DNA from: Syntrophorhabdaceae bacterium
GTDB lineage: Bacteria > Desulfobacterota > Syntrophorhabdia > Syntrophorhabdales > Syntrophorhabdaceae
DNA: 63,560 bases
NCBI GenBank assembly: GCA_035541755.1
Contig: DATKMQ010000080.1
Coordinates: 1 to 63,560 of the forward strand
Reading direction: 5' to 3'
Position numbers and translations under genes: made by a program
Notes under the pieces: generated by a model
Database searches by the model: none
What the model saw: only the letters and a program-made list of their open reading frames with translations
What the model was told of the DNA's origin: nothing
Shown: positions 1-63,560 of the stretch, in pieces
Layout of the letters: every line of letters starts with the position of its first letter
How positions within the stretch are numbered: the stretch's first letter is position 1

Positions 1-896
1 TCCGAGATCCCCTGTTTGAGGTCGGTAAACTGGAAGGCAGGGAATATCTTCCTGAAGCGGGTATCATCCATGACCTTTCTCGGAGCCCCATCGGGCATGG
101 CCCGATTCCAGGTGACCTTACAGTTACATCCCATCTTGCCGAGAATCATATCCACGAGCTCCCTTACGCTTAAACCGAAATTTTGGCCCACGTTCACGGG
201 CTCAGCAAATCCGTAACTCCCCAATCGATCGATGGTTTCCAGGACGATCCGGCCGAAATCCCGCGCGAATAGCCATTCTCTAATGGCTACGCCGCTGCCC
301 CAGACCTCGATGCGATTTCCGTCCTCAGCCTGAATCCTGACGACCTTGCTGATTAAGGCGTTTAGGGCGTGGGCTTTGTTGGGGTCCGTAGAGTCATAGG
401 GGCCGTACATATTGGGTACGAAGAAACTGACTGTTTTGAATCCGTATTGCATCAGGTAACACTCGCTGAGAATGAGCATCATCCTTCTGGTGCTTCCGTA
501 AGACAGGACCGAGCGATGAATGTTGCCATCCCAGAGACGATCTTCGGTATAACTCTCGAGATGACCGGGAAAGGCGCAATTTGCCACCGGATTGATGAGA
601 CATGTACCCGGGGCGCTCTCGTGGGCCGCCCGGTAAATGTTGACAAGCATTCTCATATTCATATCCACGATGTCAGCTGCCTGCTCGGTCACCAGATTGA
701 GACTTCCTACTTTTGCGGCACAGTTCACGGTGACGTCGGGCGCAACGCTCTTGAAGCAAGCCTTCGCTGATTCAAAGTCAATGAGATCTACGCCGTCCGC
801 TCGAGAAATGGGTATTACTTCATGGCCGCCTTCTCTCAAGACTTGCGCGACGTTGGTTCCCACAAACCCGTGACCGCCGAGGATAAGGATTTTCAC
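1..896 (-). CDS. NAD-dependent epimerase/dehydratase, GDP-fucose-synthase-like (partial, C-terminus outside window)
   Basis: A GTG start preceded by GAGGTG opens a frame that stays open to the window edge, giving about 298 residues. The N-terminus has the Rossmann glycine motif GGHGFVG at residues 7-13, and the fold is that of the extended short-chain dehydrogenases acting on nucleotide sugars (GDP-fucose synthase / WcaG type). The expected catalytic YxxxK reads Y-G-S-T-R, with Arg in place of Lys, within the segment SYGSTRRMM. It is the third gene of a minus-strand operon after an aminotransferase and an acetyltransferase, so I infer a role in making an amino-deoxy sugar for a surface polysaccharide. 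The substrate cannot be told. Confidence 0.85.
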   Translation of the reverse strand, partial: MKILILGGHGFVGTNVAQVLREGGHEVIPISRADGVDLIDFESAKACFKSVAPDVTVNCAAKVGSLNLVTEQAADIVDMNMRMLVNIYRAAHESAPGTCLINPVANCAFPGHLESYTEDRLWDGNIHRSVLSYGSTRRMMLILSECYLMQYGFKTVSFFVPNMYGPYDSTDPNKAHALNALISKVVRIQAEDGNRIEVWGSGVAIREWLFARDFGRIVLETIDRLGSYGFAEPVNVGQNFGLSVRELVDMILGKMGCNCKVTWNRAMPDGAPRKVMDDTRFRKIFPAFQFTDLKQGIS

Positions 897-905
897 GAAA
901 TCACC

Positions 906-1802
906 TCAATAAACCTCTGTGTCGGCCTGGACTACGTCCCACCGAGAAAACTCATAGAGATCGCCATAAGCACAGTTTAAGACCCTGACACAGAAATATC
1001 GTTCCTGATCGTGCTGCACAAAGCCGAGCGCTTCCGCCACATCAGAGCCTAGCGTCTCAGGCATTGCCCAGGTCGTGATCCATTGCGCACCTCTTCTTTT
1101 CAATTGATCGCAGGTGAGAGAGAGGAGCGAAAAAAGCGTGCTGCCCGTCCTATGTGCAAGGGTGAGATCGACGATATCGCCGTAGATGACCCCGGTTATG
1201 GGGTCTGTGAAGAGCTTGGCGGTACTGTAACCCTCGTCAACATTCACGGTGAAATAGCGGTACTCCGGATTCTTTTCGAATCTCCAACTTCGGTAATCAT
1301 CCGCTTTTTCAAAGCAGCTTCGCGACGTTTCTTGCCGGCTCATAGCGTAGTCCGTGCGAAGAGGGGGGATAGGCTTGTTTGCCGGACGAAAAAGGGTTTG
1401 AATAGCACCCACCGTCTTCCATCCAGGCAACCTTTCGATTGCCTCTCTTCCGCGGGCATTGGGGAAAACACAAACCAGGTCCGGTCTGACGCCGCATGAG
1501 AGTAGCGCCGACTCGTAAATGCGTGCAAAAAGACCCTCGTGTCTGAACCGCGGCGCGATCAGCATATCAACAATCTGGGCTGCAACTGCGCCGCTATTCA
1601 GGCGACGCATCTTGAGACCCAAGACCCCGGCCAACCCATCGTTTACAAAAGCGCCCATCAGGACGGAGGGTTCGGCCGCCTCCGCGTATTGCCAGAAGTA
1701 ATAATCGATCTTCTTCTTTCGGTTATACTCATTGTTCATCATGTCGATAAAAGAAGGGGCGTACTGCCCGTCTACAGGCCTGAAACTGATCGCGTGGGGC
1801 AT
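906..1802 (-). CDS. GNAT family N-acetyltransferase
   Basis: The protein has a GNAT-like N-terminal half: an ISFRPV opening strand and a central segment QIVDMLIAPRFRHEGLFARI that matches the acetyl-CoA-binding strand-loop-helix of the family. The C-terminal half is a second, poorly conserved GNAT-like region. The frame is open back to 1853, but that would overlap the upstream aminotransferase by 41 bases; I chose the ATG at 1802, with a weak GGTGG at some distance, over the ATG at 1823, which has no ribosome site. It lies 9 bases before the epimerase gene and just after the aminotransferase. The likely role is N-acetylation of an amino sugar or lipid-linked sugar; this is inferred from context. 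Confidence 0.75.
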   Translation of the reverse strand: MPHAISFRPVDGQYAPSFIDMMNNEYNRKKKIDYYFWQYAEAAEPSVLMGAFVNDGLAGVLGLKMRRLNSGAVAAQIVDMLIAPRFRHEGLFARIYESALLSCGVRPDLVCVFPNARGREAIERLPGWKTVGAIQTLFRPANKPIPPLRTDYAMSRQETSRSCFEKADDYRSWRFEKNPEYRYFTVNVDEGYSTAKLFTDPITGVIYGDIVDLTLAHRTGSTLFSLLSLTCDQLKRRGAQWITTWAMPETLGSDVAEALGFVQHDQERYFCVRVLNCAYGDLYEFSRWDVVQADTEVY

Positions 1803-1812
1803 GATTTGGGTG

Positions 1813-2916
1813 TTACCACCCATTTCTGATTGTCTTAATGATGAGATCAACATGATCGTCGTTTAAATGCCCGTGGACAGGGATAGATATCTGTTTTTTC
1901 TCGAAGAGATCCTGGCTCGTGAGTCCCTCAGTCATGCCGCCGAACACGCTGTTCCGGTCAATTCTCTGGTGCACAACGGATGCGGGAATGCCATGTTCCT
2001 TTAATGTTTGTATGAAATCGTCTCTTTGCTCAACGAGCATCGTGAAGAGCCAGCAGGCGCTTTGGCTTTCTTTGTCGCATTGGATTAGCGTGAGCCCAGG
2101 CACGGCTGACAATTCGTCGCGATAACGGGCAGCGATCTCTCTTCTGCGAGCGAGGTTTTCGAAAATGTCTTCCAGGTTGCCTAAACCCACCGCTGCGGAG
2201 AGATCGTTCATGTGATACTTGTACCCTACGTTCGCCACATCGTAGCTGCGTTCGCCGAGCACGCTCGGCACTGAGTTCTCGCGGTCTATTCCGAACCAGC
2301 GCCTGATTTTGCACTGCCGATAATCCTCATCGTCAATCGAGCACAGGGCCCCTCCGTCGCCGGTCGTAAGATGCTTTATGGCCTGAAATGAAAAGGCGGT
2401 GAATCTCGATATTGAGCCCACGGTCCTTTCTTTGTAAGTGGCTCCGAGGGCATGCGCGGCGTCTTCTATCACGGGGAGACCTCGTTCGCCCGCGATAGCA
2501 GAAATTTCATCCATTGGACAGGGGTAGCCTCCCCAGTGGACAACCATGATCGCCTTGGTCCTGGATGTGAGTTTTGCGCGGATGGAGGCGGGATCTATAT
2601 TGGCGGTATGAAGATCGATGTCGGCGAAAACCGGTTGTGCGCCCTGCATAAGCACGGCGAGTCCTGTAGCAATGAACGTCTGTGCGGGGAGGATGACCTC
2701 GTCACCCGGACCTACGCCGCTCAAAACCAGGGCTAAATGAAGGGCCGAAGTGCCGCTGTTGACCGCGACTGGGTTCTTTAAGCCGAGGAGGCGAGTGAGT
2801 GCCGTCTCGAAGTCCTTTACCAGTTTACCTTCGCTGATCCATGTGGATTTAAGAACGGACGACGCCATTTCAACGGCTTGGGAAGAGATATGGGTATCGA
2901 AGAATTCCATGGCCAT
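1813..2916 (-). CDS. DegT/DnrJ/EryC1/StrS family sugar aminotransferase
   Basis: This 367-residue PLP enzyme has all hallmarks of the sugar aminotransferase family: NSGTSALHLAL at 53-63, the cofactor Asp in EDAAHALG (151-158) and the internal-aldimine Lys181 in FSFQAIKHLTTGDGG. The loop YKYHMNDLSAAVGLGNLE is typical of GDP-perosamine / UDP-keto-sugar aminotransferases, which move an amino group from glutamate to a nucleotide-linked keto sugar. It is the first visible gene of a minus-strand operon with the acetyltransferase and epimerase, so it probably serves O-antigen or exopolysaccharide synthesis. A second ATG two codons in (2910) is an equally good start. Confidence 0.9.
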   Translation of the reverse strand: MAMEFFDTHISSQAVEMASSVLKSTWISEGKLVKDFETALTRLLGLKNPVAVNSGTSALHLALVLSGVGPGDEVILPAQTFIATGLAVLMQGAQPVFADIDLHTANIDPASIRAKLTSRTKAIMVVHWGGYPCPMDEISAIAGERGLPVIEDAAHALGATYKERTVGSISRFTAFSFQAIKHLTTGDGGALCSIDDEDYRQCKIRRWFGIDRENSVPSVLGERSYDVANVGYKYHMNDLSAAVGLGNLEDIFENLARRREIAARYRDELSAVPGLTLIQCDKESQSACWLFTMLVEQRDDFIQTLKEHGIPASVVHQRIDRNSVFGGMTEGLTSQDLFEKKQISIPVHGHLNDDHVDLIIKTIRNGW

Positions 2917-3285
2917 GACGTTTTAACGGCAGGCTACCGCCCTTGGTGCCTTATGCCGGAGGTATTTCGTTTCTATGGGTCACGCTAATATCTTTAAACA
3001 ATTACCGTAATACGTGTCTATTCCGCTTCGAATACATGTTTCTGAATACCGATATGCAATATCTATGCCTGTATCCCTGCTCATAGAACCTGAAGAGAAG
3101 CGATTCTGCGAAGAAAGCCATTTGTGGGCTTATCCTCGTTGTGAGGATCGGTCCATTCCGGGGCGATAGAAAAGCAATGTAGAATCCTAATCGTCAGATA
3201 ATTGACAAGAGCGCATTGGTTGCTAAAGTTTTTCCAAATGTATCCGATAATATGAGAGGACACAGGCGAAAGGTCCATCGCGATC
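2917..3285. other. Divergent intergenic region
   Basis: This 369-base gap separates the minus-strand sugar operon from the plus-strand motility genes. It holds the sigma-28-type promoter at 3224-3250. The left part, 2980-3070, is AT-rich and probably carries the promoter of the sugar operon, but I cannot fix its boxes. No convincing coding frame was seen. Confidence 0.6.
3224..3250 (+). promoter_or_regulatory. Consensus sigma-28 (FliA) promoter
   Basis: TAAAGTTT (3224-3231), an 11-base spacer, then TCCGATAA (3243-3250). This differs from the enterobacterial FliA consensus TAAAGTTT-N11-GCCGATAA at one base. It lies 36 bases before the GTG start of the 573-residue gene, so that gene is expected to be a late, FliA-dependent flagellar gene. 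Confidence 0.85.
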
Positions 3286-5007
3286 GTGAAAATCCAGGGC
3301 TCACCATATCAAGAACCTGTTCTTCAGCCCACGAATCGTGCTCAAAGGGACGATTTGTCTTCCGCGGGACAGTCGGCAAATATGGCAGATGTCTATGTGC
3401 CGCAGGCATCAGGCTTAAGCAGGGAACGGATCGTAGAGATAGCGAGGACCATAATCGATGAGTTTGCCAGCACCGTGCAAGCACTGTCAGTCCGTAGCCA
3501 GGAGCCCGCTCCGACAAGCGTAAGCACGCCTGCCGCCGCCACTGCTCACGAGGCCGTTTCCCCGGGCAATGATCCTTCCTCCTTTTGTTCCGGGAACCAT
3601 CTGGCGATACCAAGTGGGCAAAATGTCCTCCCCGCCTATGAAAATGACAGATCTTCGCGACAAACGCCGCCTGTGAGCATCGAACTCGAGTTAGGACAGG
3701 ACCGGGAAGCGGTACAGCCTGGAAGTGTCTTTGGGCAGAGAGGACAAATCTCGCAGGCTGAGGGTGCAACAAGCGATGGGTCGAATGTACACTTTGAGCT
3801 TGCCACTCACGGGGGCCTTCCGAATTCATCGGGCGCCCGCGGCAAAGATCTCTTCCCTTTGGACAGGGCCGCGGATGCTTCGTCGGGATTTGAGGGTAGC
3901 GGGCGGGCCGTATACGATCCAACGATACCCGGTGAGGTTTCGCAAACGATTTCGGATGGCGAGCGGTATCAAGTCCAATCGGCTTGGGATGAAGCGGGTA
4001 AAATCGTGCAAAAGAGATGGCAGGCCGGTTTTAAGGCGAGTACTCCCATACCACGGATGGATAGCACTGAAACCAGTGCCAGACCTCAAGCGACCGGCGA
4101 CGCAATGATGGAGAGGAAGACCTCTGAAGGCACCTTAGCCTCGGAAAAGGTAAGTCCGGATGTCTCTCTCAAACCGGAAGGCGACGAAAACCCGGTCGTT
4201 GTTACTCTCGACACGTCGCATGTTAGCCACGCCATAGCGCGTGCCCAGGATAATTCCCATGAACAAGTCAGAGGGTCTACGGGGCCCGAAAAGGGCGGGG
4301 TAGCTGGCACAGTTCGCCTTGCTCATGAGCCCGGGCAGATCGAATCGAAGACTGTGGGCACAACCCCCGATCAAACGATGACTTCCCCTGACAACCATGC
4401 GATTCTGAAGTTGACCATCGAATTTGTGAACAGAATGAATCTTCTTGTGAGCGAGGCTGCGCCTGATAGTGAAGGGGCCGATGAGGTGAATGCCGACGCC
4501 GCCTCTTCCCCCGGGGTTTGTGCGGACAAGCTGGATTGCGTGCGGAGGATGGCGCCGGAGTTAAGAAGCGCGATTCAGAGCGCTGTCAATAGGGGTTTGA
4601 GCCAGTCCGAAGACAATCTTAACGCCGAATCTATAGGCCTTTCTACGGGAAAGAACGGCTCCCTCCATCTTGACACCACCCTTCTCGCATCTCAGCTCAC
4701 CATGAGGAAAGAGGAAACCCTTAACGTGATCAAAGGGTTTGGCAATACACTCTCCGAAAGGATCAGTTATCTGGCGAACCCGTATGGCGGAATGTATCTC
4801 GACGACTCGAATGTTCGCGAGTTGAAAGCGAGCCAGAAGAACCAGGGAACATCACTATTTAACAGGCAGCTCAATACGGAGCAGGATGGTCTACAAAAGA
4901 GGCTCAATGAGCTAAACCTCCTGATCGGGCGCTCAGCTCTTCTGACAGATTGGTTCACAGAGCCTGTGAACCCGGACAGGCAGGGCACTGTTGTGGAGAC
5001 GCCATGA
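3286..5007 (+). CDS. Putative late flagellar protein, low-complexity body with FliD-like helical C-terminus
   Basis: The 573-residue product has no confident family match. Residues 1 to about 370 are hydrophilic, rich in Ser, Gly, Glu, Pro and Thr, and look disordered. The last 120 residues look folded: a helix around MRKEETLNVIKGFGNTLSERI, a short Gly/Tyr turn, then a long amphipathic helical hairpin, which recalls the C-terminal helices of the FliD cap protein. It starts with GTG downstream of a consensus sigma-28 promoter and its stop overlaps (ATGA) the start of a FliT-like gene. Because FliT is the chaperone of FliD, a divergent cap or other exported axial protein is my inference; a hook-length (FliK-like) protein is an alternative. 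An internal ATG at 3382 is another possible start. Confidence 0.6.
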   Translation: MKIQGSPYQEPVLQPTNRAQRDDLSSAGQSANMADVYVPQASGLSRERIVEIARTIIDEFASTVQALSVRSQEPAPTSVSTPAAATAHEAVSPGNDPSSFCSGNHLAIPSGQNVLPAYENDRSSRQTPPVSIELELGQDREAVQPGSVFGQRGQISQAEGATSDGSNVHFELATHGGLPNSSGARGKDLFPLDRAADASSGFEGSGRAVYDPTIPGEVSQTISDGERYQVQSAWDEAGKIVQKRWQAGFKASTPIPRMDSTETSARPQATGDAMMERKTSEGTLASEKVSPDVSLKPEGDENPVVVTLDTSHVSHAIARAQDNSHEQVRGSTGPEKGGVAGTVRLAHEPGQIESKTVGTTPDQTMTSPDNHAILKLTIEFVNRMNLLVSEAAPDSEGADEVNADAASSPGVCADKLDCVRRMAPELRSAIQSAVNRGLSQSEDNLNAESIGLSTGKNGSLHLDTTLLASQLTMRKEETLNVIKGFGNTLSERISYLANPYGGMYLDDSNVRELKASQKNQGTSLFNRQLNTEQDGLQKRLNELNLLIGRSALLTDWFTEPVNPDRQGTVVETP

Positions 5008-5327
5008 AGGATTTCGAACGGAGAGAAGAGTTTGTTTCGTTGACCGTAAGGGCCTTGCGCGAGGAAGATCCGGACAGATTCGTAGAGTGCCTGCTCAAAA
5101 GAGAGAGTTACATCGGCTCTTTGCTTGAGGACGGTCCTCACGTATTCGGTGGTGAGATAGAAGCATGTCTCCAAAAAGAAAGGGAAATACTCAATAGACT
5201 CGAGGCAGAGAAGAAGAGGATTGTCCAAGCACTCGACGATCTGTCGATTAAGAAAAGGGCGTTTCGAGCTTATTCTCCCCGGTTTCCCTTGCCTCCTATG
5301 CCGGCTTTCTTCAAGGTGACCGGCTGA
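5004..5327 (+). CDS. Small FliT/FlgN-like putative flagellar export chaperone
   Basis: This is a 107-residue, strongly charged helical protein with two helices, roughly residues 1-35 and 45-85, rich in Glu, Arg and Leu and ending in a Pro-rich tail. Size and helix pattern are those of FliT/FlgN type III export chaperones, but sequence identity alone would not prove it. The ATG overlaps the stop of the 573-residue gene (ATGA), so the two are translationally coupled, the usual arrangement for a chaperone and its cargo. The same frame is open further upstream to 4950, but that lies inside the upstream gene. Confidence 0.55.
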   Translation: MKDFERREEFVSLTVRALREEDPDRFVECLLKRESYIGSLLEDGPHVFGGEIEACLQKEREILNRLEAEKKRIVQALDDLSIKKRAFRAYSPRFPLPPMPAFFKVTG

Positions 5328-5341
5328 TCGTGCACAACACT

Positions 5342-5367
5342 TAAGTATTTCACGCTATATCCGATAA
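5342..5367 (+). promoter_or_regulatory. Sigma-28-like promoter
   Basis: TAAGTATT (5342-5349), 10-base spacer, TCCGATAA (5360-5367), 17 bases before the ATG at 5385. The -10 box is identical to that of the promoter at 3224-3250. The -35 box is weaker and the spacer one base short. Confidence 0.5.
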
Positions 5368-5384
5368 CTCTATAGGGCGATGCA

Positions 5385-5591
5385 ATGACCATATCCGATT
5401 ATCAGATAAGTAGCGTAATCAGAACCTACCTCAAGAACATGAAGGTGAGGGTGGGTCAGGTTGAGAAGAATCATGAGGGTTTGACCAGAGAGGATGAGGT
5501 AAATATCTCCAGGGAAGGCATGAAGAAGATGCTGTACGACCGGATAGGGGAGCAGATGGCCGAGAAGCTGAAAAAGTATGACCAAGAATGA
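5385..5591 (+). CDS. DVU0524-like FlgM-associated small protein
   Basis: A 68-residue protein with an N-terminal helix (QISSVIRTYLKNMKVR) and the segment DEVNISREGMKKMLYDRI. The 'D-x-V-x-I-S-x-E-G' piece is shared with FlgM anti-sigma-28 factors and with the small FlgM-associated proteins of sulfate reducers. It has its own sigma-28-like promoter and overlaps the next gene by 14 bases. The role is not established for the family; I infer a part in late flagellar gene control or export. Confidence 0.55.
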   Translation: MTISDYQISSVIRTYLKNMKVRVGQVEKNHEGLTREDEVNISREGMKKMLYDRIGEQMAEKLKKYDQE

Positions 5592-6177
5592 TGAAGATTT
5601 CAGAATCCTCGTAGTCGACGACAGCAGAGAATTACGCGAAATCCTGGAGGAGTATCTCAGGGGGGAAGGCGATGTCGTGGAGGGGGCTCAAAATGGGAGA
5701 GAGGCCCTCGATAAACACAAGGAACGCTTTTACGATCTCATTATTACCGACTTAAACATGCCCGAAATGACGGGCATGGACCTCATAAAGACTGTTAAGG
5801 GGGAGAATGAGATCACCGAGTTTATCATCGTAACAGGATACGCCTCCATGGATACTGCCGTCGAAGCGGTAAAGATCGGGGCGTTTGACTATATTGTCAA
5901 GCCTTTCAGAATGGAAGAGCTGAGGGTCGTAGTGAGAAACGCTCGGGACAAGGTAAAGCTCAAGAAATTGAATGCACGACTTCTGGAAACCCTCAAAGGT
6001 TTTTACAATGAAATCGGCAGATACCGCCCGAGGACCCAGGATAACGCAGAGAGCGGCGCAAGGTCGAACGGCGAGCCAAAGGAAGTCGCGTCCGGGCCCT
6101 TAGGCGATACGGAAAAGATTGTGAAAGAGATAAACGACCTTGGTAAGTTGGGAAAAGGGCGGCTACTCATCGATTAG
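5578..6177 (+). CDS. Response regulator, single receiver domain with C-terminal extension
   Basis: Residues 8-125 form a CheY-type receiver: acidic pair D14/D15, phospho-acceptor D58 (in DLIITDLNMPEMTG), T86 and K108 (IVKPF). The remaining 75 residues are a short helical stretch and a polar tail with no known output domain. The start ATG lies inside the end of the preceding gene. Its place just before a receiver/HD-GYP protein and the stator genes suggests a signalling role in motility, possibly as a phosphorylation relay. The cognate kinase is not in the window. Confidence 0.85.
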   Translation: MTKNDEDFRILVVDDSRELREILEEYLRGEGDVVEGAQNGREALDKHKERFYDLIITDLNMPEMTGMDLIKTVKGENEITEFIIVTGYASMDTAVEAVKIGAFDYIVKPFRMEELRVVVRNARDKVKLKKLNARLLETLKGFYNEIGRYRPRTQDNAESGARSNGEPKEVASGPLGDTEKIVKEINDLGKLGKGRLLID

Positions 6178-6216
6178 ACTTTAGCCGCTAAGGAAAAATG
6201 GGGACAGTGTACGCCA

Positions 6217-7671
6217 ATGATTGCCGGTTCAAAGATTCTTATTGTCGATGATAATCCTGAGATTGTCGACATACTTGCGGACTTTTTGGGTCTCAATGAC
6301 TGCGAGATCTACAGGGCGACCACAGGCCGCGAAGCACTTGATCTTCTCGAAGGCCAGGATGTGGAGATTGCCATCCTCGATGTAAAACTGCCTGATATCA
6401 GCGGTATATCCCTGCTCGACACGATCAAAGTAAATAAGCCAACCATTGCTGTCATCATGGTGACGGGCTATTACGATCCTAACTTCGTGATCGACGCCAT
6501 GAGAAAAGGGGCCTCCGACTTCCTTCTCAAGCCTTTTGAGCTCGACAAATTGATGCTCGTCATGATGAGGGTTGTCAGGGAGAGAAACCTGCTCATCGAA
6601 AAAGAAAATATCCTCCACAACCTGGAAGATAAGAAGAAGATAGAGTTATTGAACAGGGAGCTACAAAAAAAGATAAAAGAATTGACCACTATGTATCACA
6701 TCTCCAACAAATTCAACTCCCTCAATATATACGATGACGTGTATGAAAAGGTAGTCGGTATGGTAGGCGAACTCCTTGACGTAAAATCGTGCGGCTACTA
6801 CATCTCTGACAGTGATAACAAAGAGCTCATCCTATATACGGGACTTACCAAGCACGCTCCGCTTGAGGGCAGGCAAAAGATTACCGTGAGAGAAGACCTT
6901 TTCAAAGAAGCCTCTACCTTGAGAAAACACCTGTTGATAGAGGACAAAATCTATTTTCCTCTGGTTATCAAAGGTGAATGTATCGGATTTATTATGGCCG
7001 AATTCGGGATGAACGGTGGGAAGCAAAAGCGCTCTTACGAAGGCGAGACGATTTTTCTGAGACTGATCGCGGACAAGGCCTGCACCCACATTGAAAATAG
7101 GATGCTTTATGAAAGTCTCTTCGAGAACATACTTCACACATTGAAATCCCTTATCGTAGCCATCAACAAGAGGGACTTATACACGGAGGGCCATTGCAAA
7201 CGAGTCACCGAGATGAGCCTTGAGTTAGGCAGACGCATGGGCATCGATGATTACGAGCGGGACGTGATTAAGGTTGTGGGACCCGTCCATGACCTGGGCA
7301 AGATAGGCATTCCCGACTCCATATTGTTGAAGCCAGAAGGATTGACCGACGATGAGTATTCCATCATGAAAGGCCACTCTATTTACGGAGAGGAAATCAT
7401 GAGCAGGTTCGAGATACTGTCCACTGAAGCGAAGATCATACGCCATCATCATGAAAGATATGACGGGCGAGGGTACCCGGATAATCTCTCGGGTGAGACT
7501 ATTCCGCTGTGTTCTCGGATCATCGCGGTCTGCGATGCGTACGATGCCATGGTGACTGATAGGCCATACCGGAGGGCGGCAACGCGTGCGGAAATACGCG
7601 ACGAGATAAAGCGATGCAGGGGAAGTCAATTTGATCCTTTGGTAGCCGATAACTTTGTCAACATGATATGA
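6217..7671 (+). CDS. REC-GAF-HD-GYP protein, predicted cyclic-di-GMP phosphodiesterase
   Basis: Three domains are visible in 484 residues: a receiver (1-120, D10/D11, phospho-acceptor D55), a coiled-coil linker (about 128-160), a GAF-like sensor (about 160-290) and a C-terminal HD-GYP domain. The catalytic HD pair is at 358-359 (VHDLGKIGIP) and the GYP motif at 419-421 (YDGRGYPDNLSG), followed by the canonical CDAYDAMVTDRPYR. All metal-binding residues that I can check are present, so it should hydrolyse cyclic-di-GMP. It sits in the same run as a PilZ protein and motAB, which points to lowering c-di-GMP in control of swimming. Confidence 0.92.
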   Translation: MIAGSKILIVDDNPEIVDILADFLGLNDCEIYRATTGREALDLLEGQDVEIAILDVKLPDISGISLLDTIKVNKPTIAVIMVTGYYDPNFVIDAMRKGASDFLLKPFELDKLMLVMMRVVRERNLLIEKENILHNLEDKKKIELLNRELQKKIKELTTMYHISNKFNSLNIYDDVYEKVVGMVGELLDVKSCGYYISDSDNKELILYTGLTKHAPLEGRQKITVREDLFKEASTLRKHLLIEDKIYFPLVIKGECIGFIMAEFGMNGGKQKRSYEGETIFLRLIADKACTHIENRMLYESLFENILHTLKSLIVAINKRDLYTEGHCKRVTEMSLELGRRMGIDDYERDVIKVVGPVHDLGKIGIPDSILLKPEGLTDDEYSIMKGHSIYGEEIMSRFEILSTEAKIIRHHHERYDGRGYPDNLSGETIPLCSRIIAVCDAYDAMVTDRPYRRAATRAEIRDEIKRCRGSQFDPLVADNFVNMI

Positions 7672-7678
7672 GAAGACT

Positions 7679-8254
7679 ATGATACGGAACCGTGAGAGGA
7701 GAGAATTTTTCAGAATTCGTGACCGCCTGCCCATAGAGTTCAGACAGATCAGCACAGAAGAATTTACCAAACTGAAGGATTTCATCCGCTACAATTCAAC
7801 GCAGGTCGTGGATAAGATAAACGAGTTCTATCTGCTAGAAGAAGGAGACCTTAAAGGCGAGAATAGTGAGCTTCACGCGTACATGCAGGTGCTCAATAAG
7901 AAGCTCGACATGATTATGGACTTTCTCTATAGAAGTAAGCAGGGTGACATATACAGGACAGTTCAGACCAACATCAATGTGAGTGGAGCCGGGGTACAAT
8001 TCGAAAGCGACGTCTCTCTCAAGGAGGCCGATCTTACCGAACTGAAGATTATCATACCTTTGTTTCCCTATCCCAAGATTACCGCCCTATGCGAAGTGAT
8101 GAGAACCGAGCGCATCGAAGACGACTCAGGAAACCGTATCAGAACCGCTTTGAAATTCATCGCCATCAATGAAAACGATAGAGATCTTCTGATCAATTAT
8201 ATATTTGTGAAGGAAAGAGAGTACCTGAGACAAAAAAAAGAAACGGCGAGTTGA
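7679..8254 (+). CDS. PilZ-domain protein, putative c-di-GMP receptor
   Basis: The 191-residue protein carries both halves of the PilZ c-di-GMP-binding signature: RxxxR (R8-R12, in RREFFR) and NxSxxG (N100 to G105, INVSGAG). Between them an insert of about 85 mostly helical residues separates the two motifs, more than in a minimal PilZ. The C-terminal end FVKEREYLRQKKE is also typical. It starts 8 bases after the HD-GYP gene and ends 7 bases before motA, so it is likely to relay c-di-GMP to the flagellar stator, as YcgR does. That function is inferred. Confidence 0.85.
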   Translation: MIRNRERREFFRIRDRLPIEFRQISTEEFTKLKDFIRYNSTQVVDKINEFYLLEEGDLKGENSELHAYMQVLNKKLDMIMDFLYRSKQGDIYRTVQTNINVSGAGVQFESDVSLKEADLTELKIIIPLFPYPKITALCEVMRTERIEDDSGNRIRTALKFIAINENDRDLLINYIFVKEREYLRQKKETAS

Positions 8255-8260
8255 TGAAAT

Positions 8261-9028
8261 ATGGATATAGCAACGATACTTGGTCTCCTCCTGGGTGTGG
8301 GCTCACTTATTGTTTCCTTTGTGATGGAAGGAGGTCATCTTTCCGCTCTCATCCAGATCCCCGCCATGGTTCTGGTCATTTTCGGAACCTTCGGGGCGGC
8401 CACCATCACCACCTCCGTCAAGCAGCTCTTTAATCTTCCGACCCTCATAAAAGTTGCGATGTTTGAAAAGAAGATGGATACACAGGATCTGATAGAACTC
8501 ATCTTCGGCCTTTCCCAGAAGGCCAGAAAAAACGGACTCTTGAGCCTGGAGAAGGAACTCGATAGCATCGATGAGCCTTTCTTAAGAAAGGCTATCCAAC
8601 TTGCAATAGACGGTTTTGAGACGAACAAGATCCGAGAGATTCTTGAGATTGAAATGGCCTACATGGAAGAAAGACACAAAGCAGGGGCCATGTTCTTCGG
8701 CAAACTCGGAGGTTTTTCGCCGACACTCGGCATCATGGGTACGGTGCTTGGATTGATCCATGCGTTAGGGAGTATGGAAAACAGCTCAAATATGGCCTCG
8801 GCCATTGCGAGCGCCTTTATCGCGACTCTCTGGGGAGTTGCCATGGCTAACCTTATCTATCTCCCCATTTCCGACAAATTGAAATTCAAGCATCAGGATG
8901 AGGCCTTGTTCTTCGAGATTATCACGGAAGGCGTAATCTCGCTGGCCATGGGTGATAACCCACGGGTTATTCGGATGAAGCTCGTTTCCTTCCTGCTTCC
9001 TGACAAAAGGAGAGAGGAGGGGTATTGA
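8261..9028 (+). CDS. motA: Flagellar motor stator protein MotA
   Basis: A 255-residue membrane protein of the MotA/PomA family with four transmembrane segments (about 1-25, 32-52, 150-170, 182-205) and a large cytoplasmic loop after the second segment. The segment GGFSPTLGIMGTVLGLIHAL with its conserved Pro and Gly residues is diagnostic. With MotB it forms the ion channel that drives flagellar rotation. It overlaps motB by four bases (TTGA). Confidence 0.95.
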   Translation: MDIATILGLLLGVGSLIVSFVMEGGHLSALIQIPAMVLVIFGTFGAATITTSVKQLFNLPTLIKVAMFEKKMDTQDLIELIFGLSQKARKNGLLSLEKELDSIDEPFLRKAIQLAIDGFETNKIREILEIEMAYMEERHKAGAMFFGKLGGFSPTLGIMGTVLGLIHALGSMENSSNMASAIASAFIATLWGVAMANLIYLPISDKLKFKHQDEALFFEIITEGVISLAMGDNPRVIRMKLVSFLLPDKRREEGY

Positions 9029-9771
9029 GGAGAAGACGACGGGAAGATGAGCATGAGAATCTGGAACGGTGGCTTATCACCTACGCCGATCTTATCACGC
9101 TGCTGCTTGCCTTCTTTATCATGATGTACGTGTTTTCGAAGCAAGATGCGAATAAATACGAAGAAGTTATAGGCCGCCTCAAAACGATATTTACCGGCGG
9201 AGCTGGTGTGATCAGCCAGGGCAATCAGACGAGCTCCCTCCCTCTTGATTTACCGGTTAAAGCGGTGGATAGCGCAGATAAGGAAATCCAGAAGAAGCTG
9301 GAAGAGCAGATTAAGAATCTTGCAGGCAGCGAGGCCATGCAGAAGAGCATCTCCATATTTACCGATGAAAGAGGGGTCGTGATTCGAATCCTCGATAAGG
9401 CCTTCTTTGATGAGGGCAAGGCAGATCTAAAGGAGCGGGCACGGAGCGCCCTTGACGGAATAGTACCCGTCATTACAAAGATCGAGAACAGCATCAGGAT
9501 CGAGGGCCACACCGATAACGTGCCCATCAGTAATGACGAGTTCAAGTCAAACTGGGAGCTTTCGGCGCGGAGAGCAACGGAGGTAGTGAGATACTTCGTG
9601 GAAAAACATGACTTCCCGCCGCAACGCATATCCGCGGTGGGTTACGCCGAGTACAAACCGGTTGCTTCGAATGACAGTGCAGAGAGCCGGGCGTTAAATA
9701 GAAGGATTGAAATCATTGTCATCAAATCACCGAATGAGTCGAGGATACAACTCATAGGTGACAAGCTGTAG
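9025..9771 (+). CDS. motB: Flagellar motor stator protein MotB
   Basis: The 248-residue protein has a basic N-terminus, one transmembrane segment (about 16-38) with the conserved ion-binding Asp (D22, in LITYADLITLLLAF) and a C-terminal OmpA-like peptidoglycan-binding domain with the signature IEGHTDNVPIS. The start is TTG, overlapping the motA stop, with GGAGAGGAGG upstream; there is no alternative ATG that keeps the transmembrane segment. Confidence 0.95.
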   Translation: MRRRRREDEHENLERWLITYADLITLLLAFFIMMYVFSKQDANKYEEVIGRLKTIFTGGAGVISQGNQTSSLPLDLPVKAVDSADKEIQKKLEEQIKNLAGSEAMQKSISIFTDERGVVIRILDKAFFDEGKADLKERARSALDGIVPVITKIENSIRIEGHTDNVPISNDEFKSNWELSARRATEVVRYFVEKHDFPPQRISAVGYAEYKPVASNDSAESRALNRRIEIIVIKSPNESRIQLIGDKL

Positions 9772-9894
9772 GCTGACCGCAGTGCTTGCCGCCTCTCCGC
9801 TTTAGGACCGGTCGTCACGCTCTCTTTTTATTGCCCCGTATGCTCCTGCTGTGATATTGTTAGCTCATCGCATAATGGGAGGTGTGAGACCGCG

Positions 9895-10251
9895 ATGAAA
9901 AAGACAACACAAGAAAAAGATTTTCGTCCGTGGGGATTTTTTGAAGTGCTCTCCGACGTAAGCGACCATAAGGTAAAACGGATCACCGTCAATCCTGGCT
10001 CCCGCTTGAGCCTGCAAAGACACGGCCGCAGAAAGGAGCACTGGTTTGTTATCCAGGGGGAATCTGTCGTGACACTCGATAAACAGGAAAGACGTGTGAT
10101 GGCGGGAGAGGCCATTGACATACCGCAGGGTTGTTTTCACAGAATCGCCAACCACAGTTCTGAAGCGCTTGTATTTATAGAGGTTCAGCTCGGCGATTAT
10201 TTCGGTGAAGATGATATAGAGCGTATAGATGATGATTACGGGCGGCTCTGA
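9895..10251 (+). CDS. Cupin protein, mannose-6-phosphate isomerase type II-like
   Basis: This 118-residue protein is a single cupin barrel matching the C-terminal isomerase domain of ManC/AlgA-type bifunctional enzymes: RPWGFFEVL, then VNPGSRLSLQRHGRRKEHWFVIQG, where His and Glu residues of cupin motif 1 are visible, and IPQGCFHRIAN of motif 2. Stand-alone versions of this domain are common and are proposed to interconvert fructose-6-P and mannose-6-P for surface sugar synthesis. It stands alone between motB and HU, in front of a GAGGTG-type ribosome site. Confidence 0.8.
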   Translation: MKKTTQEKDFRPWGFFEVLSDVSDHKVKRITVNPGSRLSLQRHGRRKEHWFVIQGESVVTLDKQERRVMAGEAIDIPQGCFHRIANHSSEALVFIEVQLGDYFGEDDIERIDDDYGRL

Positions 10252-10298
10252 AAAGTTTTGAGAGACAAAACAGTTTTCAAAAAAAGTGAAAAAAAATG

Positions 10299-10328
10299 TT
10301 GCATATTGCGTAGATTAAGGAGTATAAA
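10299..10328 (+). promoter_or_regulatory. Sigma-70-type promoter of the HU gene
   Basis: TTGCAT (10299-10304), an 18-base spacer and TATAAA (10323-10328) lie about 60 bases before the HU start, in an AT-rich stretch with A-tracts just upstream. Confidence 0.55.
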
Positions 10329-10390
10329 CTATCCATGAGGTGGTTGTTGTGGGAACTACCGGAAAATAAAACTCTAAAGGAGGGGCACGT

Positions 10391-10660
10391 ATGACAAAGG
10401 CAGAATTGATCGGTAAAATGGCTGCATCAGCAAAAATTTCCAAAGCTGCAGCCGGAAAGGCTCTGGAAGCTTTTCTTGATGGCGTAAAAGCGTCTCTCAA
10501 GAAAGACGACAGGGTAACGCTTGTTGGTTTTGGAACCTTCTCCGTTTCAAAAAGGAAAGCCAGAAAGGGAAGAAACCCGAGAACCGGCAAAGAGATCAAG
10601 ATTCCCGCGCGGAAAGTGCCGAAATTCACCGCAGGAAAAGCCCTCAAAGACGCTATCTGA
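10391..10660 (+). CDS. hup: DNA-binding protein HU
   Basis: An 89-residue HU/IHF family protein. The N-terminal [11 protein letters not shown] helix, the [11 protein letters not shown] strand and the DNA-binding arm [20 protein letters not shown] are canonical, and the Pro that intercalates in DNA is in place (RNPRTG). It has a strong ribosome site (AAAGGAGG) and its own promoter and terminator, so it is a single-gene unit. It bends and compacts DNA. Confidence 0.97.
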
Positions 10661-10683
10661 TTTGTTGTACTTAATGAACGCAT

Positions 10684-10718
10684 AAATGCCTCCCGATGTC
10701 GGGGAGGCATTTAATTTT
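10684..10718. terminator. Bidirectional terminator between HU and hemC
   Basis: AAATGCCTC (10684-10692) pairs perfectly with GAGGCATTT (10704-10712), with further C/G pairs closing the loop and a T-rich tail (ATTTTTA) on the plus strand and an A-rich flank that serves as a T tract on the minus strand. It lies between two convergent genes. Confidence 0.85.
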
Positions 10719-11611
10719 TATGGGAGGCTCTCTCTTATCGCCTCATACGCTTCACGGATGAGGGTGTCTGTATTTTTTGTGCGGGCCGAGTGTTGTTCAT
10801 GGACGAAGAGCCGTCCATCTTCAGTACCCATCGAAACGGAAAGCGTTACCACGTCGCCTTCAATCGCTGCATGTATGCCGAGCGGCAGGTGACAACCGCC
10901 GCCAATCTGTGCGAGCAACTGTCGCTCAATCGATATTTCCTGAAAACTTCGTTCATGACTCACCGGTCGCAAGAACTCCCTCGTCTCCTCCCGGTCTTTC
11001 ACCTCGATACCGATAGCGCCCTGGCCACAGGCCGGAATCATGACGCTGAAGGGGAGAATCTCTTTGACACAATCTTCAAGACCCATGCGCGTAAGCCCCG
11101 CATAGGCGAGGATTACGGCGTCGAGCGCCTCGGTCTTAAGTTTCTTTATGCGGGTGTCGATGTTTCCCCGTAGGGTTACTATCTTAAGGGCACTGTTGTA
11201 ATGAAGAAGCTGCGCCCTTCTGCGGAGGCTGCTTGTGCCGATTCGGGAGCCGGCCTCGAGCTTATCCAGGGAATCGTGTGTAAGCGAGACAAAGGCGTCC
11301 CGCGGGTTCTCTCTTTTCAACACAGCTCCGAGGATGAGCCCTTTCTCCAGTTGAGCTGGAAGGTCCTTTACGCTGTGAACCGCCATGTCAATGCTTCCTT
11401 CCAGCAGTTGTTCTTCTATCTCTTTTACGAAAAGTCCTTTTCCTCCTACAAGATGGAGCGGCTTGTTCCAGACGGTATCCCCGGTAGTCTTTATTGTTTT
11501 GATCACAAACTCGTGGGCAGGGTAGTGAGACCGGAGCTCGTGAACGACAATCTGCGTTTGTGTCAGGGCGAGTTTACTTCCCCTCGTCCCGATTATCCAT
11601 TTCTTCTTCAT
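10718..11611 (-). CDS. hemC: Porphobilinogen deaminase (hydroxymethylbilane synthase)
   Basis: The enzyme joins four porphobilinogen units to hydroxymethylbilane. Landmarks are GTRGSKLALTQT at the N-terminus, HSVKDLP with the catalytic Asp, SSLRRRAQL, and the cofactor-bearing Cys in IGGGCHLPLGIHA. I chose the ATG at 11611, four codons inside the longest frame (which begins with TTG at 11623), because GAGGAG stands just before it. The 5' end overlaps hemA by about 38 bases, so the two are translationally coupled. Confidence 0.95.
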   Translation of the reverse strand: MKKKWIIGTRGSKLALTQTQIVVHELRSHYPAHEFVIKTIKTTGDTVWNKPLHLVGGKGLFVKEIEEQLLEGSIDMAVHSVKDLPAQLEKGLILGAVLKRENPRDAFVSLTHDSLDKLEAGSRIGTSSLRRRAQLLHYNSALKIVTLRGNIDTRIKKLKTEALDAVILAYAGLTRMGLEDCVKEILPFSVMIPACGQGAIGIEVKDREETREFLRPVSHERSFQEISIERQLLAQIGGGCHLPLGIHAAIEGDVVTLSVSMGTEDGRLFVHEQHSARTKNTDTLIREAYEAIRESLP

Positions 11612-12875
11612 CAATCTCCTCAAATTGGAAACATTTCTTCAGGATTTCTACTATGGCTTCGCTGCCGTTCTCTTTAATGAGGGTAATGTGGGGATGCACC
11701 ACCTTATTTGCAATGGTTCTCGTGAGGACCTCGATGGTGCGCACCGTATCTTGGTCGGCGTTTTTGAGTTTTCGCAGGGCCTTCCTCACCTCTTTCAAGC
11801 GGATTTCCTCTACCTTGCCCACGATGTGCGCGATGAGGGGTGCCACGTCGAGCTCCTGTAAAACTTTTGTAAATTCTGCCGCCTCTTGTTGAACGATAAG
11901 ACGCGCTTTGTCGGATTCCTTGAGCCTGTCGGTAAGATGCTGCTGGGAGAGTTCTCTGAGATCATCGATATCGTAGAGATAAACGTTTTCCATCGCATTC
12001 ACCTCGGAGGCGACATCACGGGGCACGGCTATATCAATGATAAAGATGGCTCGGTTCTTTCTTTTCTTCATGATGCCCTGAATGAGCGGTTTATCTATGA
12101 AGGGCCTCTCCGAACCTGTGGAGGTGAGGACCACATCCACCTTCGCAATCAGTTCCGGCAGTTCCTGGAAAGGATAGGCCGTGCCGGTAATCTCTTCCGC
12201 AAGGTAATGGGCCTTCTCATACGTTCTGTTGGTAATGAGGATTTCCTTAAGCCCCTCTTTTTTAAAATATTTGAGGGCGGTTTGACACATCTCACCGGCG
12301 CCGATGACGAGTATCTTTTTTTCATCGAGATTGCCGAAGATCTTCTTGGCAAGCTCTATGGCCATGGAGCTTATGGACAGGGGGTTATATCCTATCCTCG
12401 TCTCGGTCCGTATCTTTTTCGCCACATTGAACGTCTTATGAAAGACTTTGTTCAGGAAAAAACCCGTGGTGTTACTGAATGTGGCAATCCTGTATGCGTC
12501 CTTAACCTGGCCTAAGATCTCGGGCTCACCGATGACGAGCGAGTCCAAGCCTGAAGCCACGAGAAAGAGATGCTTGTAAACGTCTTCGTTTCTGAAAACA
12601 TACATGAAATCATGGAACCAGTCCGGTTGTACACCCATCGTCTGAATAAGGATCTCCTGAATATTCTTGAGGGCTTCTTGCTGGCTCAGCGTGGAATGGA
12701 AATATACTTCCGTTCTGTTGCACGTGGAAAGAATGACCGATTCGTCTATGCCCTTTTGCTTCATTCTATCGAGTAGTCCGGGAATATCCGATTCGTGAAC
12801 AAAAATCTTTTCGCGTATTTCCACTGGGGCGGTATTGTGGTTTAAGCCCAGTACGGTGAGATATACGGTATCCAT
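11574..12875 (-). CDS. hemA: Glutamyl-tRNA reductase
   Basis: The 433-residue enzyme makes glutamate-1-semialdehyde from Glu-tRNA, the first step of C5-pathway tetrapyrrole synthesis. The active-site Cys52 lies in LSTCNRTEVYF, His residues of the N-terminal domain in GLNHNTAPVEIRE, and the NADPH site in VIGAGEMCQTAL. The C-terminal helical dimerisation domain is complete. It follows ccsB by 103 bases and overlaps hemC. Confidence 0.96.
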   Translation of the reverse strand: MDTVYLTVLGLNHNTAPVEIREKIFVHESDIPGLLDRMKQKGIDESVILSTCNRTEVYFHSTLSQQEALKNIQEILIQTMGVQPDWFHDFMYVFRNEDVYKHLFLVASGLDSLVIGEPEILGQVKDAYRIATFSNTTGFFLNKVFHKTFNVAKKIRTETRIGYNPLSISSMAIELAKKIFGNLDEKKILVIGAGEMCQTALKYFKKEGLKEILITNRTYEKAHYLAEEITGTAYPFQELPELIAKVDVVLTSTGSERPFIDKPLIQGIMKKRKNRAIFIIDIAVPRDVASEVNAMENVYLYDIDDLRELSQQHLTDRLKESDKARLIVQQEAAEFTKVLQELDVAPLIAHIVGKVEEIRLKEVRKALRKLKNADQDTVRTIEVLTRTIANKVVHPHITLIKENGSEAIVEILKKCFQFEEIDEEEMDNRDEGK

Positions 12876-12978
12876 TCCTTATGCGCCCTCTATGGTGTGT
12901 CCCGGCGATATGAAACCGCAGACAACGCGCGGTGCGCGGATACCTTGCCCCGATCGAGGCGTTCCCCGGCCCCTGATT

Positions 12979-13800
12979 TCAAACATAAGAATGGAGCCCC
13001 TTTATGAGAAAATTGACGCCGAGGAAGGTGAAGAGCACCGAACAAAAACCGAGTATCATCATATAGGCGGTTCTCCTCCCGCGCCACCCTATGGCGAGTC
13101 TATTATGGATCAGGATGGCGTAGACGATCCATGTGATGAGCGACCAGGTTTCTTTGGGGTCCCAACTCCAGTAAGATCCCCACGCGAATCCGGCCCAGAT
13201 TGAGCCGGTAACGATGCCCACGGTGAGAAACGGAAATCCGTACGAAATGCACCGGTAATTGATCCTATCAAGGACTTCAAGGGAAGGAAACCGTTCCGAT
13301 ACGATCAACCTCTTCTTTTTCTTGATCTCTCTTTCCATAAGGAGATACAAAAGCGACACAAAGAAGGCAATGAAGAACAGTGCATTTCCGAAAAAGGAGA
13401 ACGTGGCATGCACAGGCAGCCACCAGCTTTGCAGAGAGGGAGCCAGCGGTCGTATCTCTGAAGGAGACAGGAGCGCCCAGAATAGAAGCAGGCAGATGAG
13501 AGGAAGGATGATGCTACCCAAGGCACGGACAGGGTAAGCCCTTTTGATATACAGGTAGAAACACGCGACGCAAAGTGCGAGGAATGAAAAAGACTCGTGA
13601 ATGTTCGTGATGGGTGTGTAACCTGCAGCAAAGTACCGTGCAATGAGGGACATAAGATGAACGCCAAACCCAAAGACAAGGCACCACCCTGCAGGTTTAT
13701 CGAATCTTAGCCTGTTTGTGACAAGGACAAGAAAGTAAAACGCAGTAGATATGAGGTACAGCAGAAGGGCAACGTAAAGCAAGCACACGTTTACGCTCAT
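12979..13800 (-). CDS. ccsB: Cytochrome c biogenesis protein CcsB/ResC type (CcsA family)
   Basis: A 273-residue membrane protein with about eight transmembrane segments and the haem-handling WWD motif, WGSYWSWDPKETWSLITW, near its C-terminus. This is the system II (Ccs) haem-transport/ligation component that delivers haem to apocytochromes outside the membrane. The HemX-like proteins found next to hemA belong to the same family, so the exact symbol is open. Its start overlaps the stop of the siroheme synthase gene (ATGA). The partner ResB/Ccs1 is not in the window. Confidence 0.88.
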   Translation of the reverse strand: MSVNVCLLYVALLLYLISTAFYFLVLVTNRLRFDKPAGWCLVFGFGVHLMSLIARYFAAGYTPITNIHESFSFLALCVACFYLYIKRAYPVRALGSIILPLICLLLFWALLSPSEIRPLAPSLQSWWLPVHATFSFFGNALFFIAFFVSLLYLLMEREIKKKKRLIVSERFPSLEVLDRINYRCISYGFPFLTVGIVTGSIWAGFAWGSYWSWDPKETWSLITWIVYAILIHNRLAIGWRGRRTAYMMILGFCSVLFTFLGVNFLIKGLHSYV

Positions 13801-14441
13801 GGGAGATTGAGCTCCTCTTTGATTTTTGTAACTCCTTTTGTGATGACATCTTCAACAGTCATGCGATCGATCCTTTTCATGATCGCACTCCTCGCGCGCG
13901 GATCTTTTACGGTCCTCATGAGGTGCCCTCTTACGGTTCCGATCACACGGAGATATGCGAGATAATCGTCACCCACAGCCTCTTCGATTTTCTCCCTCAA
14001 CTTCTTCGAAAGCAGCGGCAACTCTCCGGAGGTTGAAATAGCGATGGTGATATCCCCTTTCTTGACGATAGACGGGACGATAAAGTCGCAGATACCGGGA
14101 CTATCGGCCACGTTGACGGGGAGGCGCTTCCGGGACGCCTCTTTTTTAACCTGCTCATTTACAGCGTGGTTGTCGGTGCAGGCAAAAACGAGTGCCACCC
14201 GGTCAAGGTCTCTCTTCTCATATATTCGTTCAAGGCATTCGATGGCGCCTTTCTCGCCGAGTTCAAGAAGCTCAGGTGAGAGCATCGGGCCTACGACGGT
14301 GACCCGGGCGCCGAACTTAAGAAGCATTTCGACCTTCCTCAAAGCTACCTTCCCTCCACCCACAACAAGGCATTTTCTTTCGGTGATATCGAGAAAGAGA
14401 GGATAGTAGGTACGCGGGTTAATATCTAATCGTGAAGTCAT
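13797..14441 (-). CDS. Precorrin-2 dehydrogenase / sirohydrochlorin ferrochelatase (Met8/SirC, CysG N-terminal type)
   Basis: The 214-residue protein opens with YYPLFLDITERKCLVVGGGKVALRKVEMLL, a Rossmann NAD-binding site, followed by NVADSPGICDFIVPSIV and the helical dimerisation part with ISTSGELPLLSKKLREKIE, all typical of the dehydrogenase/chelatase half of siroheme synthase. It oxidises precorrin-2 to sirohydrochlorin and may insert iron. The start overlaps acyP by 23 bases. Adjacency to ccsB, hemA and hemC ties siroheme to haem and cytochrome c supply, which would fit the siroheme-dependent haem pathway of anaerobes. Confidence 0.9.
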   Translation of the reverse strand: MTSRLDINPRTYYPLFLDITERKCLVVGGGKVALRKVEMLLKFGARVTVVGPMLSPELLELGEKGAIECLERIYEKRDLDRVALVFACTDNHAVNEQVKKEASRKRLPVNVADSPGICDFIVPSIVKKGDITIAISTSGELPLLSKKLREKIEEAVGDDYLAYLRVIGTVRGHLMRTVKDPRARSAIMKRIDRMTVEDVITKGVTKIKEELNLP

Positions 14442-14691
14442 TGAATTCGCCGGTATATTCTTCCCACTTAGTCTCGACGTTTTCTACATAAGCGCCTTGG
14501 GGTCCCTGTCTGCACCATTCAACAAGCGCCCTGATATCCGCTTCGGCGCCTTCGCAGACTATCTCCACCCGTCCGTCGGTAATGTTTTTTGTAAAGCCCG
14601 TGAGGCCGTACTCGCCGGCCTTCTTCCGCGTGTTGTACCGGAAATTGACGCCCTGTACGATCCCTTTCACGAAGATGTGCATTCTTTTCAT
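14419..14691 (-). CDS. acyP: Acylphosphatase
   Basis: A 90-residue alpha/beta sandwich enzyme that hydrolyses acyl phosphates. The catalytic Arg (GIVQGVNFRYNTRKKA) and Asn (GFTKNITDGRVEI) of the family are present, though the usual Gly before FRY is Asn. It is the first gene of the minus-strand acyP-siroheme-ccsB-hemA-hemC run and probably carries that operon's promoter in the 166 bases upstream. Confidence 0.92.
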   Translation of the reverse strand: MKRMHIFVKGIVQGVNFRYNTRKKAGEYGLTGFTKNITDGRVEIVCEGAEADIRALVEWCRQGPQGAYVENVETKWEEYTGEFNDFTIRY

Positions 14692-14857
14692 GTTCGGTTC
14701 TATCCTTTAGCCAGTTAGACGCCCGTAATCTCGAGTTTTTGCCTTGATTTTCAAAGCGATTATGCATATGTTATCTGTATTGGAACGCATTGCGCTTAAC
14801 ATAAGTAACACAATTATACCATGAAATCAAAGGCGTAAGTACGTTACGGGGGACATA

Positions 14858-17800
14858 ATGTACAGGGTTGGCATCGACATCGGTTCCGTGAGCGTGAACC
14901 TTGCCGTTATCAGTGAACAGGGCGAGATTGTTACGACACGGTATATCCGACATAAAGGCAGGCCCTTTGAAGTGGCCCGCGATATTTTGCGGGAAGGGAC
15001 TGAAAGCTACGGCATCGAGTTTGTCGCGGCCACAGGCACCGGCGCGAAGCTTTTTTCCTCGTTGGTAGGCGCGACCTGTATCAACGAGATAGTGGCCGTG
15101 GCCAAGGGCATGAATAGACTCTATCCTCATGCGGGTAGCGTCATCGATATCGGCGGGGAAGATTCGAAACTCATCGTCTTTGACGCCGCGAGCAACAACG
15201 GTGGCCTCAGGGTGAAGGATTTTTCCATGAACGCCCTTTGCGCCGCCGGCACCGGTTCCTTTCTCGATCAACAGGCGACAAGGCTCCGTTTCACCATCGA
15301 AGAATTCAGCGAGGTTGCACTCAAATCGGATAATGTCCCGAGGATAGCGGGCAGGTGCACGGTCTTCGCGAAATCAGACATGATCCACCTGCAACAGATA
15401 GCAACGCCTGACTACGAAATCGTTGCGGGACTTTGTTACGCTCTGGCGCGCAACTTCAGAGGCAACATCGCCAAGGGACGTGATATAAGGACACCCGTAG
15501 CGTTCATCGGTGGTGTTGCCGCCAACACCGGTATGAGGAAGGCGCTCAGGGAAGTCTTTGATCTGAAAGGAGAGGAGTTCTTTGTACCCGAGTATTTTAC
15601 CGCTATAGGCGCCATCGGAGCTGTTTATGCAGTGATCGAGGATGCTTCATTGAGGGAGAAGTTTACGGGCAACGCCCGGCTCAACGAGTACCTCATGGAA
15701 GAGAAGGAACAGATCTCTCTTTCCCCCCTTACCATCTCGCCGGATAACCTTCATGTGTCTTACGAAACGAGGTCCGTCGGCCAAAGAACCAGGGTCTATC
15801 TCGGCGTGGACGTAGGTTCCATCAGTACCAACCTTGTGGTTATCGATGAAGACAAACGTGTCATCGCTAAACGGTATCTGATGACAGAGGGGAGACCGCT
15901 AGAGGCCGTTAAACGTGGCCTTGCAGAGATCGGTGAAGAAGTGGGCCATATGGTAGAGATCATCGGCGCGGGCACTACGGGTTCCGGCAGGTATCTCACC
16001 GCCGATTTCATCGGCGCCGACATCGTGAGAAACGAGATTACCGCCCAGGCTGAAGCCGCCATCGATATCGATCCCGGTGTGGACACAATTTTCGAGATCG
16101 GCGGTCAGGACTCGAAGTATATCAGCGTAGAGAACGGTGTTATCATTGATTTTGAAATGAATAAGGCCTGCGCCGCCGGTACCGGTTCCTTTCTCGAGGA
16201 ACAGGCCGAACGGCTTGGCATTTCCATCAAAGATGAGTTCGGTGATCTTGCGCTCTCATCCAAAAAACCCGTCAAGATGGGTGAGAGGTGCACGGTTTTC
16301 ATCGAATCGGATGTGGTGCATCACCAGCAGAAAGGTGTACAGACGGAGGATATCGTTGCCGGTCTCGCTTATTCCATCGTGCAGAATTATTTGAACAAAG
16401 TGGTAGCCGACCGGCGAATTGGGAAGAAAATATTCTTTCAGGGTGGAACCGCCTTCAATAAGGGAGTGGTGGCTGCCTTTGAAAAGGTGCTCGGAAAGCC
16501 GATAAAAGTCCCGCCTCACCATGACGTGACCGGCGCCATAGGAGTGGCGATTCTTGCCATGAAAGAAAGGACGTGGGAGAAGAGCACATTCAAAGGTTTC
16601 GATCTGAGCAAGCGCCCTTACACTATCGACACCTTCGAATGCAAGGGCTGCGAGAATCTCTGCGAGATCAGACGGGTTTCCGTGGAGAAGGAAGCCCCCC
16701 TGTACTACGGGAGCAGGTGCGAAAAATACGATGTGATGAGAAACGTACAGAAAAAGGACGTGGTCGATCTCTTCAAGATAAGGGAAGAGCTTCTCGACAA
16801 TATTTACGATAAAGCGGTCACAGACGGTATACCCATCGGCATCCCAAGGATACTTCACATGCACGAATTTCTTCCGTTCTGGAAGAGCCTCCTTACCGAA
16901 CTCGGTTATTCCGTGCATCTGTCTGACGGCACCAACAAGAAGACCATCCGGAGCGGCGTTGAGAATATTATCGTTGAGACCTGTTTTCCTATCAAGCTCG
17001 CCCACGGGCACGTCCTTAACCTGATAGAGAAAGGCGTGAAAGAGATTTTCATGCCCAGTATCATTAACGTGAAAAAGGTATCTGAAAACTCTCAGAATGC
17101 TTTTGCCTGTCCTTACGCTCAGTCCATACCGTATACTACCAGGGCATCGATCAACTTTCGGAGCATGGGGGTCCGTGTCCACTCTCCCATCGTACATTTC
17201 AGCGATGACAGAAAATCGGTGGCGCGTAGCCTCGCTCGTCACTTCGAAGAGTTTGGGATCTCCCGGTCGCGCTTTGAGAGGGCATTTGACGTAGCAGCAG
17301 ACGTTCAGGATACATTCTACCTCAAGTGCGCTCAAGCCGGAGAAGAGTTCCTCTCCTCGTTAAAGGACCATGACAGAGCCATGGTGATCGTCGGAAGGCC
17401 ATACAACAGTGCTGATGCGGGGGCGAATCTGAATGTTCACAAAAAACTGATCAACCTCGGTGTCTACCCCATACCCATGGATATGCTGCCGCTTACCCGG
17501 GTCGCCGACGACGATTCGGAGCTCGAAAACATGTACTGGGGATACGGCCAGAAGATACTCAGAGCTGCCAGGCTTGTGAGAGACCGGAAAAATTTTTATG
17601 CCATATATTTGACGAGTTTCGGTTGCGGTCCCGATTCTTTCATTACGCATTTCTTTAAGAGAATCATGGGGAGCAAGCCATATCTTCAATTGGAGATCGA
17701 TGAACACAGCGCGGACGCGGGCATCGTAACGAGACTCGAGGCATTTCTCGACAGTATCAAGAACGCGAGACCGATAGCCGGACAGATGGAACAGCGAGTA

Positions 17801-19009
17801 AGGGAATACGAATTTAACGGCAGAAAAAGAAAGATCTTCATCCCCTACATGTCGGATCATGCCGTGGCCCTTGCGAGCACGTTTCGATCCTGCGGTGTCG
17901 ATGCGCAGGTTATGGAAGAATCCGATGAGTCCACAGTAGTACTTGGCAGAAAGTTTACGACGGGCAAGGAGTGCTACCCTTGCATCCTCACCACGGGTGA
18001 CATGCTCAAGACCGTTCAAAAGCAGGATTTTGATCCTGACAGGAGCGCCTTCTTCATGCCCTCAGGAGACGGACCCTGCCGTTTCGGGCAGTATCACCGG
18101 TTTCACAGAATGGTTCTTAATGAAGCCGGTTTTCAGAATGTGCCTATCTATGCGCCCAATCAGGACCATCGTCTTTATAAAGACTTGAGCATTTTAGGGG
18201 GCAAGTTCTCGCGGCTCGGATGGCGGGCCCTTGTTGCGACCGATCTTATCATCAAGATGCTGCACGAAATACGCCCCTACGAGAAAAATCCCGGGGAGAC
18301 CGACCGCGTGTATGGAGAAGCGCTGAGGGCTATGTCGCGCTCCATAGAAGGGGGCGGGGAAGATATCCTCCCCGTTCTCGGCGCCGTCACAAAGAAGTTC
18401 CTTGCCGTACCCAGGACGCATAGGAAAAAACCGGTAGTTGGCGTGGTAGGCGAGATCTATATCCGCTCCAACCGGTTCAGCAATAATGATCTTGTAAGAA
18501 AGATCGAGGAGTTCGGCGGATCGGTATGGCTCGCTCCGGTCACGGAATGGATATCCTATGTGAATTATACGAGCAAGAAGAAGAGCAGGAAGAAGGATAG
18601 CCTGCTCGGTCTTTTCAGTCTCATCCTTACCGAGCATATTCAGCATAAGGAAGAACACGTGCTGGAAAGGGTCTTCGGGCCTTATCTTAAATACGGAAAG
18701 GAACCCAGGGTGGAGGACATACTTGCCAAGGCAGGACCTTACATCCACGAAAGCTTCGAAGGAGAGGCCATATTGAGTGTGGGCAAGAGCGTCGATTTCG
18801 TGCACAAGGGAGTGGCCGGTATAATAAACGCCATGCCCTTCACCTGCATGCCGGGTACCATATCGAGCGCCATCATGAGGCTTATTCAGAAGAACCACGA
18901 TGTTCCGGTCATGAATATTGCCTATGACGGACAGGGTGCGACCAATACGTTGACACGCCTTGAAGCATTCATGCACCAGGTCAAAGAGGGCTTTAAAGGC
19001 GATGGATAG
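14858..19009 (+). CDS. Acyl-CoA dehydratase activase, tandem BadF/HgdC-type ATPase fused to DUF2229/HgdB-like region
   Basis: The 1383-residue protein holds two complete ASKHA-type activase domains. Domain 1 (about 1-270) begins with VGIDIGSVSVNLAV and domain 2 (about 310-580) with LGVDVGSISTNLVV; each has the CAAGTGSFL and RCTVFxxSD motifs whose Cys residues bind the 4Fe-4S cluster at the dimer interface in HgdC. The remaining 800 residues carry a Cys cluster (CKGCENLCEI, about 590-600) and DUF2229/COG3580-like segments with TCFPIKLAHGH and GKECYPCILTTG. The family activates radical 2-hydroxyacyl-CoA dehydratases or benzoyl-CoA-reductase-like enzymes by ATP-driven electron transfer. No dehydratase subunits are adjacent, so the target is unknown. 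Confidence 0.88.
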   Translation: MYRVGIDIGSVSVNLAVISEQGEIVTTRYIRHKGRPFEVARDILREGTESYGIEFVAATGTGAKLFSSLVGATCINEIVAVAKGMNRLYPHAGSVIDIGGEDSKLIVFDAASNNGGLRVKDFSMNALCAAGTGSFLDQQATRLRFTIEEFSEVALKSDNVPRIAGRCTVFAKSDMIHLQQIATPDYEIVAGLCYALARNFRGNIAKGRDIRTPVAFIGGVAANTGMRKALREVFDLKGEEFFVPEYFTAIGAIGAVYAVIEDASLREKFTGNARLNEYLMEEKEQISLSPLTISPDNLHVSYETRSVGQRTRVYLGVDVGSISTNLVVIDEDKRVIAKRYLMTEGRPLEAVKRGLAEIGEEVGHMVEIIGAGTTGSGRYLTADFIGADIVRNEITAQAEAAIDIDPGVDTIFEIGGQDSKYISVENGVIIDFEMNKACAAGTGSFLEEQAERLGISIKDEFGDLALSSKKPVKMGERCTVFIESDVVHHQQKGVQTEDIVAGLAYSIVQNYLNKVVADRRIGKKIFFQGGTAFNKGVVAAFEKVLGKPIKVPPHHDVTGAIGVAILAMKERTWEKSTFKGFDLSKRPYTIDTFECKGCENLCEIRRVSVEKEAPLYYGSRCEKYDVMRNVQKKDVVDLFKIREELLDNIYDKAVTDGIPIGIPRILHMHEFLPFWKSLLTELGYSVHLSDGTNKKTIRSGVENIIVETCFPIKLAHGHVLNLIEKGVKEIFMPSIINVKKVSENSQNAFACPYAQSIPYTTRASINFRSMGVRVHSPIVHFSDDRKSVARSLARHFEEFGISRSRFERAFDVAADVQDTFYLKCAQAGEEFLSSLKDHDRAMVIVGRPYNSADAGANLNVHKKLINLGVYPIPMDMLPLTRVADDDSELENMYWGYGQKILRAARLVRDRKNFYAIYLTSFGCGPDSFITHFFKRIMGSKPYLQLEIDEHSADAGIVTRLEAFLDSIKNARPIAGQMEQRVREYEFNGRKRKIFIPYMSDHAVALASTFRSCGVDAQVMEESDESTVVLGRKFTTGKECYPCILTTGDMLKTVQKQDFDPDRSAFFMPSGDGPCRFGQYHRFHRMVLNEAGFQNVPIYAPNQDHRLYKDLSILGGKFSRLGWRALVATDLIIKMLHEIRPYEKNPGETDRVYGEALRAMSRSIEGGGEDILPVLGAVTKKFLAVPRTHRKKPVVGVVGEIYIRSNRFSNNDLVRKIEEFGGSVWLAPVTEWISYVNYTSKKKSRKKDSLLGLFSLILTEHIQHKEEHVLERVFGPYLKYGKEPRVEDILAKAGPYIHESFEGEAILSVGKSVDFVHKGVAGIINAMPFTCMPGTISSAIMRLIQKNHDVPVMNIAYDGQGATNTLTRLEAFMHQVKEGFKGDG

Positions 19010-20288
19010 CCTGACACTGTCGATTGTATGCATCTTCATTCTCATGGTCTTGAACGGAGTATTTTCCGCCGGCGAGACAGCCATCGTTTCCTTCAGGAAG
19101 AGTAAGCTCAAGGAACTACTCAAGGAAAGAAAGGACAAGAAGGCCGAGACGCTTCTGCGCATGAAGGAGAACCCTGAGAGGTTCCTCTCCGCGGTTCAGA
19201 TCGGCATTACTCTCTTCGGGACCCTTGCCTCGGCCATCGGCGGTATCCTTGCCGTACAATATCTATCGCCGCTCTTAAGCAAGGTGTCCGTTCTCAAACC
19301 GTTTTCCGACACCTTTTCACTCATAATCGTGGTTGTGATTATGACCTACCTGTTTCTCGTATTCGGCGAGCTTGTCCCCAAGTACATCGGTATCAGCAAC
19401 AGGGAGAAAGTCTCCTTCTTTATCGCACCGCTCTTTGATTTTATCTCACGGGCGCTCTTTATCCTCGTCGATTTTCTTTCCATGAGCACAATGCTCATTG
19501 TGAAAGCGCTGAAGCTAAAAAAGGGAGAGGAACATGTAGGCGAGGGAGAGATTAAAGTTCTCATAGAAGAGGGGACGCGCAAAGGCATTTTCGACCGTAC
19601 CGAGGAGGAACTCATCCACGGTGTTTTTCGTTTTGCTGACCGCTCTGTCAAAGACGTGATGGTCCCCAAGCCCAACGTGTACGCCATTAACATTAATGAC
19701 AGCAAAGACAGGATCCTGGGCTATATCATCGAGAACGAGTTTTCACGGTATCCCGTGTACAGAGACAATTTCGACAACATCATCGGCATCGTGCATCACA
19801 AAGATATTGCGCGCTATATCTGGCTTGAAACGGAGCCTTTTCAACTCGAAAGGATTCTTAAAAAGCCGCTCTTTGTGCCGGAGACCATGGAGATCAGCGT
19901 TCTCTTGAGGCAGATGCAGAGGACCCACCGGCATCTCGCCGTGGTGGTCGATGAATACGGTACAGCGGTGGGGATTGTCACGCTCGAAGATATCATGGAG
20001 GAAATATTTGGCGAGATCATGGATGAGACCGATACAGAAGACAAAATCGAAAAGCTGAGGGATGGCTCCTTAATCGTCGACGCGTCGTATTCGGTGAGGG
20101 ACTTAAATAGCCGCCAGCAGCTCGACATCCCCGAGTCGACTGAGTACGAGACCTTAGGCGGTTTCATCCTCACGAAGTTACAGGGCATGGCGCGGGGCGG
20201 AGAAATCATCTATTACGGCGCCTATAAGTTTACCGTTGTGGGGATAGATGGTAGAAGAATCACCAAGATAAAAGTAGAAAGAAAGTGA
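19002..20288 (+). CDS. CNNM/CorC-type (hemolysin C-like) membrane protein with CBS pair
   Basis: I chose the ATG at 19002, which overlaps the stop of the activase gene; the longer frame from 18960 lies in that gene. The 428-residue product has an N-terminal DUF21/CNNM membrane domain (three to four segments, about 1-185), a CBS-domain pair (about 200-325, with VVVDEYGTAVGIVTLEDIMEEIFGE reading across its end) and a C-terminal CorC/HlyC domain. Members are linked to magnesium and cobalt transport. It is probably a housekeeping gene cotranscribed with the activase only by position. Confidence 0.9.
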   Translation: MDSLTLSIVCIFILMVLNGVFSAGETAIVSFRKSKLKELLKERKDKKAETLLRMKENPERFLSAVQIGITLFGTLASAIGGILAVQYLSPLLSKVSVLKPFSDTFSLIIVVVIMTYLFLVFGELVPKYIGISNREKVSFFIAPLFDFISRALFILVDFLSMSTMLIVKALKLKKGEEHVGEGEIKVLIEEGTRKGIFDRTEEELIHGVFRFADRSVKDVMVPKPNVYAININDSKDRILGYIIENEFSRYPVYRDNFDNIIGIVHHKDIARYIWLETEPFQLERILKKPLFVPETMEISVLLRQMQRTHRHLAVVVDEYGTAVGIVTLEDIMEEIFGEIMDETDTEDKIEKLRDGSLIVDASYSVRDLNSRQQLDIPESTEYETLGGFILTKLQGMARGGEIIYYGAYKFTVVGIDGRRITKIKVERK

Positions 20289-20339
20289 GCTGCACTTGCG
20301 GTTCGCAAAGCTCCATCTCGCGACCGTCCGAATTTCCTT

Positions 20340-20903
20340 TTAGTAGTAAACTTTATCCATGGATACTGCTCCGGTGGCGGTGAACTTTACCCCCTCCATG
20401 GTGAGGAGCGCGCGCTTCATTTTGCCCCCGCCTTGATAACCTCCTATGTGTCCATCTGACCTCACGGCTCGATGACAGGGGATCACGATCGGGAACCGAT
20501 TGCGTGCCAGGGCGCCCCCGACTGCCCTGCTTGCGCCGGCTGCCCCCACATGTTTTGCAATTCTTCCATAGGTACTCACCCAGCCTCGGGGAATGCCGTA
20601 CTCCGCGGTGAGAACCCTGCGAGCAAACTCTCCTAAGTCCTCAAGCGCCATCATATTCAGGTCGAAGACCACGGGCTGCCCTATTAAATAACCCTGAATT
20701 TGGGCCCCAAGTCTGTCAATATCAGGAGAGGTAAACGGCCGGGCGCCGGCATAGCTTTCTTGAATAACGCTCTCTACCGGAGTCTGTCCTGCGGACAAAA
20801 ACATCTGTCTCACCCTCGGGCTTGCCTCACTATTCCACCAGACAACGCCGATAGTGCCGAAGACCGTAGAGATCAGTTTATAGAAATGGTCTGTCAGTTT
20901 CAT
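20340..20903 (-). CDS. ogt: Methylated-DNA--protein-cysteine methyltransferase
   Basis: The C-terminal half carries the alkyl-acceptor motif IPCHRAV and the following GGYQGGGKMKRALLTMEG, as in Ogt/Ada-C. The enzyme repairs O6-alkylguanine by suicidal transfer to Cys. The start is set at the ATG at 20903; a GTG at 20924 extends the frame by seven residues. It is the last gene downstream of pgi, 105 bases on, and converges on the CNNM gene with no clear terminator between them. Confidence 0.88.
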   Translation of the reverse strand: MKLTDHFYKLISTVFGTIGVVWWNSEASPRVRQMFLSAGQTPVESVIQESYAGARPFTSPDIDRLGAQIQGYLIGQPVVFDLNMMALEDLGEFARRVLTAEYGIPRGWVSTYGRIAKHVGAAGASRAVGGALARNRFPIVIPCHRAVRSDGHIGGYQGGGKMKRALLTMEGVKFTATGAVSMDKVYY

Positions 20904-21008
20904 AGGTCGTACAACGCGCCTCACGGACGCGCGATCAATGCCGCGAGCGGCTTCATCCGGCTGAATGGCATGCGGTGCGTGCGTACCCTGTGTTCATGAA
21001 GGGCATGA

Positions 21009-22370
21009 TCAAAAGGTAATGGTCATCCTGGATTGTGATGCGTATTTCTCGATCTTCAAAGCCTCTTTTTCAAATCCCTTTTTCCCCATGATGGCCTTGG
21101 TGTAGATCTTCCCCTGCTCCACGCCGGGCTGGTCGAAGGCGTTGATCTTGTAAAGGAGACCCAAATAGAGGATGACCATTTCGAAGAGGTAGAACAGCGC
21201 GCCCAGCGTGTAAGCGCCGATGTCATCGACAAAAAAGGCAAGGTTAGGCGCGCCCGCCTCGGCAAGGGAGAGACTTGTGCCCTCAAATTCAGCTTGAAAG
21301 AGGTCTTTCATGTCTTTGCCTGCGAGGTATGCCACATCGTCAAGATAGGTAAAACTGTCAGGAATAGGTCTCTTATCTTGTGCAGAGTAGAAGAGGATGA
21401 TACATTTGTCCTTGGGGCCGTCCACATAGAGCTGAAGCTGAGAATGCTGATCAGTGACGCCCACTGCCTTTGTGGGAGTGGGTCCCAGGCCGCCCTTGCC
21501 GAGGCTTTCCGCCTCAAGCTGCCTGAACCAGTCGGCGAAAGCCGCAAGTCGCTCGCAGTAAGGCATAACCACGTGGAGATGTTTGCCGTTTCTGTCCATA
21601 TGATAGAGTATTGCTGCGAGCGTCATTGCCATGTTCTTCGGGCCCTTTGCGCCGGCAATGTGAGACGCCATTGACAGAGCTCCTTGCGCCATGTCGTCGA
21701 TATCAAGACCCATGATAAGGGCGGGAAACATGCCTACCGGAGTGAGTACTGAAAAGCGACCGCCGACCCCTTCGGGGAGATTGAGCGTAACATAACCTTC
21801 CTTGCGCGCAATCTCGTTCAAAAGTCCCCGATCTTTATCCGTGATGAGGACTATCCTCTTTTCAAAGTCGCCGCCCCGTCTTTTCATGAGGTCCTTAAAG
21901 ATCATGAATTGTGAGAGCGTTTCAGGCGTTTCGCCTGACTTGCTGATTACCACGAGGAGCGTTTTGTCTATTTCCGGTTCGATGATCTCGATGAGCGCAT
22001 TGATCTTGTGGGGATCGATATTGTCTACGATAAAATAGCGGGGCTTTCCTCCCCTGATCTGTCTGTCGTAGTTGTGAAAAGGATGAAGCAGGGCGTGAAA
22101 GATCGTCTCGGTTCCGAGCGCCGATCCGCCAATGCCCAGTAAAACTAGGTTTGAGATCCCCTCTTTCATTATAGTTCCCACGAGGCTTTTTATCCTGTCG
22201 AACTGGAATCGTGTTTCCGGAAGTTTCATGAAAGGATAGGGCGACGCCCAGAGATCCGCATTTTGTGTGTCGAGGGCGAGGACTGTGTCAGTGAAGACCT
22301 TGTGGTCAAGGCCGTTCACTCCAATCCTATCGGAGAAAACGTTGCTCGCATCCAGTATCATAGTTTTCAT
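21009..22370 (-). CDS. pgi: Glucose-6-phosphate isomerase
   Basis: A 453-residue enzyme of the shorter bacterial PGI type. The signatures VVISKSGETPET, GGRFSVLTPVGMFPA and the C-terminal TYTLGALFYLFE / QPGVEQGK regions are clear, including the catalytic Glu and Lys sites. It interconverts glucose-6-P and fructose-6-P. The start codon overlaps the accA stop (ATGA). Confidence 0.95.
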   Translation of the reverse strand: MKTMILDASNVFSDRIGVNGLDHKVFTDTVLALDTQNADLWASPYPFMKLPETRFQFDRIKSLVGTIMKEGISNLVLLGIGGSALGTETIFHALLHPFHNYDRQIRGGKPRYFIVDNIDPHKINALIEIIEPEIDKTLLVVISKSGETPETLSQFMIFKDLMKRRGGDFEKRIVLITDKDRGLLNEIARKEGYVTLNLPEGVGGRFSVLTPVGMFPALIMGLDIDDMAQGALSMASHIAGAKGPKNMAMTLAAILYHMDRNGKHLHVVMPYCERLAAFADWFRQLEAESLGKGGLGPTPTKAVGVTDQHSQLQLYVDGPKDKCIILFYSAQDKRPIPDSFTYLDDVAYLAGKDMKDLFQAEFEGTSLSLAEAGAPNLAFFVDDIGAYTLGALFYLFEMVILYLGLLYKINAFDQPGVEQGKIYTKAIMGKKGFEKEALKIEKYASQSRMTITF

Positions 22371-23326
22371 CGCCTCTCCTCAAATATACCCATGTTCCTG
22401 AATTTCTCATATCGCCTTTGTTTGAGCGTCTCCGCAGGCATCTCCGTCAAGTCCTTCAGGTGTTTGCTCAGGGTATTTTTTGTATTGACGAATGTTTGTT
22501 TCCAGTTCCGGTGGGCTCCGCCCAAAGGCTCCTTGATGATTTCGTCGATGACCTTGAGCTCCAGCAGATCGTAAGAGGTGGGTTTCATGGCGTCAGCAGC
22601 CAGGGCTCCTTTGGCGCCGTCCCTCCAGAGGATCGCCGCGCAGCCCTCGGGCGAGATTACCGCGTAGGTCGCATTTTCAAGCATGAGCAGCCTGTTTCCG
22701 ACCCCAATACCGAGTGCACCGCCGCTGCCCCCTTCTCCTATGACGATGGAGATGACGGGGACGTTGAGGGAGAACATGAACTCGATGTTCGTTGCGATGG
22801 CCTCTGCCTGTCCTCTTTCTTCCGCGCCGATGCCCGGGTAGGCGCCCGGCGTGTCAATGAACGTAATGATGGGTTTTTGCCATCTATTCGCCATGTCCAT
22901 GACCCGCATCGCCTTCCGGTATCCATCGGGATGGGCCATACCGAAGTTCCTGTGCGCCATTTCCCTCACATCTTTGCCTTTCTGGTGGCCGATTACGGCA
23001 ACATTCGTGTTTTCGTACCGAGCGAACCCGGCAACGATGGCGAAATCGTCTTTGAACTTTCTGTCGCCGTGGAGTTCGACGAAATTGCTGAACAAAGCGT
23101 TGATATAGTCGAGGGTATGGGGTCTATTGAGATGGCGGGAAAGCTGAGACCTCTGCCAGTTCGTGAGATCGCTGTAGATTTCCTTTTCCAGTTTTGCGAT
23201 CCTCTTACGGAGAAACTCGACCTCTCTCACGTAGTGGAGGTCGCGGCTGCTATAAAACCTCTCTATTTCGTCGATTCTCATTTCGAGTGGTTTTAATTTC
23301 TCCTCGAAATTAAGATAGTGTCTCAT
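22367..23326 (-). CDS. accA: Acetyl-CoA carboxylase carboxyltransferase subunit alpha
   Basis: The 319-residue protein matches AccA throughout: NRPHTLDYINALF, GDRKFKDDFAIVAG, the RNFGMAHPDGYRKAMRVM segment and GEGGSGGALGIGVGNR, the carboxyltransferase oxyanion region. It transfers the carboxyl group from biotin to acetyl-CoA as the first step of fatty acid synthesis. ATG at 23326 follows a TTG; it overlaps the end of dnaE by 17 bases. dnaE-accA adjacency is also known in enterobacteria. Confidence 0.95.
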   Translation of the reverse strand: MRHYLNFEEKLKPLEMRIDEIERFYSSRDLHYVREVEFLRKRIAKLEKEIYSDLTNWQRSQLSRHLNRPHTLDYINALFSNFVELHGDRKFKDDFAIVAGFARYENTNVAVIGHQKGKDVREMAHRNFGMAHPDGYRKAMRVMDMANRWQKPIITFIDTPGAYPGIGAEERGQAEAIATNIEFMFSLNVPVISIVIGEGGSGGALGIGVGNRLLMLENATYAVISPEGCAAILWRDGAKGALAADAMKPTSYDLLELKVIDEIIKEPLGGAHRNWKQTFVNTKNTLSKHLKDLTEMPAETLKQRRYEKFRNMGIFEERR

Positions 23327-26300
23327 CAAGCACCTCTATATCTATACCGGACGTGAAATGCTTCGAAAAGATCTCTTTTTTCCTGTAGTCGATTTTCACG
23401 TTCGGCACACGAAATGTTTGTTTTTCCCCGTTGACTCGAAACTCCAGGAGCACGGCGGAATTTCCTTTGACGCTGTAAATCACATCGCGCAGTTTCTTGA
23501 GATCATCCTTCTTAAACACCTCACATTGTATCATGATCTTAACGGTCTTTCCGAATTCACCCGTAAAGTCTTCGAGAAGGGCCACGTTCTTCGCCTTTAT
23601 CTTTGCGCTTCCCTCCTCGTTTTTCTCCAGCATGCCCGTGATCAAAAGAGGCTTGCCGCTTTTGACGGTCACGAAATGCTTGGCGAACAAATCGGGGAAC
23701 ACAATGATCTCCACGATGCCTTTGGTATCCTCGAGAGTGAGATAGGCCATCCTGTCACCGCGTTTCGTGGTGATTTCTTTGGCTGAGTTGACGATGCCCG
23801 CGATGCTCACATCCTCGGACGTTTCTGTCTCTCTTAAGTTCTGGCTGTCGTAAGGGGTAAGCTGCCGGATGAGATCCTCGTATGGCTTAAGCGGGTGTTT
23901 GCTGAAATAGAAACCGAGCGATTCCTTTTCCCCATTCAAGATTTCGTCATGGGCTAGCTCCTCCATGTCGGGTATCTCCAGAGAGACCATGGTTTCGGAG
24001 GACCCGCCGAACATATCCATCTGGAAAAGGCCATTCTTGTTTTCCTTTCTTGCGAGCTTGTCCGATTTCTCCCGTATGAGATGGAGAATCTGGGATCGCT
24101 TGAGCCCCAGTGAATCGAAGCAGCCGCCCTTGGCCAGGCTTTCCAGCACCTTCTTGTTTGCCTTTCTGGAATCCACGGCATTCATGAAGTGGGCAAAGGA
24201 GTTGAATTCGCTGATTGTCTCGCGCACCTCAAGGATGTTGTCTATGGCGGCGTCACCCACGTTCTTTACCCCCGAGAGTCCGAAACGTATTTTACCGTCC
24301 ACGATGGTAAACGCCTTGGCGCTGCGGTTGATGTCAGGAGGGAGAATCTCGATGCCCGCATCCCGACATTCAGTGATATATTTGATCATTTTATCCGTAT
24401 CGTTGACCTCGTTGGTAAGCATGGCAGCGAAGTAATGGACCGGATAATGTGCCTTGAGATAGGCGGTTTGATAGGTGATAAGCCCGTATGCGGTACTGTG
24501 TGATTTGTTAAATCCGTACTCGCCGAAACGGACGATCACGTCGTAAATTTTTTCCGCCACGCCGCGAGATATGCGGTTCGCCTTTGCGCCTTCGATAAAC
24601 TGCTCCCTGTATTTGGCGAGCTCCTCGGGTATCTTCTTACTCATGGCCTTTCTCAAGATGTCGGCATCCTTGAGAGAGAAATTGGCGAGCACCATGGCGA
24701 TCTTCATGATCTGTTCCTGATAGATGATGACACCATATGTGTCTTTAAGGATACCCTCGAGAAGCGGCGTTTCATAGGTCGCTTTGTCAGGATTATTTTT
24801 TCGCTTGATGAACTCATCCACCATGCCGCTGTTTAAGGGGCCCGGCCTGTACAGGGCGATGAGCGGCATAATATCATCAAACTTGGAAGGCTTGAGCCTC
24901 GTGAGCAGGTCTTTCATTCCGCGGCTTTCGACCTGGAACACGCCCGAGGTGTCGCCCGATGAGAGGAGCTGGAATGTCTTCTTATCGTTGAGCGGAATGT
25001 TGGCCATGTCGATCTCGATCCCTTCATTTTTCAAGAGCTTGACCACGCTGTCGATCAAGGTGAGGGTTTCAAGGCCGAGAAAGTCGATCTTGATGAGACC
25101 GATCTTTTCGATAATCTTCATGTGGTACTGGGTCACGGTTTCGTCGTGCTGCCCTCGATACAGGGGTACATATTCGGAGAGGTGCTTGTTGGCGATGACG
25201 ATACCAGCCGCATGGGTAGACGCATGCCGCGCGAGCCCTTCGACAACGATGGCGTTGTCTAGCAGTTCCTTAACCTGTCCGTTCGTCTGATACATCTCAC
25301 TGATCTGCGGCTCTTCGTTGATGGCCTTTTCTATGCCGCGATCCACGGACACGATGAGTTTAGCGATCTTGTCCACCTCGGCGTATGGCATGCCGAGCGC
25401 CCGGCCAACGTCTCTCACGGCGGCCTTTGACTTCATAGTCCCGAAGGTGATGATCTGAGCTACGTTGTCTCTGCCGTATTTTTCTGTGACGTAGCGAATG
25501 ACCTCGTCCCGTTTGTTCCTGCAGAAGTCCACGTCGATATCAGGCATGCTGATCCGTTCGGGATTGAGGAAACGTTCGAAGGTAAGATCGTATTTGATAG
25601 GGTCGATATCGGTGATTCCGAGTGAGAAGGCGATGAGGCTGCCCGCAGCCGAGCCGCGACCAGGGCCCACGGGAATATCGTGGGACTTGGCGTAGTTGAT
25701 AAAATCGGCCACGATGAGAAAGTAGCCGGAGAAACCCGTCTTCTTGATAACGCCGATTTCGTAATCGAGTCGCTCCTTGTATTTCGAGAGAAGCGTTTCA
25801 CCGAATTCGCTGTAAAGCGCGCGGATTGCCGGAACGCGCTTTTCGAAGCCTTCGCGGGAAAGCTGCTCAAAATAGTCGTTGAGCGTCATGCCTTCCGGAG
25901 GCCTGAATTCAGGGAAGTGATAGGTGCTCGTATCGATCGAAAGGTTGCACCGTTCAGCTATGGCGACCGTGTTGGAGAGCGCTTCAGGATATTGTGAGAA
26001 GGCCATATCGATCTCGTCAGGCGATTTGAAGTAAAAGTGGTCGCTTGAGAAGCTCAGGCGGTCCTTGTCGTTCATGGTCTTGCCTGTCTGGATGCAGAGC
26101 AAGAGCTCGTGGGCCCGGGACTCTTCGCGCAGCAGGTAGTGACAATCGTTCGTGGCCACGATGGGCACATTGTAATGGCGGGACAGATCGATGAGCGTTT
26201 CGTTGATGATCCGTTGCTCGGCGATGCCGTTGTCCTGAAGCTCAAAATAGAGTCTGTCGCCAAAGATCGAGAGGTATTCGTCGACGAGCGTATGCACGCG

Positions 26301-26762
26301 CGCCTTGTCTGACTTAAGAATGGCGTTGGGTATTTCACCTTTGAGACATGCCGTGAGGCAGATGAGCCCGTCATTGTGCGCACGCAATATCTCTTTGTCG
26401 ATGCGGGGTACGTAATAGAAGCCTTCGGTATGCGCGAGGCTTATAAGCTTGAGAAGGTTTTTATAACCCGTTTCGTTCATGGCGAGAAGCAGCACGTGGT
26501 ATGCGTTATCTTCGCCTTTGATTTTTTTCTGGTCGAGCCGGGATTTCGGCGCCAGATACGCCTCGCACCCCACGATCGGTTTGATCCCCGCCTTTTTTGC
26601 CTCAAAATAGAAATCGACCACGCCGAACATGTTGCCGTGATCGGTAATGGCGCAGGCCTTCATTCCCATGGTGTTGGCAAGGGCAAAGAGCCGGTCGTTG
26701 CGTATGGCGCCGTCGAGGAGGCTAAATTGCGTGTGGAGATGGAGATGAACGAAATCTTTCAT
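23310..26762 (-). CDS. dnaE: DNA polymerase III subunit alpha
   Basis: The replicative polymerase, 1150 residues. The PHP domain opens with FVHLHLHTQFSLLDGA; the catalytic Asp residues are in PDIDVDFCRNKRDEV; GPGRGSAAGSLIAF and the KSHSTAYGLITYQTAYLKAHYP region are canonical; a helix-hairpin-helix and an OB fold (SIAGIVNSAKEITTKRGDR) follow near the C-terminus. It is the DnaE1 type by length and domain order. It lies 3 bases downstream of guaA. Confidence 0.97.
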   Translation of the reverse strand: MKDFVHLHLHTQFSLLDGAIRNDRLFALANTMGMKACAITDHGNMFGVVDFYFEAKKAGIKPIVGCEAYLAPKSRLDQKKIKGEDNAYHVLLLAMNETGYKNLLKLISLAHTEGFYYVPRIDKEILRAHNDGLICLTACLKGEIPNAILKSDKARVHTLVDEYLSIFGDRLYFELQDNGIAEQRIINETLIDLSRHYNVPIVATNDCHYLLREESRAHELLLCIQTGKTMNDKDRLSFSSDHFYFKSPDEIDMAFSQYPEALSNTVAIAERCNLSIDTSTYHFPEFRPPEGMTLNDYFEQLSREGFEKRVPAIRALYSEFGETLLSKYKERLDYEIGVIKKTGFSGYFLIVADFINYAKSHDIPVGPGRGSAAGSLIAFSLGITDIDPIKYDLTFERFLNPERISMPDIDVDFCRNKRDEVIRYVTEKYGRDNVAQIITFGTMKSKAAVRDVGRALGMPYAEVDKIAKLIVSVDRGIEKAINEEPQISEMYQTNGQVKELLDNAIVVEGLARHASTHAAGIVIANKHLSEYVPLYRGQHDETVTQYHMKIIEKIGLIKIDFLGLETLTLIDSVVKLLKNEGIEIDMANIPLNDKKTFQLLSSGDTSGVFQVESRGMKDLLTRLKPSKFDDIMPLIALYRPGPLNSGMVDEFIKRKNNPDKATYETPLLEGILKDTYGVIIYQEQIMKIAMVLANFSLKDADILRKAMSKKIPEELAKYREQFIEGAKANRISRGVAEKIYDVIVRFGEYGFNKSHSTAYGLITYQTAYLKAHYPVHYFAAMLTNEVNDTDKMIKYITECRDAGIEILPPDINRSAKAFTIVDGKIRFGLSGVKNVGDAAIDNILEVRETISEFNSFAHFMNAVDSRKANKKVLESLAKGGCFDSLGLKRSQILHLIREKSDKLARKENKNGLFQMDMFGGSSETMVSLEIPDMEELAHDEILNGEKESLGFYFSKHPLKPYEDLIRQLTPYDSQNLRETETSEDVSIAGIVNSAKEITTKRGDRMAYLTLEDTKGIVEIIVFPDLFAKHFVTVKSGKPLLITGMLEKNEEGSAKIKAKNVALLEDFTGEFGKTVKIMIQCEVFKKDDLKKLRDVIYSVKGNSAVLLEFRVNGEKQTFRVPNVKIDYRKKEIFSKHFTSGIDIEVLDETLS

Positions 26763-26765
26763 GGA

Positions 26766-28322
26766 TCATTCCCATTCGATAGTGCTTGGCGGCTTGGATG
26801 AGATGTCGTATACGACCCGGTTCACTCCCGGTACTTCATTGATGATCCTTCTCGCCGTAATATCGAGGGTATCATAAGGAATGCGCGCCCAATCTGCAGT
26901 CATGGCGTCCTCACTCTCCACGATGCGCAGCGCGATCACATTAGCGTAAGTGCGTTCGTCGCCCATGACGCCAACGGTCTTGACCGGTATGAGGATGGCA
27001 AAAGACTGCCAGATATGTTTGAACCGGGGGTTGCGTTCGACCTCGTCGCGAATGATACTATCTGCTTCCTGGAGAATGGCAACCCGCTCTCTGGTTACAT
27101 CGCCGATGATGCGTATGGCAAGGCCGGGGCCGGGAAAGGGCTGGCGATGGATGATGTGGTCGGGAAGACCGAGCTCCTTGCCGACGATACGCACCTCATC
27201 CTTGAAGAGCTCACGAAGCGGCTCGATGAGCGAGAGTTTCATGGCTTTGGGGAGGCCGCCCACGTTATGGTGGCTCTTGATCGTGGCTGAAGGCCCTTTA
27301 TGCGAGACGCTCTCGATCACGTCCGGATAGAGGGTGCCCTGGGCAAGAAAGCGCACCTTCCCTATGGCTCGGGCCTCTTTTTCAAATACCCTGATAAAGA
27401 GCCGACCGATGATCTTGCGCTTCTTTTCCGGGTCCTTTACGCCGCGTAGAGCCTTGAGAAAGATCTCCTCGGCGTTTACGTATTTGAGGTTCATGTGCAG
27501 TCTGTCTTTGAAAAGCTTAAGCACTTCCTGTCCCTCGTCTTTGCGGAGCACGCCGTTGTTTACGAACACACAGCGGAGCTTATTGCCGATGGCCTTATGG
27601 ATGAGGGCTGCAACAACAGAGGAATCCACGCCGCCGGAGAGGGCGCAGACAACGATCTCGTCTCCCGCCTCAGCCTTAATCTTTTCCACCGCTATTTCAA
27701 TAAAGGATTTGGGGGAGAAGAGTCCCCTGACCCCGCATATTTTATAGAGAAAGTTTTTGAGTATCGTCTTTCCTTTGGGTGTGTGGTGCACCTCGGGATG
27801 GAACTGCACCCCGTAAATCGTACCGGTCTCATTCCTGACGGCTGCGTGAGGCGAATTGTCGGAATGGGCGAGGGTCACAAAACCTTTAGGCATCTTGAGG
27901 ACTTTATCCTGATGGCTCATCCACACGATATCGCCGTCCTTGACACCCTCCAGGAACTTGTCCTTCTTATCGATATAGACGTGGGCTTTGCCGTATTCTC
28001 TTTTGGGTGATTTTTCGACCTTGCCTTTAAAGCATCGGGCCGTAAGCTGGAGGCCGTAGCAAATGCCGAGGATGGGCACGTTAAGACCAAACACCCTCTG
28101 GTCGCAGATAGGGGCGTCTTCCTCGTTCACACTTTTTGGACCGCCGGACAGGATAATGCCCTTGGGGGACAGGGCGGTAATCTTTTCCATGTCGATATTG
28201 TACGGATATATCTCGCAGTAGACGCCGAGCTCTCTGGTTTTGCGTGCGATGAGCTGTGTATACTGGGAGCCGAAGTCGAGAATCAGGATAAGTTCTTTGT
28301 GATAGTCTCTGGTCACGGTCAT
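26766..28322 (-). CDS. guaA: GMP synthase (glutamine-hydrolysing)
   Basis: The 518-residue enzyme converts XMP to GMP. The class I glutamine amidotransferase domain has the nucleophile in GICYGLQLTA and the His/Glu pair in GVQFHPEVHHT; the ATP-pyrophosphatase P-loop is CALSGGVDSSVVAAL; the C-terminal dimerisation domain ends in KPPSTIEWE. It starts 5 bases after guaB. Confidence 0.98.
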   Translation of the reverse strand: MTVTRDYHKELILILDFGSQYTQLIARKTRELGVYCEIYPYNIDMEKITALSPKGIILSGGPKSVNEEDAPICDQRVFGLNVPILGICYGLQLTARCFKGKVEKSPKREYGKAHVYIDKKDKFLEGVKDGDIVWMSHQDKVLKMPKGFVTLAHSDNSPHAAVRNETGTIYGVQFHPEVHHTPKGKTILKNFLYKICGVRGLFSPKSFIEIAVEKIKAEAGDEIVVCALSGGVDSSVVAALIHKAIGNKLRCVFVNNGVLRKDEGQEVLKLFKDRLHMNLKYVNAEEIFLKALRGVKDPEKKRKIIGRLFIRVFEKEARAIGKVRFLAQGTLYPDVIESVSHKGPSATIKSHHNVGGLPKAMKLSLIEPLRELFKDEVRIVGKELGLPDHIIHRQPFPGPGLAIRIIGDVTRERVAILQEADSIIRDEVERNPRFKHIWQSFAILIPVKTVGVMGDERTYANVIALRIVESEDAMTADWARIPYDTLDITARRIINEVPGVNRVVYDISSKPPSTIEWE

Positions 28323-28327
28323 GGCCC

Positions 28328-30108
<1,781 letters not shown>

Positions 30109-30861
30109 TCAGGTCAGAGGGGGAAAGCGTTTGGAACGGACCATTTTCATCCTGGTCAGACGGAAGATAAAGGCGGTCCACAGGCAGCCGAAGCCATATT
30201 TTACACTCCTGGTGAAATTGATGGAGGAAGAATCGCCGGAATACTTGGTCGGGCAGCTTACCTCCGCTATGGTATAGCCGTACCAGATGATCTGAGCGAG
30301 CATCTGATTGTCGAAGATAAAGTCATAGGAATTGATTTCGAAGGGTATTCTTTCCAACAGCTCGCGTGAAAAGGCCCGGTAACCCGTGTGGTATTCCGAA
30401 ACCTTGGCCCCGAACATAATATTCTCTGCAAGCGTCAAAAATCTGTTCGAGATATATCTCCACAGGGGCATGCCCCCCTTGAGCGCGTATCCCCCAAGGA
30501 TTCTCGACGCGAGTACACAGTGATACAGTCCGTTTCCGATGAGAGAAGCCATGGCAGGGATGAGCTGCGGCGTGTACTGATAGTCAGGATGCACCATAAT
30601 GATGATGTCACCGGATTCTTCAAGTGCGAGTCGATAGCATGATTTCTGATTGGCCCCGTACCCGAGATTCTTGCGGTGCAAATAGACCCGGGTATTCGGC
30701 AAGCCGGCTGCCACGGAGGTCGTATCGTCTCCGCTGCCGTCATCCACTATGATAACGAGATCGACAATGCCCTGTTCCATTACCTCCTCGTAGGTCTTGC
30801 GCAAGGTACTTGCCGCGTTATAGGCGGGCATCACCACGACTATCTTCTTATCTTTATACAT
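30109..30861 (-). CDS. Family 2 glycosyltransferase, polyprenyl-phosphate mannose synthase (DPM1)-like
   Basis: A 250-residue GT-A fold enzyme with the opening VVVMPAYNAASTLRKTYEEV, the donor-site IIVDDGSGDDT and the metal-site region MVHPDYQYTP (in place of DxD). The segment LASRILGGYALKGGMPLWRYISNR matches dolichol-phosphate mannose synthase-like enzymes, which load a sugar onto a polyprenyl phosphate. There is no strong C-terminal membrane anchor. It lies 136 bases downstream of the TPR membrane protein, so the pair may make and then use a lipid-linked sugar. The sugar identity is not shown by the sequence. Confidence 0.8.
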   Translation of the reverse strand: MYKDKKIVVVMPAYNAASTLRKTYEEVMEQGIVDLVIIVDDGSGDDTTSVAAGLPNTRVYLHRKNLGYGANQKSCYRLALEESGDIIIMVHPDYQYTPQLIPAMASLIGNGLYHCVLASRILGGYALKGGMPLWRYISNRFLTLAENIMFGAKVSEYHTGYRAFSRELLERIPFEINSYDFIFDNQMLAQIIWYGYTIAEVSCPTKYSGDSSSINFTRSVKYGFGCLWTAFIFRLTRMKMVRSKRFPPLT

Positions 30862-30997
30862 ATTTGATTCTTTTACCTAATTATCGAATTATCCGTCAAC
30901 ACTTTTTTGTGATCCAAACGGACGTTCGCCGCAATTTCCATAGTGGCTGCAAATGCTGCCTAGCACCAAGACAAGGCGGCTTACTGCCCTTTGTAAC

Positions 30998-32821
30998 CTA
31001 ATTTGTTTGCAGGGTTCTGGATTTTTCAATGAGGTCCCTGAATTCGGGGTCAACTTTGTATCCGAGTGAAACCGCCGCGTCAAAATGTTTTACGGACAAA
31101 GCGTAGTTGTTCATGTAGTAATAGATTACAGCGAGATTGTTATGAACTGCCGGCAGATTCGGATCGATCAGTATGGCCCTCGAGTAAAAGAAAAGCGCCC
31201 TGTCGTACTGCTTGGCTTTCAGATAGGCGTCGCCGAGGCGTTCATAGAGCCACGTGTCATCGGGACGAAATCTTGTGGCCGCGTTGCAAACCGGATAGGC
31301 TTCGTCGTATTTCTGAAGCAACAGATATGCGTCGCACAATTTACCGTAGCCGGCGTCATAGAGGTATGAACCGAGAGCGGTCGACTTCCGATACATTTCA
31401 AGGGCCAGAGGTTTGTCGCTTGCCCAGTATATATCACCGAGTATCGCGTAGGTATTGGGTTGACGTGGATTGATCTTGAGCGCTCTTGTGCAATACTCGA
31501 CCGCCTTTTCATTTTCTTTCTTTGCAAAATAGGTATTACATATATTGTTGTAAGCGGAGGCAAACTGAGGATTAATATCGGCGGCCTTAAGAAAATCCCC
31601 AAGAGCCCTGTCGAAATCTCCCAGTTGAAAATACATGTTGCCCCTGTTATTGTAAGCAATATCGGTGTTGGGATAGAGCTTTATTACGTTGGTCCACAGC
31701 GTAATGCTGTTATTCCACACCCTGCAGAGGCCGGCCGTCAGGAACAGCAGTTGTGCTGTGATGGCGGCAAAAAGGATTGCCATGATCACCTTGGGTAAAA
31801 GGCGGTCCTTAAGTTTCTGCGACCACAGCCACACAACGAACTCCGATATAACATAGAAAATTCCGATCAGAGGCACATAGGTGTAGCGGTCTGACGCCAA
31901 AGCAAAACCTATGGGCAATAGTTGAATGACTGGCAATAGCGTAACTAAATAGAATAGTCCTCCCCAGACAGCCTTCCGCGAAAATTTTCTTGAATAGAAC
32001 ACTGCGGCCGCAATAAAAAGAACGAGCGCCGGAGAGATCAGGTATTCGATATGCGAAAGAAGATTGTCGCCCGAAGGATACTGATAGAGAGCCGCGAGTT
32101 TGACCGGCCAAATCATTTTCCATAAGTAGAAAACCAGACCATGACATGCAACAAGGATGCTTGTAGGGAAAGAAAACGCCGGGTTCGAGTGTTCCGACAG
32201 GTTCTGAGTGATGATGGTGGCTATACCCGAACCCAAAGACAAGAGCAGGAAGGGTACCTTCTCAATGATCGAGCGATAAGCGAATGGCCTTTTACGAAAA
32301 TAGTCCATGAGAAAAAGCACGAGTGGAAGAGTCACGGCCATGGGCTTTGAAAATAGCGACAACACAAAAAAGAACAGAGCGAACGCATAGTGCTTATATG
32401 CATGTTGTTTGTCCAGGTAGGACAGGTAGGTAATGAGAGAAAGCAGGTAAAAGAATGTGTACAGAACGTCTTTTCTCTCCGAAATCCAAGCCACGGATTC
32501 AACATGCAGAGGGTGTATGCCGAAGAAAAGCCCGACGAGAAAGGCAACCGGCAGGCTGCGTCCCAGCCGTAGTATCAGATAAAAAACAAGCACACAGTTG
32601 AGAAGATGAATCACGATGTTGACCACGTGATAGGGTAAGGGATGCAGATGAAAGAAGAGATATTCCCATGAGTACGAAATGATGGTGAGGGGATGATAGT
32701 TTCCCATCATCGGGGTGGTCATGATTGACTTCAGGTGGCTCAATGACATCTGTTTGATGTGATAGTTCTTCAAGATGTAGCCTTCATCGTCCCAGACAAA
32801 TCCATTTTTTAAACAGGGCAA
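30998..32821 (-). CDS. Multi-pass membrane protein with TPR repeats, TMTC/DUF1736-like putative O-glycosyltransferase
   Basis: The N-terminal 340 residues have about nine to ten membrane segments and the GT-C-like first-loop acidic motif NGFVWDDEGY; the later IGFALASDRYTYVPLIG is the DUF1736 signature. Residues about 375-600 are five to six TPR repeats (for example YNNRGNMYFQLGDFDRALGDF). This is the layout of animal TMTC O-mannosyltransferases and of many uncharacterised bacterial proteins. The first available start in this frame is TTG at 32821, but a strongly hydrophobic stretch that looks like the first membrane helix is encoded upstream (32822-32890) with no ATG, GTG or TTG before the in-frame stop at 32927-32929. 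The true start may be a rare codon such as ATC at 32896, which has AGGGGA ahead of it. Confidence 0.75.
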   Translation of the reverse strand: MPCLKNGFVWDDEGYILKNYHIKQMSLSHLKSIMTTPMMGNYHPLTIISYSWEYLFFHLHPLPYHVVNIVIHLLNCVLVFYLILRLGRSLPVAFLVGLFFGIHPLHVESVAWISERKDVLYTFFYLLSLITYLSYLDKQHAYKHYAFALFFFVLSLFSKPMAVTLPLVLFLMDYFRKRPFAYRSIIEKVPFLLLSLGSGIATIITQNLSEHSNPAFSFPTSILVACHGLVFYLWKMIWPVKLAALYQYPSGDNLLSHIEYLISPALVLFIAAAVFYSRKFSRKAVWGGLFYLVTLLPVIQLLPIGFALASDRYTYVPLIGIFYVISEFVVWLWSQKLKDRLLPKVIMAILFAAITAQLLFLTAGLCRVWNNSITLWTNVIKLYPNTDIAYNNRGNMYFQLGDFDRALGDFLKAADINPQFASAYNNICNTYFAKKENEKAVEYCTRALKINPRQPNTYAILGDIYWASDKPLALEMYRKSTALGSYLYDAGYGKLCDAYLLLQKYDEAYPVCNAATRFRPDDTWLYERLGDAYLKAKQYDRALFFYSRAILIDPNLPAVHNNLAVIYYYMNNYALSVKHFDAAVSLGYKVDPEFRDLIEKSRTLQTN

Positions 32822-32929
32822 AAAGGCGCACGCGGTTATGACAATAATGATGCCGAGAGCAAGCGATATTTGAAGGTATGGTTTGTCCGTTCTGATGTTA
32901 TCTTCCCCTGAAAATTCCGGTAAGCCTTA

Positions 32930-33269
32930 TAGAAGGTTGAGCAGATCTGTCGTTCATCAGGTCTTTCACATTTATATACCAAAAGATACAAAAATGAAAA
33001 TACTATTTGGGCGGTTTTGCGCGCAGATCGTTGTATGGAGCAATCAGGGGGATAATCAGCGCCTCCATGTTGCATGCCTGAGATCGTCGTTTCACATCCG
33101 TATGCTGTTTCGCAGGTACGAAAAGGACCCCTGAATTTGGGAAGATGCGGGTAAAGATTCTATTACTTCTTAGCAAAAGTGTGATAAATGTCATTTACAT
33201 CCTAATGTCATATAACTAAAATACCGATAATGGTAATCATACATACATATTTCTAAACGGAGGTGTTTT
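32930..33269. other. Divergent region between TPR protein and pilA
   Basis: Holds the promoters of both divergent units. The 33170-33240 part is AT-rich. A partial match to the sigma-28 -10 box, ACCGATAA at 33223-33230, is present with only a poor -35 at 12 bases (TAATGTCA). No sigma-54 GG/GC element was seen. No coding frame is convincing. Confidence 0.4.
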
Positions 33270-33731
33270 ATGTTAAAGGTTCAAAGGAATAGTAAAGGTT
33301 TTACGTTGATTGAGTTGCTCATCGTTATCGCTATTATCGGTATCTTAGCCGCCATAGCGCTGCCGGCCTACATGGACTATACAAAGAGGGCCAGACTCAC
33401 GGAAGTGACGAATACGATCGGTGCGGTGAAAACCGGCATCGTTGCCGTGTCCTCTGAGGCCGCAGGTGGTCCCTCGTCAATAGCCTATGCGAACGCAGCA
33501 GCCGTAACCGCGGGCGCGGGTGTGGCTATCCCTGCAAGATATATTAACGCGATGACAGCTACAGGAGCGGCGGCAAGTCCGTTTATGACGATCACCACGA
33601 CCCTGACCGGAATCGGAGACGCAACAATTGACGGTACAACACTGGTACTCGTATCCACTGATGCTAATCTGGCAGCGTGGTCATGGGACGCAACAAGCAC
33701 CCTTCCGGCAAAGTTTATGCCCAAGAACTAA
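33270..33731 (+). CDS. pilA: Type IV major pilin
   Basis: A 153-residue prepilin with a ten-residue leader ending in Gly, then F(+1)TLIE(+5), the invariant type IVa N-terminal helix. The mature protein of about 143 residues has no Cys, so it lacks the usual C-terminal disulfide loop. The middle is Ala/Thr-rich (many Thr between residues 90 and 130), which could offer O-glycosylation sites. Strong ribosome site GGAGGTG. A terminator follows directly, so pilA is likely to be made in excess over the genes behind it. It is much longer than the short pilins of Geobacter. Confidence 0.93.
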
Positions 33732-33752
33732 CGGTTTGCACGCGACAGGAAC

Positions 33753-33781
33753 AAAAAAGGGGGCGATACGCCCCCTCTTTT
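33753..33781 (+). terminator. Rho-independent terminator after pilA
   Basis: Perfect 8-base stem AGGGGGCG/CGCCCCCT (33758-33765 and 33769-33776) with a 3-base loop, A-tract before and TCTTTT after it. Confidence 0.92.
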
Positions 33782-33894
33782 GTGGAGTGCGAGCACAGAA
33801 ATTGTGGGTTGTCATGCGATGGAGATTGGGATAGGATGTTGAGGTGGTCATGGATGGGCGAGATGGAAAGAAAAGAAAGCGACGACGGTGAACT

Positions 33895-34671
33895 GTGGGA
33901 TTCTTTGTAAAGACATTTGTATTTGTATTCGGCGCGGTCATCGGGAGTTTCCTTAATGTCTGTATTTACCGGCTGCCGCGCAGCAAGTCTCTCGTGAGGC
34001 CGGGCTCTGCCTGCCCTGCCTGCGACAGGCCTATCAGATTCTACGACAATATCCCTCTTATCAGTTACATGCTTCTTCGCGGCAGGTGCAGAGATTGCGG
34101 AGCGCCTATTTCCATACGATACGTCGTGGTTGAGCTGATTACGGCCGTGCTTTTCTTCATGTGTTTTAGAAGGTCAGGGCTTACCTTTGAATTTTTCGTA
34201 GAAATATTCTTTGTGGCCCTCTTAATCGTGGTTACCTTCATCGATTATGAATTCCAAATTATCCCGGATATCCTGAGTCTGGGCGGATTGGTCGCCGGCA
34301 TGATTTTTTCTTTCATGAGACCCGGCTTCCGTTTTCTCGACGGACTCTACGGCATACTGCTCGGTGGCGGACTTCTCTTCGTTATCGCATATGGATATCA
34401 GTTGATCACCAAACGCGAGGGTATGGGAGGCGGCGACATTAAGCTCCTTGCCATGATCGGCGCGTTCAGTGGTTTTAAAGGTGTGATCTGTTCGCTTGTT
34501 GGCGGTTCGGTTATCGGAACCATTGTCGGTATTCCCCTTATGCTTATCAAGGGCCAGGGCACGAAATATGCTGTTCCATTCGGGCCTTTTCTTTCCCTGA
34601 GCGCGGTTATCTATCTGTTCTGGGGGAGTCGTCTTGAATACATGGTCACGGAGATCCTTTTAAAAAGATGA
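33895..34671 (+). CDS. pilD: Prepilin peptidase / N-methyltransferase
   Basis: The 258-residue membrane enzyme cleaves prepilin leaders and methylates the new N-terminus. Two CxxC pairs (CPACDRPI and CRDCGAPI), the first catalytic Asp in FIDYEFQIIPD and the GGGDIKLLAMIG motif with the second Asp are all present, so both activities should be intact. The start is GTG; no ATG exists near the conserved N-terminus (GAVIGSFLNVCIYRLP). Confidence 0.95.
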   Translation: MGFFVKTFVFVFGAVIGSFLNVCIYRLPRSKSLVRPGSACPACDRPIRFYDNIPLISYMLLRGRCRDCGAPISIRYVVVELITAVLFFMCFRRSGLTFEFFVEIFFVALLIVVTFIDYEFQIIPDILSLGGLVAGMIFSFMRPGFRFLDGLYGILLGGGLLFVIAYGYQLITKREGMGGGDIKLLAMIGAFSGFKGVICSLVGGSVIGTIVGIPLMLIKGQGTKYAVPFGPFLSLSAVIYLFWGSRLEYMVTEILLKR

Positions 34672-34709
34672 GGAAGATGTTAAAAGATAAATATGATAGG
34701 GGTCTATAT

Positions 34710-37700
34710 ATGAGAAAATTGGTGGTCTTTGTCCTGGTAGCAATGATAACCATGTACGCAGGCGCGGCCCATGCGGCGGCAGTGGCTAATAGCAACTACT
34801 GCCTCAACCCCATCTTTTCCAGTACAGCCGTGAAGCCCAATATCATGGTCATAGCGGATTTCTCAGGCAGCATGCAGTTTCCTGCCTATGTGCCCTGCAC
34901 CTGGGGCGGATACATGACCAACGCTGCCCAGTGCGGGACATCGACGAGTGCGACGGCCGGCGTGCCCTCGTATAACAGCGCACACACGTACTACGCTTAT
35001 TTCGACAGCACGAAGAATTACACCTATAATGCTTCGGGCTATTGGCAGGTCAACACCACGTGCACCCCGAGTACGTCGGGTGGGTGCTGGCCCGGTAACC
35101 TGCTCAACTTCGTCACGGCTACAAGGGTTGACGTTATGCGGAAGATGCTGACCGGCGGCAGGACCAAAACCATAAGCAGCCAGTTGACCTTCGATAATGA
35201 GGGCGCCGAGTATACCTATACCGAGCATACCCTGCACTGCAAATTCACTCTGGCCGATACCGACAATAGCGATCCAACCACCAGGCAGATTGCTATCAGC
35301 AGTGAATCCGGCTTTACCTGCGCCTATGGGACACAGAGTGCGGCCAATATAAACATCGCCATCCCGGCCACGCCCACGGGGATCCTCGATCAATTCGGCG
35401 GCCCCTCCCCCAATGACCTTGTAACCTTTGAGGCTATGATATTCAATAGCAGTTCGGGGAATGCTGGTCTCATTAAGCAAGGAAAACAGCTCAACACCAC
35501 TACCGACCTGACCGCCCTGAAGACGGCCTTTAATTCTCAGATGGCCTATAATGGGACACCTACAGGTGAGGCCCTCTGGGAGGCCTATGATTTTTTCAGC
35601 CAATCCGATGGTCACAGCGGTCCGAGCGGCAATAACGGATTTATGGACAAAGGCAACACCTCGAACGACCGCGATCCCTGGTATGACGGCACGGGTTCCA
35701 GCAAGAGGGCGGTGCCCTGCAGGAAGAGCTATGTCCTGCTTGTCTCGGATGGGGCATGGAACGGTAGCGTGGATCCGGTGATACCGGCGAGGGCCATGCA
35801 TGTGAATGACTTGAGGAGCGACCTGGCAGGCGTCCAGAATGTGACCGTCTATACGGTTTACGCCTTCGGTGATCTTGATCCCGGTACCAAGATCCAGGGC
35901 AAGAACGCCATGATCATGACGGCGCTCTTCGGCGGGCATGACTTCCAGAATACCGGCGACTGGCCCTACCCATTCGTGAGCTTCAACGCGAGTTCGAGCA
36001 ACTGTTCTACCGTGCTCACGCCCGCAGAGGATGTAACCCAGAAGACCAACATTAAGGATGTTAACAGCAATACCTTCTGCAACAGCAGGTATACGCCGAG
36101 CGGGACCGCTTACTCTTATCTGAGCCAATGCACTCCGCCGTGTCCCAACCCGCCATGTACGAACTGGAACATAAACTGCGCGGGATGGGACAAACACGAT
36201 TCGGGACCAGACGGTCTGCCTTACAATTACTTCGAGGCTGACGATCCGGCAGACCTGGCTGCGCGTCTTACCGATGCGTTGAACGAGATGCTCCGGCGCG
36301 CATCATCGGGGACAGCGGCATCGGTGCTCTCATCAGCGCAGGGAAGCGGCGCCAACCTTCTGCAGGCGGTCTATTACCCCAAGAGGGTCTTCGGAAATGT
36401 TGAAGTAGCCTGGACCGGGGAGGTGCAGAACCTTTGGTATTATATCGATCCTTATCTGACGACCAGTTCCATTAGAGAAGACTCGAACCAGAACAAAATA
36501 CTGGACCTCAATCAGGACCGCATTCTCCAATATTACTTCGACACGACCGAGAACAAGACGCGGGTAAAGCTTTTCACCGACTCAAACGGCGACGGTGTGG
36601 CGGACAATAGCACGCCCGATACCGTGGTCGATCTTGCCGACCTCAAGAACCTCTGGGAGGCGGGCCAGATTCTCCAGAAAACGTCCCCGTCTTCGAGACG
36701 GATTTACACGAGCCTCGATGGTTCCACCCTGATAAACTTCCAGACCGCTTCACCCACCACCATGCAGAGTTATTTGCAGGCAGCCAGTACAACGGAGGCA
36801 TCAAATATCATCCAGTATGTGAGCGGCACCGATGTGAGCGGATACCGTAACAGGACCGTGTCGGTAACGGATAATTCTGGTACCACAACAACGGGTGTCT
36901 GGAAACTGGGGGATGTCGTTACCTCAACGCCCCGGTTACAGTCAAGTGTGCCTACACAAACGTATAACCTCGGATCACCGGACGGCTATTCCGACCTGAC
37001 GTATCAGGCATATATTACAAGCAGCACCTATACGGGGCGGGGCATGGTCTACCTGGGGTCAAACGATGGTATGCTGCACGCCTTTGAACTTGGGAAGCTT
37101 TCTGAGCACTGGAGCGGTCAGGGCACGTACCAGAAAGCGAAATTGGACCCCGTGAGTCTGGGTCTTGGCCAAGAGAGCTGGGCCTTTATCCCCAAGAATG
37201 CGCTTCCTTATCTTACTTATCTGACAAGCACAAGCTACTGCCACACTTTTTCCGTAGATAACCCGGTCATTGTCGCAGACGCCAGCATTTCAGGCGGATA
37301 CAGTGCTATTAAAACAGGGGCCACGAACTGGCGGACCGTACTTGTGGGTTCCATGGGAATCGGCGGCGCATGCAGGAACAAGGCCACGCCCACCGCATGT
37401 CCAGCCGGTACGAGCAATTGCGTGGAGACGCCCGTCACCAATGTCGGACTCTCCTCATTTTTTGCATTCGACGTCACGAACCCGTCGAGCCCCACCCTGC
37501 TATGGGAATTCTCCGACAACACGCTCGGCTACACGACTTCTACGCCGGTCATTGTGAGGGTCGGTGATGCTACGAAGAACGGAAAATGGTTTGTCATAAT
37601 AGCTTCGGGGCCCACAGGACCGATTGAAACCACGCAGAACCAGTTCCTGGGAAGATCGGACCAGAACCTCAAGCTCTTCATCCTTGATCTGGCCACAGGC

Positions 37701-38585
37701 GCCCTTTTGAGGACCATAGACACGGGCATAGGCAATGCTTTTGGAGGGTCACTCGGTAATGCGTCGATCGACATCGAAAGAGGCCTCACCACTGGTTCAG
37801 GCCGATACAGCGACGATGTGGTCTATGTGGGTTATACCCAGAAGGACACCGTGGCAGGAACGTGGACTCAGGGGGGTGTTCTGAGGCTCATGATAAAGAA
37901 CGATGACAATCCCGCGAACTGGACCGTGAATACCTTGATAAGCGGAATCGGTCCTGTCACGCGTTCCATCACAAAACTGCAGGACCTGACCAAGAAGGAA
38001 CTGTGGATCTACTTTGGAACGGGACGCCTCTTCTTTAAGTATAACGACGGACTCACAATTGATGATCCCGATACCGTACAATCAATTTATGGCATCAAAG
38101 ACCCCTGTTATGATTCAGCATCGGCACTTCCCGCATTTAAGAGTACCTGCGTCGCCATCAGCAAGGGCGATCTTGCCACCCCGCCCAGTACGAGCAGCTA
38201 TGGCTGGTATATTAATCTTAACTCATCGCAATCCGTGACTCAGTCTGATGGAACGATAGTGAACTATAAGGCTGAGAGACTCCTCGTAGATCCGCTTGCG
38301 GCTTTCAACGGTGTGGTCTATTACGTTACGTTTGCCCCATCTCTTGACGTATGCTCTCTCGGGGGAGAGACGTATCTTTATACTACAACCTACAATTCCG
38401 GTGCGGCCCCGTCAGGAGGTACGAGCAAAGTCATGCTCCAGTTATCGACGGGCAATATTATCCAAACAGATGTTGGCAGTAATATCCTGAGAACAGATCT
38501 GGGCGGAGGTCAGGCGGGCGGTCAACCTCAGATACAGATTCTTCCAAAGCCCATCAAACGGATTTTGCATATCAGGGAACGATGA
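34710..38585 (+). CDS. pilY1: PilY1-type pilus tip adhesin with VWA domain
   Basis: About 1290 residues. A signal peptide (MRKLVVFVLVAMITMYAGAAHA) precedes a von Willebrand A-like region with the MIDAS motif DFSGS (residues about 53-57 of this start). The C-terminal half is the PilY1 beta-propeller, with GMVYLGSNDGMLHAFELG as hallmark. Two Ca-binding-loop-like sequences, DSNQNKILDLNQD and DSNGDGVADNSTPD, lie between the two parts. I prefer the ATG at 34710, which has AGGGG upstream and starts the signal peptide, over the one at 34668. It primes pilus assembly and mediates adhesion in other species. The stop overlaps the next gene (ATGA). Confidence 0.9.
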   Translation: MRKLVVFVLVAMITMYAGAAHAAAVANSNYCLNPIFSSTAVKPNIMVIADFSGSMQFPAYVPCTWGGYMTNAAQCGTSTSATAGVPSYNSAHTYYAYFDSTKNYTYNASGYWQVNTTCTPSTSGGCWPGNLLNFVTATRVDVMRKMLTGGRTKTISSQLTFDNEGAEYTYTEHTLHCKFTLADTDNSDPTTRQIAISSESGFTCAYGTQSAANINIAIPATPTGILDQFGGPSPNDLVTFEAMIFNSSSGNAGLIKQGKQLNTTTDLTALKTAFNSQMAYNGTPTGEALWEAYDFFSQSDGHSGPSGNNGFMDKGNTSNDRDPWYDGTGSSKRAVPCRKSYVLLVSDGAWNGSVDPVIPARAMHVNDLRSDLAGVQNVTVYTVYAFGDLDPGTKIQGKNAMIMTALFGGHDFQNTGDWPYPFVSFNASSSNCSTVLTPAEDVTQKTNIKDVNSNTFCNSRYTPSGTAYSYLSQCTPPCPNPPCTNWNINCAGWDKHDSGPDGLPYNYFEADDPADLAARLTDALNEMLRRASSGTAASVLSSAQGSGANLLQAVYYPKRVFGNVEVAWTGEVQNLWYYIDPYLTTSSIREDSNQNKILDLNQDRILQYYFDTTENKTRVKLFTDSNGDGVADNSTPDTVVDLADLKNLWEAGQILQKTSPSSRRIYTSLDGSTLINFQTASPTTMQSYLQAASTTEASNIIQYVSGTDVSGYRNRTVSVTDNSGTTTTGVWKLGDVVTSTPRLQSSVPTQTYNLGSPDGYSDLTYQAYITSSTYTGRGMVYLGSNDGMLHAFELGKLSEHWSGQGTYQKAKLDPVSLGLGQESWAFIPKNALPYLTYLTSTSYCHTFSVDNPVIVADASISGGYSAIKTGATNWRTVLVGSMGIGGACRNKATPTACPAGTSNCVETPVTNVGLSSFFAFDVTNPSSPTLLWEFSDNTLGYTTSTPVIVRVGDATKNGKWFVIIASGPTGPIETTQNQFLGRSDQNLKLFILDLATGALLRTIDTGIGNAFGGSLGNASIDIERGLTTGSGRYSDDVVYVGYTQKDTVAGTWTQGGVLRLMIKNDDNPANWTVNTLISGIGPVTRSITKLQDLTKKELWIYFGTGRLFFKYNDGLTIDDPDTVQSIYGIKDPCYDSASALPAFKSTCVAISKGDLATPPSTSSYGWYINLNSSQSVTQSDGTIVNYKAERLLVDPLAAFNGVVYYVTFAPSLDVCSLGGETYLYTTTYNSGAAPSGGTSKVMLQLSTGNIIQTDVGSNILRTDLGGGQAGGQPQIQILPKPIKRILHIRER

Positions 38586-39133
38586 GAAGAAAAGGGTTTA
38601 CTCTTGTAGAGCTAATTATTGTGATAACCATCCTGGCGATTCTGTGCGCCATAGGGTTGGTGAGTTTTCGTGATTTGTCGCGAAAGTACCGTGTAGAGAA
38701 CCAGATCAGGAGGACATATTCCGATCTCATGAATGCAAGGACCCGGGCGATGCATACGAATATGACGCACTTTGTGAACTTCGGCCTCAACCAGTATGCA
38801 ATTTACCAGGATACGAATCTTAACAAGACCCTCGATATACCCCCCGCCGGTGACACGCAGGTGCTCATGAGACAAGGACCTGATGTCGAGCCGTACTCGG
38901 TCCTCAACAACAACCCGGGAAATGAGAATATCATATGGAGCGGCGGCGCGGTCCCCGTTCAAATAGATGGTAGGGGGCTTGTGTCTGCCGGATCCACGGG
39001 GACAATCTGTATAGCCGCGCAGAATGTGCAGGTTGTTCATAACTGTATCACAGTGACAAGAACGAGGATAGCGATAGGTCAGTGGACCGGCCAGGCCGCA
39101 GGAGTGTGTGATGCGAACCATTGTGCGCAATAA
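38582..39133 (+). CDS. Minor pilin, GspH/FimT type
   Basis: 183 residues, a very short leader (MRRKG) before F(+1)TLVE(+5) and the prepilin helix, then an 'RTYSDLMNARTRAMHTN' segment as found in FimT/GspH pseudopilins. It overlaps pilY1 by four bases. In the minor pilin complex this subunit helps start filaments together with PilV, PilW, PilX and PilY1. Confidence 0.88.
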   Translation: MRRKGFTLVELIIVITILAILCAIGLVSFRDLSRKYRVENQIRRTYSDLMNARTRAMHTNMTHFVNFGLNQYAIYQDTNLNKTLDIPPAGDTQVLMRQGPDVEPYSVLNNNPGNENIIWSGGAVPVQIDGRGLVSAGSTGTICIAAQNVQVVHNCITVTRTRIAIGQWTGQAAGVCDANHCAQ

Positions 39134-39500
39134 CAAAAGGGGTTTCACGCTCGTCGAGCTTATGGTGGCCCTGACTATACTTACGATCAGCATGATGGCC
39201 ATGCTCGATTGCCTGGGGCGATATCTCCAGTTCAATATGGAGAATGTGATTAGCACTGAGGCCATGAGAATTGCGGAACAGCAAATGGAAGTGATGCGAA
39301 ACAGTGATTTTACTTCCTTAGCCGGAGGCAATGCAAATGTGGTGAGGACATTCAGGAACAAGAATGTTACCTTCGCGGTGACATGGTGGGTGGACGTCTT
39401 GTCTGTTAACAATAGAGCAGTCCGCGTGCAGGTAGCCTGGACTTTCATGAATGCCAACCATCAGCACAACGCCACGACGATTATGAGTCAGGGTGCGTAG
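39111..39500 (+). CDS. Minor pilin, PilV-like
   Basis: 129 residues starting at the ATG at 39111 (a GTG precedes it). Leader ends RG before F(+1)TLVE(+5); the segment AMRIAEQQMEVMRNSDF is typical of PilV. It overlaps the preceding gene by 23 bases. Short compared with many PilV proteins. Confidence 0.85.
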   Translation: MRTIVRNNKRGFTLVELMVALTILTISMMAMLDCLGRYLQFNMENVISTEAMRIAEQQMEVMRNSDFTSLAGGNANVVRTFRNKNVTFAVTWWVDVLSVNNRAVRVQVAWTFMNANHQHNATTIMSQGA

Positions 39501-39501
39501 G

Positions 39502-40644
39502 ATGCAGAAGTTACGGGAAAAACGAGAGAAAGGTTTCAGCCTTATAGAGATGCTGATTGTCATAGCCATATTGAGTATTATCGTAGCCATGAATATGCAG
39601 ACTTTCCAGTCGCTCATTAGAGGCTCCGCAACACAGGCAGCAATTAGCTCGACCCAGTTTGAAGGCGCTCTAACGCTTGAAATTTTGAGAACCGACATCG
39701 AGGCCGCGGGCTTCGGGATTGCCGATGAATTTCCGACCCAGGATATCTTTGGGAACCCTTTGGCCATTAACTATAGCGAGGCCGTGGATGTGGTGCCAGC
39801 GGGATTCAATGATGCACCCAATGGAGTACCGAGGGCCATCCTTAACGGGGACGGTATTGGATACAACGGCTCAGACTATCTTGTGATCAAGTCAACAGCC
39901 GTTGGCGAGAACTCGGCTTCGGGCAAGTGGACATACATTCATAGCGCCCGTCCGCACGTCTGGAATGATTCTAACCTAGATATGGATACGGGTAACCGTA
40001 TGATTGTTCTCAAACCGAGTCAGACAATTGGCGGGAATTCCACCTTGCTCCTCAACACCGATTCGACCTTCTACCCAGCCTACAGCACGAGTACGGATCT
40101 GCCAACCGCGTACCAGCCTGTTACAGCAAATGACCGCTATGTCGCGTACGGTGTCGATGAAACTGCTGCTACCCTGCGCATGCCCTTTAACCGTGCGGAT
40201 TATTATATCCTGCAGCCCGGTGGCAATGCTCCGACAAATTGTTCACCCAAGACAGGAATATTGTACAAGGGTGTGGTGAATCAGGCCGACGGTAAGTTGA
40301 CCCTCATGCCTCTTTTGAATTGTGTGGCTGACCTGCAGGTCCTTTTCAGGCTCGATGCGGATGGAGATGGTCTACCGGATACCTACTCTAATAGCCCCAA
40401 TGGCATGACCGCCTATAATATCAAAAGGCAGGTAAAAGAGGTGAGAGTTTACATTTTGGCGCATGAAGGAGGGGTTGATACCTCGTATCAACGAGACCTG
40501 GCAAACCAGGTTGTGAATGTGGGAGAGACGGTGGGAGCCCAGTTTTTTGGGCGGCAATACGATCTTTCAACAACAGGGGCGGGCTGGAGAAACTACAGAT
40601 GGAAGGTTTATACCATGACCGTAAAGCCGAGGAGCCTGTTCTAA
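39502..40644 (+). CDS. Minor pilin, PilW-like
   Basis: About 380 residues with leader ending KG before F(+1)SLIE(+5) and a hydrophobic helix. The large C-terminal domain has paired Cys (CSPKTG and LNCVADLQV) and the acidic loop DADGDGLPD, a possible Ca-binding site. The ATG at 39502 is used; a GTG at 39493 would add three residues. PilW-like proteins sit in the tip complex with PilX and PilY1. Confidence 0.87.
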   Translation: MQKLREKREKGFSLIEMLIVIAILSIIVAMNMQTFQSLIRGSATQAAISSTQFEGALTLEILRTDIEAAGFGIADEFPTQDIFGNPLAINYSEAVDVVPAGFNDAPNGVPRAILNGDGIGYNGSDYLVIKSTAVGENSASGKWTYIHSARPHVWNDSNLDMDTGNRMIVLKPSQTIGGNSTLLLNTDSTFYPAYSTSTDLPTAYQPVTANDRYVAYGVDETAATLRMPFNRADYYILQPGGNAPTNCSPKTGILYKGVVNQADGKLTLMPLLNCVADLQVLFRLDADGDGLPDTYSNSPNGMTAYNIKRQVKEVRVYILAHEGGVDTSYQRDLANQVVNVGETVGAQFFGRQYDLSTTGAGWRNYRWKVYTMTVKPRSLF

Positions 40645-40645
40645 A

Positions 40646-41302
40646 ATGAGGACGATACGCGTAAAAGATTGTCGGGCGGGTGTAGCGCTGCTCACCATAT
40701 TAGTTCTGGTAACCATCTCGGCCGGGCTCATTGCGGCTATCATGTTCTTCTCAAACACGGGGCTCGAGATTTCAGGCCTTCAAAGGCAGTACGAAAGCGC
40801 ACGTGAGGCATCCCTTGGGGCCGCCGGCGTACTTGTGCAAGACGTTATGCCGCAAGTGCTTGCTAACAAATACACATTCCACAACCTCTTGGGGAGTTAT
40901 AGCACTATCACTTCAGCCAGCGTGGTAGCCGGTACAGGTGTTACCGATGACTGTTTCAACCGTAAGCTGCTTTACGACCCGAGTAATACGAACAATGCAC
41001 AGAACTGGACGGGATGTCCTGCGAGCGCTCAGACCACGGATCCCACCCAAAGTACCGATCTCGTTTTTACCCTTAAGGGGACGGGTGGACCGTCGTACAC
41101 AGTGGACCTGAAGATTGCGGGTACAACACCTGGAAATTCGAATACAAGCGGCACATCGCTAATCGGTCAGGGGGTTACCGAGGCGGGAAGTGGAGTAATT
41201 ACGGTGCAGCACTATCCCTACTTGTATACGATACTAGCACATGGTCAGAGAGTAAATAACCCGGTTGAAAGAGTCGACCTTGAAATCCTCTATGCGTACT
41301 GA
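40646..41302 (+). CDS. Minor pilin assembly protein, PilX-like
   Basis: 218 residues. The N-terminus AGVALLTILVLVTISAGLIAAIMF lacks the Glu(+5) of pilins, as in PilX/GspK-type proteins, and is followed by an amphipathic helix. Two Cys lie in the soluble part. It starts 2 bases after pilW. I call it PilX-like from position and N-terminus only. Confidence 0.75.
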   Translation: MRTIRVKDCRAGVALLTILVLVTISAGLIAAIMFFSNTGLEISGLQRQYESAREASLGAAGVLVQDVMPQVLANKYTFHNLLGSYSTITSASVVAGTGVTDDCFNRKLLYDPSNTNNAQNWTGCPASAQTTDPTQSTDLVFTLKGTGGPSYTVDLKIAGTTPGNSNTSGTSLIGQGVTEAGSGVITVQHYPYLYTILAHGQRVNNPVERVDLEILYAY

Positions 41303-42071
41303 GCGTCGCGTTTACAGGAATAGAGGGCCGGCACATAAGAAGAAACCGAAATACAGAAAATCACTCGCGTATGTTTTCGCCGTTTGCCTCTGCCTCATCG
41401 TTGCGGGCGTATGTGCTTATTTCCACAAACCCCAATCGGTTGCGCGGAAAAGTCCTGCGAGTGATAGAGTCGTGGCGGGTATAGGTGCACCACCATTTGG
41501 TGAGCTCACCCGGGGGGCGAGCAAAGTTCTCGCCGTAACAAAGGCCAAACTCCAGTTCGAATCGAGGGACAACCAGGACATCATCCGGGTGATCGTTGAA
41601 AAAGACGTGAATCTTGGGGACAGGATTGTCTATGCATACCAATGGACAAAGAATGGAGAGCCTTTTGGGGGTAACAACGATGCCGCAAGCGGATTCAAAA
41701 GGGGAGATAGGATCGCTGTTAAGGTGACCCCTTTTGATGGTGATGTGGCGGGACAACCGGGTGTATTCACAATGGAAGTGAAAAACACCACCTCCATAAG
41801 TGCTGAAGGCAAGCAACTCAAATATGACGGCAAGGTTCTATCGTACCAGGTGAAAGGCACCGATCCGAACGGAGACGCTCTTTCCTATGCACTGGTTGAT
41901 GCTCCCGGGGGTATGACGATTGACAGCGCATCGGGTATTCTGAACTGGCAGATCAAGGAAGGTGACCAGGGTTCGCATACCGTTAAGGTAAGAATAACGA
42001 GCAGCAAGGGATCCGAGGTGGTCTTCCCCTTGAAGATTGATCTCGACAAGGCTGCAAGCCGGGTGGACTAA
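41292..42071 (+). CDS. Membrane-anchored protein with Ig-like (cadherin/He_PIG-type) domain, function unknown
   Basis: I chose the ATG at 41292, overlapping the end of the PilX-like gene, giving 259 residues. A very basic N-terminus (RNRGPAHKKKPKYRKS) precedes one membrane helix (about 25-45). The rest is periplasmic beta-rich sequence; the C-terminal 90 residues fit a putative Ig/cadherin-like repeat (VKGTDPNGDALSYALVDAPGGMTIDSASGILNW). Its place as last gene of the minor-pilin operon suggests that it acts on the pilus or at the cell surface. I do not recognise a named family member. Confidence 0.7.
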   Translation: MRTERRVYRNRGPAHKKKPKYRKSLAYVFAVCLCLIVAGVCAYFHKPQSVARKSPASDRVVAGIGAPPFGELTRGASKVLAVTKAKLQFESRDNQDIIRVIVEKDVNLGDRIVYAYQWTKNGEPFGGNNDAASGFKRGDRIAVKVTPFDGDVAGQPGVFTMEVKNTTSISAEGKQLKYDGKVLSYQVKGTDPNGDALSYALVDAPGGMTIDSASGILNWQIKEGDQGSHTVKVRITSSKGSEVVFPLKIDLDKAASRVD

Positions 42072-42153
42072 TCCGAGCGGTAAAGAAGTAAAGCAGTAAC
42101 TTTGGTGTGGTGGGATGGGAGTTAATAATAATATCAAAGCGTTCAATATTATA

Positions 42154-42169
42154 CTTGACGAATGTCAAG
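42154..42169. promoter_or_regulatory. Inverted repeat, possible operator
   Basis: CTTGAC-GAAT-GTCAAG, a perfect 6-base inverted repeat with a 4-base gap, 29 bases upstream of the -35 box of the pilM promoter. This is a typical size and position for an activator site; the binding protein is unknown. Confidence 0.4.
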
Positions 42170-42198
42170 ATGTTTCTTTTGTCTACCCCAAAAAAGTC

Positions 42199-42227
42199 TT
42201 GACAACAAAATACCGCTCTGTTAAAGT
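42199..42227 (+). promoter_or_regulatory. Sigma-70-type promoter of the pilMNOPQ operon
   Basis: TTGACA (42199-42204), 17-base spacer, TAAAGT (42222-42227), in a 330-base AT-rich gap before pilM that contains no convincing gene. The distance to the pilM start is 174 bases, so a long leader is expected. Confidence 0.6.
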
Positions 42228-42401
42228 TTTCAATATGATAGAATCAACAATGGTAGAAATGGTCTATGGTAATATGCGTAACATATTAAATAGATTATTA
42301 CTAATTTGTGTACACGATGTGAGAAATGTTGCAAAAGATGGCTTTCAGCGTGACTGAAGCTTCGCGCATTTGAGGACCGAAAAGATCAGGCTAAAGGGCA
42401 T

Positions 42402-43658
42402 ATGAAAATCCCGTTGACATCATTTTTCAAACAAAAGAAGGAAACAGGGCAGGACCACCCGTTTGATTCTGTTGAACAGGGTAGCCCGGAAACGATCGTA
42501 AGTAAGGAAGCGCCACTCGAGCCTGCCCAGAATGAGGCAAAGACCAGGAGCGCGAGTAAAAGGGTATACAAACCTAAGAGGAGCCTCGGCTCAGTATTTC
42601 AGTCGCTGCCGGTCATAGGGAGTCTCACAGCGAGGCAGGTGAGTGAGCTTGTGGGTGTCGATATAGGGACCACTTCTATAAAGCTCTGCGCTCTGAAAAA
42701 TGTTAAAGGTTTTTTCATAGTCGAGCATGTTATCTCGAAAACGTACGAGCAGGATTTGTTGAGTGACGGACACATCGTAGACATTGATCTTGTTGCCGGC
42801 GAATTGAAGACATTGTTTGAAGAGAACAAAATTAAGTGCAGAAATGTGGCCTGTGCATTGTCCAGCTACTCTGTGATTTCAAAAAAGATTACGATTCCCT
42901 TTCTTCAAGAGGAAGAGCTTGAAAATACGATCAGCATAGAAGTGGAAAATGCCATTCCATTTCCCTTGAAGGACATCTACTATAGCTACTACGTTATGGG
43001 CGTAGACCCCGAGAAACAGGGCATGATGGATGTTAAGATCGTAGCGGCCAAGAAGGAGATTGTCGATGCCTACGTTGCCGCTTTTAGTATGGCAGACCTG
43101 ACTTTACAAATACTGGATGTAGACATCTTCAACATATCAAACCTGGTGGAACAGGTCTACAATCCTACGGAACACTCTGCGGTAATAGTTGATATAGGCG
43201 CGTCCGTGACGAATATAGCGATTCTTAACGGGGAGAGTATAGAGTTCACCAGGGAAATATTAATGGGAGGCAAGTACCTGACGAATCTCATACAAAAGTC
43301 AGCCAAGCTGAGTTATAAAAGCGCTGAGGAAAAGAAATTGTCAGCAGACGCCAATATCGTATATCTTTTTGAAGACTTTATTTTTAATATTGCCTCAGAG
43401 ATCAATAAGACGGTACGATTCTATCTCGCGACAAAGCCCAAGGAGAACATCGGCAAAATATACATCACCGGCGGTTCCTCTTTGCTCCCGGGACTTAAAG
43501 AAAAGATAGTAGAGGATACGGGCATACAGGTGGAAGTTATAAACCCGTTTTTACTGGTACAGGGCAAAGATGCCAACGATGAGATGTATGACAACCTTAA
43601 AGAATTTCTGACCGTGCCATTATATCTCTCCACGCGGGTCCTGGATTTGACGCTATGA
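42402..43658 (+). CDS. pilM: Type IV pilus assembly ATPase PilM
   Basis: Residues 84-418 form the actin-like PilM fold: phosphate-1 motif VGVDIGTTSIKLCAL, phosphate-2 VIVDIGASVTNIAIL and the adenosine motif IYITGGSSLLPGLKEKI. It binds the N-terminal peptide of PilN on the cytoplasmic side and links the pilus platform to the PilNO ring. An extra 80-residue N-terminal region, polar and basic, is unlike the usual PilM, which begins close to the phosphate-1 motif. The ATG has AAAGGG ahead of it and no closer in-frame ATG before the core, so the extension is likely to be real. Confidence 0.93.
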   Translation: MKIPLTSFFKQKKETGQDHPFDSVEQGSPETIVSKEAPLEPAQNEAKTRSASKRVYKPKRSLGSVFQSLPVIGSLTARQVSELVGVDIGTTSIKLCALKNVKGFFIVEHVISKTYEQDLLSDGHIVDIDLVAGELKTLFEENKIKCRNVACALSSYSVISKKITIPFLQEEELENTISIEVENAIPFPLKDIYYSYYVMGVDPEKQGMMDVKIVAAKKEIVDAYVAAFSMADLTLQILDVDIFNISNLVEQVYNPTEHSAVIVDIGASVTNIAILNGESIEFTREILMGGKYLTNLIQKSAKLSYKSAEEKKLSADANIVYLFEDFIFNIASEINKTVRFYLATKPKENIGKIYITGGSSLLPGLKEKIVEDTGIQVEVINPFLLVQGKDANDEMYDNLKEFLTVPLYLSTRVLDLTL

Positions 43659-44191
43659 TAAAGATAAATCTCCTGCCGTTCAAGAGAAAAAGGGCCTCCA
43701 CACTAAGGAAGGATTTCCGGGATTTCCTGTTGCTGCTTATCTTGGCATGCGTAATCTTCTTCCTCATCGATCGGAGTATTTATAGTGACATTGAAAATAC
43801 GAGGTCGAATATCGCGTCGGCAAAAAAGGAGATACAGAGCCTTGAGCCGCTTTCCAGTGAATACCTGAAGATGCAGGAAGCCAAGAGAGAGATCCAAAAG
43901 AGGATACAGACGCTCGAGCAGTTGAAAACAGGCAGAGCGCTTACAGCCAGGTCGCTGTACGATCTGTCGTCTCTCATTAAAGAAGGGGTGTGGATCAAGA
44001 CTTTTAAGAAGACGGAAGGCAAATTTGAGATGGAGGGACGCTCGTTTGTGAACGAATCCATATCCGAGTTCATGGAATCTCTCTCCAAGCTGCCCTACAT
44101 GAGTAACGTGGAATTGAAGAATGTGCAGGATGTGAACGAAGAAGGCCTGACTATCAAAAAGTTTATAATTACAGGGAACATGTCCATATGA
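43655..44191 (+). CDS. pilN: Type IV pilus assembly protein PilN
   Basis: 178 residues. The N-terminal INLLP motif (MIKINLLPFK), which binds PilM, is followed by one membrane helix (about 22-40), a coiled coil (about 45-85) and a ferredoxin-like domain. Start overlaps the pilM stop (ATGA). Confidence 0.93.
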   Translation: MIKINLLPFKRKRASTLRKDFRDFLLLLILACVIFFLIDRSIYSDIENTRSNIASAKKEIQSLEPLSSEYLKMQEAKREIQKRIQTLEQLKTGRALTARSLYDLSSLIKEGVWIKTFKKTEGKFEMEGRSFVNESISEFMESLSKLPYMSNVELKNVQDVNEEGLTIKKFIITGNMSI

Positions 44192-44835
44192 AGGTAGGTT
44201 TCGAAAGCAAAGGACTTGTAAGAAAGATCGAGAAAATACCCTCGATATATAAGGCTATAGCTACGATAATCCTTGTATGCGTGATAGCGGCGGGGCTTGT
44301 CTACTTTATCATGTTGCCCCAGCTCGAGACGAGGAACAAGCTGACCAAAGAATATGGCGATCTTCAGAAGAAGTTGGCCGACTTAAGACAACTCAAAAAC
44401 GATATGGAAAAACACCGGAAGGAATTTGCGGAGATGCAGGAACTCTTGCAGGATGTTTTGAAGCAGCTACCTGAGTCAAAAGACATACCCAATTTGTTGA
44501 GAAGCGTGACGAGTGTGAGCGAAGAGACGAGACTCAAAATTAAATACTTTGAGCCCAAGGAAATGAAGACTAAGGAATTTTATTCCGAGCTACCTTTTGA
44601 GATCAAGTTCAGCGGGCCCTTTCACACGGTGGCCTATTTTTTTGACGGTATAAGAAGAATGGACCGCATCGTCAATGTGACAGATTTCTCGTTAGAAGCC
44701 AAGGGTACGGCCAGGAATATTTTCCTTGAGGGCACGTGCACGGCCAGTGCTTATGTATACGCGAGGGATCAGCAAAGGCCGGGGAAGAAAATTGATAGCA
44801 AAACGGATAAAGGCGGGCAGAGTGGGAAAAAATAG
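44188..44835 (+). CDS. pilO: Type IV pilus assembly protein PilO
   Basis: 215 residues with one N-terminal membrane helix (about 22-45), a coiled coil (about 48-90) and the PilO core (LLRSVTSVSEETRLKIKYFEP, FHTVAYFFDGIRRMDRIVNV). Forms heterodimers with PilN in the periplasm. It overlaps pilN by four bases and pilP by about 44. Confidence 0.93.
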   Translation: MKVGFESKGLVRKIEKIPSIYKAIATIILVCVIAAGLVYFIMLPQLETRNKLTKEYGDLQKKLADLRQLKNDMEKHRKEFAEMQELLQDVLKQLPESKDIPNLLRSVTSVSEETRLKIKYFEPKEMKTKEFYSELPFEIKFSGPFHTVAYFFDGIRRMDRIVNVTDFSLEAKGTARNIFLEGTCTASAYVYARDQQRPGKKIDSKTDKGGQSGKK

Positions 44836-45313
44836 CTACTCCATGTTAGTCTTTCTCATTATCTTCGCCGGGACCGCAGTCTTCGGTGCTGAACCCAGGC
44901 CACCGCAAGCTGGATCGAGCCAAGCGCAAATACAACAGAAGAAAGATGAAAAGAAGATCGATCTTGGCGATTTCGTCTATACATCGGAAGGAAGAAGGGA
45001 CCCCTTCGAGCCGGTGTTACTGCTCAAGGCCAAGAGTAGCAGGGAAGTGAAAGTGGCAAAGAACAAGACCGCAACTTCTGAGGCGCTCGGGTATGAACTG
45101 GAGGAGCTTAAACTCGTTGGCATACTGAAGAGTGACAAAGGCATGATAGCTATGATGGAGGATACACAGGGCAAAGGCATATTCTTTAGAAAAGGGGACT
45201 ATCTCAATCAGAATATGTGGGTGGCGGATATCTCAAGCAGTAATGTCATTTTAGCATATAAGCTAAAAGGGGAGATAAAGAAGGTTGTTGTTGACATCCC
45301 CGCGACAAAATGA
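44792..45313 (+). CDS. pilP: Type IV pilus lipoprotein-type protein PilP
   Basis: PilP links PilNO to the secretin. The core motif SEGRRDPFEPVL and the C-terminal beta domain (LVGILKSDKGMIAMMEDTQGKGIFFRKGDYL) are clear. The start is uncertain: TTG at 44792 has GGGGAAG upstream and gives a basic n-region for the hydrophobic stretch MLVFLIIFAGTAVFG; GTG 44822 and ATG 44843 are alternatives. There is no lipobox Cys, so unlike many PilP proteins it would not be lipid-anchored. Confidence 0.85.
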   Translation: MIAKRIKAGRVGKNSYSMLVFLIIFAGTAVFGAEPRPPQAGSSQAQIQQKKDEKKIDLGDFVYTSEGRRDPFEPVLLLKAKSSREVKVAKNKTATSEALGYELEELKLVGILKSDKGMIAMMEDTQGKGIFFRKGDYLNQNMWVADISSSNVILAYKLKGEIKKVVVDIPATK

Positions 45314-45326
45314 AAAAGGGTGAAAT

Positions 45327-46790
45327 ATGAGTAAGAAAATAATGCTAACGCTTTTTCTCCTGGTACTCTTAACCGTACCCCTGATGTGTTTCGGCCAATC
45401 CGTGAAGAAACCCATCGTAAAAGTATCCTTTGATTTCATAGATGCCGATATAAGGAATGTCATAAGGATACTCTCGGAGGTATCTGGCAAGAATATTGTT
45501 ATTTCTGACGCGGTTAAGGGCAAAGTTACCATGAAGCTTGAGAATGTGTACTGGGACGAAGCGTTGGAGATGATTGCGGGGACGAGCGGCATAAAGGCCA
45601 TAGCCTCTGACAACATAATCCGGATTGTCACACAGAAGGAATTTGAGGACGAAACCAAGAGAAAGGAAACTGAGAGAGACGCCTTCAGAAAAGAGAAGCT
45701 CGAAAAGCAGAAGGCCGGCGAGGAATTCGTAACACAGACCATTTACCTGAATTATGCGAATCCCATCGATGTTGAAAGGGTAATTAGAGGGATTCCCCCT
45801 GCCGGAGTCACCATCACAGGCGCCGGTAGCACTGCCGCAAGGGGCTTCTTGTCGGAGTATGGGACCATCACCCAAGTTCCCTGGGATCGTGCAATCATCG
45901 TGAAGGACACGAGAGACAATGTCGCGACGATCATACAGATTGTGAAAGATCATGACGTAAAACCGACACAAATACAAATCGACTGTAAGATCGTCCAGGC
46001 AACGTCCACATTCTCTAAGGAACTGGGAGTGCAGTGGGGCACGCGTTTTCGTGCGAGTTCCGGTTTGACCAACACGCCAGTGGAGATAGGGGGCGGCAAG
46101 ACCTGGACGAGCGTGACAGAAGGTGGGACTGGAACGCTCACGTCTCCTGTGGGCTCACTTGGATTCAGGCCGGGTGGTCAGATCGTCCCCTATAATGTCA
46201 ACTTACCGGCCTCGGTGGGCGCAGGATCAGGAGGAATACTCGGTATGTATTTGGGTGGTCCCGATGACGCCTTTGCCCTTGATTTGCAGTTATCGGCTCT
46301 TGAGGCTGAGGGGAAGGGTAAAATATTGTCCAACCCCAAGGTCATCACGTCCAATAACATGAAAGCGATAATACAGCAGGGCAAGTCAATCCCGTATCAA
46401 ACAGTATCGACTTCAGGCACACAGACACAGTTTGCTGAAGCCGTGCTGGGTCTGGAGGTAACACCTTCCGTGACCAAGGACGGGTATATAAAGCTCGATA
46501 TTCTTGCAAAAAAGGACCAGGCGGATTTCATCAACCAATCCCAGGGAGTCCCTACGATCGATAAGAAACAGGCGACAACGATTCTGTATGTGAAGGACGG
46601 CGAGACTGCTGTGATCGGTGGCATATACGAGAGACAGGAGAACGCCAGCGAAAATGGGTTGCCGGGGCTTAGGAATATTCCGCTCTTAGGCTGGCTGTTC
46701 AAGCATAAGGCTGACAGTGATAACAAGACTGAGCTTCTTATATTCATAACGCCGAGGATTGTCAAAGACCTTTATAAAGCTGAGGGTTAG
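45327..46790 (+). CDS. pilQ: Type IV pilus secretin PilQ (short form)
   Basis: 487 residues: signal peptide (MSKKIMLTLFLLVLLTVPLMCFG), an N0/STN domain (FDFIDADIRNVIRILSEVSGKN), one N1-like domain and the secretin barrel (VGVQWG-like ELGVQWGTR, IIQQGKSIPYQT, DGETAVIGGIY, PGLRNIPLLGWLFK). It forms the outer-membrane pilus channel. It is short for PilQ: no N-terminal AMIN domains are present, which normally bind peptidoglycan. Confidence 0.92.
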   Translation: MSKKIMLTLFLLVLLTVPLMCFGQSVKKPIVKVSFDFIDADIRNVIRILSEVSGKNIVISDAVKGKVTMKLENVYWDEALEMIAGTSGIKAIASDNIIRIVTQKEFEDETKRKETERDAFRKEKLEKQKAGEEFVTQTIYLNYANPIDVERVIRGIPPAGVTITGAGSTAARGFLSEYGTITQVPWDRAIIVKDTRDNVATIIQIVKDHDVKPTQIQIDCKIVQATSTFSKELGVQWGTRFRASSGLTNTPVEIGGGKTWTSVTEGGTGTLTSPVGSLGFRPGGQIVPYNVNLPASVGAGSGGILGMYLGGPDDAFALDLQLSALEAEGKGKILSNPKVITSNNMKAIIQQGKSIPYQTVSTSGTQTQFAEAVLGLEVTPSVTKDGYIKLDILAKKDQADFINQSQGVPTIDKKQATTILYVKDGETAVIGGIYERQENASENGLPGLRNIPLLGWLFKHKADSDNKTELLIFITPRIVKDLYKAEG

Positions 46791-48089
46791 ATGAAAACAA
46801 TAACCATTATTGGCATTTGCTTCTTGATACTTGTTTCGGTAAAGGGTTTCGCGACCGGAGAGGAACTGCAGGGGCAGATTGTCGCGAGCCTTGAGGGTAA
46901 GGTAAAGATGCTCCTCGGAGACAAGGCGCTTGTTAATCTCGGGCAGAGAGACGGCATTATAAAGGGCGATATATTTACGATTTACGGCAAAGCTGATGTA
47001 CAGCATATGGATGCTGTGGGAAAATGTGCTGTCATCAAGACTTACGAGACTGCCGACATCTGCGAAATTATAAAAATGCGCAATGAGATTGGCAGTGACA
47101 TGGTGACGATTCCATGGTTAAGATACACCGACGCGAATCTGTTTCCCGCAGTGTTTGGATTGATGACCAAAACGGTCGATCCATACGAGCCTGAGAAAGA
47201 AATTAAAGTATATGTACATAGCATTTACGACGAACATAACAATATCACTGAGTTCTCCGAGAGAGTACAGAGAGAGATACGGAGCATGTTTTCCCAGAAG
47301 AAAAGAATCAAGATTGTGACCCGTGGGGAAATATCGCCGGCTTTCTTTGCGTATCTTCCGAATGAGTACGCCAAGTCGAAGGACGTAATCGAAGAATATA
47401 TGAAGAAAGACGACGTTGATGTGGTTGTCACGGGTACATATAGAACAGCAGGTGACAAAATAGAGTTGTCGCTCTACAAGATTGATAGGAAGTACGAAGA
47501 TATAGTCCTCGATGCAAGTCTCATCGCCGCGCCGTACGCGGAGCTTGCTGCTAAGGTGACTGCACCGTACGTCGAAAAGAGAAAAGAACAGAACATTACG
47601 TGCACCGTTCACTATGAGCCGGTTTATTATAAAGCCACGGCAAGGGACGAGCGAAACGATATCATCGAGCAGGAAACAAGGAACAATCCGTTCCTGGAAT
47701 ATAGCATGAAGAGGATAGATTTTAACATCGTAAGCCCGGTTGACTTCAAGCTCAAAATAGACAACGATGCCAACGAGATAAAGTTCGATAAGGGTAAAAG
47801 CTACAAACTCCTGTTGACGACCGGCGACCACGAAATAACCGCATCCTTCAAGAAAGGCTATTTTTTTAACGAATCCCTTCTTCTCGCAGTGGATAATGAA
47901 GTCAAGAAGCATGTTAAACTGTCTCTCGATAAAACGGATGACATTGTGATCGAGATTGAAGCGAATCCCGTGCCTGGACGCGAGAATATAGATTTCAAGG
48001 TATACAAAAAGGCGGTCCAGAATAAGCCGGTTATAAAACCGGTGTTGCAGAAAAATTTGGTGGATCAAACCGAGACGTTTAAGGAATAA
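46791..48089 (+). CDS. Secreted protein of unknown function with FlgT/FlgO-like regions, downstream of pilQ
   Basis: 432 residues, starting directly at the pilQ stop. A signal peptide (about 1-22) is followed by a segment like the C-terminal domain of the flagellar protein FlgT (ALVNLGQRDGIIKGDIFTIYG, about 46-66). The middle (about 135-235) resembles FlgO/CsgG-type domains (VDVVVTGTYRTAGDKIELSLYKID). The C-terminal 120 residues look like a PEGA-type beta domain (TTGDHEITASFKKGYFF). I do not recognise a named family. Tight linkage to pilQ and the domain types suggest an outer-membrane or peptidoglycan partner of the pilus channel, perhaps doing the job of the missing AMIN domains; this is inference. 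Confidence 0.65.
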   Translation: MKTITIIGICFLILVSVKGFATGEELQGQIVASLEGKVKMLLGDKALVNLGQRDGIIKGDIFTIYGKADVQHMDAVGKCAVIKTYETADICEIIKMRNEIGSDMVTIPWLRYTDANLFPAVFGLMTKTVDPYEPEKEIKVYVHSIYDEHNNITEFSERVQREIRSMFSQKKRIKIVTRGEISPAFFAYLPNEYAKSKDVIEEYMKKDDVDVVVTGTYRTAGDKIELSLYKIDRKYEDIVLDASLIAAPYAELAAKVTAPYVEKRKEQNITCTVHYEPVYYKATARDERNDIIEQETRNNPFLEYSMKRIDFNIVSPVDFKLKIDNDANEIKFDKGKSYKLLLTTGDHEITASFKKGYFFNESLLLAVDNEVKKHVKLSLDKTDDIVIEIEANPVPGRENIDFKVYKKAVQNKPVIKPVLQKNLVDQTETFKE

Positions 48090-48111
48090 CTGTTGAGAGA
48101 AGTCGCTCAAC

Positions 48112-48879
48112 ATGGAAAGGCTAGTTAAATTCGTCGCACACGTCAGTGCGTTCTCGAGACGTAAATCAGAAGACATAATTCGGGCGGGAAGGGTGAGAAT
48201 AAACGGCTCCGTGGTTACCGAACCGTTCCGCGAGGTTGTGGCTACCGACCGTATTTCGATCGACAACAGAGAGATCATCTCCGAGCCGGTTAAAATATAT
48301 ATCGCCCTTTATAAGCCGGACGGATACATGTCAGATCTTACAGACCCGAGAGGTCGAGGTATTGCCCGGGACCTCATCAAACTCGATGTAAAGCTCTATC
48401 CTGTGGGAAGGCTGGATTACCATTCGGAGGGGCTGATGATCTTCACCAATGATGGTGATTTTGCCAACCTGATCATGCATCCTCGCTACGAGGTTGAGAA
48501 GGAGTATTTCGTGAAATTCAAGGGGATTTTGACGAAAGACGAAATGAAACGCATTGAAAACGGGGTGATGGTGGACGGCGGGACACTGAAGGCACACAGG
48601 ATAACGTTTGTGCGCTCGGCCACACAGAACGCCTGGTACAGTGTGGTGGTTCACGAAGGCAAGAACCGCATGATACGTAAAATTGGGGAGGCGTTAGGCC
48701 ACCAGGTCCTGAAATTGAAGAGAATTCGTATAGGAAATCTGCTCATAGGCGACATGAAGCCTGGTGAGTACCGATATTTCGAGAAGAACGAAGTGCTCGG
48801 CCCGCCGAGACGGCAGACAAAAGCTGGGCATGATAAGAAACGGAGAGGATGGGACTCGAATCCTCGGATGAACCGGTGA
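48112..48879 (+). CDS. rluB: RsuA/RluB family pseudouridine synthase
   Basis: The N-terminal S4 RNA-binding domain (about 1-60, SRRKSEDIIRAGRVRINGSVV) and the catalytic domain with GRLDYHSEGLMIFTNDGDFAN (catalytic Asp) and EGKNRMIRKIGEALGH identify it. It modifies 23S or 16S rRNA; RluB versus RsuA/RluE cannot be settled from sequence alone. The last 26 residues are an oddity: after the expected end near KNEVLGPPRR, the frame runs into a tRNA-like remnant, and the final GWDSNPRMNR is antisense tRNA T-arm sequence. Confidence 0.88.
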   Translation: MERLVKFVAHVSAFSRRKSEDIIRAGRVRINGSVVTEPFREVVATDRISIDNREIISEPVKIYIALYKPDGYMSDLTDPRGRGIARDLIKLDVKLYPVGRLDYHSEGLMIFTNDGDFANLIMHPRYEVEKEYFVKFKGILTKDEMKRIENGVMVDGGTLKAHRITFVRSATQNAWYSVVVHEGKNRMIRKIGEALGHQVLKLKRIRIGNLLIGDMKPGEYRYFEKNEVLGPPRRQTKAGHDKKRRGWDSNPRMNR

Positions 48880-48903
48880 AATCGAAATCAAGGCCTGACC
48901 GGC
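48841..48903 (-). repeat. Decayed serine-tRNA-like 3' end (left copy, A)
   Basis: On the minus strand the sequence ends ...GGATTCGAGTCCCATCCTCTCCG, which looks like a T-arm plus acceptor 3' strand with discriminator G, as in serine tRNAs. A D-arm-like GCCGGTCAGGC lies at its other end. The T stem pairs at only three of five positions and no GGAGAGG 5' acceptor strand exists nearby, so it is not a working tRNA. Its last 23 bases match the right copy at 54643-54665 at 18 positions. Confidence 0.5.
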
Positions 48904-49396
48904 TATATACGGAATCCCTGCCAATTCCATCATGAGTTGGCCTCTTGTTCATGCGTGTTTCTTTCTTTGTTTTGCTTCTAAGAGATGCCCGCCCTCCAAT
49001 CTACGATGTCGTGTTGCCGCTCCATGGAGTGACCGGCGGGTGTGAGGCGTAAGGCGCTCTCATGATATGTGCGTATCTAAAAGTGTAGAGTCCCGTTGAC
49101 ATCTTTTTTATTTGTTTATTTCCTCGCTAGAGAGTACGATATGCTAAAAAAGAGTTCGGTTGTTTGCCGATATATCTTGCCAGTCGAGGATATATCAGCT
49201 AGTTCAACCGTATAGCGGCCCTTATCCGGCGTGAGACGCTTTAAGGATACGATGGTTCAACGCGCTGGATGGTTTCCCTTCGGAGAGAGGCCGAGTCTCA
49301 ATCTCAGACGAACCGCCTGGCTGGGCGTAACCTTGAGATCAGACGCCTTGAAGCTCCGCTAAAAGAGGCGGAAGCAAAACATTTACGGAGAGCAAG
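48904..49396. other. Region between rluB/tRNA-like remnant and mod
   Basis: About 490 bases without a convincing gene. It contains TTGACA at 49096-49101 without a good -10 partner, two copies of the palindrome GATATATC (49169-49176 and 49189-49196, 20 bases centre to centre) and a hairpin CCGC-TAAAAGA-GGCGG-type just before mod (about 49357-49373). Control elements for the mod-res genes are likely here. Confidence 0.4.
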
Positions 49397-51289
49397 ATGC
49401 AGAAGTTAACTACTCAGGATCCCGAAACCAAATCAGCCAGCATCATTACCGAGAATATCGGGAAACTAAAGGAACTTTTTCCCGAAGCCTTTTCCGAGGG
49501 AAGAATCGAATTTGAGGTGCTCAAACAGCTTCTTGGCGGTTCCGTGGAGGAACCGGAGGAAAAATATGGCCTCAACTGGCACGGCAAACGACGCGCACGC
49601 CAACTCGCCCTGACGCCAAGCACGGGGACCCTGCGCCCCTGTCCGGAGGAGAGTGTCGATTGGGAAACCACGCAGAACCTTATGATCGAAGGCGACAATC
49701 TTGAGGTCTTAAAGCTGTTACAGAAATCGTATGCCGGGAAAGTGAAGCTCATATATATAGATCCTCCATATAACACGGGCAGGGACTTTGTGTATCCTGA
49801 CGATTTTCAAGATAGCATCAAGAACTACCTTAAGCTGACGGGCCAGGTGGAGGGAGGTAAGAAGATCAGCTCCAACACTGAGGCCAGCGGCCGGTTTCAT
49901 ACTGACTGGTTAAACATGATGTATCCGAGGTTGAAGCTCGCCCGAAATCTGTTGCGGACGGATGGCGTGATATTTATAAGCGTTGACGACCACGAATTGG
50001 CAGGGCTCAGGAGTATGTGCGACGATGTTTTTGGAGAGGAGAACCGGCTTGCGATTCTCGTTTGGCAACATAGTGTTCAGCCCAAGGGGTACTCCGGGAC
50101 TTTTTCGGTCCACCACAACTTTGTTTTGTGTTACCAAAAAGGGGAAGATTTCGAGTTGACAAATCTTGACCGTAGAGACGAGCATAATAAGAATTACTCT
50201 AATCCGGACGGCGATCCCAACGGGCCGTGGCGACCCGGGGATGTGCGGAATGCGCTCTATCGTCCTAATCTCATATATGAAATAACGAGTCCCTCGGGGA
50301 AAAAGATTACTCCACCATCCAACGGATGGAGATGGAGCAAAAAGACGTTGGCATCTAAAATTCAGTCAGGGGAGATAGTCTTCTCTTCAGACGAGGCGCG
50401 CATTATCCGGAAAATATACCTTAACAAGCTCGAAGGCAGGACCCCGGAAACAATACTTTTCGGTAAAGATGTTGGAACTACTCGGGACGCAGCAGCCGAA
50501 ATTAAAGAATTGTTTGACGGAAATGTTCCTTTCGATACTCCAAAACCAACTGGGTTGGTTAGACATTTCATAAACCTTTCCGGCGCAAAAGGTTCAGACA
50601 TAGTTCTCGATTTCTTCGCAGGTTCAGGAACAACTGCCGAGGCCGTGTGGCGCCACAACCTGGAAAAACAAACCATGCTGCGGACTTTCTTAGTGCAACT
50701 TCCCGAACAGTTAGATTCTGAAGATGGGCAACAGAAGGCCGCTAAAGACTTCTGTGATAGCCTCGGTAAACCGCGCACAATTGTCGAGCTGACAAAGGAG
50801 CGCTTGAGGCGTGTCAGCGAGAAGATCAAAAAGGAAGAGTCACTATCTGCAGGAGATCTTGGTTTTCGGGTTCTGAAACTCGATACCTCGAATATTCGAT
50901 CCTGGGAGCCTGATCCAGAGGATCTTGGCAAGACTCTTTTTGAAAATATCGAACACATAAAAACGGATCGTAGCCAGGCTGACATCCTTTATGAACTGCT
51001 TGTCAAATTAGGCATTGATCTTTGCGTGCCTATCGAGATGAGGGTGATAGTGGGTAAGTCGGTCCACTCATTAAGTTACGGCACGCTATTTGTTTGTCTC
51101 GATGAGAGCATTGCCCGTGAAGATGTCGAACCACTGGCTTTGAGCATTGTGAACTGGCGCAACGAGGCGAGCCCGGCCGGCGATAGTACCGTTGTCTTTC
51201 GTGACAGTGCTTTCCGTAACGACGTGGCCAAAACCAATCTTACCGCAATCCTTGGGCAGCATGGCATAGAAAGTGTACGGAGCTTGTAG
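49397..51289 (+). CDS. mod: Type III restriction-modification methyltransferase subunit (Mod)
   Basis: 630 residues. Motif IV DPPYNTG (about 125) precedes motif I FFAGSGTTAEAVW (about 410), the order of beta-class N6-adenine methyltransferases; the variable region between them is the probable target-recognition domain. The C-terminal part (about 500-630) is the usual helical region that binds Res. GGAGAG precedes the ATG. No simple-sequence repeat that would suggest phase variation was seen in the gene. Confidence 0.93.
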   Translation: MQKLTTQDPETKSASIITENIGKLKELFPEAFSEGRIEFEVLKQLLGGSVEEPEEKYGLNWHGKRRARQLALTPSTGTLRPCPEESVDWETTQNLMIEGDNLEVLKLLQKSYAGKVKLIYIDPPYNTGRDFVYPDDFQDSIKNYLKLTGQVEGGKKISSNTEASGRFHTDWLNMMYPRLKLARNLLRTDGVIFISVDDHELAGLRSMCDDVFGEENRLAILVWQHSVQPKGYSGTFSVHHNFVLCYQKGEDFELTNLDRRDEHNKNYSNPDGDPNGPWRPGDVRNALYRPNLIYEITSPSGKKITPPSNGWRWSKKTLASKIQSGEIVFSSDEARIIRKIYLNKLEGRTPETILFGKDVGTTRDAAAEIKELFDGNVPFDTPKPTGLVRHFINLSGAKGSDIVLDFFAGSGTTAEAVWRHNLEKQTMLRTFLVQLPEQLDSEDGQQKAAKDFCDSLGKPRTIVELTKERLRRVSEKIKKEESLSAGDLGFRVLKLDTSNIRSWEPDPEDLGKTLFENIEHIKTDRSQADILYELLVKLGIDLCVPIEMRVIVGKSVHSLSYGTLFVCLDESIAREDVEPLALSIVNWRNEASPAGDSTVVFRDSAFRNDVAKTNLTAILGQHGIESVRSL

Positions 51290-51464
51290 TACACTGTTCT
51301 AACGTTCGGACCAGGAAATTGAATATGCTTGTGCTCCTCCTCGCGGGCACGTTTCAAATAGTGCCTGGAAACATTCGTCAAACATGGTACCGCGCCCCAC
51401 TCGTAGGTGCACACGGCAGATACTTGTGGGGAGCAGACGCTGGATCATGAGATGAGAGCTACCT

Positions 51465-54449
51465 ATGAAACTCCACTTTGATCCTAATCTGGACTTCCAA
51501 AAACAGGCTATAGATGCTGTCTGCGATCTATTTCGCGGGCAGGAAACCTGCCGTACAGAATTTACTGTCACCCACGGTCCGACGGACCCCCAGATGCGTT
51601 TCGCCTTCGCACGGTACGACCTGGGTATCGGAAACCGCCTTGCGTTATTCGAAGATGAGATTCTGAAAAATCTGAACGATATTCAGCTCCGGAACGGACT
51701 TATGCCTTCAACATCACTCGCATCGCGCGACTTTACGGTGGAGATGGAAACGGGTACCGGAAAAACCTATGTCTATCTCCGGACCATCTTCGAGCTTAAC
51801 AAGCGGTACGGGTTCACTAAATTTGTCGTTGTCGTTCCCTCGGTGGCCATCAAGGAAGGGGTCTACAAATCCCTTCAAATCATGGAAGAACACTTTCGTG
51901 CCATCTATACCAACATTCCTTTCGAGTATTTCCTCTATGACTCGCCCAAACTCGGCCAGGTACGCAACTTCGCTACCAGTAACCAGATACAGATCATGAT
52001 AGTGACAGTCGGTGCGATCAACAAGAAAGACGTCAATAACCTTTACAAGGACTCTGAAAAGACGGGTGGTGAGAAGCCCATCGACCTGATTAAAGCTACA
52101 GGGCCCATCCTCATCGTCGATGAACCGCAGAGCGTGGATGGGGGACTTGCAGGGCGCGGCAAAGAGGCACTCGGGGCTATGAATCCATTGTGCACCTTAC
52201 GTTATTCTGCGACGCACGTAGACAAACACCACATGGTCTTTCGTCTTGATGCGGTTGACGCTTATGAGCGCGAGCTCGTGAAGCAGATCGAGGTTGCCTC
52301 TGCTTCCATCGAGGAAGCCTTCAACAAACCTTATGTGCGTCTTCTGACGGTCGGCAACAAGCGCGGTGTCATTACGGCAAAAGTTGAGATCGACGTGCAG
52401 GCAGGCCTTACTGTTCGACGTCAGGAAAAAATCGTGCAGGATGGCGACAACCTGGAACAGGCTACAAGTCGTGCCGTCTATGAGAATTGTCATATTGGGG
52501 AAATCCGTGTCGAGAAAGGTAATGAGTTTATGGAACTACGCGTGCCTCAAGCCCGGGTCTATCTTCGCATGGGCGAAGCATATGGGGACGTAGATGCGCT
52601 CGCTATCCACCGCGAGATGATCCGGCGAACAATTAGAGAGCATCTGGACAAGGAAAAACGGCTCGGGCATCAAGGCATCAAAGTCTTGAGCCTTTTCTTC
52701 ATTGATGTCGTGGAGAAGTACCGCAAATATGACCAGGACGGTAATCCCGTCAAGGGCGATTATGCACGTATTTTTGAGGAGGAGTATGAGCGGCTCGCCA
52801 GGCATCCCGACTACCAGACCCTCTTTCAGGAGGTGGACTTGAGGCGTGCCGCCGAAGAAGTACACAATGGGTACTTTTCCATCGACAGGAAGAATATCGG
52901 GGGAAAGACTGTGGAAGTACTTAAAGACACCCGTGGCGATTCAAAAGCCGATGATGGTACGTATAGCCTTATCATGAGAGACAAGGAGAAGCTTTTGAGT
53001 TTTGAAACTCCTCTTAAATTCATCTTCTCGCACTCGGCATTACGAGAGGGCTGGGATAACCCGAACGTTTTTCAGATTTGTAGCCTGCGAGATATCCGGA
53101 CGGAGATGGAACGCCGTCAGACGATCGGCAGAGGTCTCCGTTTATGCGTAAACCAGGATGGCGAGAGACTTCGGGGATTTGAAACCAACACGCTCACCGT
53201 CATCGCTACCGAAGGCTACGAGCAGTTCGCCGAGAACCTCCAGAAGGAGATCGAGGAAGATACTGGCATCCGTTTTGGCATTGTAGAACAGCACCAGTTT
53301 GCAGCGATAGGAGTACTGAGCGCCGACGGCACTATTTCGCCCATGGGTGCCGATCAATCAAAGGCTCTGTGGGAATACCTGCGCACCAAAGGATATGTCG
53401 ACGTCAAGGGTAAAGTACAGGATTCGCTAAGAGAGGCGCTTAGAGCGGGCACACTGATGGTGCCGGAAACATTTGCCACTCAGCTACCGCAGATTAAGGA
53501 GGTGCTGCACAAACTGGCAGGTAAACTGGAAATCAATAACGCTGATGAGCGCAGGCACGTGCGAACGAGACAAGCTGAGCTTCACAGCGCGGAATTCAAG
53601 GCCCTTTGGGACCGAATAAAGCATAAGACTATCTATCGCGTGCAATTCGACAACGAAAAACTCATAAAAAACTGTATTGACTTGTTGCGGCAAGGTCCGC
53701 CTATCATGAAAACCAGATTACAATGGCGTAAAGCCGACATCGCTATCGGGAAGGCTGGGATCGAGGCCACCGAACGCGCAGGCGCGGCAACGGTGGTACT
53801 TGATGAAGAAGACATCCAGCTTCCTGACCTGCTGACTGATTTGCAAGACCGGACTCAACTTACGCGGCGCACAATCGCACACATTCTTGTGGAGAGTGGG
53901 CGGCTGAATGATTTCAAATCCAATCCCCAGCAGTTCATCGAAGTATCCGGAGAACTCATCAATCGTACTAAGCGCATGGCCATTGTTGACGGGATCAAAT
54001 ACCAACGACTGGGGGACGAATATTATTACGCGCAAGAGCTGTTTGACCAGGAGGAACTGACAGGATACCTCAAAAATATGCTCATCGACATGCGGAAATC
54101 CGTGCTCGAGGATGTGATCTGCGATTCGGGCACAGAGGCCAATTTTGCTCAACAGTTGGAGAACAATGAAGCTGTCAAGGTCTACGCCAAGTTACCCGGC
54201 TGGTTCAGAGTGCCCACGCCGCTTGGATCTTACAATCCCGATTGGGCGGTACTGATAGAAAAGGATGGTACAGAAAGGCTTTACTTTGTCGTGGAAACCA
54301 AAAGCAGCTTGTTTGCTGACGACCTTCGTGACCGTGAGAGTGCAAAGATAGCCTGCGGAGAAGCACATTTTAAGGCACTGGCTATCGATAATAATCCGGT
54401 CGAATTTAAGAGGGCAACCAAATTGGAAGACCTATTGGCATCGTCTTGA
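51465..54449 (+). CDS. res: Type III restriction-modification endonuclease/helicase subunit (Res)
   Basis: 994 residues. Superfamily 2 helicase motifs: Walker A METGTGKT (94-101), motif II DEPQ (VDEPQSVDG), motif V/VI SALREGWDNPNVFQI and RRQTIGRGLRL. The C-terminal PD-(D/E)xK nuclease is present (NPDWAVLI ... VVETKSS), so cleavage activity should be intact. It follows mod with a 175-base gap that holds no recognised gene. Confidence 0.94.
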   Translation: MKLHFDPNLDFQKQAIDAVCDLFRGQETCRTEFTVTHGPTDPQMRFAFARYDLGIGNRLALFEDEILKNLNDIQLRNGLMPSTSLASRDFTVEMETGTGKTYVYLRTIFELNKRYGFTKFVVVVPSVAIKEGVYKSLQIMEEHFRAIYTNIPFEYFLYDSPKLGQVRNFATSNQIQIMIVTVGAINKKDVNNLYKDSEKTGGEKPIDLIKATGPILIVDEPQSVDGGLAGRGKEALGAMNPLCTLRYSATHVDKHHMVFRLDAVDAYERELVKQIEVASASIEEAFNKPYVRLLTVGNKRGVITAKVEIDVQAGLTVRRQEKIVQDGDNLEQATSRAVYENCHIGEIRVEKGNEFMELRVPQARVYLRMGEAYGDVDALAIHREMIRRTIREHLDKEKRLGHQGIKVLSLFFIDVVEKYRKYDQDGNPVKGDYARIFEEEYERLARHPDYQTLFQEVDLRRAAEEVHNGYFSIDRKNIGGKTVEVLKDTRGDSKADDGTYSLIMRDKEKLLSFETPLKFIFSHSALREGWDNPNVFQICSLRDIRTEMERRQTIGRGLRLCVNQDGERLRGFETNTLTVIATEGYEQFAENLQKEIEEDTGIRFGIVEQHQFAAIGVLSADGTISPMGADQSKALWEYLRTKGYVDVKGKVQDSLREALRAGTLMVPETFATQLPQIKEVLHKLAGKLEINNADERRHVRTRQAELHSAEFKALWDRIKHKTIYRVQFDNEKLIKNCIDLLRQGPPIMKTRLQWRKADIAIGKAGIEATERAGAATVVLDEEDIQLPDLLTDLQDRTQLTRRTIAHILVESGRLNDFKSNPQQFIEVSGELINRTKRMAIVDGIKYQRLGDEYYYAQELFDQEELTGYLKNMLIDMRKSVLEDVICDSGTEANFAQQLENNEAVKVYAKLPGWFRVPTPLGSYNPDWAVLIEKDGTERLYFVVETKSSLFADDLRDRESAKIACGEAHFKALAIDNNPVEFKRATKLEDLLASS

Positions 54450-55405
54450 TTATGAAGCATTACGTGGATTTGAGCCGCAATATACCGAAGCGGTGGTAGA
54501 TAGGAAGCAGGTCATGAATAGCGCTATTGGCAAAGCGTTCTCAATTCGGAGCATTTTCTTCGGTGAAATTCGAGGCCGATATTCGGAGGAGACGCGAATC
54601 GACTACTGAATAAATAGATCAATAAGATCAATTAGTTATAAACGGAGAGGGTAGGATTAGAACCCACCTCTATAAGCTGTAAACCGTTGATAGTCAACGG
54701 TCCAAAAATTCACTCGGCACTATTTCGCACTAAATGGTCGTAGATCAACCAAGAAATCCATCCGATTTAACCGAATAGTTAGGACAAGATTTTAGTCTGA
54801 TTTTCTCTGAATCATGTATATTCTTCGCCCGCAGAAGATGCGAAGAGTTGATCGCTTGGAGGGGTATATATGCATTTTGGTGTTACAGGTGTTACCTTCT
54901 ATCTACACAGGGGCTTTATTACTGCGTTGAAGAGCAAGATCTGTTAATCGTAGAAAGTGTTACTGAGAAGTTACAAAGGTTATCCGCTATTCATACACAC
55001 GTGATTCGCACCTCTCACACGCACCTGCTCAAACCGATATATTAGCACCAGTAGAGCAGGGCGGGATCAGAAAAACAGAGCGGGTCCTTCGCCGGGGACG
55101 AATCGCTTACGGTGCGCTAAACCTCACAAAACGACAGCTTTTGGGACAGTTTGCGTGGGACACGGGACAAAATCAGGAGCTTGTGAGAAATGTTATACCA
55201 CCATGATTCGGCGAGAAGGGAATCTCCTACGATCGTTTCCACCCCAAGTGTTGCGCGAGTATTCTTCGGGCAAAGCCTTGGTTTTCGCGTCGGTGTTTGC
55301 CAACAAGGCAACGATGTAGACGCCCGTCTGTCGTCAGGAAGGTCAGATACCTTCAGGGATTTCATCTTTATCTCTTGGCCCGTTTAGTGCCACTGTAATA
55401 ACCTT
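54450..55405. other. Region downstream of res without convincing genes
   Basis: About 950 bases. It contains the second tRNA-like remnant (54643-54718), a 6-base hairpin CTTCGC/GCGAAG (54823-54845) and several short open frames that look random. It looks like decayed sequence at the edge of the restriction locus. Confidence 0.5.
54643..54718 (-). repeat. Decayed serine-tRNA-like sequence (right copy, B)
   Basis: On the minus strand, 76 bases cover positions equivalent to 10-73 of a class II tRNA: D-arm start GCCGAGTGA, a 17-base arm CCGTTGACTATCAACGG with a perfect 5-base stem, a long variable stretch, a T-arm with five pairs around TTCTAAT and the 3' strand CCTCTCC plus discriminator G. The 5' acceptor strand is absent and the loop lacks U33. 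It lies in the same orientation as the copy at 48841-48903, and mod and res are between them. Confidence 0.55.
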
Positions 55406-55648
55406 ATGACAGATTGCAAACGATGCAGTAGAGATAGCGAAGATCCAAAGACAGTAACCTGCTCTCCTCAACCAATAGAGTACCAGGACGACATGTCTTT
55501 TCAACGTTTGCCCTATCCGGAAGATACAAAGGAACCATGTTCTGTGTGCCACGTAATGCCGGGCGGTATCCACCACGAAGGCTGCTATATGGAGAGATGC
55601 CCCCGGTGCGGAAAAAGGCTCATATCCTGCGGATGCCCGAAAAAATAA
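55406..55648 (+). CDS. Small Cys-rich zinc-ribbon-like hypothetical protein
   Basis: 80 residues with Cys pairs CKRC, CSVC, CPRC and CGC. The end, GGIHHEGCYMERCPRCGKRL, is like a C-terminal zinc-ribbon pattern seen in many small bacterial proteins of unknown role. There is no clear ribosome site. It may be a small metal-binding protein or a remnant of a longer one; it stands alone between the restriction locus and tonB. Confidence 0.55.
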   Translation: MTDCKRCSRDSEDPKTVTCSPQPIEYQDDMSFQRLPYPEDTKEPCSVCHVMPGGIHHEGCYMERCPRCGKRLISCGCPKK

Positions 55649-55788
55649 CGTCCAACCATTCTGAAGTTGTTTAGTACACCTGCTACTGTTCACTTTATCT
55701 TTTCGATGGGAATTGAAGATAACGGTTTGAAATGGAGTATTCGCGGGGTACTCTTATCCTGCCTGAAACCGCAGAAACCTTGGTACGC

Positions 55789-56628
55789 TTACTGCAACCT
55801 AAAGACAATGGGAATTTTTAACTCAGCCTTGACTGGTGGCTTGGGAAAAGGCTGAGATCGCCTGATTGTCTCGATCACAGACCTGTCGAGCATGTCATAT
55901 CCGGAGCTTTCCATAATCTTCACGTTTTGGACGAGCCCATTTTCGAGAATGACGAAGTCCACCGTGACTATTCCCTTGAGGCCCATACGTTTTGCCCCGG
56001 GCGGATACGCCAGATTCTTCAAAATGACTGTCCTGATGTAGGCAAACTGTGCGGCTCCGTACCGGGTAGGGGCGTCGCCGGGAGTCGCCCAAGGGCCGTC
56101 ATTTCCATCCGCGCTGGATCCCACTCGGCCACCACTCGCTGCATTTCTGCCAGCAAGAAGCACACCCCCCTGGCCGGTATCTGCCTTCGTTCGGACCTCG
56201 CTCCGTGAACCAGGAACATCAATGTGGTTCCCGTCGGATGCGGTGTCCGCCGGAGCAGATGATCCGGGCAATCGGAAAGCGGATGGGTCAACCATCACGG
56301 ACCCGATGATCTCTCCGTGTCCAATTTTCCCTTCCTTCCCGGCTGGGCTTGGACTTCCAGAACCTGCCCGTGCTGCGTAGGGCTGGATTGGGTGCCGGGC
56401 GGCTCCCTTCGACTGGCTTGGTGCACCGTGCCCATGAAGACCACCGGTCGGGCCGCCTTGATCCTGTGCACCGAGGAAAACCGTGATGATCCCTTCATTG
56501 TGCGTGCGTTTGAACAGTTCACCGGCAAAGAAGACCAGAACAGCCACGAGGACGCAGTGGAGGAAGACAGACAAAAGAAATGCCCTCACGACAGGATTCT
56601 TTCCATCCAGCGGTTCATGGGCTAACAA
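55789..56628 (-). CDS. tonB: Energy transducer TonB
   Basis: 279 residues: one N-terminal membrane helix (about 15-37), a Gly/Ser/Pro-rich periplasmic spacer (about 50-190) and the C-terminal TonB domain (KNLAYPPGAKRMGLKGIVTVDFVILENG ... IVFRLQ). It passes proton-motive energy to outer-membrane receptors. The start is TTG, with AGGAGG about 12 bases ahead, overlapping the btuD stop. It is the last gene of the cobalamin operon and is likely to serve the BtuB receptor. ExbB and ExbD are not in the window. Confidence 0.88.
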   Translation of the reverse strand: MLAHEPLDGKNPVVRAFLLSVFLHCVLVAVLVFFAGELFKRTHNEGIITVFLGAQDQGGPTGGLHGHGAPSQSKGAARHPIQPYAARAGSGSPSPAGKEGKIGHGEIIGSVMVDPSAFRLPGSSAPADTASDGNHIDVPGSRSEVRTKADTGQGGVLLAGRNAASGGRVGSSADGNDGPWATPGDAPTRYGAAQFAYIRTVILKNLAYPPGAKRMGLKGIVTVDFVILENGLVQNVKIMESSGYDMLDRSVIETIRRSQPFPKPPVKAELKIPIVFRLQ

Positions 56629-57419
56629 TCCGATTGTGAGCCTCCTTCCCGTGAAACGGGCCGAATGAAGGGCCTCGTTGACGAGTGCCCGTTAAGCACA
56701 TCGACGGGTGTCTCATAGACCCTTTCTATGGTTTCCTTAGTCAGAACTGATTCTGGCGGACCGTCGGAGTGGATAACGCCTCTATCGAGGAGCACAAGCC
56801 TGTGGCAATACTGACTTGCCAGGTTAAGGTCATGGAGTATCATGACCACGGTGAGTCGTCTTTCCCCGTTGAGCCGCGCCATCAGGTCCAAGAGGCTTAC
56901 CTGGTGTCTAATGTCAAGGTGACTTGTAGGTTCATCCAAAAAAAGGAGCCTCGGTTCCTGAGCGAGGGCCCGGGCCACAAAGGAAAGCTGTCGTTCGCCA
57001 CTACTCAGAGTGTTGACAGGCCTGTCCTTAAGATGCAAAATGCCCGCAACGCTCATAGCCTCCTGAGCTGCTATGAGGTCTCTTTTCCCATCGAGAATCT
57101 GGTAGGGTTCTCTGAGGGGGATCCGGCCGAGGAGCACGAGATCCTCGGTCCGCATGCCGAGGGCATGGTCGATCGAGCCTATGACCGCCATTCGAGTGGC
57201 AAGTTTCCGGTAACTCACCGTTGCAATATCTTTTCCTTCGAGCAGGATCTGCCCGTTAGCGGGTGTTATCACCTTCGTTGCTACCCGCATGAGGGTCGTC
57301 TTGCCCGATCCGTTGGGCCCTATGAGGCCCACGAATTCTCCTTGGCGTACGGTGACGCTCACGTCCTTGAGGACCATGTGACCGTTATATCCGCAGCTTA
57401 CCTGTCGAAGGTCGAGCAC
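56622..57419 (-). CDS. btuD: Cobalamin ABC transporter ATP-binding protein
   Basis: 265 residues from a GTG at 57419, which has GGAGGT at ideal distance and overlaps the btuC stop; the longer open frame up to 57677 lies in btuC. Walker A GPNGSGKTT, signature LSSGERQLSFVARAL, Walker B LLFLDEPTSHLD and the H-loop MILHDLNLA are all present. It powers the BtuC permease. FecE-type siderophore transport is the general alternative, but the riboswitch and cbiZ point to corrinoids. Confidence 0.92.
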   Translation of the reverse strand: MLDLRQVSCGYNGHMVLKDVSVTVRQGEFVGLIGPNGSGKTTLMRVATKVITPANGQILLEGKDIATVSYRKLATRMAVIGSIDHALGMRTEDLVLLGRIPLREPYQILDGKRDLIAAQEAMSVAGILHLKDRPVNTLSSGERQLSFVARALAQEPRLLFLDEPTSHLDIRHQVSLLDLMARLNGERRLTVVMILHDLNLASQYCHRLVLLDRGVIHSDGPPESVLTKETIERVYETPVDVLNGHSSTRPFIRPVSREGGSQSDC

Positions 57420-58429
57420 TATAGACCTCCCGCGTGGGTTTTCTTGCTCAAGGCATAGATGAAGAGCACCCCACCCACTATGCCCGTGACGACGCCGACG
57501 GGAAGCTCCAGCGGAAGAACCACCATCCTCGCGATGGTATCCGAAAGAATGAGAAAGACGGCTCCAGCGAGGAAGGAGGACACAAGGAGGATACGGTGGT
57601 CCGGACCCACAAGAAGACGGAGAAGGTGGGGGACCACGAGACCCACGAAGCCGATGACACCCGCCAGGGAAACGCACAGGCCCGTGACGAGCGAGGTGAG
57701 CACGAAGAGCATCCGCTTCGTTCTCTCCACGTGAATGCCCAGGTGGAGCGCTTCCTCTTCGCCTATGCTCAGGGCGTTGAGGTCAAAGCAGAAGAAATAC
57801 GAAAGCACGAGGGCCGCGATCGTGGCGATGACGGCCACCTTCACGAGAAGCCAGTCGGTCTCGCCCAGAGATCCCATCATCCAGAAGAGAATGCTGTGAA
57901 TGTCCTCCAAGCGCGAAAAGGACATGATCAAAAGCACGAGCGATGAGCATATGAAGTTCACCATAATCCCGACGAGCAACAGAGCCTGTACACTCAATAT
58001 GCCTTTTTTTGCGCTTAAAGCACGGAGGAAGAAGATCGCGGCCAACGCCCCCGCAAAGCCCGCCAGGGGGAGTACATAAGGTCCTGCAAGACGGCTCAAA
58101 CCCAGGATACCGCCCACGGAGACGCCGAGAACAGCACCGCCCGAGACACCGAGCGTATACGGTTCCACCAAAGGATTGCGGAAGAGACCCTGAAGAATGA
58201 CCCCGGCAAGACTTAAACCCCCTCCCACGGCGAATCCGAGCAGAACCCTGGGAAGGCGTATGTCGAGAATGATGCTTTCGTAGGTGCCACCTGCACCCGC
58301 GCGCCAAAGACGGATGGCCCTGGGCAGGGAGATGCCAGCCGGTCCAACCGACAGCGACAAGAGACAGGCAAGAATCAAGAGTGCCACAAGAAGCCCCACG
58401 ACCATGGCCCAGATCAGAGGCCGACTCAT
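57419..58429 (-). CDS. btuC: Cobalamin ABC transporter permease (FecCD family)
   Basis: 336 residues with about nine to ten membrane segments. Family hallmarks: DIRLPRVLLGFAVGGGLSLAG, NPLVEPYTLGVSGGAVLG and GLVVPHLLRLLVGPDHR. ATG at 58429 overlaps the btuF stop (ATGA) and has GGAGGTG ahead. Confidence 0.94.
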   Translation of the reverse strand: MSRPLIWAMVVGLLVALLILACLLSLSVGPAGISLPRAIRLWRAGAGGTYESIILDIRLPRVLLGFAVGGGLSLAGVILQGLFRNPLVEPYTLGVSGGAVLGVSVGGILGLSRLAGPYVLPLAGFAGALAAIFFLRALSAKKGILSVQALLLVGIMVNFICSSLVLLIMSFSRLEDIHSILFWMMGSLGETDWLLVKVAVIATIAALVLSYFFCFDLNALSIGEEEALHLGIHVERTKRMLFVLTSLVTGLCVSLAGVIGFVGLVVPHLLRLLVGPDHRILLVSSFLAGAVFLILSDTIARMVVLPLELPVGVVTGIVGGVLFIYALSKKTHAGGL

Positions 58430-59358
58430 TTTTTCACCTCCAGACCGGGATGGACTGCCTCCACGATGGTTTCCAGGGCATCGACAAATGTTACAGGTGT
58501 GGGACTGCACGTCTCGTAAGGGTCGAGAATGAATATCCGGTTGTTTCTGACCGCTGCCATCTTGGAGAATCTCTGCCATGTTCTCTTCTCGTTCTCTGCT
58601 GTGATACCCATCTCCACGATGAGGATGACATCCGGATTCAGGCTAAGCACCTCTTCCCTGCTAAATAGGCCCGTCCTGAATTGGGCTCCGATGTTCGTCG
58701 CCCCGGCAAGCTCGACCATATCGTTCATAACGGAATCTCGCGTGGCCGTAAAAAGGGGTTTTGATCCAATCTGGATAAAGACCTTCGGTTTTTCAAGCCC
58801 GCGCACCTTGCGGCTAATAGTCGCTACCTTGCGCTCAGCAGCCCGGACAATCTCTCTGGCGCGGTCCTCTTCCCCCACCAACTGGCCGAGCTTGATGAAT
58901 TCATCGTTCATTTCAGCGAAAGATGCCGGCTCGTCAAAAACGGTGACGGCAAGCTTCAACTCTCTCAGGCTTCTTATGGCTCTTGGTTCGGTGAGCGATG
59001 TGGCAAAAACAAGATCGGGCTTGAGATCGAGGATCTTTTCGATGCTCACTTGTGTCACGCTTCCGACCTTCTCCTTGCTACGCGCTTCCGGTGGCCTGGT
59101 ACAATACGTGGTCACGCCAAGCAGCCGGTCCTGTACCCCGAGAAGATAGAGTTTCTCCGTGACCGTCGGTCCCAGGGAAACGAGCGTGAGGGCTTTTACG
59201 TCTCTAACCGGGGCTGCATGGGCGATCCTCACGCACCAGAGGGTCATGAGCAGCAAGCCCCCCACGAGGATAAGGCATACGTAGTGAGGTAAGGTACGCG
59301 GGCGACCTCCTACGTGGGTCTGGGGAAGCCTTTCTCTTATCATGGCGGTCGCTACCAT
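58426..59358 (-). CDS. btuF: Cobalamin ABC transporter substrate-binding protein
   Basis: 310 residues. An N-terminal membrane helix or signal sequence (about 26-48) precedes a BtuF/FecB fold (LVSLGPTVTEKLYLLGVQDRLLGV, IEKILDLKPDLVFA, VLSLNPDVILIVEM). There is no lipobox Cys. The start overlaps the cobO stop by seven bases; an ATG at 59343 is also possible. It carries corrinoids from the outer membrane to BtuCD. Confidence 0.9.
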   Translation of the reverse strand: MVATAMIRERLPQTHVGGRPRTLPHYVCLILVGGLLLMTLWCVRIAHAAPVRDVKALTLVSLGPTVTEKLYLLGVQDRLLGVTTYCTRPPEARSKEKVGSVTQVSIEKILDLKPDLVFATSLTEPRAIRSLRELKLAVTVFDEPASFAEMNDEFIKLGQLVGEEDRAREIVRAAERKVATISRKVRGLEKPKVFIQIGSKPLFTATRDSVMNDMVELAGATNIGAQFRTGLFSREEVLSLNPDVILIVEMGITAENEKRTWQRFSKMAAVRNNRIFILDPYETCSPTPVTFVDALETIVEAVHPGLEVKK

Positions 59359-59885
59359 TCGATCCCCTTCTGGGCCTTCACTCCTGCGTGGTAAGGGTGT
59401 TTCAGCTCTTTCATTTCCGTCACCAAGTCGGCCATCTCGATGAGGGCCGGTGGAGCGTTACGGCCAGTCACGACGACATGCAAACCTTCAGGTCTCTTCC
59501 GAAGGGAGTCGAGCACTTCCGATTCATCCACCATCTTATATTTAAGAAGCCAGGTAAGCTCATCCAGGATAACGAGGCGGTGCCGTCCTGCCGCAATGAC
59601 CGATTTCGCCATCTCCCATCCGAGCCTCGCTGCCTCGCGGTCCTTTTCGAGATCCTTCGATTTCCAGGTAAAGCCTTCCCCCATCACATGGAAATCGAGA
59701 AGACCCTCAAAGAAAGAATCCTTGAATCGCGCGGCGCTCTTTAATTCTCCGTATTTCCAATGGCCTTTTATGAACTGGATAATGCAGACCGGCAATTCGT
59801 GTCCCAGGGCGCGAAAGGCCAGGCCCAACGCGGCTGTGGTCTTGCCCTTTCCATTCCCCGTGTTAACGATGAGAAGTCCGTTCAT
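59352..59885 (-). CDS. cobO: Cob(I)yrinic acid a,c-diamide adenosyltransferase (CobO/BtuR/CobA type)
   Basis: 177 residues from the ATG at 59885, which follows GAGGA and starts after the cbiZ stop. The P-loop GNGKGKTTAALGLA binds ATP; IQFIKGHWKYGE and VILDELTWLLKYKMV are family motifs. It adds the upper adenosyl ligand to reduced corrinoids, here to salvaged ones. Confidence 0.94.
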   Translation of the reverse strand: MNGLLIVNTGNGKGKTTAALGLAFRALGHELPVCIIQFIKGHWKYGELKSAARFKDSFFEGLLDFHVMGEGFTWKSKDLEKDREAARLGWEMAKSVIAAGRHRLVILDELTWLLKYKMVDESEVLDSLRKRPEGLHVVVTGRNAPPALIEMADLVTEMKELKHPYHAGVKAQKGIEW

Positions 59886-59889
59886 TTCT

Positions 59890-61056
59890 TTAGTCCTCTT
59901 TGCCCGTATCATCGTGCCATTTGTCCTTGAATCCTAACACGAAAGAGTCCTCTATGAGGCGCAAGAATTCTACATCCCCATCTTGACGCGGCTTCTCTGC
60001 CAGCATGCCCCGATAGGTTGTGAAGGACGAATAATCGCCAGAGACAGCGGCGGCTATTTGCGCACCGTAAGTCGCCCGCACTTCGGGCGAACAACTTCGC
60101 GGAAGGATGCCCCACATCTCCTTATCGCGCAAGTGCACCAGCGCGGCGACAGCCGCCACAACGAGAGGGTCGCGCTCTATGGTGTCGAAGTTTACCGCGA
60201 AGAGCACTCCTTTTTTTGTTCCCAAACGATCTGCAATAGAGTTTCTCATCCCCTCCCTTGTTGCCCCAAAGCGTTCGAGGTGACGCACGCTCGACCGTTG
60301 TGTTTCCGGCGTCAGGGAATCCTGGAGGGCAAGCGTGCCCGCGACGGCGTCATGGACAGTTGTGCCGATTAGCTCTCCGAGAGAGGAGTGGTTACCGGCG
60401 CTCGCCAACGGTACGCCCGTGTGAAGCCTGGCCGCCACGCCGATCTGGTCGGTTCCTGTTCCAGTCGCGAGACGATTGGAGTAACGGGAGTTGACGGCCA
60501 GTTCCTGAAGCACAGCGGTCTTGGCCTCCGTAGCGGTCACCACAGTGCGCACCATAGCTCCGTCGGTCAGTTCGTGGTTGATAAAGAGCATGATGTTGAT
60601 GGTGCCGTGGAGCACAGGCTCTTCTCCGGATACGGACTCGAATATATGGTCATGCTCGTAGACGGAGGCAGGGTCTCCCGCACGCCCGGCGTTGCCTTCC
60701 ACTCCGCCGGTGCAGACTGCCACCACCACGAGGTCTCTCAATCGACCCTCCTTGGTGACAGCGAAGCGCATATTCGCAGCCGTGCCGAGGGTAGCGCACC
60801 TCTCTCCCGGCAGGCCATATTGACGGGAAACCAGGGCCCGATAGGCCAGAGGATCGCGGACAGCGATCATGTGGGCTGAAGGGTGGTGACCCGCAGGCTC
60901 GGATGACTGGTGGTTATATAGGTAATCGAGGTCGTCCCGCAAACCTCCCGCCGCCTGGCACGTGGAGATTATCCGGTGAGGCACGAGGAAACGCGCGTAA
61001 ACGATCTTTTCTTCACGGTGGATTTCCACGCCGTCGTAATAAGTGCCCAGAAGCAT
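59890..61056 (-). CDS. cbiZ: Adenosylcobinamide amidohydrolase CbiZ with C-terminal extension
   Basis: 388 residues from the ATG at 61056 (AAAGGAG upstream). The CbiZ core lies in about 1-240: VPHRIISTCQAAGGLRDDLDYLYNHQS, INIMLFINHELTDGAMV and VTATEAKTAVLQELAVNSRYSNRLATGTGTD. CbiZ cleaves the amide bond to aminopropanol in adenosylcobinamide or pseudocobalamin, giving cobyric acid for rebuilding with another lower ligand. The last 150 residues (AVNFDTIERDPLVVAAVAALVHLRDKE region) belong to no domain that I recognise. It lies between btuB and cobO in a B12-riboswitch operon. Confidence 0.92.
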   Translation of the reverse strand: MLLGTYYDGVEIHREEKIVYARFLVPHRIISTCQAAGGLRDDLDYLYNHQSSEPAGHHPSAHMIAVRDPLAYRALVSRQYGLPGERCATLGTAANMRFAVTKEGRLRDLVVVAVCTGGVEGNAGRAGDPASVYEHDHIFESVSGEEPVLHGTINIMLFINHELTDGAMVRTVVTATEAKTAVLQELAVNSRYSNRLATGTGTDQIGVAARLHTGVPLASAGNHSSLGELIGTTVHDAVAGTLALQDSLTPETQRSSVRHLERFGATREGMRNSIADRLGTKKGVLFAVNFDTIERDPLVVAAVAALVHLRDKEMWGILPRSCSPEVRATYGAQIAAAVSGDYSSFTTYRGMLAEKPRQDGDVEFLRLIEDSFVLGFKDKWHDDTGKED

Positions 61057-61163
61057 TTCTTCTTCTCCTTTCATATCTTCACGCCCGTCCTTCGGTCGGA
61101 CCATCTCTCACTCGCCGCCGCGGACGATTCTTCCGGCTTATCTTAAGGATCGCGCGATCGACG

Positions 61164-63158
61164 CTACTTTCCGAATTCATACTGGATCCTCAGAAAGAAC
61201 TGTCTACCCGGTGATGGGTACAGGGCCACATCGTTGGCGCTGGCCACACCCATTTCTGCGTACCTCTTGTCCGTAAAGTTCTTGACCGTGAAAAGGGCCG
61301 AAAGTTTCTTATACGTGTATCCGACAGAGCCGTCAAAAGTCGTGTAGCCCGGCAGTTGCTCGTGGGTGTTCGCCTGGTCGCTTATGGGGTACCGCGCACC
61401 CGTGTACACCGAGGCCAGGCCGAACCGCCAATTACGGAGCGCGTAGGTCAGCTTTGCTGACACCTTGTTCTGGGGTACGAGAGGTATGTGGTTTCCGTCG
61501 AACGCTCCCCCGTCGAAGAAGGCCTCCGTGTAGGAGTAAGCCACATCCAGCCCAAGGCCTTCGGCCAGGCGGACAAAGACCGCCGATTCGAACCCCTGAC
61601 GCTTGGTTCTGTCGTAGTTATCGTTGCTGACAGTGAGTGGATTGAAGAAGATCTCGTTTCTGTTGAAGCTCCGGAAATAGGTGACCGTTCCCGTGAGCAT
61701 GGGCAGGGGGCTTAACCGGATGCCCGCATCCAGCTCTTCCGTGGTCTGGGGTGTGAGCGCCGTGTTAACCGTGGTCGGGTAAAATGTGCCGCCGTAGTAA
61801 TACCCATACGAAATGAATTCGTCGGTCACGGGGAAACGGAAGCCCTTAGCGTACGTGAGAAAAGCATTTGCCTTGTCAAGGATCGTGTAATTGGCGGAGA
61901 AGCGGTAAGCGTCCCTGTCATAGCGGTAAGTAGTATCTGACCCCCGGACGTCATACGCCGACTGTTGTTTTCGGTAACCCGCCTCCAAAACGAGGTCGTT
62001 CACAGGGTAGAACTTATCGTCCACGTAGTAAGCGAAGTCCCGTCGGTCGATATTGCCTTGCGATAGCGACGGGCCGAAGAAACTCACATAGTATGAGCCG
62101 AACGTCGTGGCGTATTTGTAATAGTCCACGCCGGAGACAAGCGTGTTTTTCATTGTTCCAAGTGGTGTTGAGATAACGAGCTTCGGGGTGACGCCGTAGG
62201 TTTGGAGCTGGGTCTTGAGATCATAGGTACTGCCGGAGCCGTAATCGTAGAAGGAAGCAGTGTGGCGGTCGCGGTAAGACCCACCGAGAGAGAAAGTCAC
62301 ATCGTCTCGGAATTTGAGTTCCGGGATGAAGTCGAAGAAGTTATCTTCCGTCGACGCCGTGTCGTTGGGGTTAGTCGAGTCCTTGGGGTCAACTGCGCCG
62401 GAGCGGAGGGCAGACCAGAAAAGATAACCCGGCAGTCCGTAATCGTCACGATGATGCCCCGTGCTGAGTTGCAGAGTGAGGTTGTTATTCACGTCGAATC
62501 CAAAGATGCCGGTAAGATCCTTTGCATGATAAGCGTTGTTGTGACGGTAGCCGTCCGTATCGGTGTCCGAGGCCAGGGCAAGGTATGAGAACTTGTCCTG
62601 CTTACCAGAGACTGTGACTTCCGGTTTCACGTAATTGTAACTCCCCACCGTGGTGGTGGCGGTCACCCTGGGTGCGCCTTCTCCTTGCTTGAGTATGATG
62701 TTCACCGCTCCGGCCGCTGCGTTGTCCCCGAAGAGCACGGTTGCGGGACCCCGGTACACCTCGATCCTCTCAATAGCATCGACCGGTATCTGGGAAAAGT
62801 CCGCTCCCGACAAGTCGGGGGCATTCACGCGTCTGCCGTTCACCAGGACGAGAACGTTCTGTTGGGCTGCCTCGCCATATCCCCGAATATCGACATTCGC
62901 CGTTTTGGGATTACCGAGAAAATTCTGAGGAAATACGCCCGGCTCTTTTTCGAGAACATCAACGATCGTCTGCGCGCCCGATGCCTGAATCTGGTCAGCC
63001 GTGATCACGGTGACATTGGCAGGGGCTTCTCTCAAAGGGGACGGGGTCCGTGATGCGGTGACGACTATCTCGTCCAGGTTGAGAGGGGTATCGTCTGAAA
63101 AAGCCATACAGGGGAAAAGGGAAACTGCGAGAACTGCCAGGAAAAGAAATGCTTTCAT
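61164..63158 (-). CDS. btuB: TonB-dependent cobalamin receptor
   Basis: 664 residues. Signal peptide MKAFLFLAVLAVSLFPCMAFS, TonB box DEIVVTASRTP, plug domain (VLEKEPGVFPQNF, RGYGEAAQQNVLVLVNGRRVN, IERIEVYRGPATVLFGDNAAAGAVNIIL) and a beta barrel ending in a terminal aromatic-rich strand (GRQFFLRIQYEFGK). The ATG at 63158 follows AGGAGG directly; the longer frame begins in the riboswitch leader. Substrate assignment rests on the riboswitch and the neighbouring genes. Confidence 0.93.
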   Translation of the reverse strand: MKAFLFLAVLAVSLFPCMAFSDDTPLNLDEIVVTASRTPSPLREAPANVTVITADQIQASGAQTIVDVLEKEPGVFPQNFLGNPKTANVDIRGYGEAAQQNVLVLVNGRRVNAPDLSGADFSQIPVDAIERIEVYRGPATVLFGDNAAAGAVNIILKQGEGAPRVTATTTVGSYNYVKPEVTVSGKQDKFSYLALASDTDTDGYRHNNAYHAKDLTGIFGFDVNNNLTLQLSTGHHRDDYGLPGYLFWSALRSGAVDPKDSTNPNDTASTEDNFFDFIPELKFRDDVTFSLGGSYRDRHTASFYDYGSGSTYDLKTQLQTYGVTPKLVISTPLGTMKNTLVSGVDYYKYATTFGSYYVSFFGPSLSQGNIDRRDFAYYVDDKFYPVNDLVLEAGYRKQQSAYDVRGSDTTYRYDRDAYRFSANYTILDKANAFLTYAKGFRFPVTDEFISYGYYYGGTFYPTTVNTALTPQTTEELDAGIRLSPLPMLTGTVTYFRSFNRNEIFFNPLTVSNDNYDRTKRQGFESAVFVRLAEGLGLDVAYSYTEAFFDGGAFDGNHIPLVPQNKVSAKLTYALRNWRFGLASVYTGARYPISDQANTHEQLPGYTTFDGSVGYTYKKLSALFTVKNFTDKRYAEMGVASANDVALYPSPGRQFFLRIQYEFGK

Positions 63159-63204
63159 ATGAGACCTCCTTATGCCTCGTAAGGATAGACCCAACTTGTT
63201 TTAA

Positions 63205-63385
63205 CCCAAGGTTTCCTGGCTCAGGGCAGATGGTGCGCCTTCCCGTCCATTCTCACGGACAGTGGCTTGGGGCGAACTCTTCGTCCGCCGTGCACCAGCC
63301 TTTTGTGCCCATCACAGTTGCGGGACAGCGGCAGGTTCTCACTGCACTTCCCTTGCAGGCCAAACAGCAGGTTGCGGTGTCATTA
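63205..63385 (-). ncRNA. Cobalamin riboswitch (AdoCbl-type) leading the btuB operon
   Basis: Read on the minus strand, the conserved elements occur in order: GGGAAGTGCAGTGAGAACC, GCTGTCCCGCAACTGT, the B12 box GCCACTGT and the closing GAGCCAGGAAACC. It ends about 45 bases before the btuB start, so binding of adenosylcobalamin should close the ribosome site or end transcription and shut the whole uptake/salvage operon. Confidence 0.95.
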
Positions 63386-63560
63386 TATCATCGGAGAGGG
63401 ACGCGCGCAAGCGCAAAGTACAGGTGGCTTTAATTACCATCTATAAAATATGCGTTCATTTTGGGTGCTCTCCGCGATGTACCGAGAAATATTGGCATCC
63501 ATGGATAGTTCTTTTTCTTACTGATGTTGAACTTGGTATGACGGGCGGTTGAATGTTTGT
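63386..63560. other. Upstream region of the cobalamin operon
   Basis: AT-rich towards 63425-63470; must contain the promoter of the riboswitch transcript. The minus strand has TATTTTATAGAT around 63437-63448 as a possible -10 region. No gene was seen. Confidence 0.4.

What the first reader, a model, noticed from the sequence alone, without database searches (positions are those of the whole stretch)
48841..54718. Type III restriction locus bracketed by two serine-tRNA-like 3' remnants in direct orientation
Both sequences end on the minus strand in a T-arm-like block and CCTCTCCG, with 18 of 23 bases identical, and both keep a D-arm-like start, but neither has a 5' acceptor strand. Integrative elements often insert in the 3' part of tRNA-Ser and leave such duplicates. 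The interval carries only mod and res plus non-coding flanks and no integrase, which looks like a decayed or minimal defence island.
Basis: partly seen in the sequence, partly recalled or inferred. Interest (0 to 1): 0.62.

Follow-up and report, generated by a model that had tools for sequence, protein, structure and literature searches.

The report
Restriction genes in a tRNA-Ser island
The two restriction-modification genes lie in foreign DNA that was inserted, in at least two layers, into the end of a serine tRNA gene; the insertion is well supported and is an ordinary example of a known kind of mobile defence island.

Summary
Both tRNA-Ser 3'-end copies are real. They differ by 3 and 2 of 23 bases from the genome's own tRNA-Ser(CGA); chance would give about 0.03 such matches per window even at 5 mismatches. 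Neither continues into the rest of a tRNA, so the 'D-arm' claim fails. The insertion idea is right, and the missing comparison could be made. In three relatives rluB is followed directly by intact tRNA-Ser(CGA), tadA and ruvCAB (empty site). In two others the same site carries a tRNA remnant, and one of these shows an integrase beside it. In this genome rluB ends at the first remnant, while intact tRNA-Ser(CGA)-tadA-ruvCAB lies on contig C19 with an integrase against its 3' end. The insertion therefore does not close at 54718: it runs to the contig end and contains remnant 2 as an internal junction. The right half of that junction matches end sequences at other loci, and a matching junction on C76 abuts a broken integrase gene. 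Best reading: tandem accretion of tRNA-Ser(CGA) islands, the first layer now holding only an intact-looking type III mod-res pair, i.e. a decayed or cis-mobilizable element. Known kind; modest interest.

The parts
48112..48879 (+). rluB (23S rRNA pseudouridine synthase B), chromosomal flank; its frame reads into remnant 1 and gains the tail RRGWDSNPRMNR
   Evidence: syntenic with tRNA-Ser-tadA-ruvCAB in G001, G016, G036
48841..48863 (-). remnant 1: tRNA-Ser(CGA) 3' end (T-arm + acceptor 3' strand), outer attachment-site half next to rluB
   Evidence: 3/23 mismatches to tRNA-Ser(CGA); same place as the remnants of G032 and G035
48864..49396 (.). non-coding left flank of the mod-res layer; no integrase remains found
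49397..51289 (+). mod, type III DNA methyltransferase (630 aa), intact frame, motifs DPPY and FAGSGTT
   Evidence: PF01555; PADLOC MTase_III 4e-219
51465..54449 (+). res, type III restriction endonuclease (994 aa), intact frame, helicase motifs TGTGKT and RQTIGRGLRL, C-terminal endonuclease domain
   Evidence: PF04851, PF19778; PADLOC REase_III E=0
54621..54642 (.). stretch next to remnant 2 that resembles the stretch just past the broken integrase gene on C76
   Evidence: window 54621-54689 vs C76:6468-6535, 80%, E 1e-7
54643..54665 (-). remnant 2: tRNA-Ser(CGA) 3' end, internal attachment junction between two layers
   Evidence: 2/23 mismatches to tRNA-Ser(CGA); third copy on C76:6490
54678..54689 (+). 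arm-like motif TGTAAACCGTTG, 35 nt from the core start (34 on C76)
54651..55190 (.). non-coding end module of the second layer, repeated at C5 and C128 (about 85%)
55789..63353 (-). cargo of the inserted region beyond remnant 2: corrinoid salvage operon (tonB, btuD, btuC, btuF, cobO, cbiZ, TonB receptor) behind a cobalamin riboswitch
   Evidence: cbiZ missing in all 36 family relatives searched

Best explanation
This is a composite genomic island at tRNA-Ser(CGA), built by tandem accretion. An integrative element carrying or later acquiring a type III restriction-modification pair inserted into the 3' end of the tRNA-Ser(CGA) gene that lies just after rluB. Integration displaced the old 3' end to the rluB side (remnant 1) and rebuilt the tRNA with the element's own copy. 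One or more further elements inserted at the same tRNA, leaving remnant 2 as an internal junction and pushing the intact tRNA-Ser-tadA-ruvCAB away, now on contig C19 next to an integrase gene. The first layer has lost its integrase, so mod-res now sits between two attachment-site halves as a decayed or cis-mobilizable element. mod and res look intact and should methylate self DNA and cut unmethylated invading DNA in the usual type III way. Shown: remnants, empty and occupied sites in relatives, position of the intact tRNA and integrase, absence of an integrase in the interval. Inferred: order of insertions, loss rather than never having had an integrase, any present mobility, restriction activity.
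For: Remnants match tRNA-Ser(CGA) far beyond chance. Empty sites rluB - tRNA-Ser(CGA) - tadA - ruvC - ruvA - ruvB in G001 (same genus), G016, G036; occupied sites in G035 (remnant with integrase facing it) and G032 (remnant, contig ends there). Own genome: tRNA-Ser(CGA) at C19:2137-2227 with an integrase frame (953-2131) ending at it and tadA-ruvCAB on its other side. Third remnant on C76:6490 just after a truncated integrase frame, with a junction similar to remnant 2 on both sides. Arm-like 12-mer at 34-35 nt from both cores. res present in 1 of 36 family relatives (44%), cbiZ in none. Shared DNA with the closest mod-res loci stops at the gene edges. Tandem islands bounded by tRNA/tmRNA 3'-end repeats, some without an integrase, are described (PMC3146451, PMC5704250).
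Against: C80, C76 and C19 are separate contigs with no end overlap found, so the full array is not assembled and the place of C76 is inferred. The inner flank of remnant 1 does not resemble that of remnant 2, so the two junctions may come from different element families. No trace of the lost integrase was found in the mod-res layer. G+C of mod-res equals that of the chromosome.
Confidence: 0.85

Rival explanations
1. One non-autonomous element: mod-res plus flanks, 48841-54665, is a single unit with matched attL and attR, moved in trans by integrases such as the one on C19, and never had an integrase of its own.
For: Two direct tRNA-Ser halves 5.8 kb apart with only mod-res between; no integrase trace; the genome has many integrases, 11 tRNA loci having one beside them.
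Against: Left stretch of remnant 2 resembles the stretch just past the broken integrase on C76, suggesting a lost integrase; none of the 80 mod-res loci from other genomes shares DNA with the flanks, so no second copy of the unit is known.
Confidence: 0.2
2. Separate events: remnant 1 is a solitary attachment half from an old lost island, and mod-res arrived between the remnants by homologous recombination or another route.
For: Inner flanks of the two remnants differ; remnant 1 is the more decayed (3 vs 2 mismatches).
Against: Both remnants are in the same orientation, nearest to the same isoacceptor, and lie where tandem accretion predicts.
Confidence: 0.15
3. Chance or assembly artefact.
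For: The genome is a draft in 180 contigs.
Against: Match statistics, third copy, and conserved empty and occupied sites in independent genomes.
Confidence: 0.03

Closest known systems
Tandem genomic islands at ssrA of Dehalococcoides (PMC3146451)
   Same: Tandem islands bounded by 3'-end repeats of a tRNA-like gene; several lack an integration module and were proposed to be cis-mobilizable elements joined by accretion
   Different: Target is tmRNA and integrases are serine recombinases; here tRNA-Ser(CGA) and tyrosine recombinases; cargo is reductive dehalogenases, not restriction
CIME (cis-mobilizable element) in accretion with an ICE/IME, as in Streptococcus (PMC5704250, citing Pavlovic 2004 and Bellanger 2011)
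   Same: Attachment halves on both sides, no integrase, an intact target gene with an integrase at the far end of the array
   Different: Excision and transfer not tested here; no conjugation genes looked for; array not assembled in one contig
Type III restriction-modification systems (mod-res)
   Same: Gene pair, order and domains
   Different: Nothing unusual seen; the closest hit, in a deltaproteobacterial MAG, is 72-75% identical in both proteins

Membership tests
Genomic island at a tRNA gene | direct repeat of the tRNA 3' end at the far boundary | tested here: met
Genomic island at a tRNA gene | empty site in relatives | tested here: met
   G001, G016, G036
Genomic island at a tRNA gene | integrase next to the intact tRNA | tested here: met
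   C19:953-2131 + against tRNA-Ser(CGA) 2137-2227 -
Genomic island at a tRNA gene | both ends seen on one continuous piece of DNA (a check of the assembly, not a property that an island could lack) | tested here: inconclusive
   ends lie on C80 and C19, draft assembly, no end overlap
Cis-mobilizable element (CIME) | attachment sites on both sides | tested here: met
   remnants 1 and 2; functional state unknown
Cis-mobilizable element (CIME) | no own integration genes | tested here: met
Cis-mobilizable element (CIME) | derived from an ICE or IME | tested here: inconclusive
   short similarity to the C76 integrase-side stretch only
Cis-mobilizable element (CIME) | excision or transfer together with a neighbour element | not testable with these tools
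   needs PCR or reads
Type III restriction-modification | Mod with N6/N4 methylase domain, Res with helicase and endonuclease domains | tested here: met
Type III restriction-modification | methylation and cleavage activity | not testable with these tools
   needs assay

The most novel reading that the evidence does not exclude
A minimal 5.8 kb defence unit, mod-res between two tRNA-Ser attachment halves, that has no integrase and is moved in trans by any of the several tRNA-site integrases of its host, together with a family of islands sharing one non-coding end module at different tRNA genes.
Probability: 0.2. Interest if true: 0.45.

Novelty: new member of a known kind. Interest (0 to 1): 0.3.

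Why it matters
It documents a tRNA-Ser(CGA) integration hotspot next to rluB in this bacterial family, with empty and occupied sites in different species, and shows how restriction genes and a corrinoid salvage operon stack up in one island. The recurring junction sequences could help to find island ends in related draft genomes.

Tried and rejected
Rfam and ARAGORN on the remnants: nothing, expected for 23-nt ends. D-arm similarity: rejected by shuffles. Integrase traces in 48831-49400, 51281-51470 and 54441-55800: only weak hits, best E 0.024. Repeat search with the left flank: only a 20-nt match on C165. Assembly overlap between ends of C80, C19, C76, C5: none. Neighbourhoods of 80 mod-res relatives: 15 loci with a tRNA and 20 with an integrase-like gene within the fetched flanks, without a consistent arrangement; no shared flanking DNA.

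Full report
What is in the sequence. On the + strand, CGGAGAGGATGGGACTCGAATCC lies at 48841-48863 and CGGAGAGGGTAGGATTAGAACCC at 54643-54665, the reverse complement of a tRNA-Ser 3' end. They agree with each other at 18 of 23 bases (81% over 26 nt). The genome's four tRNA-Ser genes are CGA on C19, GGA on C16, GCT on C12 and TGA on C119. Both copies are closest to CGA, with 3 and 2 mismatches. No other site in the window comes below 7 mismatches, and simulated windows give 0.03 sites at 5 mismatches and none lower. The rest of the tRNA is absent: the inner 80 nt score no better than shuffled sequence.

The genes between. mod (49397-51289) has the N6/N4 methylase domain and res (51465-54449) has the ResIII helicase and RE_endonuc domains; PADLOC models name both type III with near full-length matches. 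Both frames are open and keep the expected motifs (read from the translations). The closest hit in other genomes, in a deltaproteobacterial MAG, is 72% (Mod) and 75% (Res) identical. Only 1 of 36 relatives of the same family has a Res at the threshold used, at 44%, so the pair was most likely acquired horizontally. DNA similarity to the closest loci ends at the gene edges.

Empty and occupied sites. In G001 (same genus), G016 and G036, rluB is followed within about 110 bases by an intact tRNA-Ser(CGA) in the opposite direction, then tadA, ruvC, ruvA and ruvB. In G035 and G032 rluB is followed instead by a perfect tRNA-Ser 3' remnant. In G035 an integrase gene points at it; the G032 contig ends there. 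In the window genome rluB is followed by remnant 1, while intact tRNA-Ser(CGA), tadA, ruvC, ruvA and ruvB sit on C19. An integrase frame on C19 (953-2131 +, PF00589) ends about five bases before the tRNA, and the contig starts about 950 bases upstream of it. So rluB and tRNA-Ser-tadA have been pushed apart, most simply by inserted DNA; a chromosomal rearrangement in addition cannot be excluded from a draft.

Where the insertion ends. The window is the whole of contig C80. Since the native right neighbour is on C19, everything from 48841 to 63560 is on the inserted side. This includes a corrinoid salvage operon at 55789-63353 whose cbiZ is absent from all 36 family relatives and all 7 further relatives of the order that were searched. 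Remnant 2 is therefore an internal junction and not the end of the island.

Why remnant 2 is a junction. A third tRNA-Ser(CGA) 3' end lies on C76:6490, 20 bases after a 189-aa frame whose end resembles the C-terminus of the C19 integrase (30%, E 6e-10) but which no longer matches PF00589. The C76 and window junctions align across both sides of the core (80% over 69 bases, E 1e-7). The motif TGTAAACCGTTG stands 34-35 bases from each core start. The 540 bases to the right of remnant 2 recur at C5 and C128 (about 85%). There a further left part contains the inverse motif and, on C5, a tRNA-His 3' end matching C111. This fits an end module used by related elements at more than one tRNA gene. That its motifs bind integrase is inference.

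Mechanism. Tyrosine integrases that use tRNA 3' ends rebuild the gene with the incoming copy and leave the old end at the far boundary (established knowledge). A second element using the same site leaves an internal copy. This tandem accretion, and its product, a layer with attachment sites but no integrase (CIME), are described in PMC5704250. Tandem ssrA islands of Dehalococcoides, including 15 without an integration module, are a close parallel (PMC3146451). The mod-res layer fits this description. Whether it once had an integrase or was always dependent is open: no integrase trace was found, but the 22 bases left of remnant 2 resemble the stretch just past the broken integrase of C76.

Verdict. 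The finding is real and its interpretation is right in kind. The boundaries need correcting: it is the left part of a larger composite island at tRNA-Ser(CGA), not a closed 5.9 kb island. Known kind, new member.

Noticed in passing
window 54651-55190; C5:4352-4887 (L112), C128:23210-23745 (L113), part on C58 (L116): Non-coding dispersed repeat of about 540 bp with arm-like inverted motifs; C5 and C128 copies extend left, on C5 to a tRNA-His 3' remnant (C128 keeps part), and the C128 copy overlaps the start of a katG-like frame.
   Followed up: partly
window 55341-55653; C40:46785-47096, C115:13358-13659, shorter on C73 and C134: Second dispersed repeat, 81-87% identical in the longer copies, containing an 80-aa cysteine-rich frame (55406-55648 +) with no Pfam match.
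   Followed up: no
window 55789-63353: Complete-looking corrinoid salvage operon with a cobalamin riboswitch at 63209-63353 (-), G+C 56% against 50% for the chromosome to the left; cbiZ absent from all family relatives searched.
   Followed up: partly
G000: C11, C19, C27, C44, C53, C72, C88, C96, C111, C116, C119: Eleven tRNA loci have a tyrosine integrase within about 200 bases, so this genome seems rich in tRNA-site insertions.
   Followed up: no
window 48829-48879: The rluB frame runs through the tRNA remnant and gains the tail RRGWDSNPRMNR; such WDSNPR tails are antisense tRNA 3' ends.
   Followed up: no
C76:1261-3189 and neighbours (L104): The contig with the third remnant carries an FtsH-like protease, a BON-domain-like protein and a sensor kinase, by eye from the translations.
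   Followed up: no
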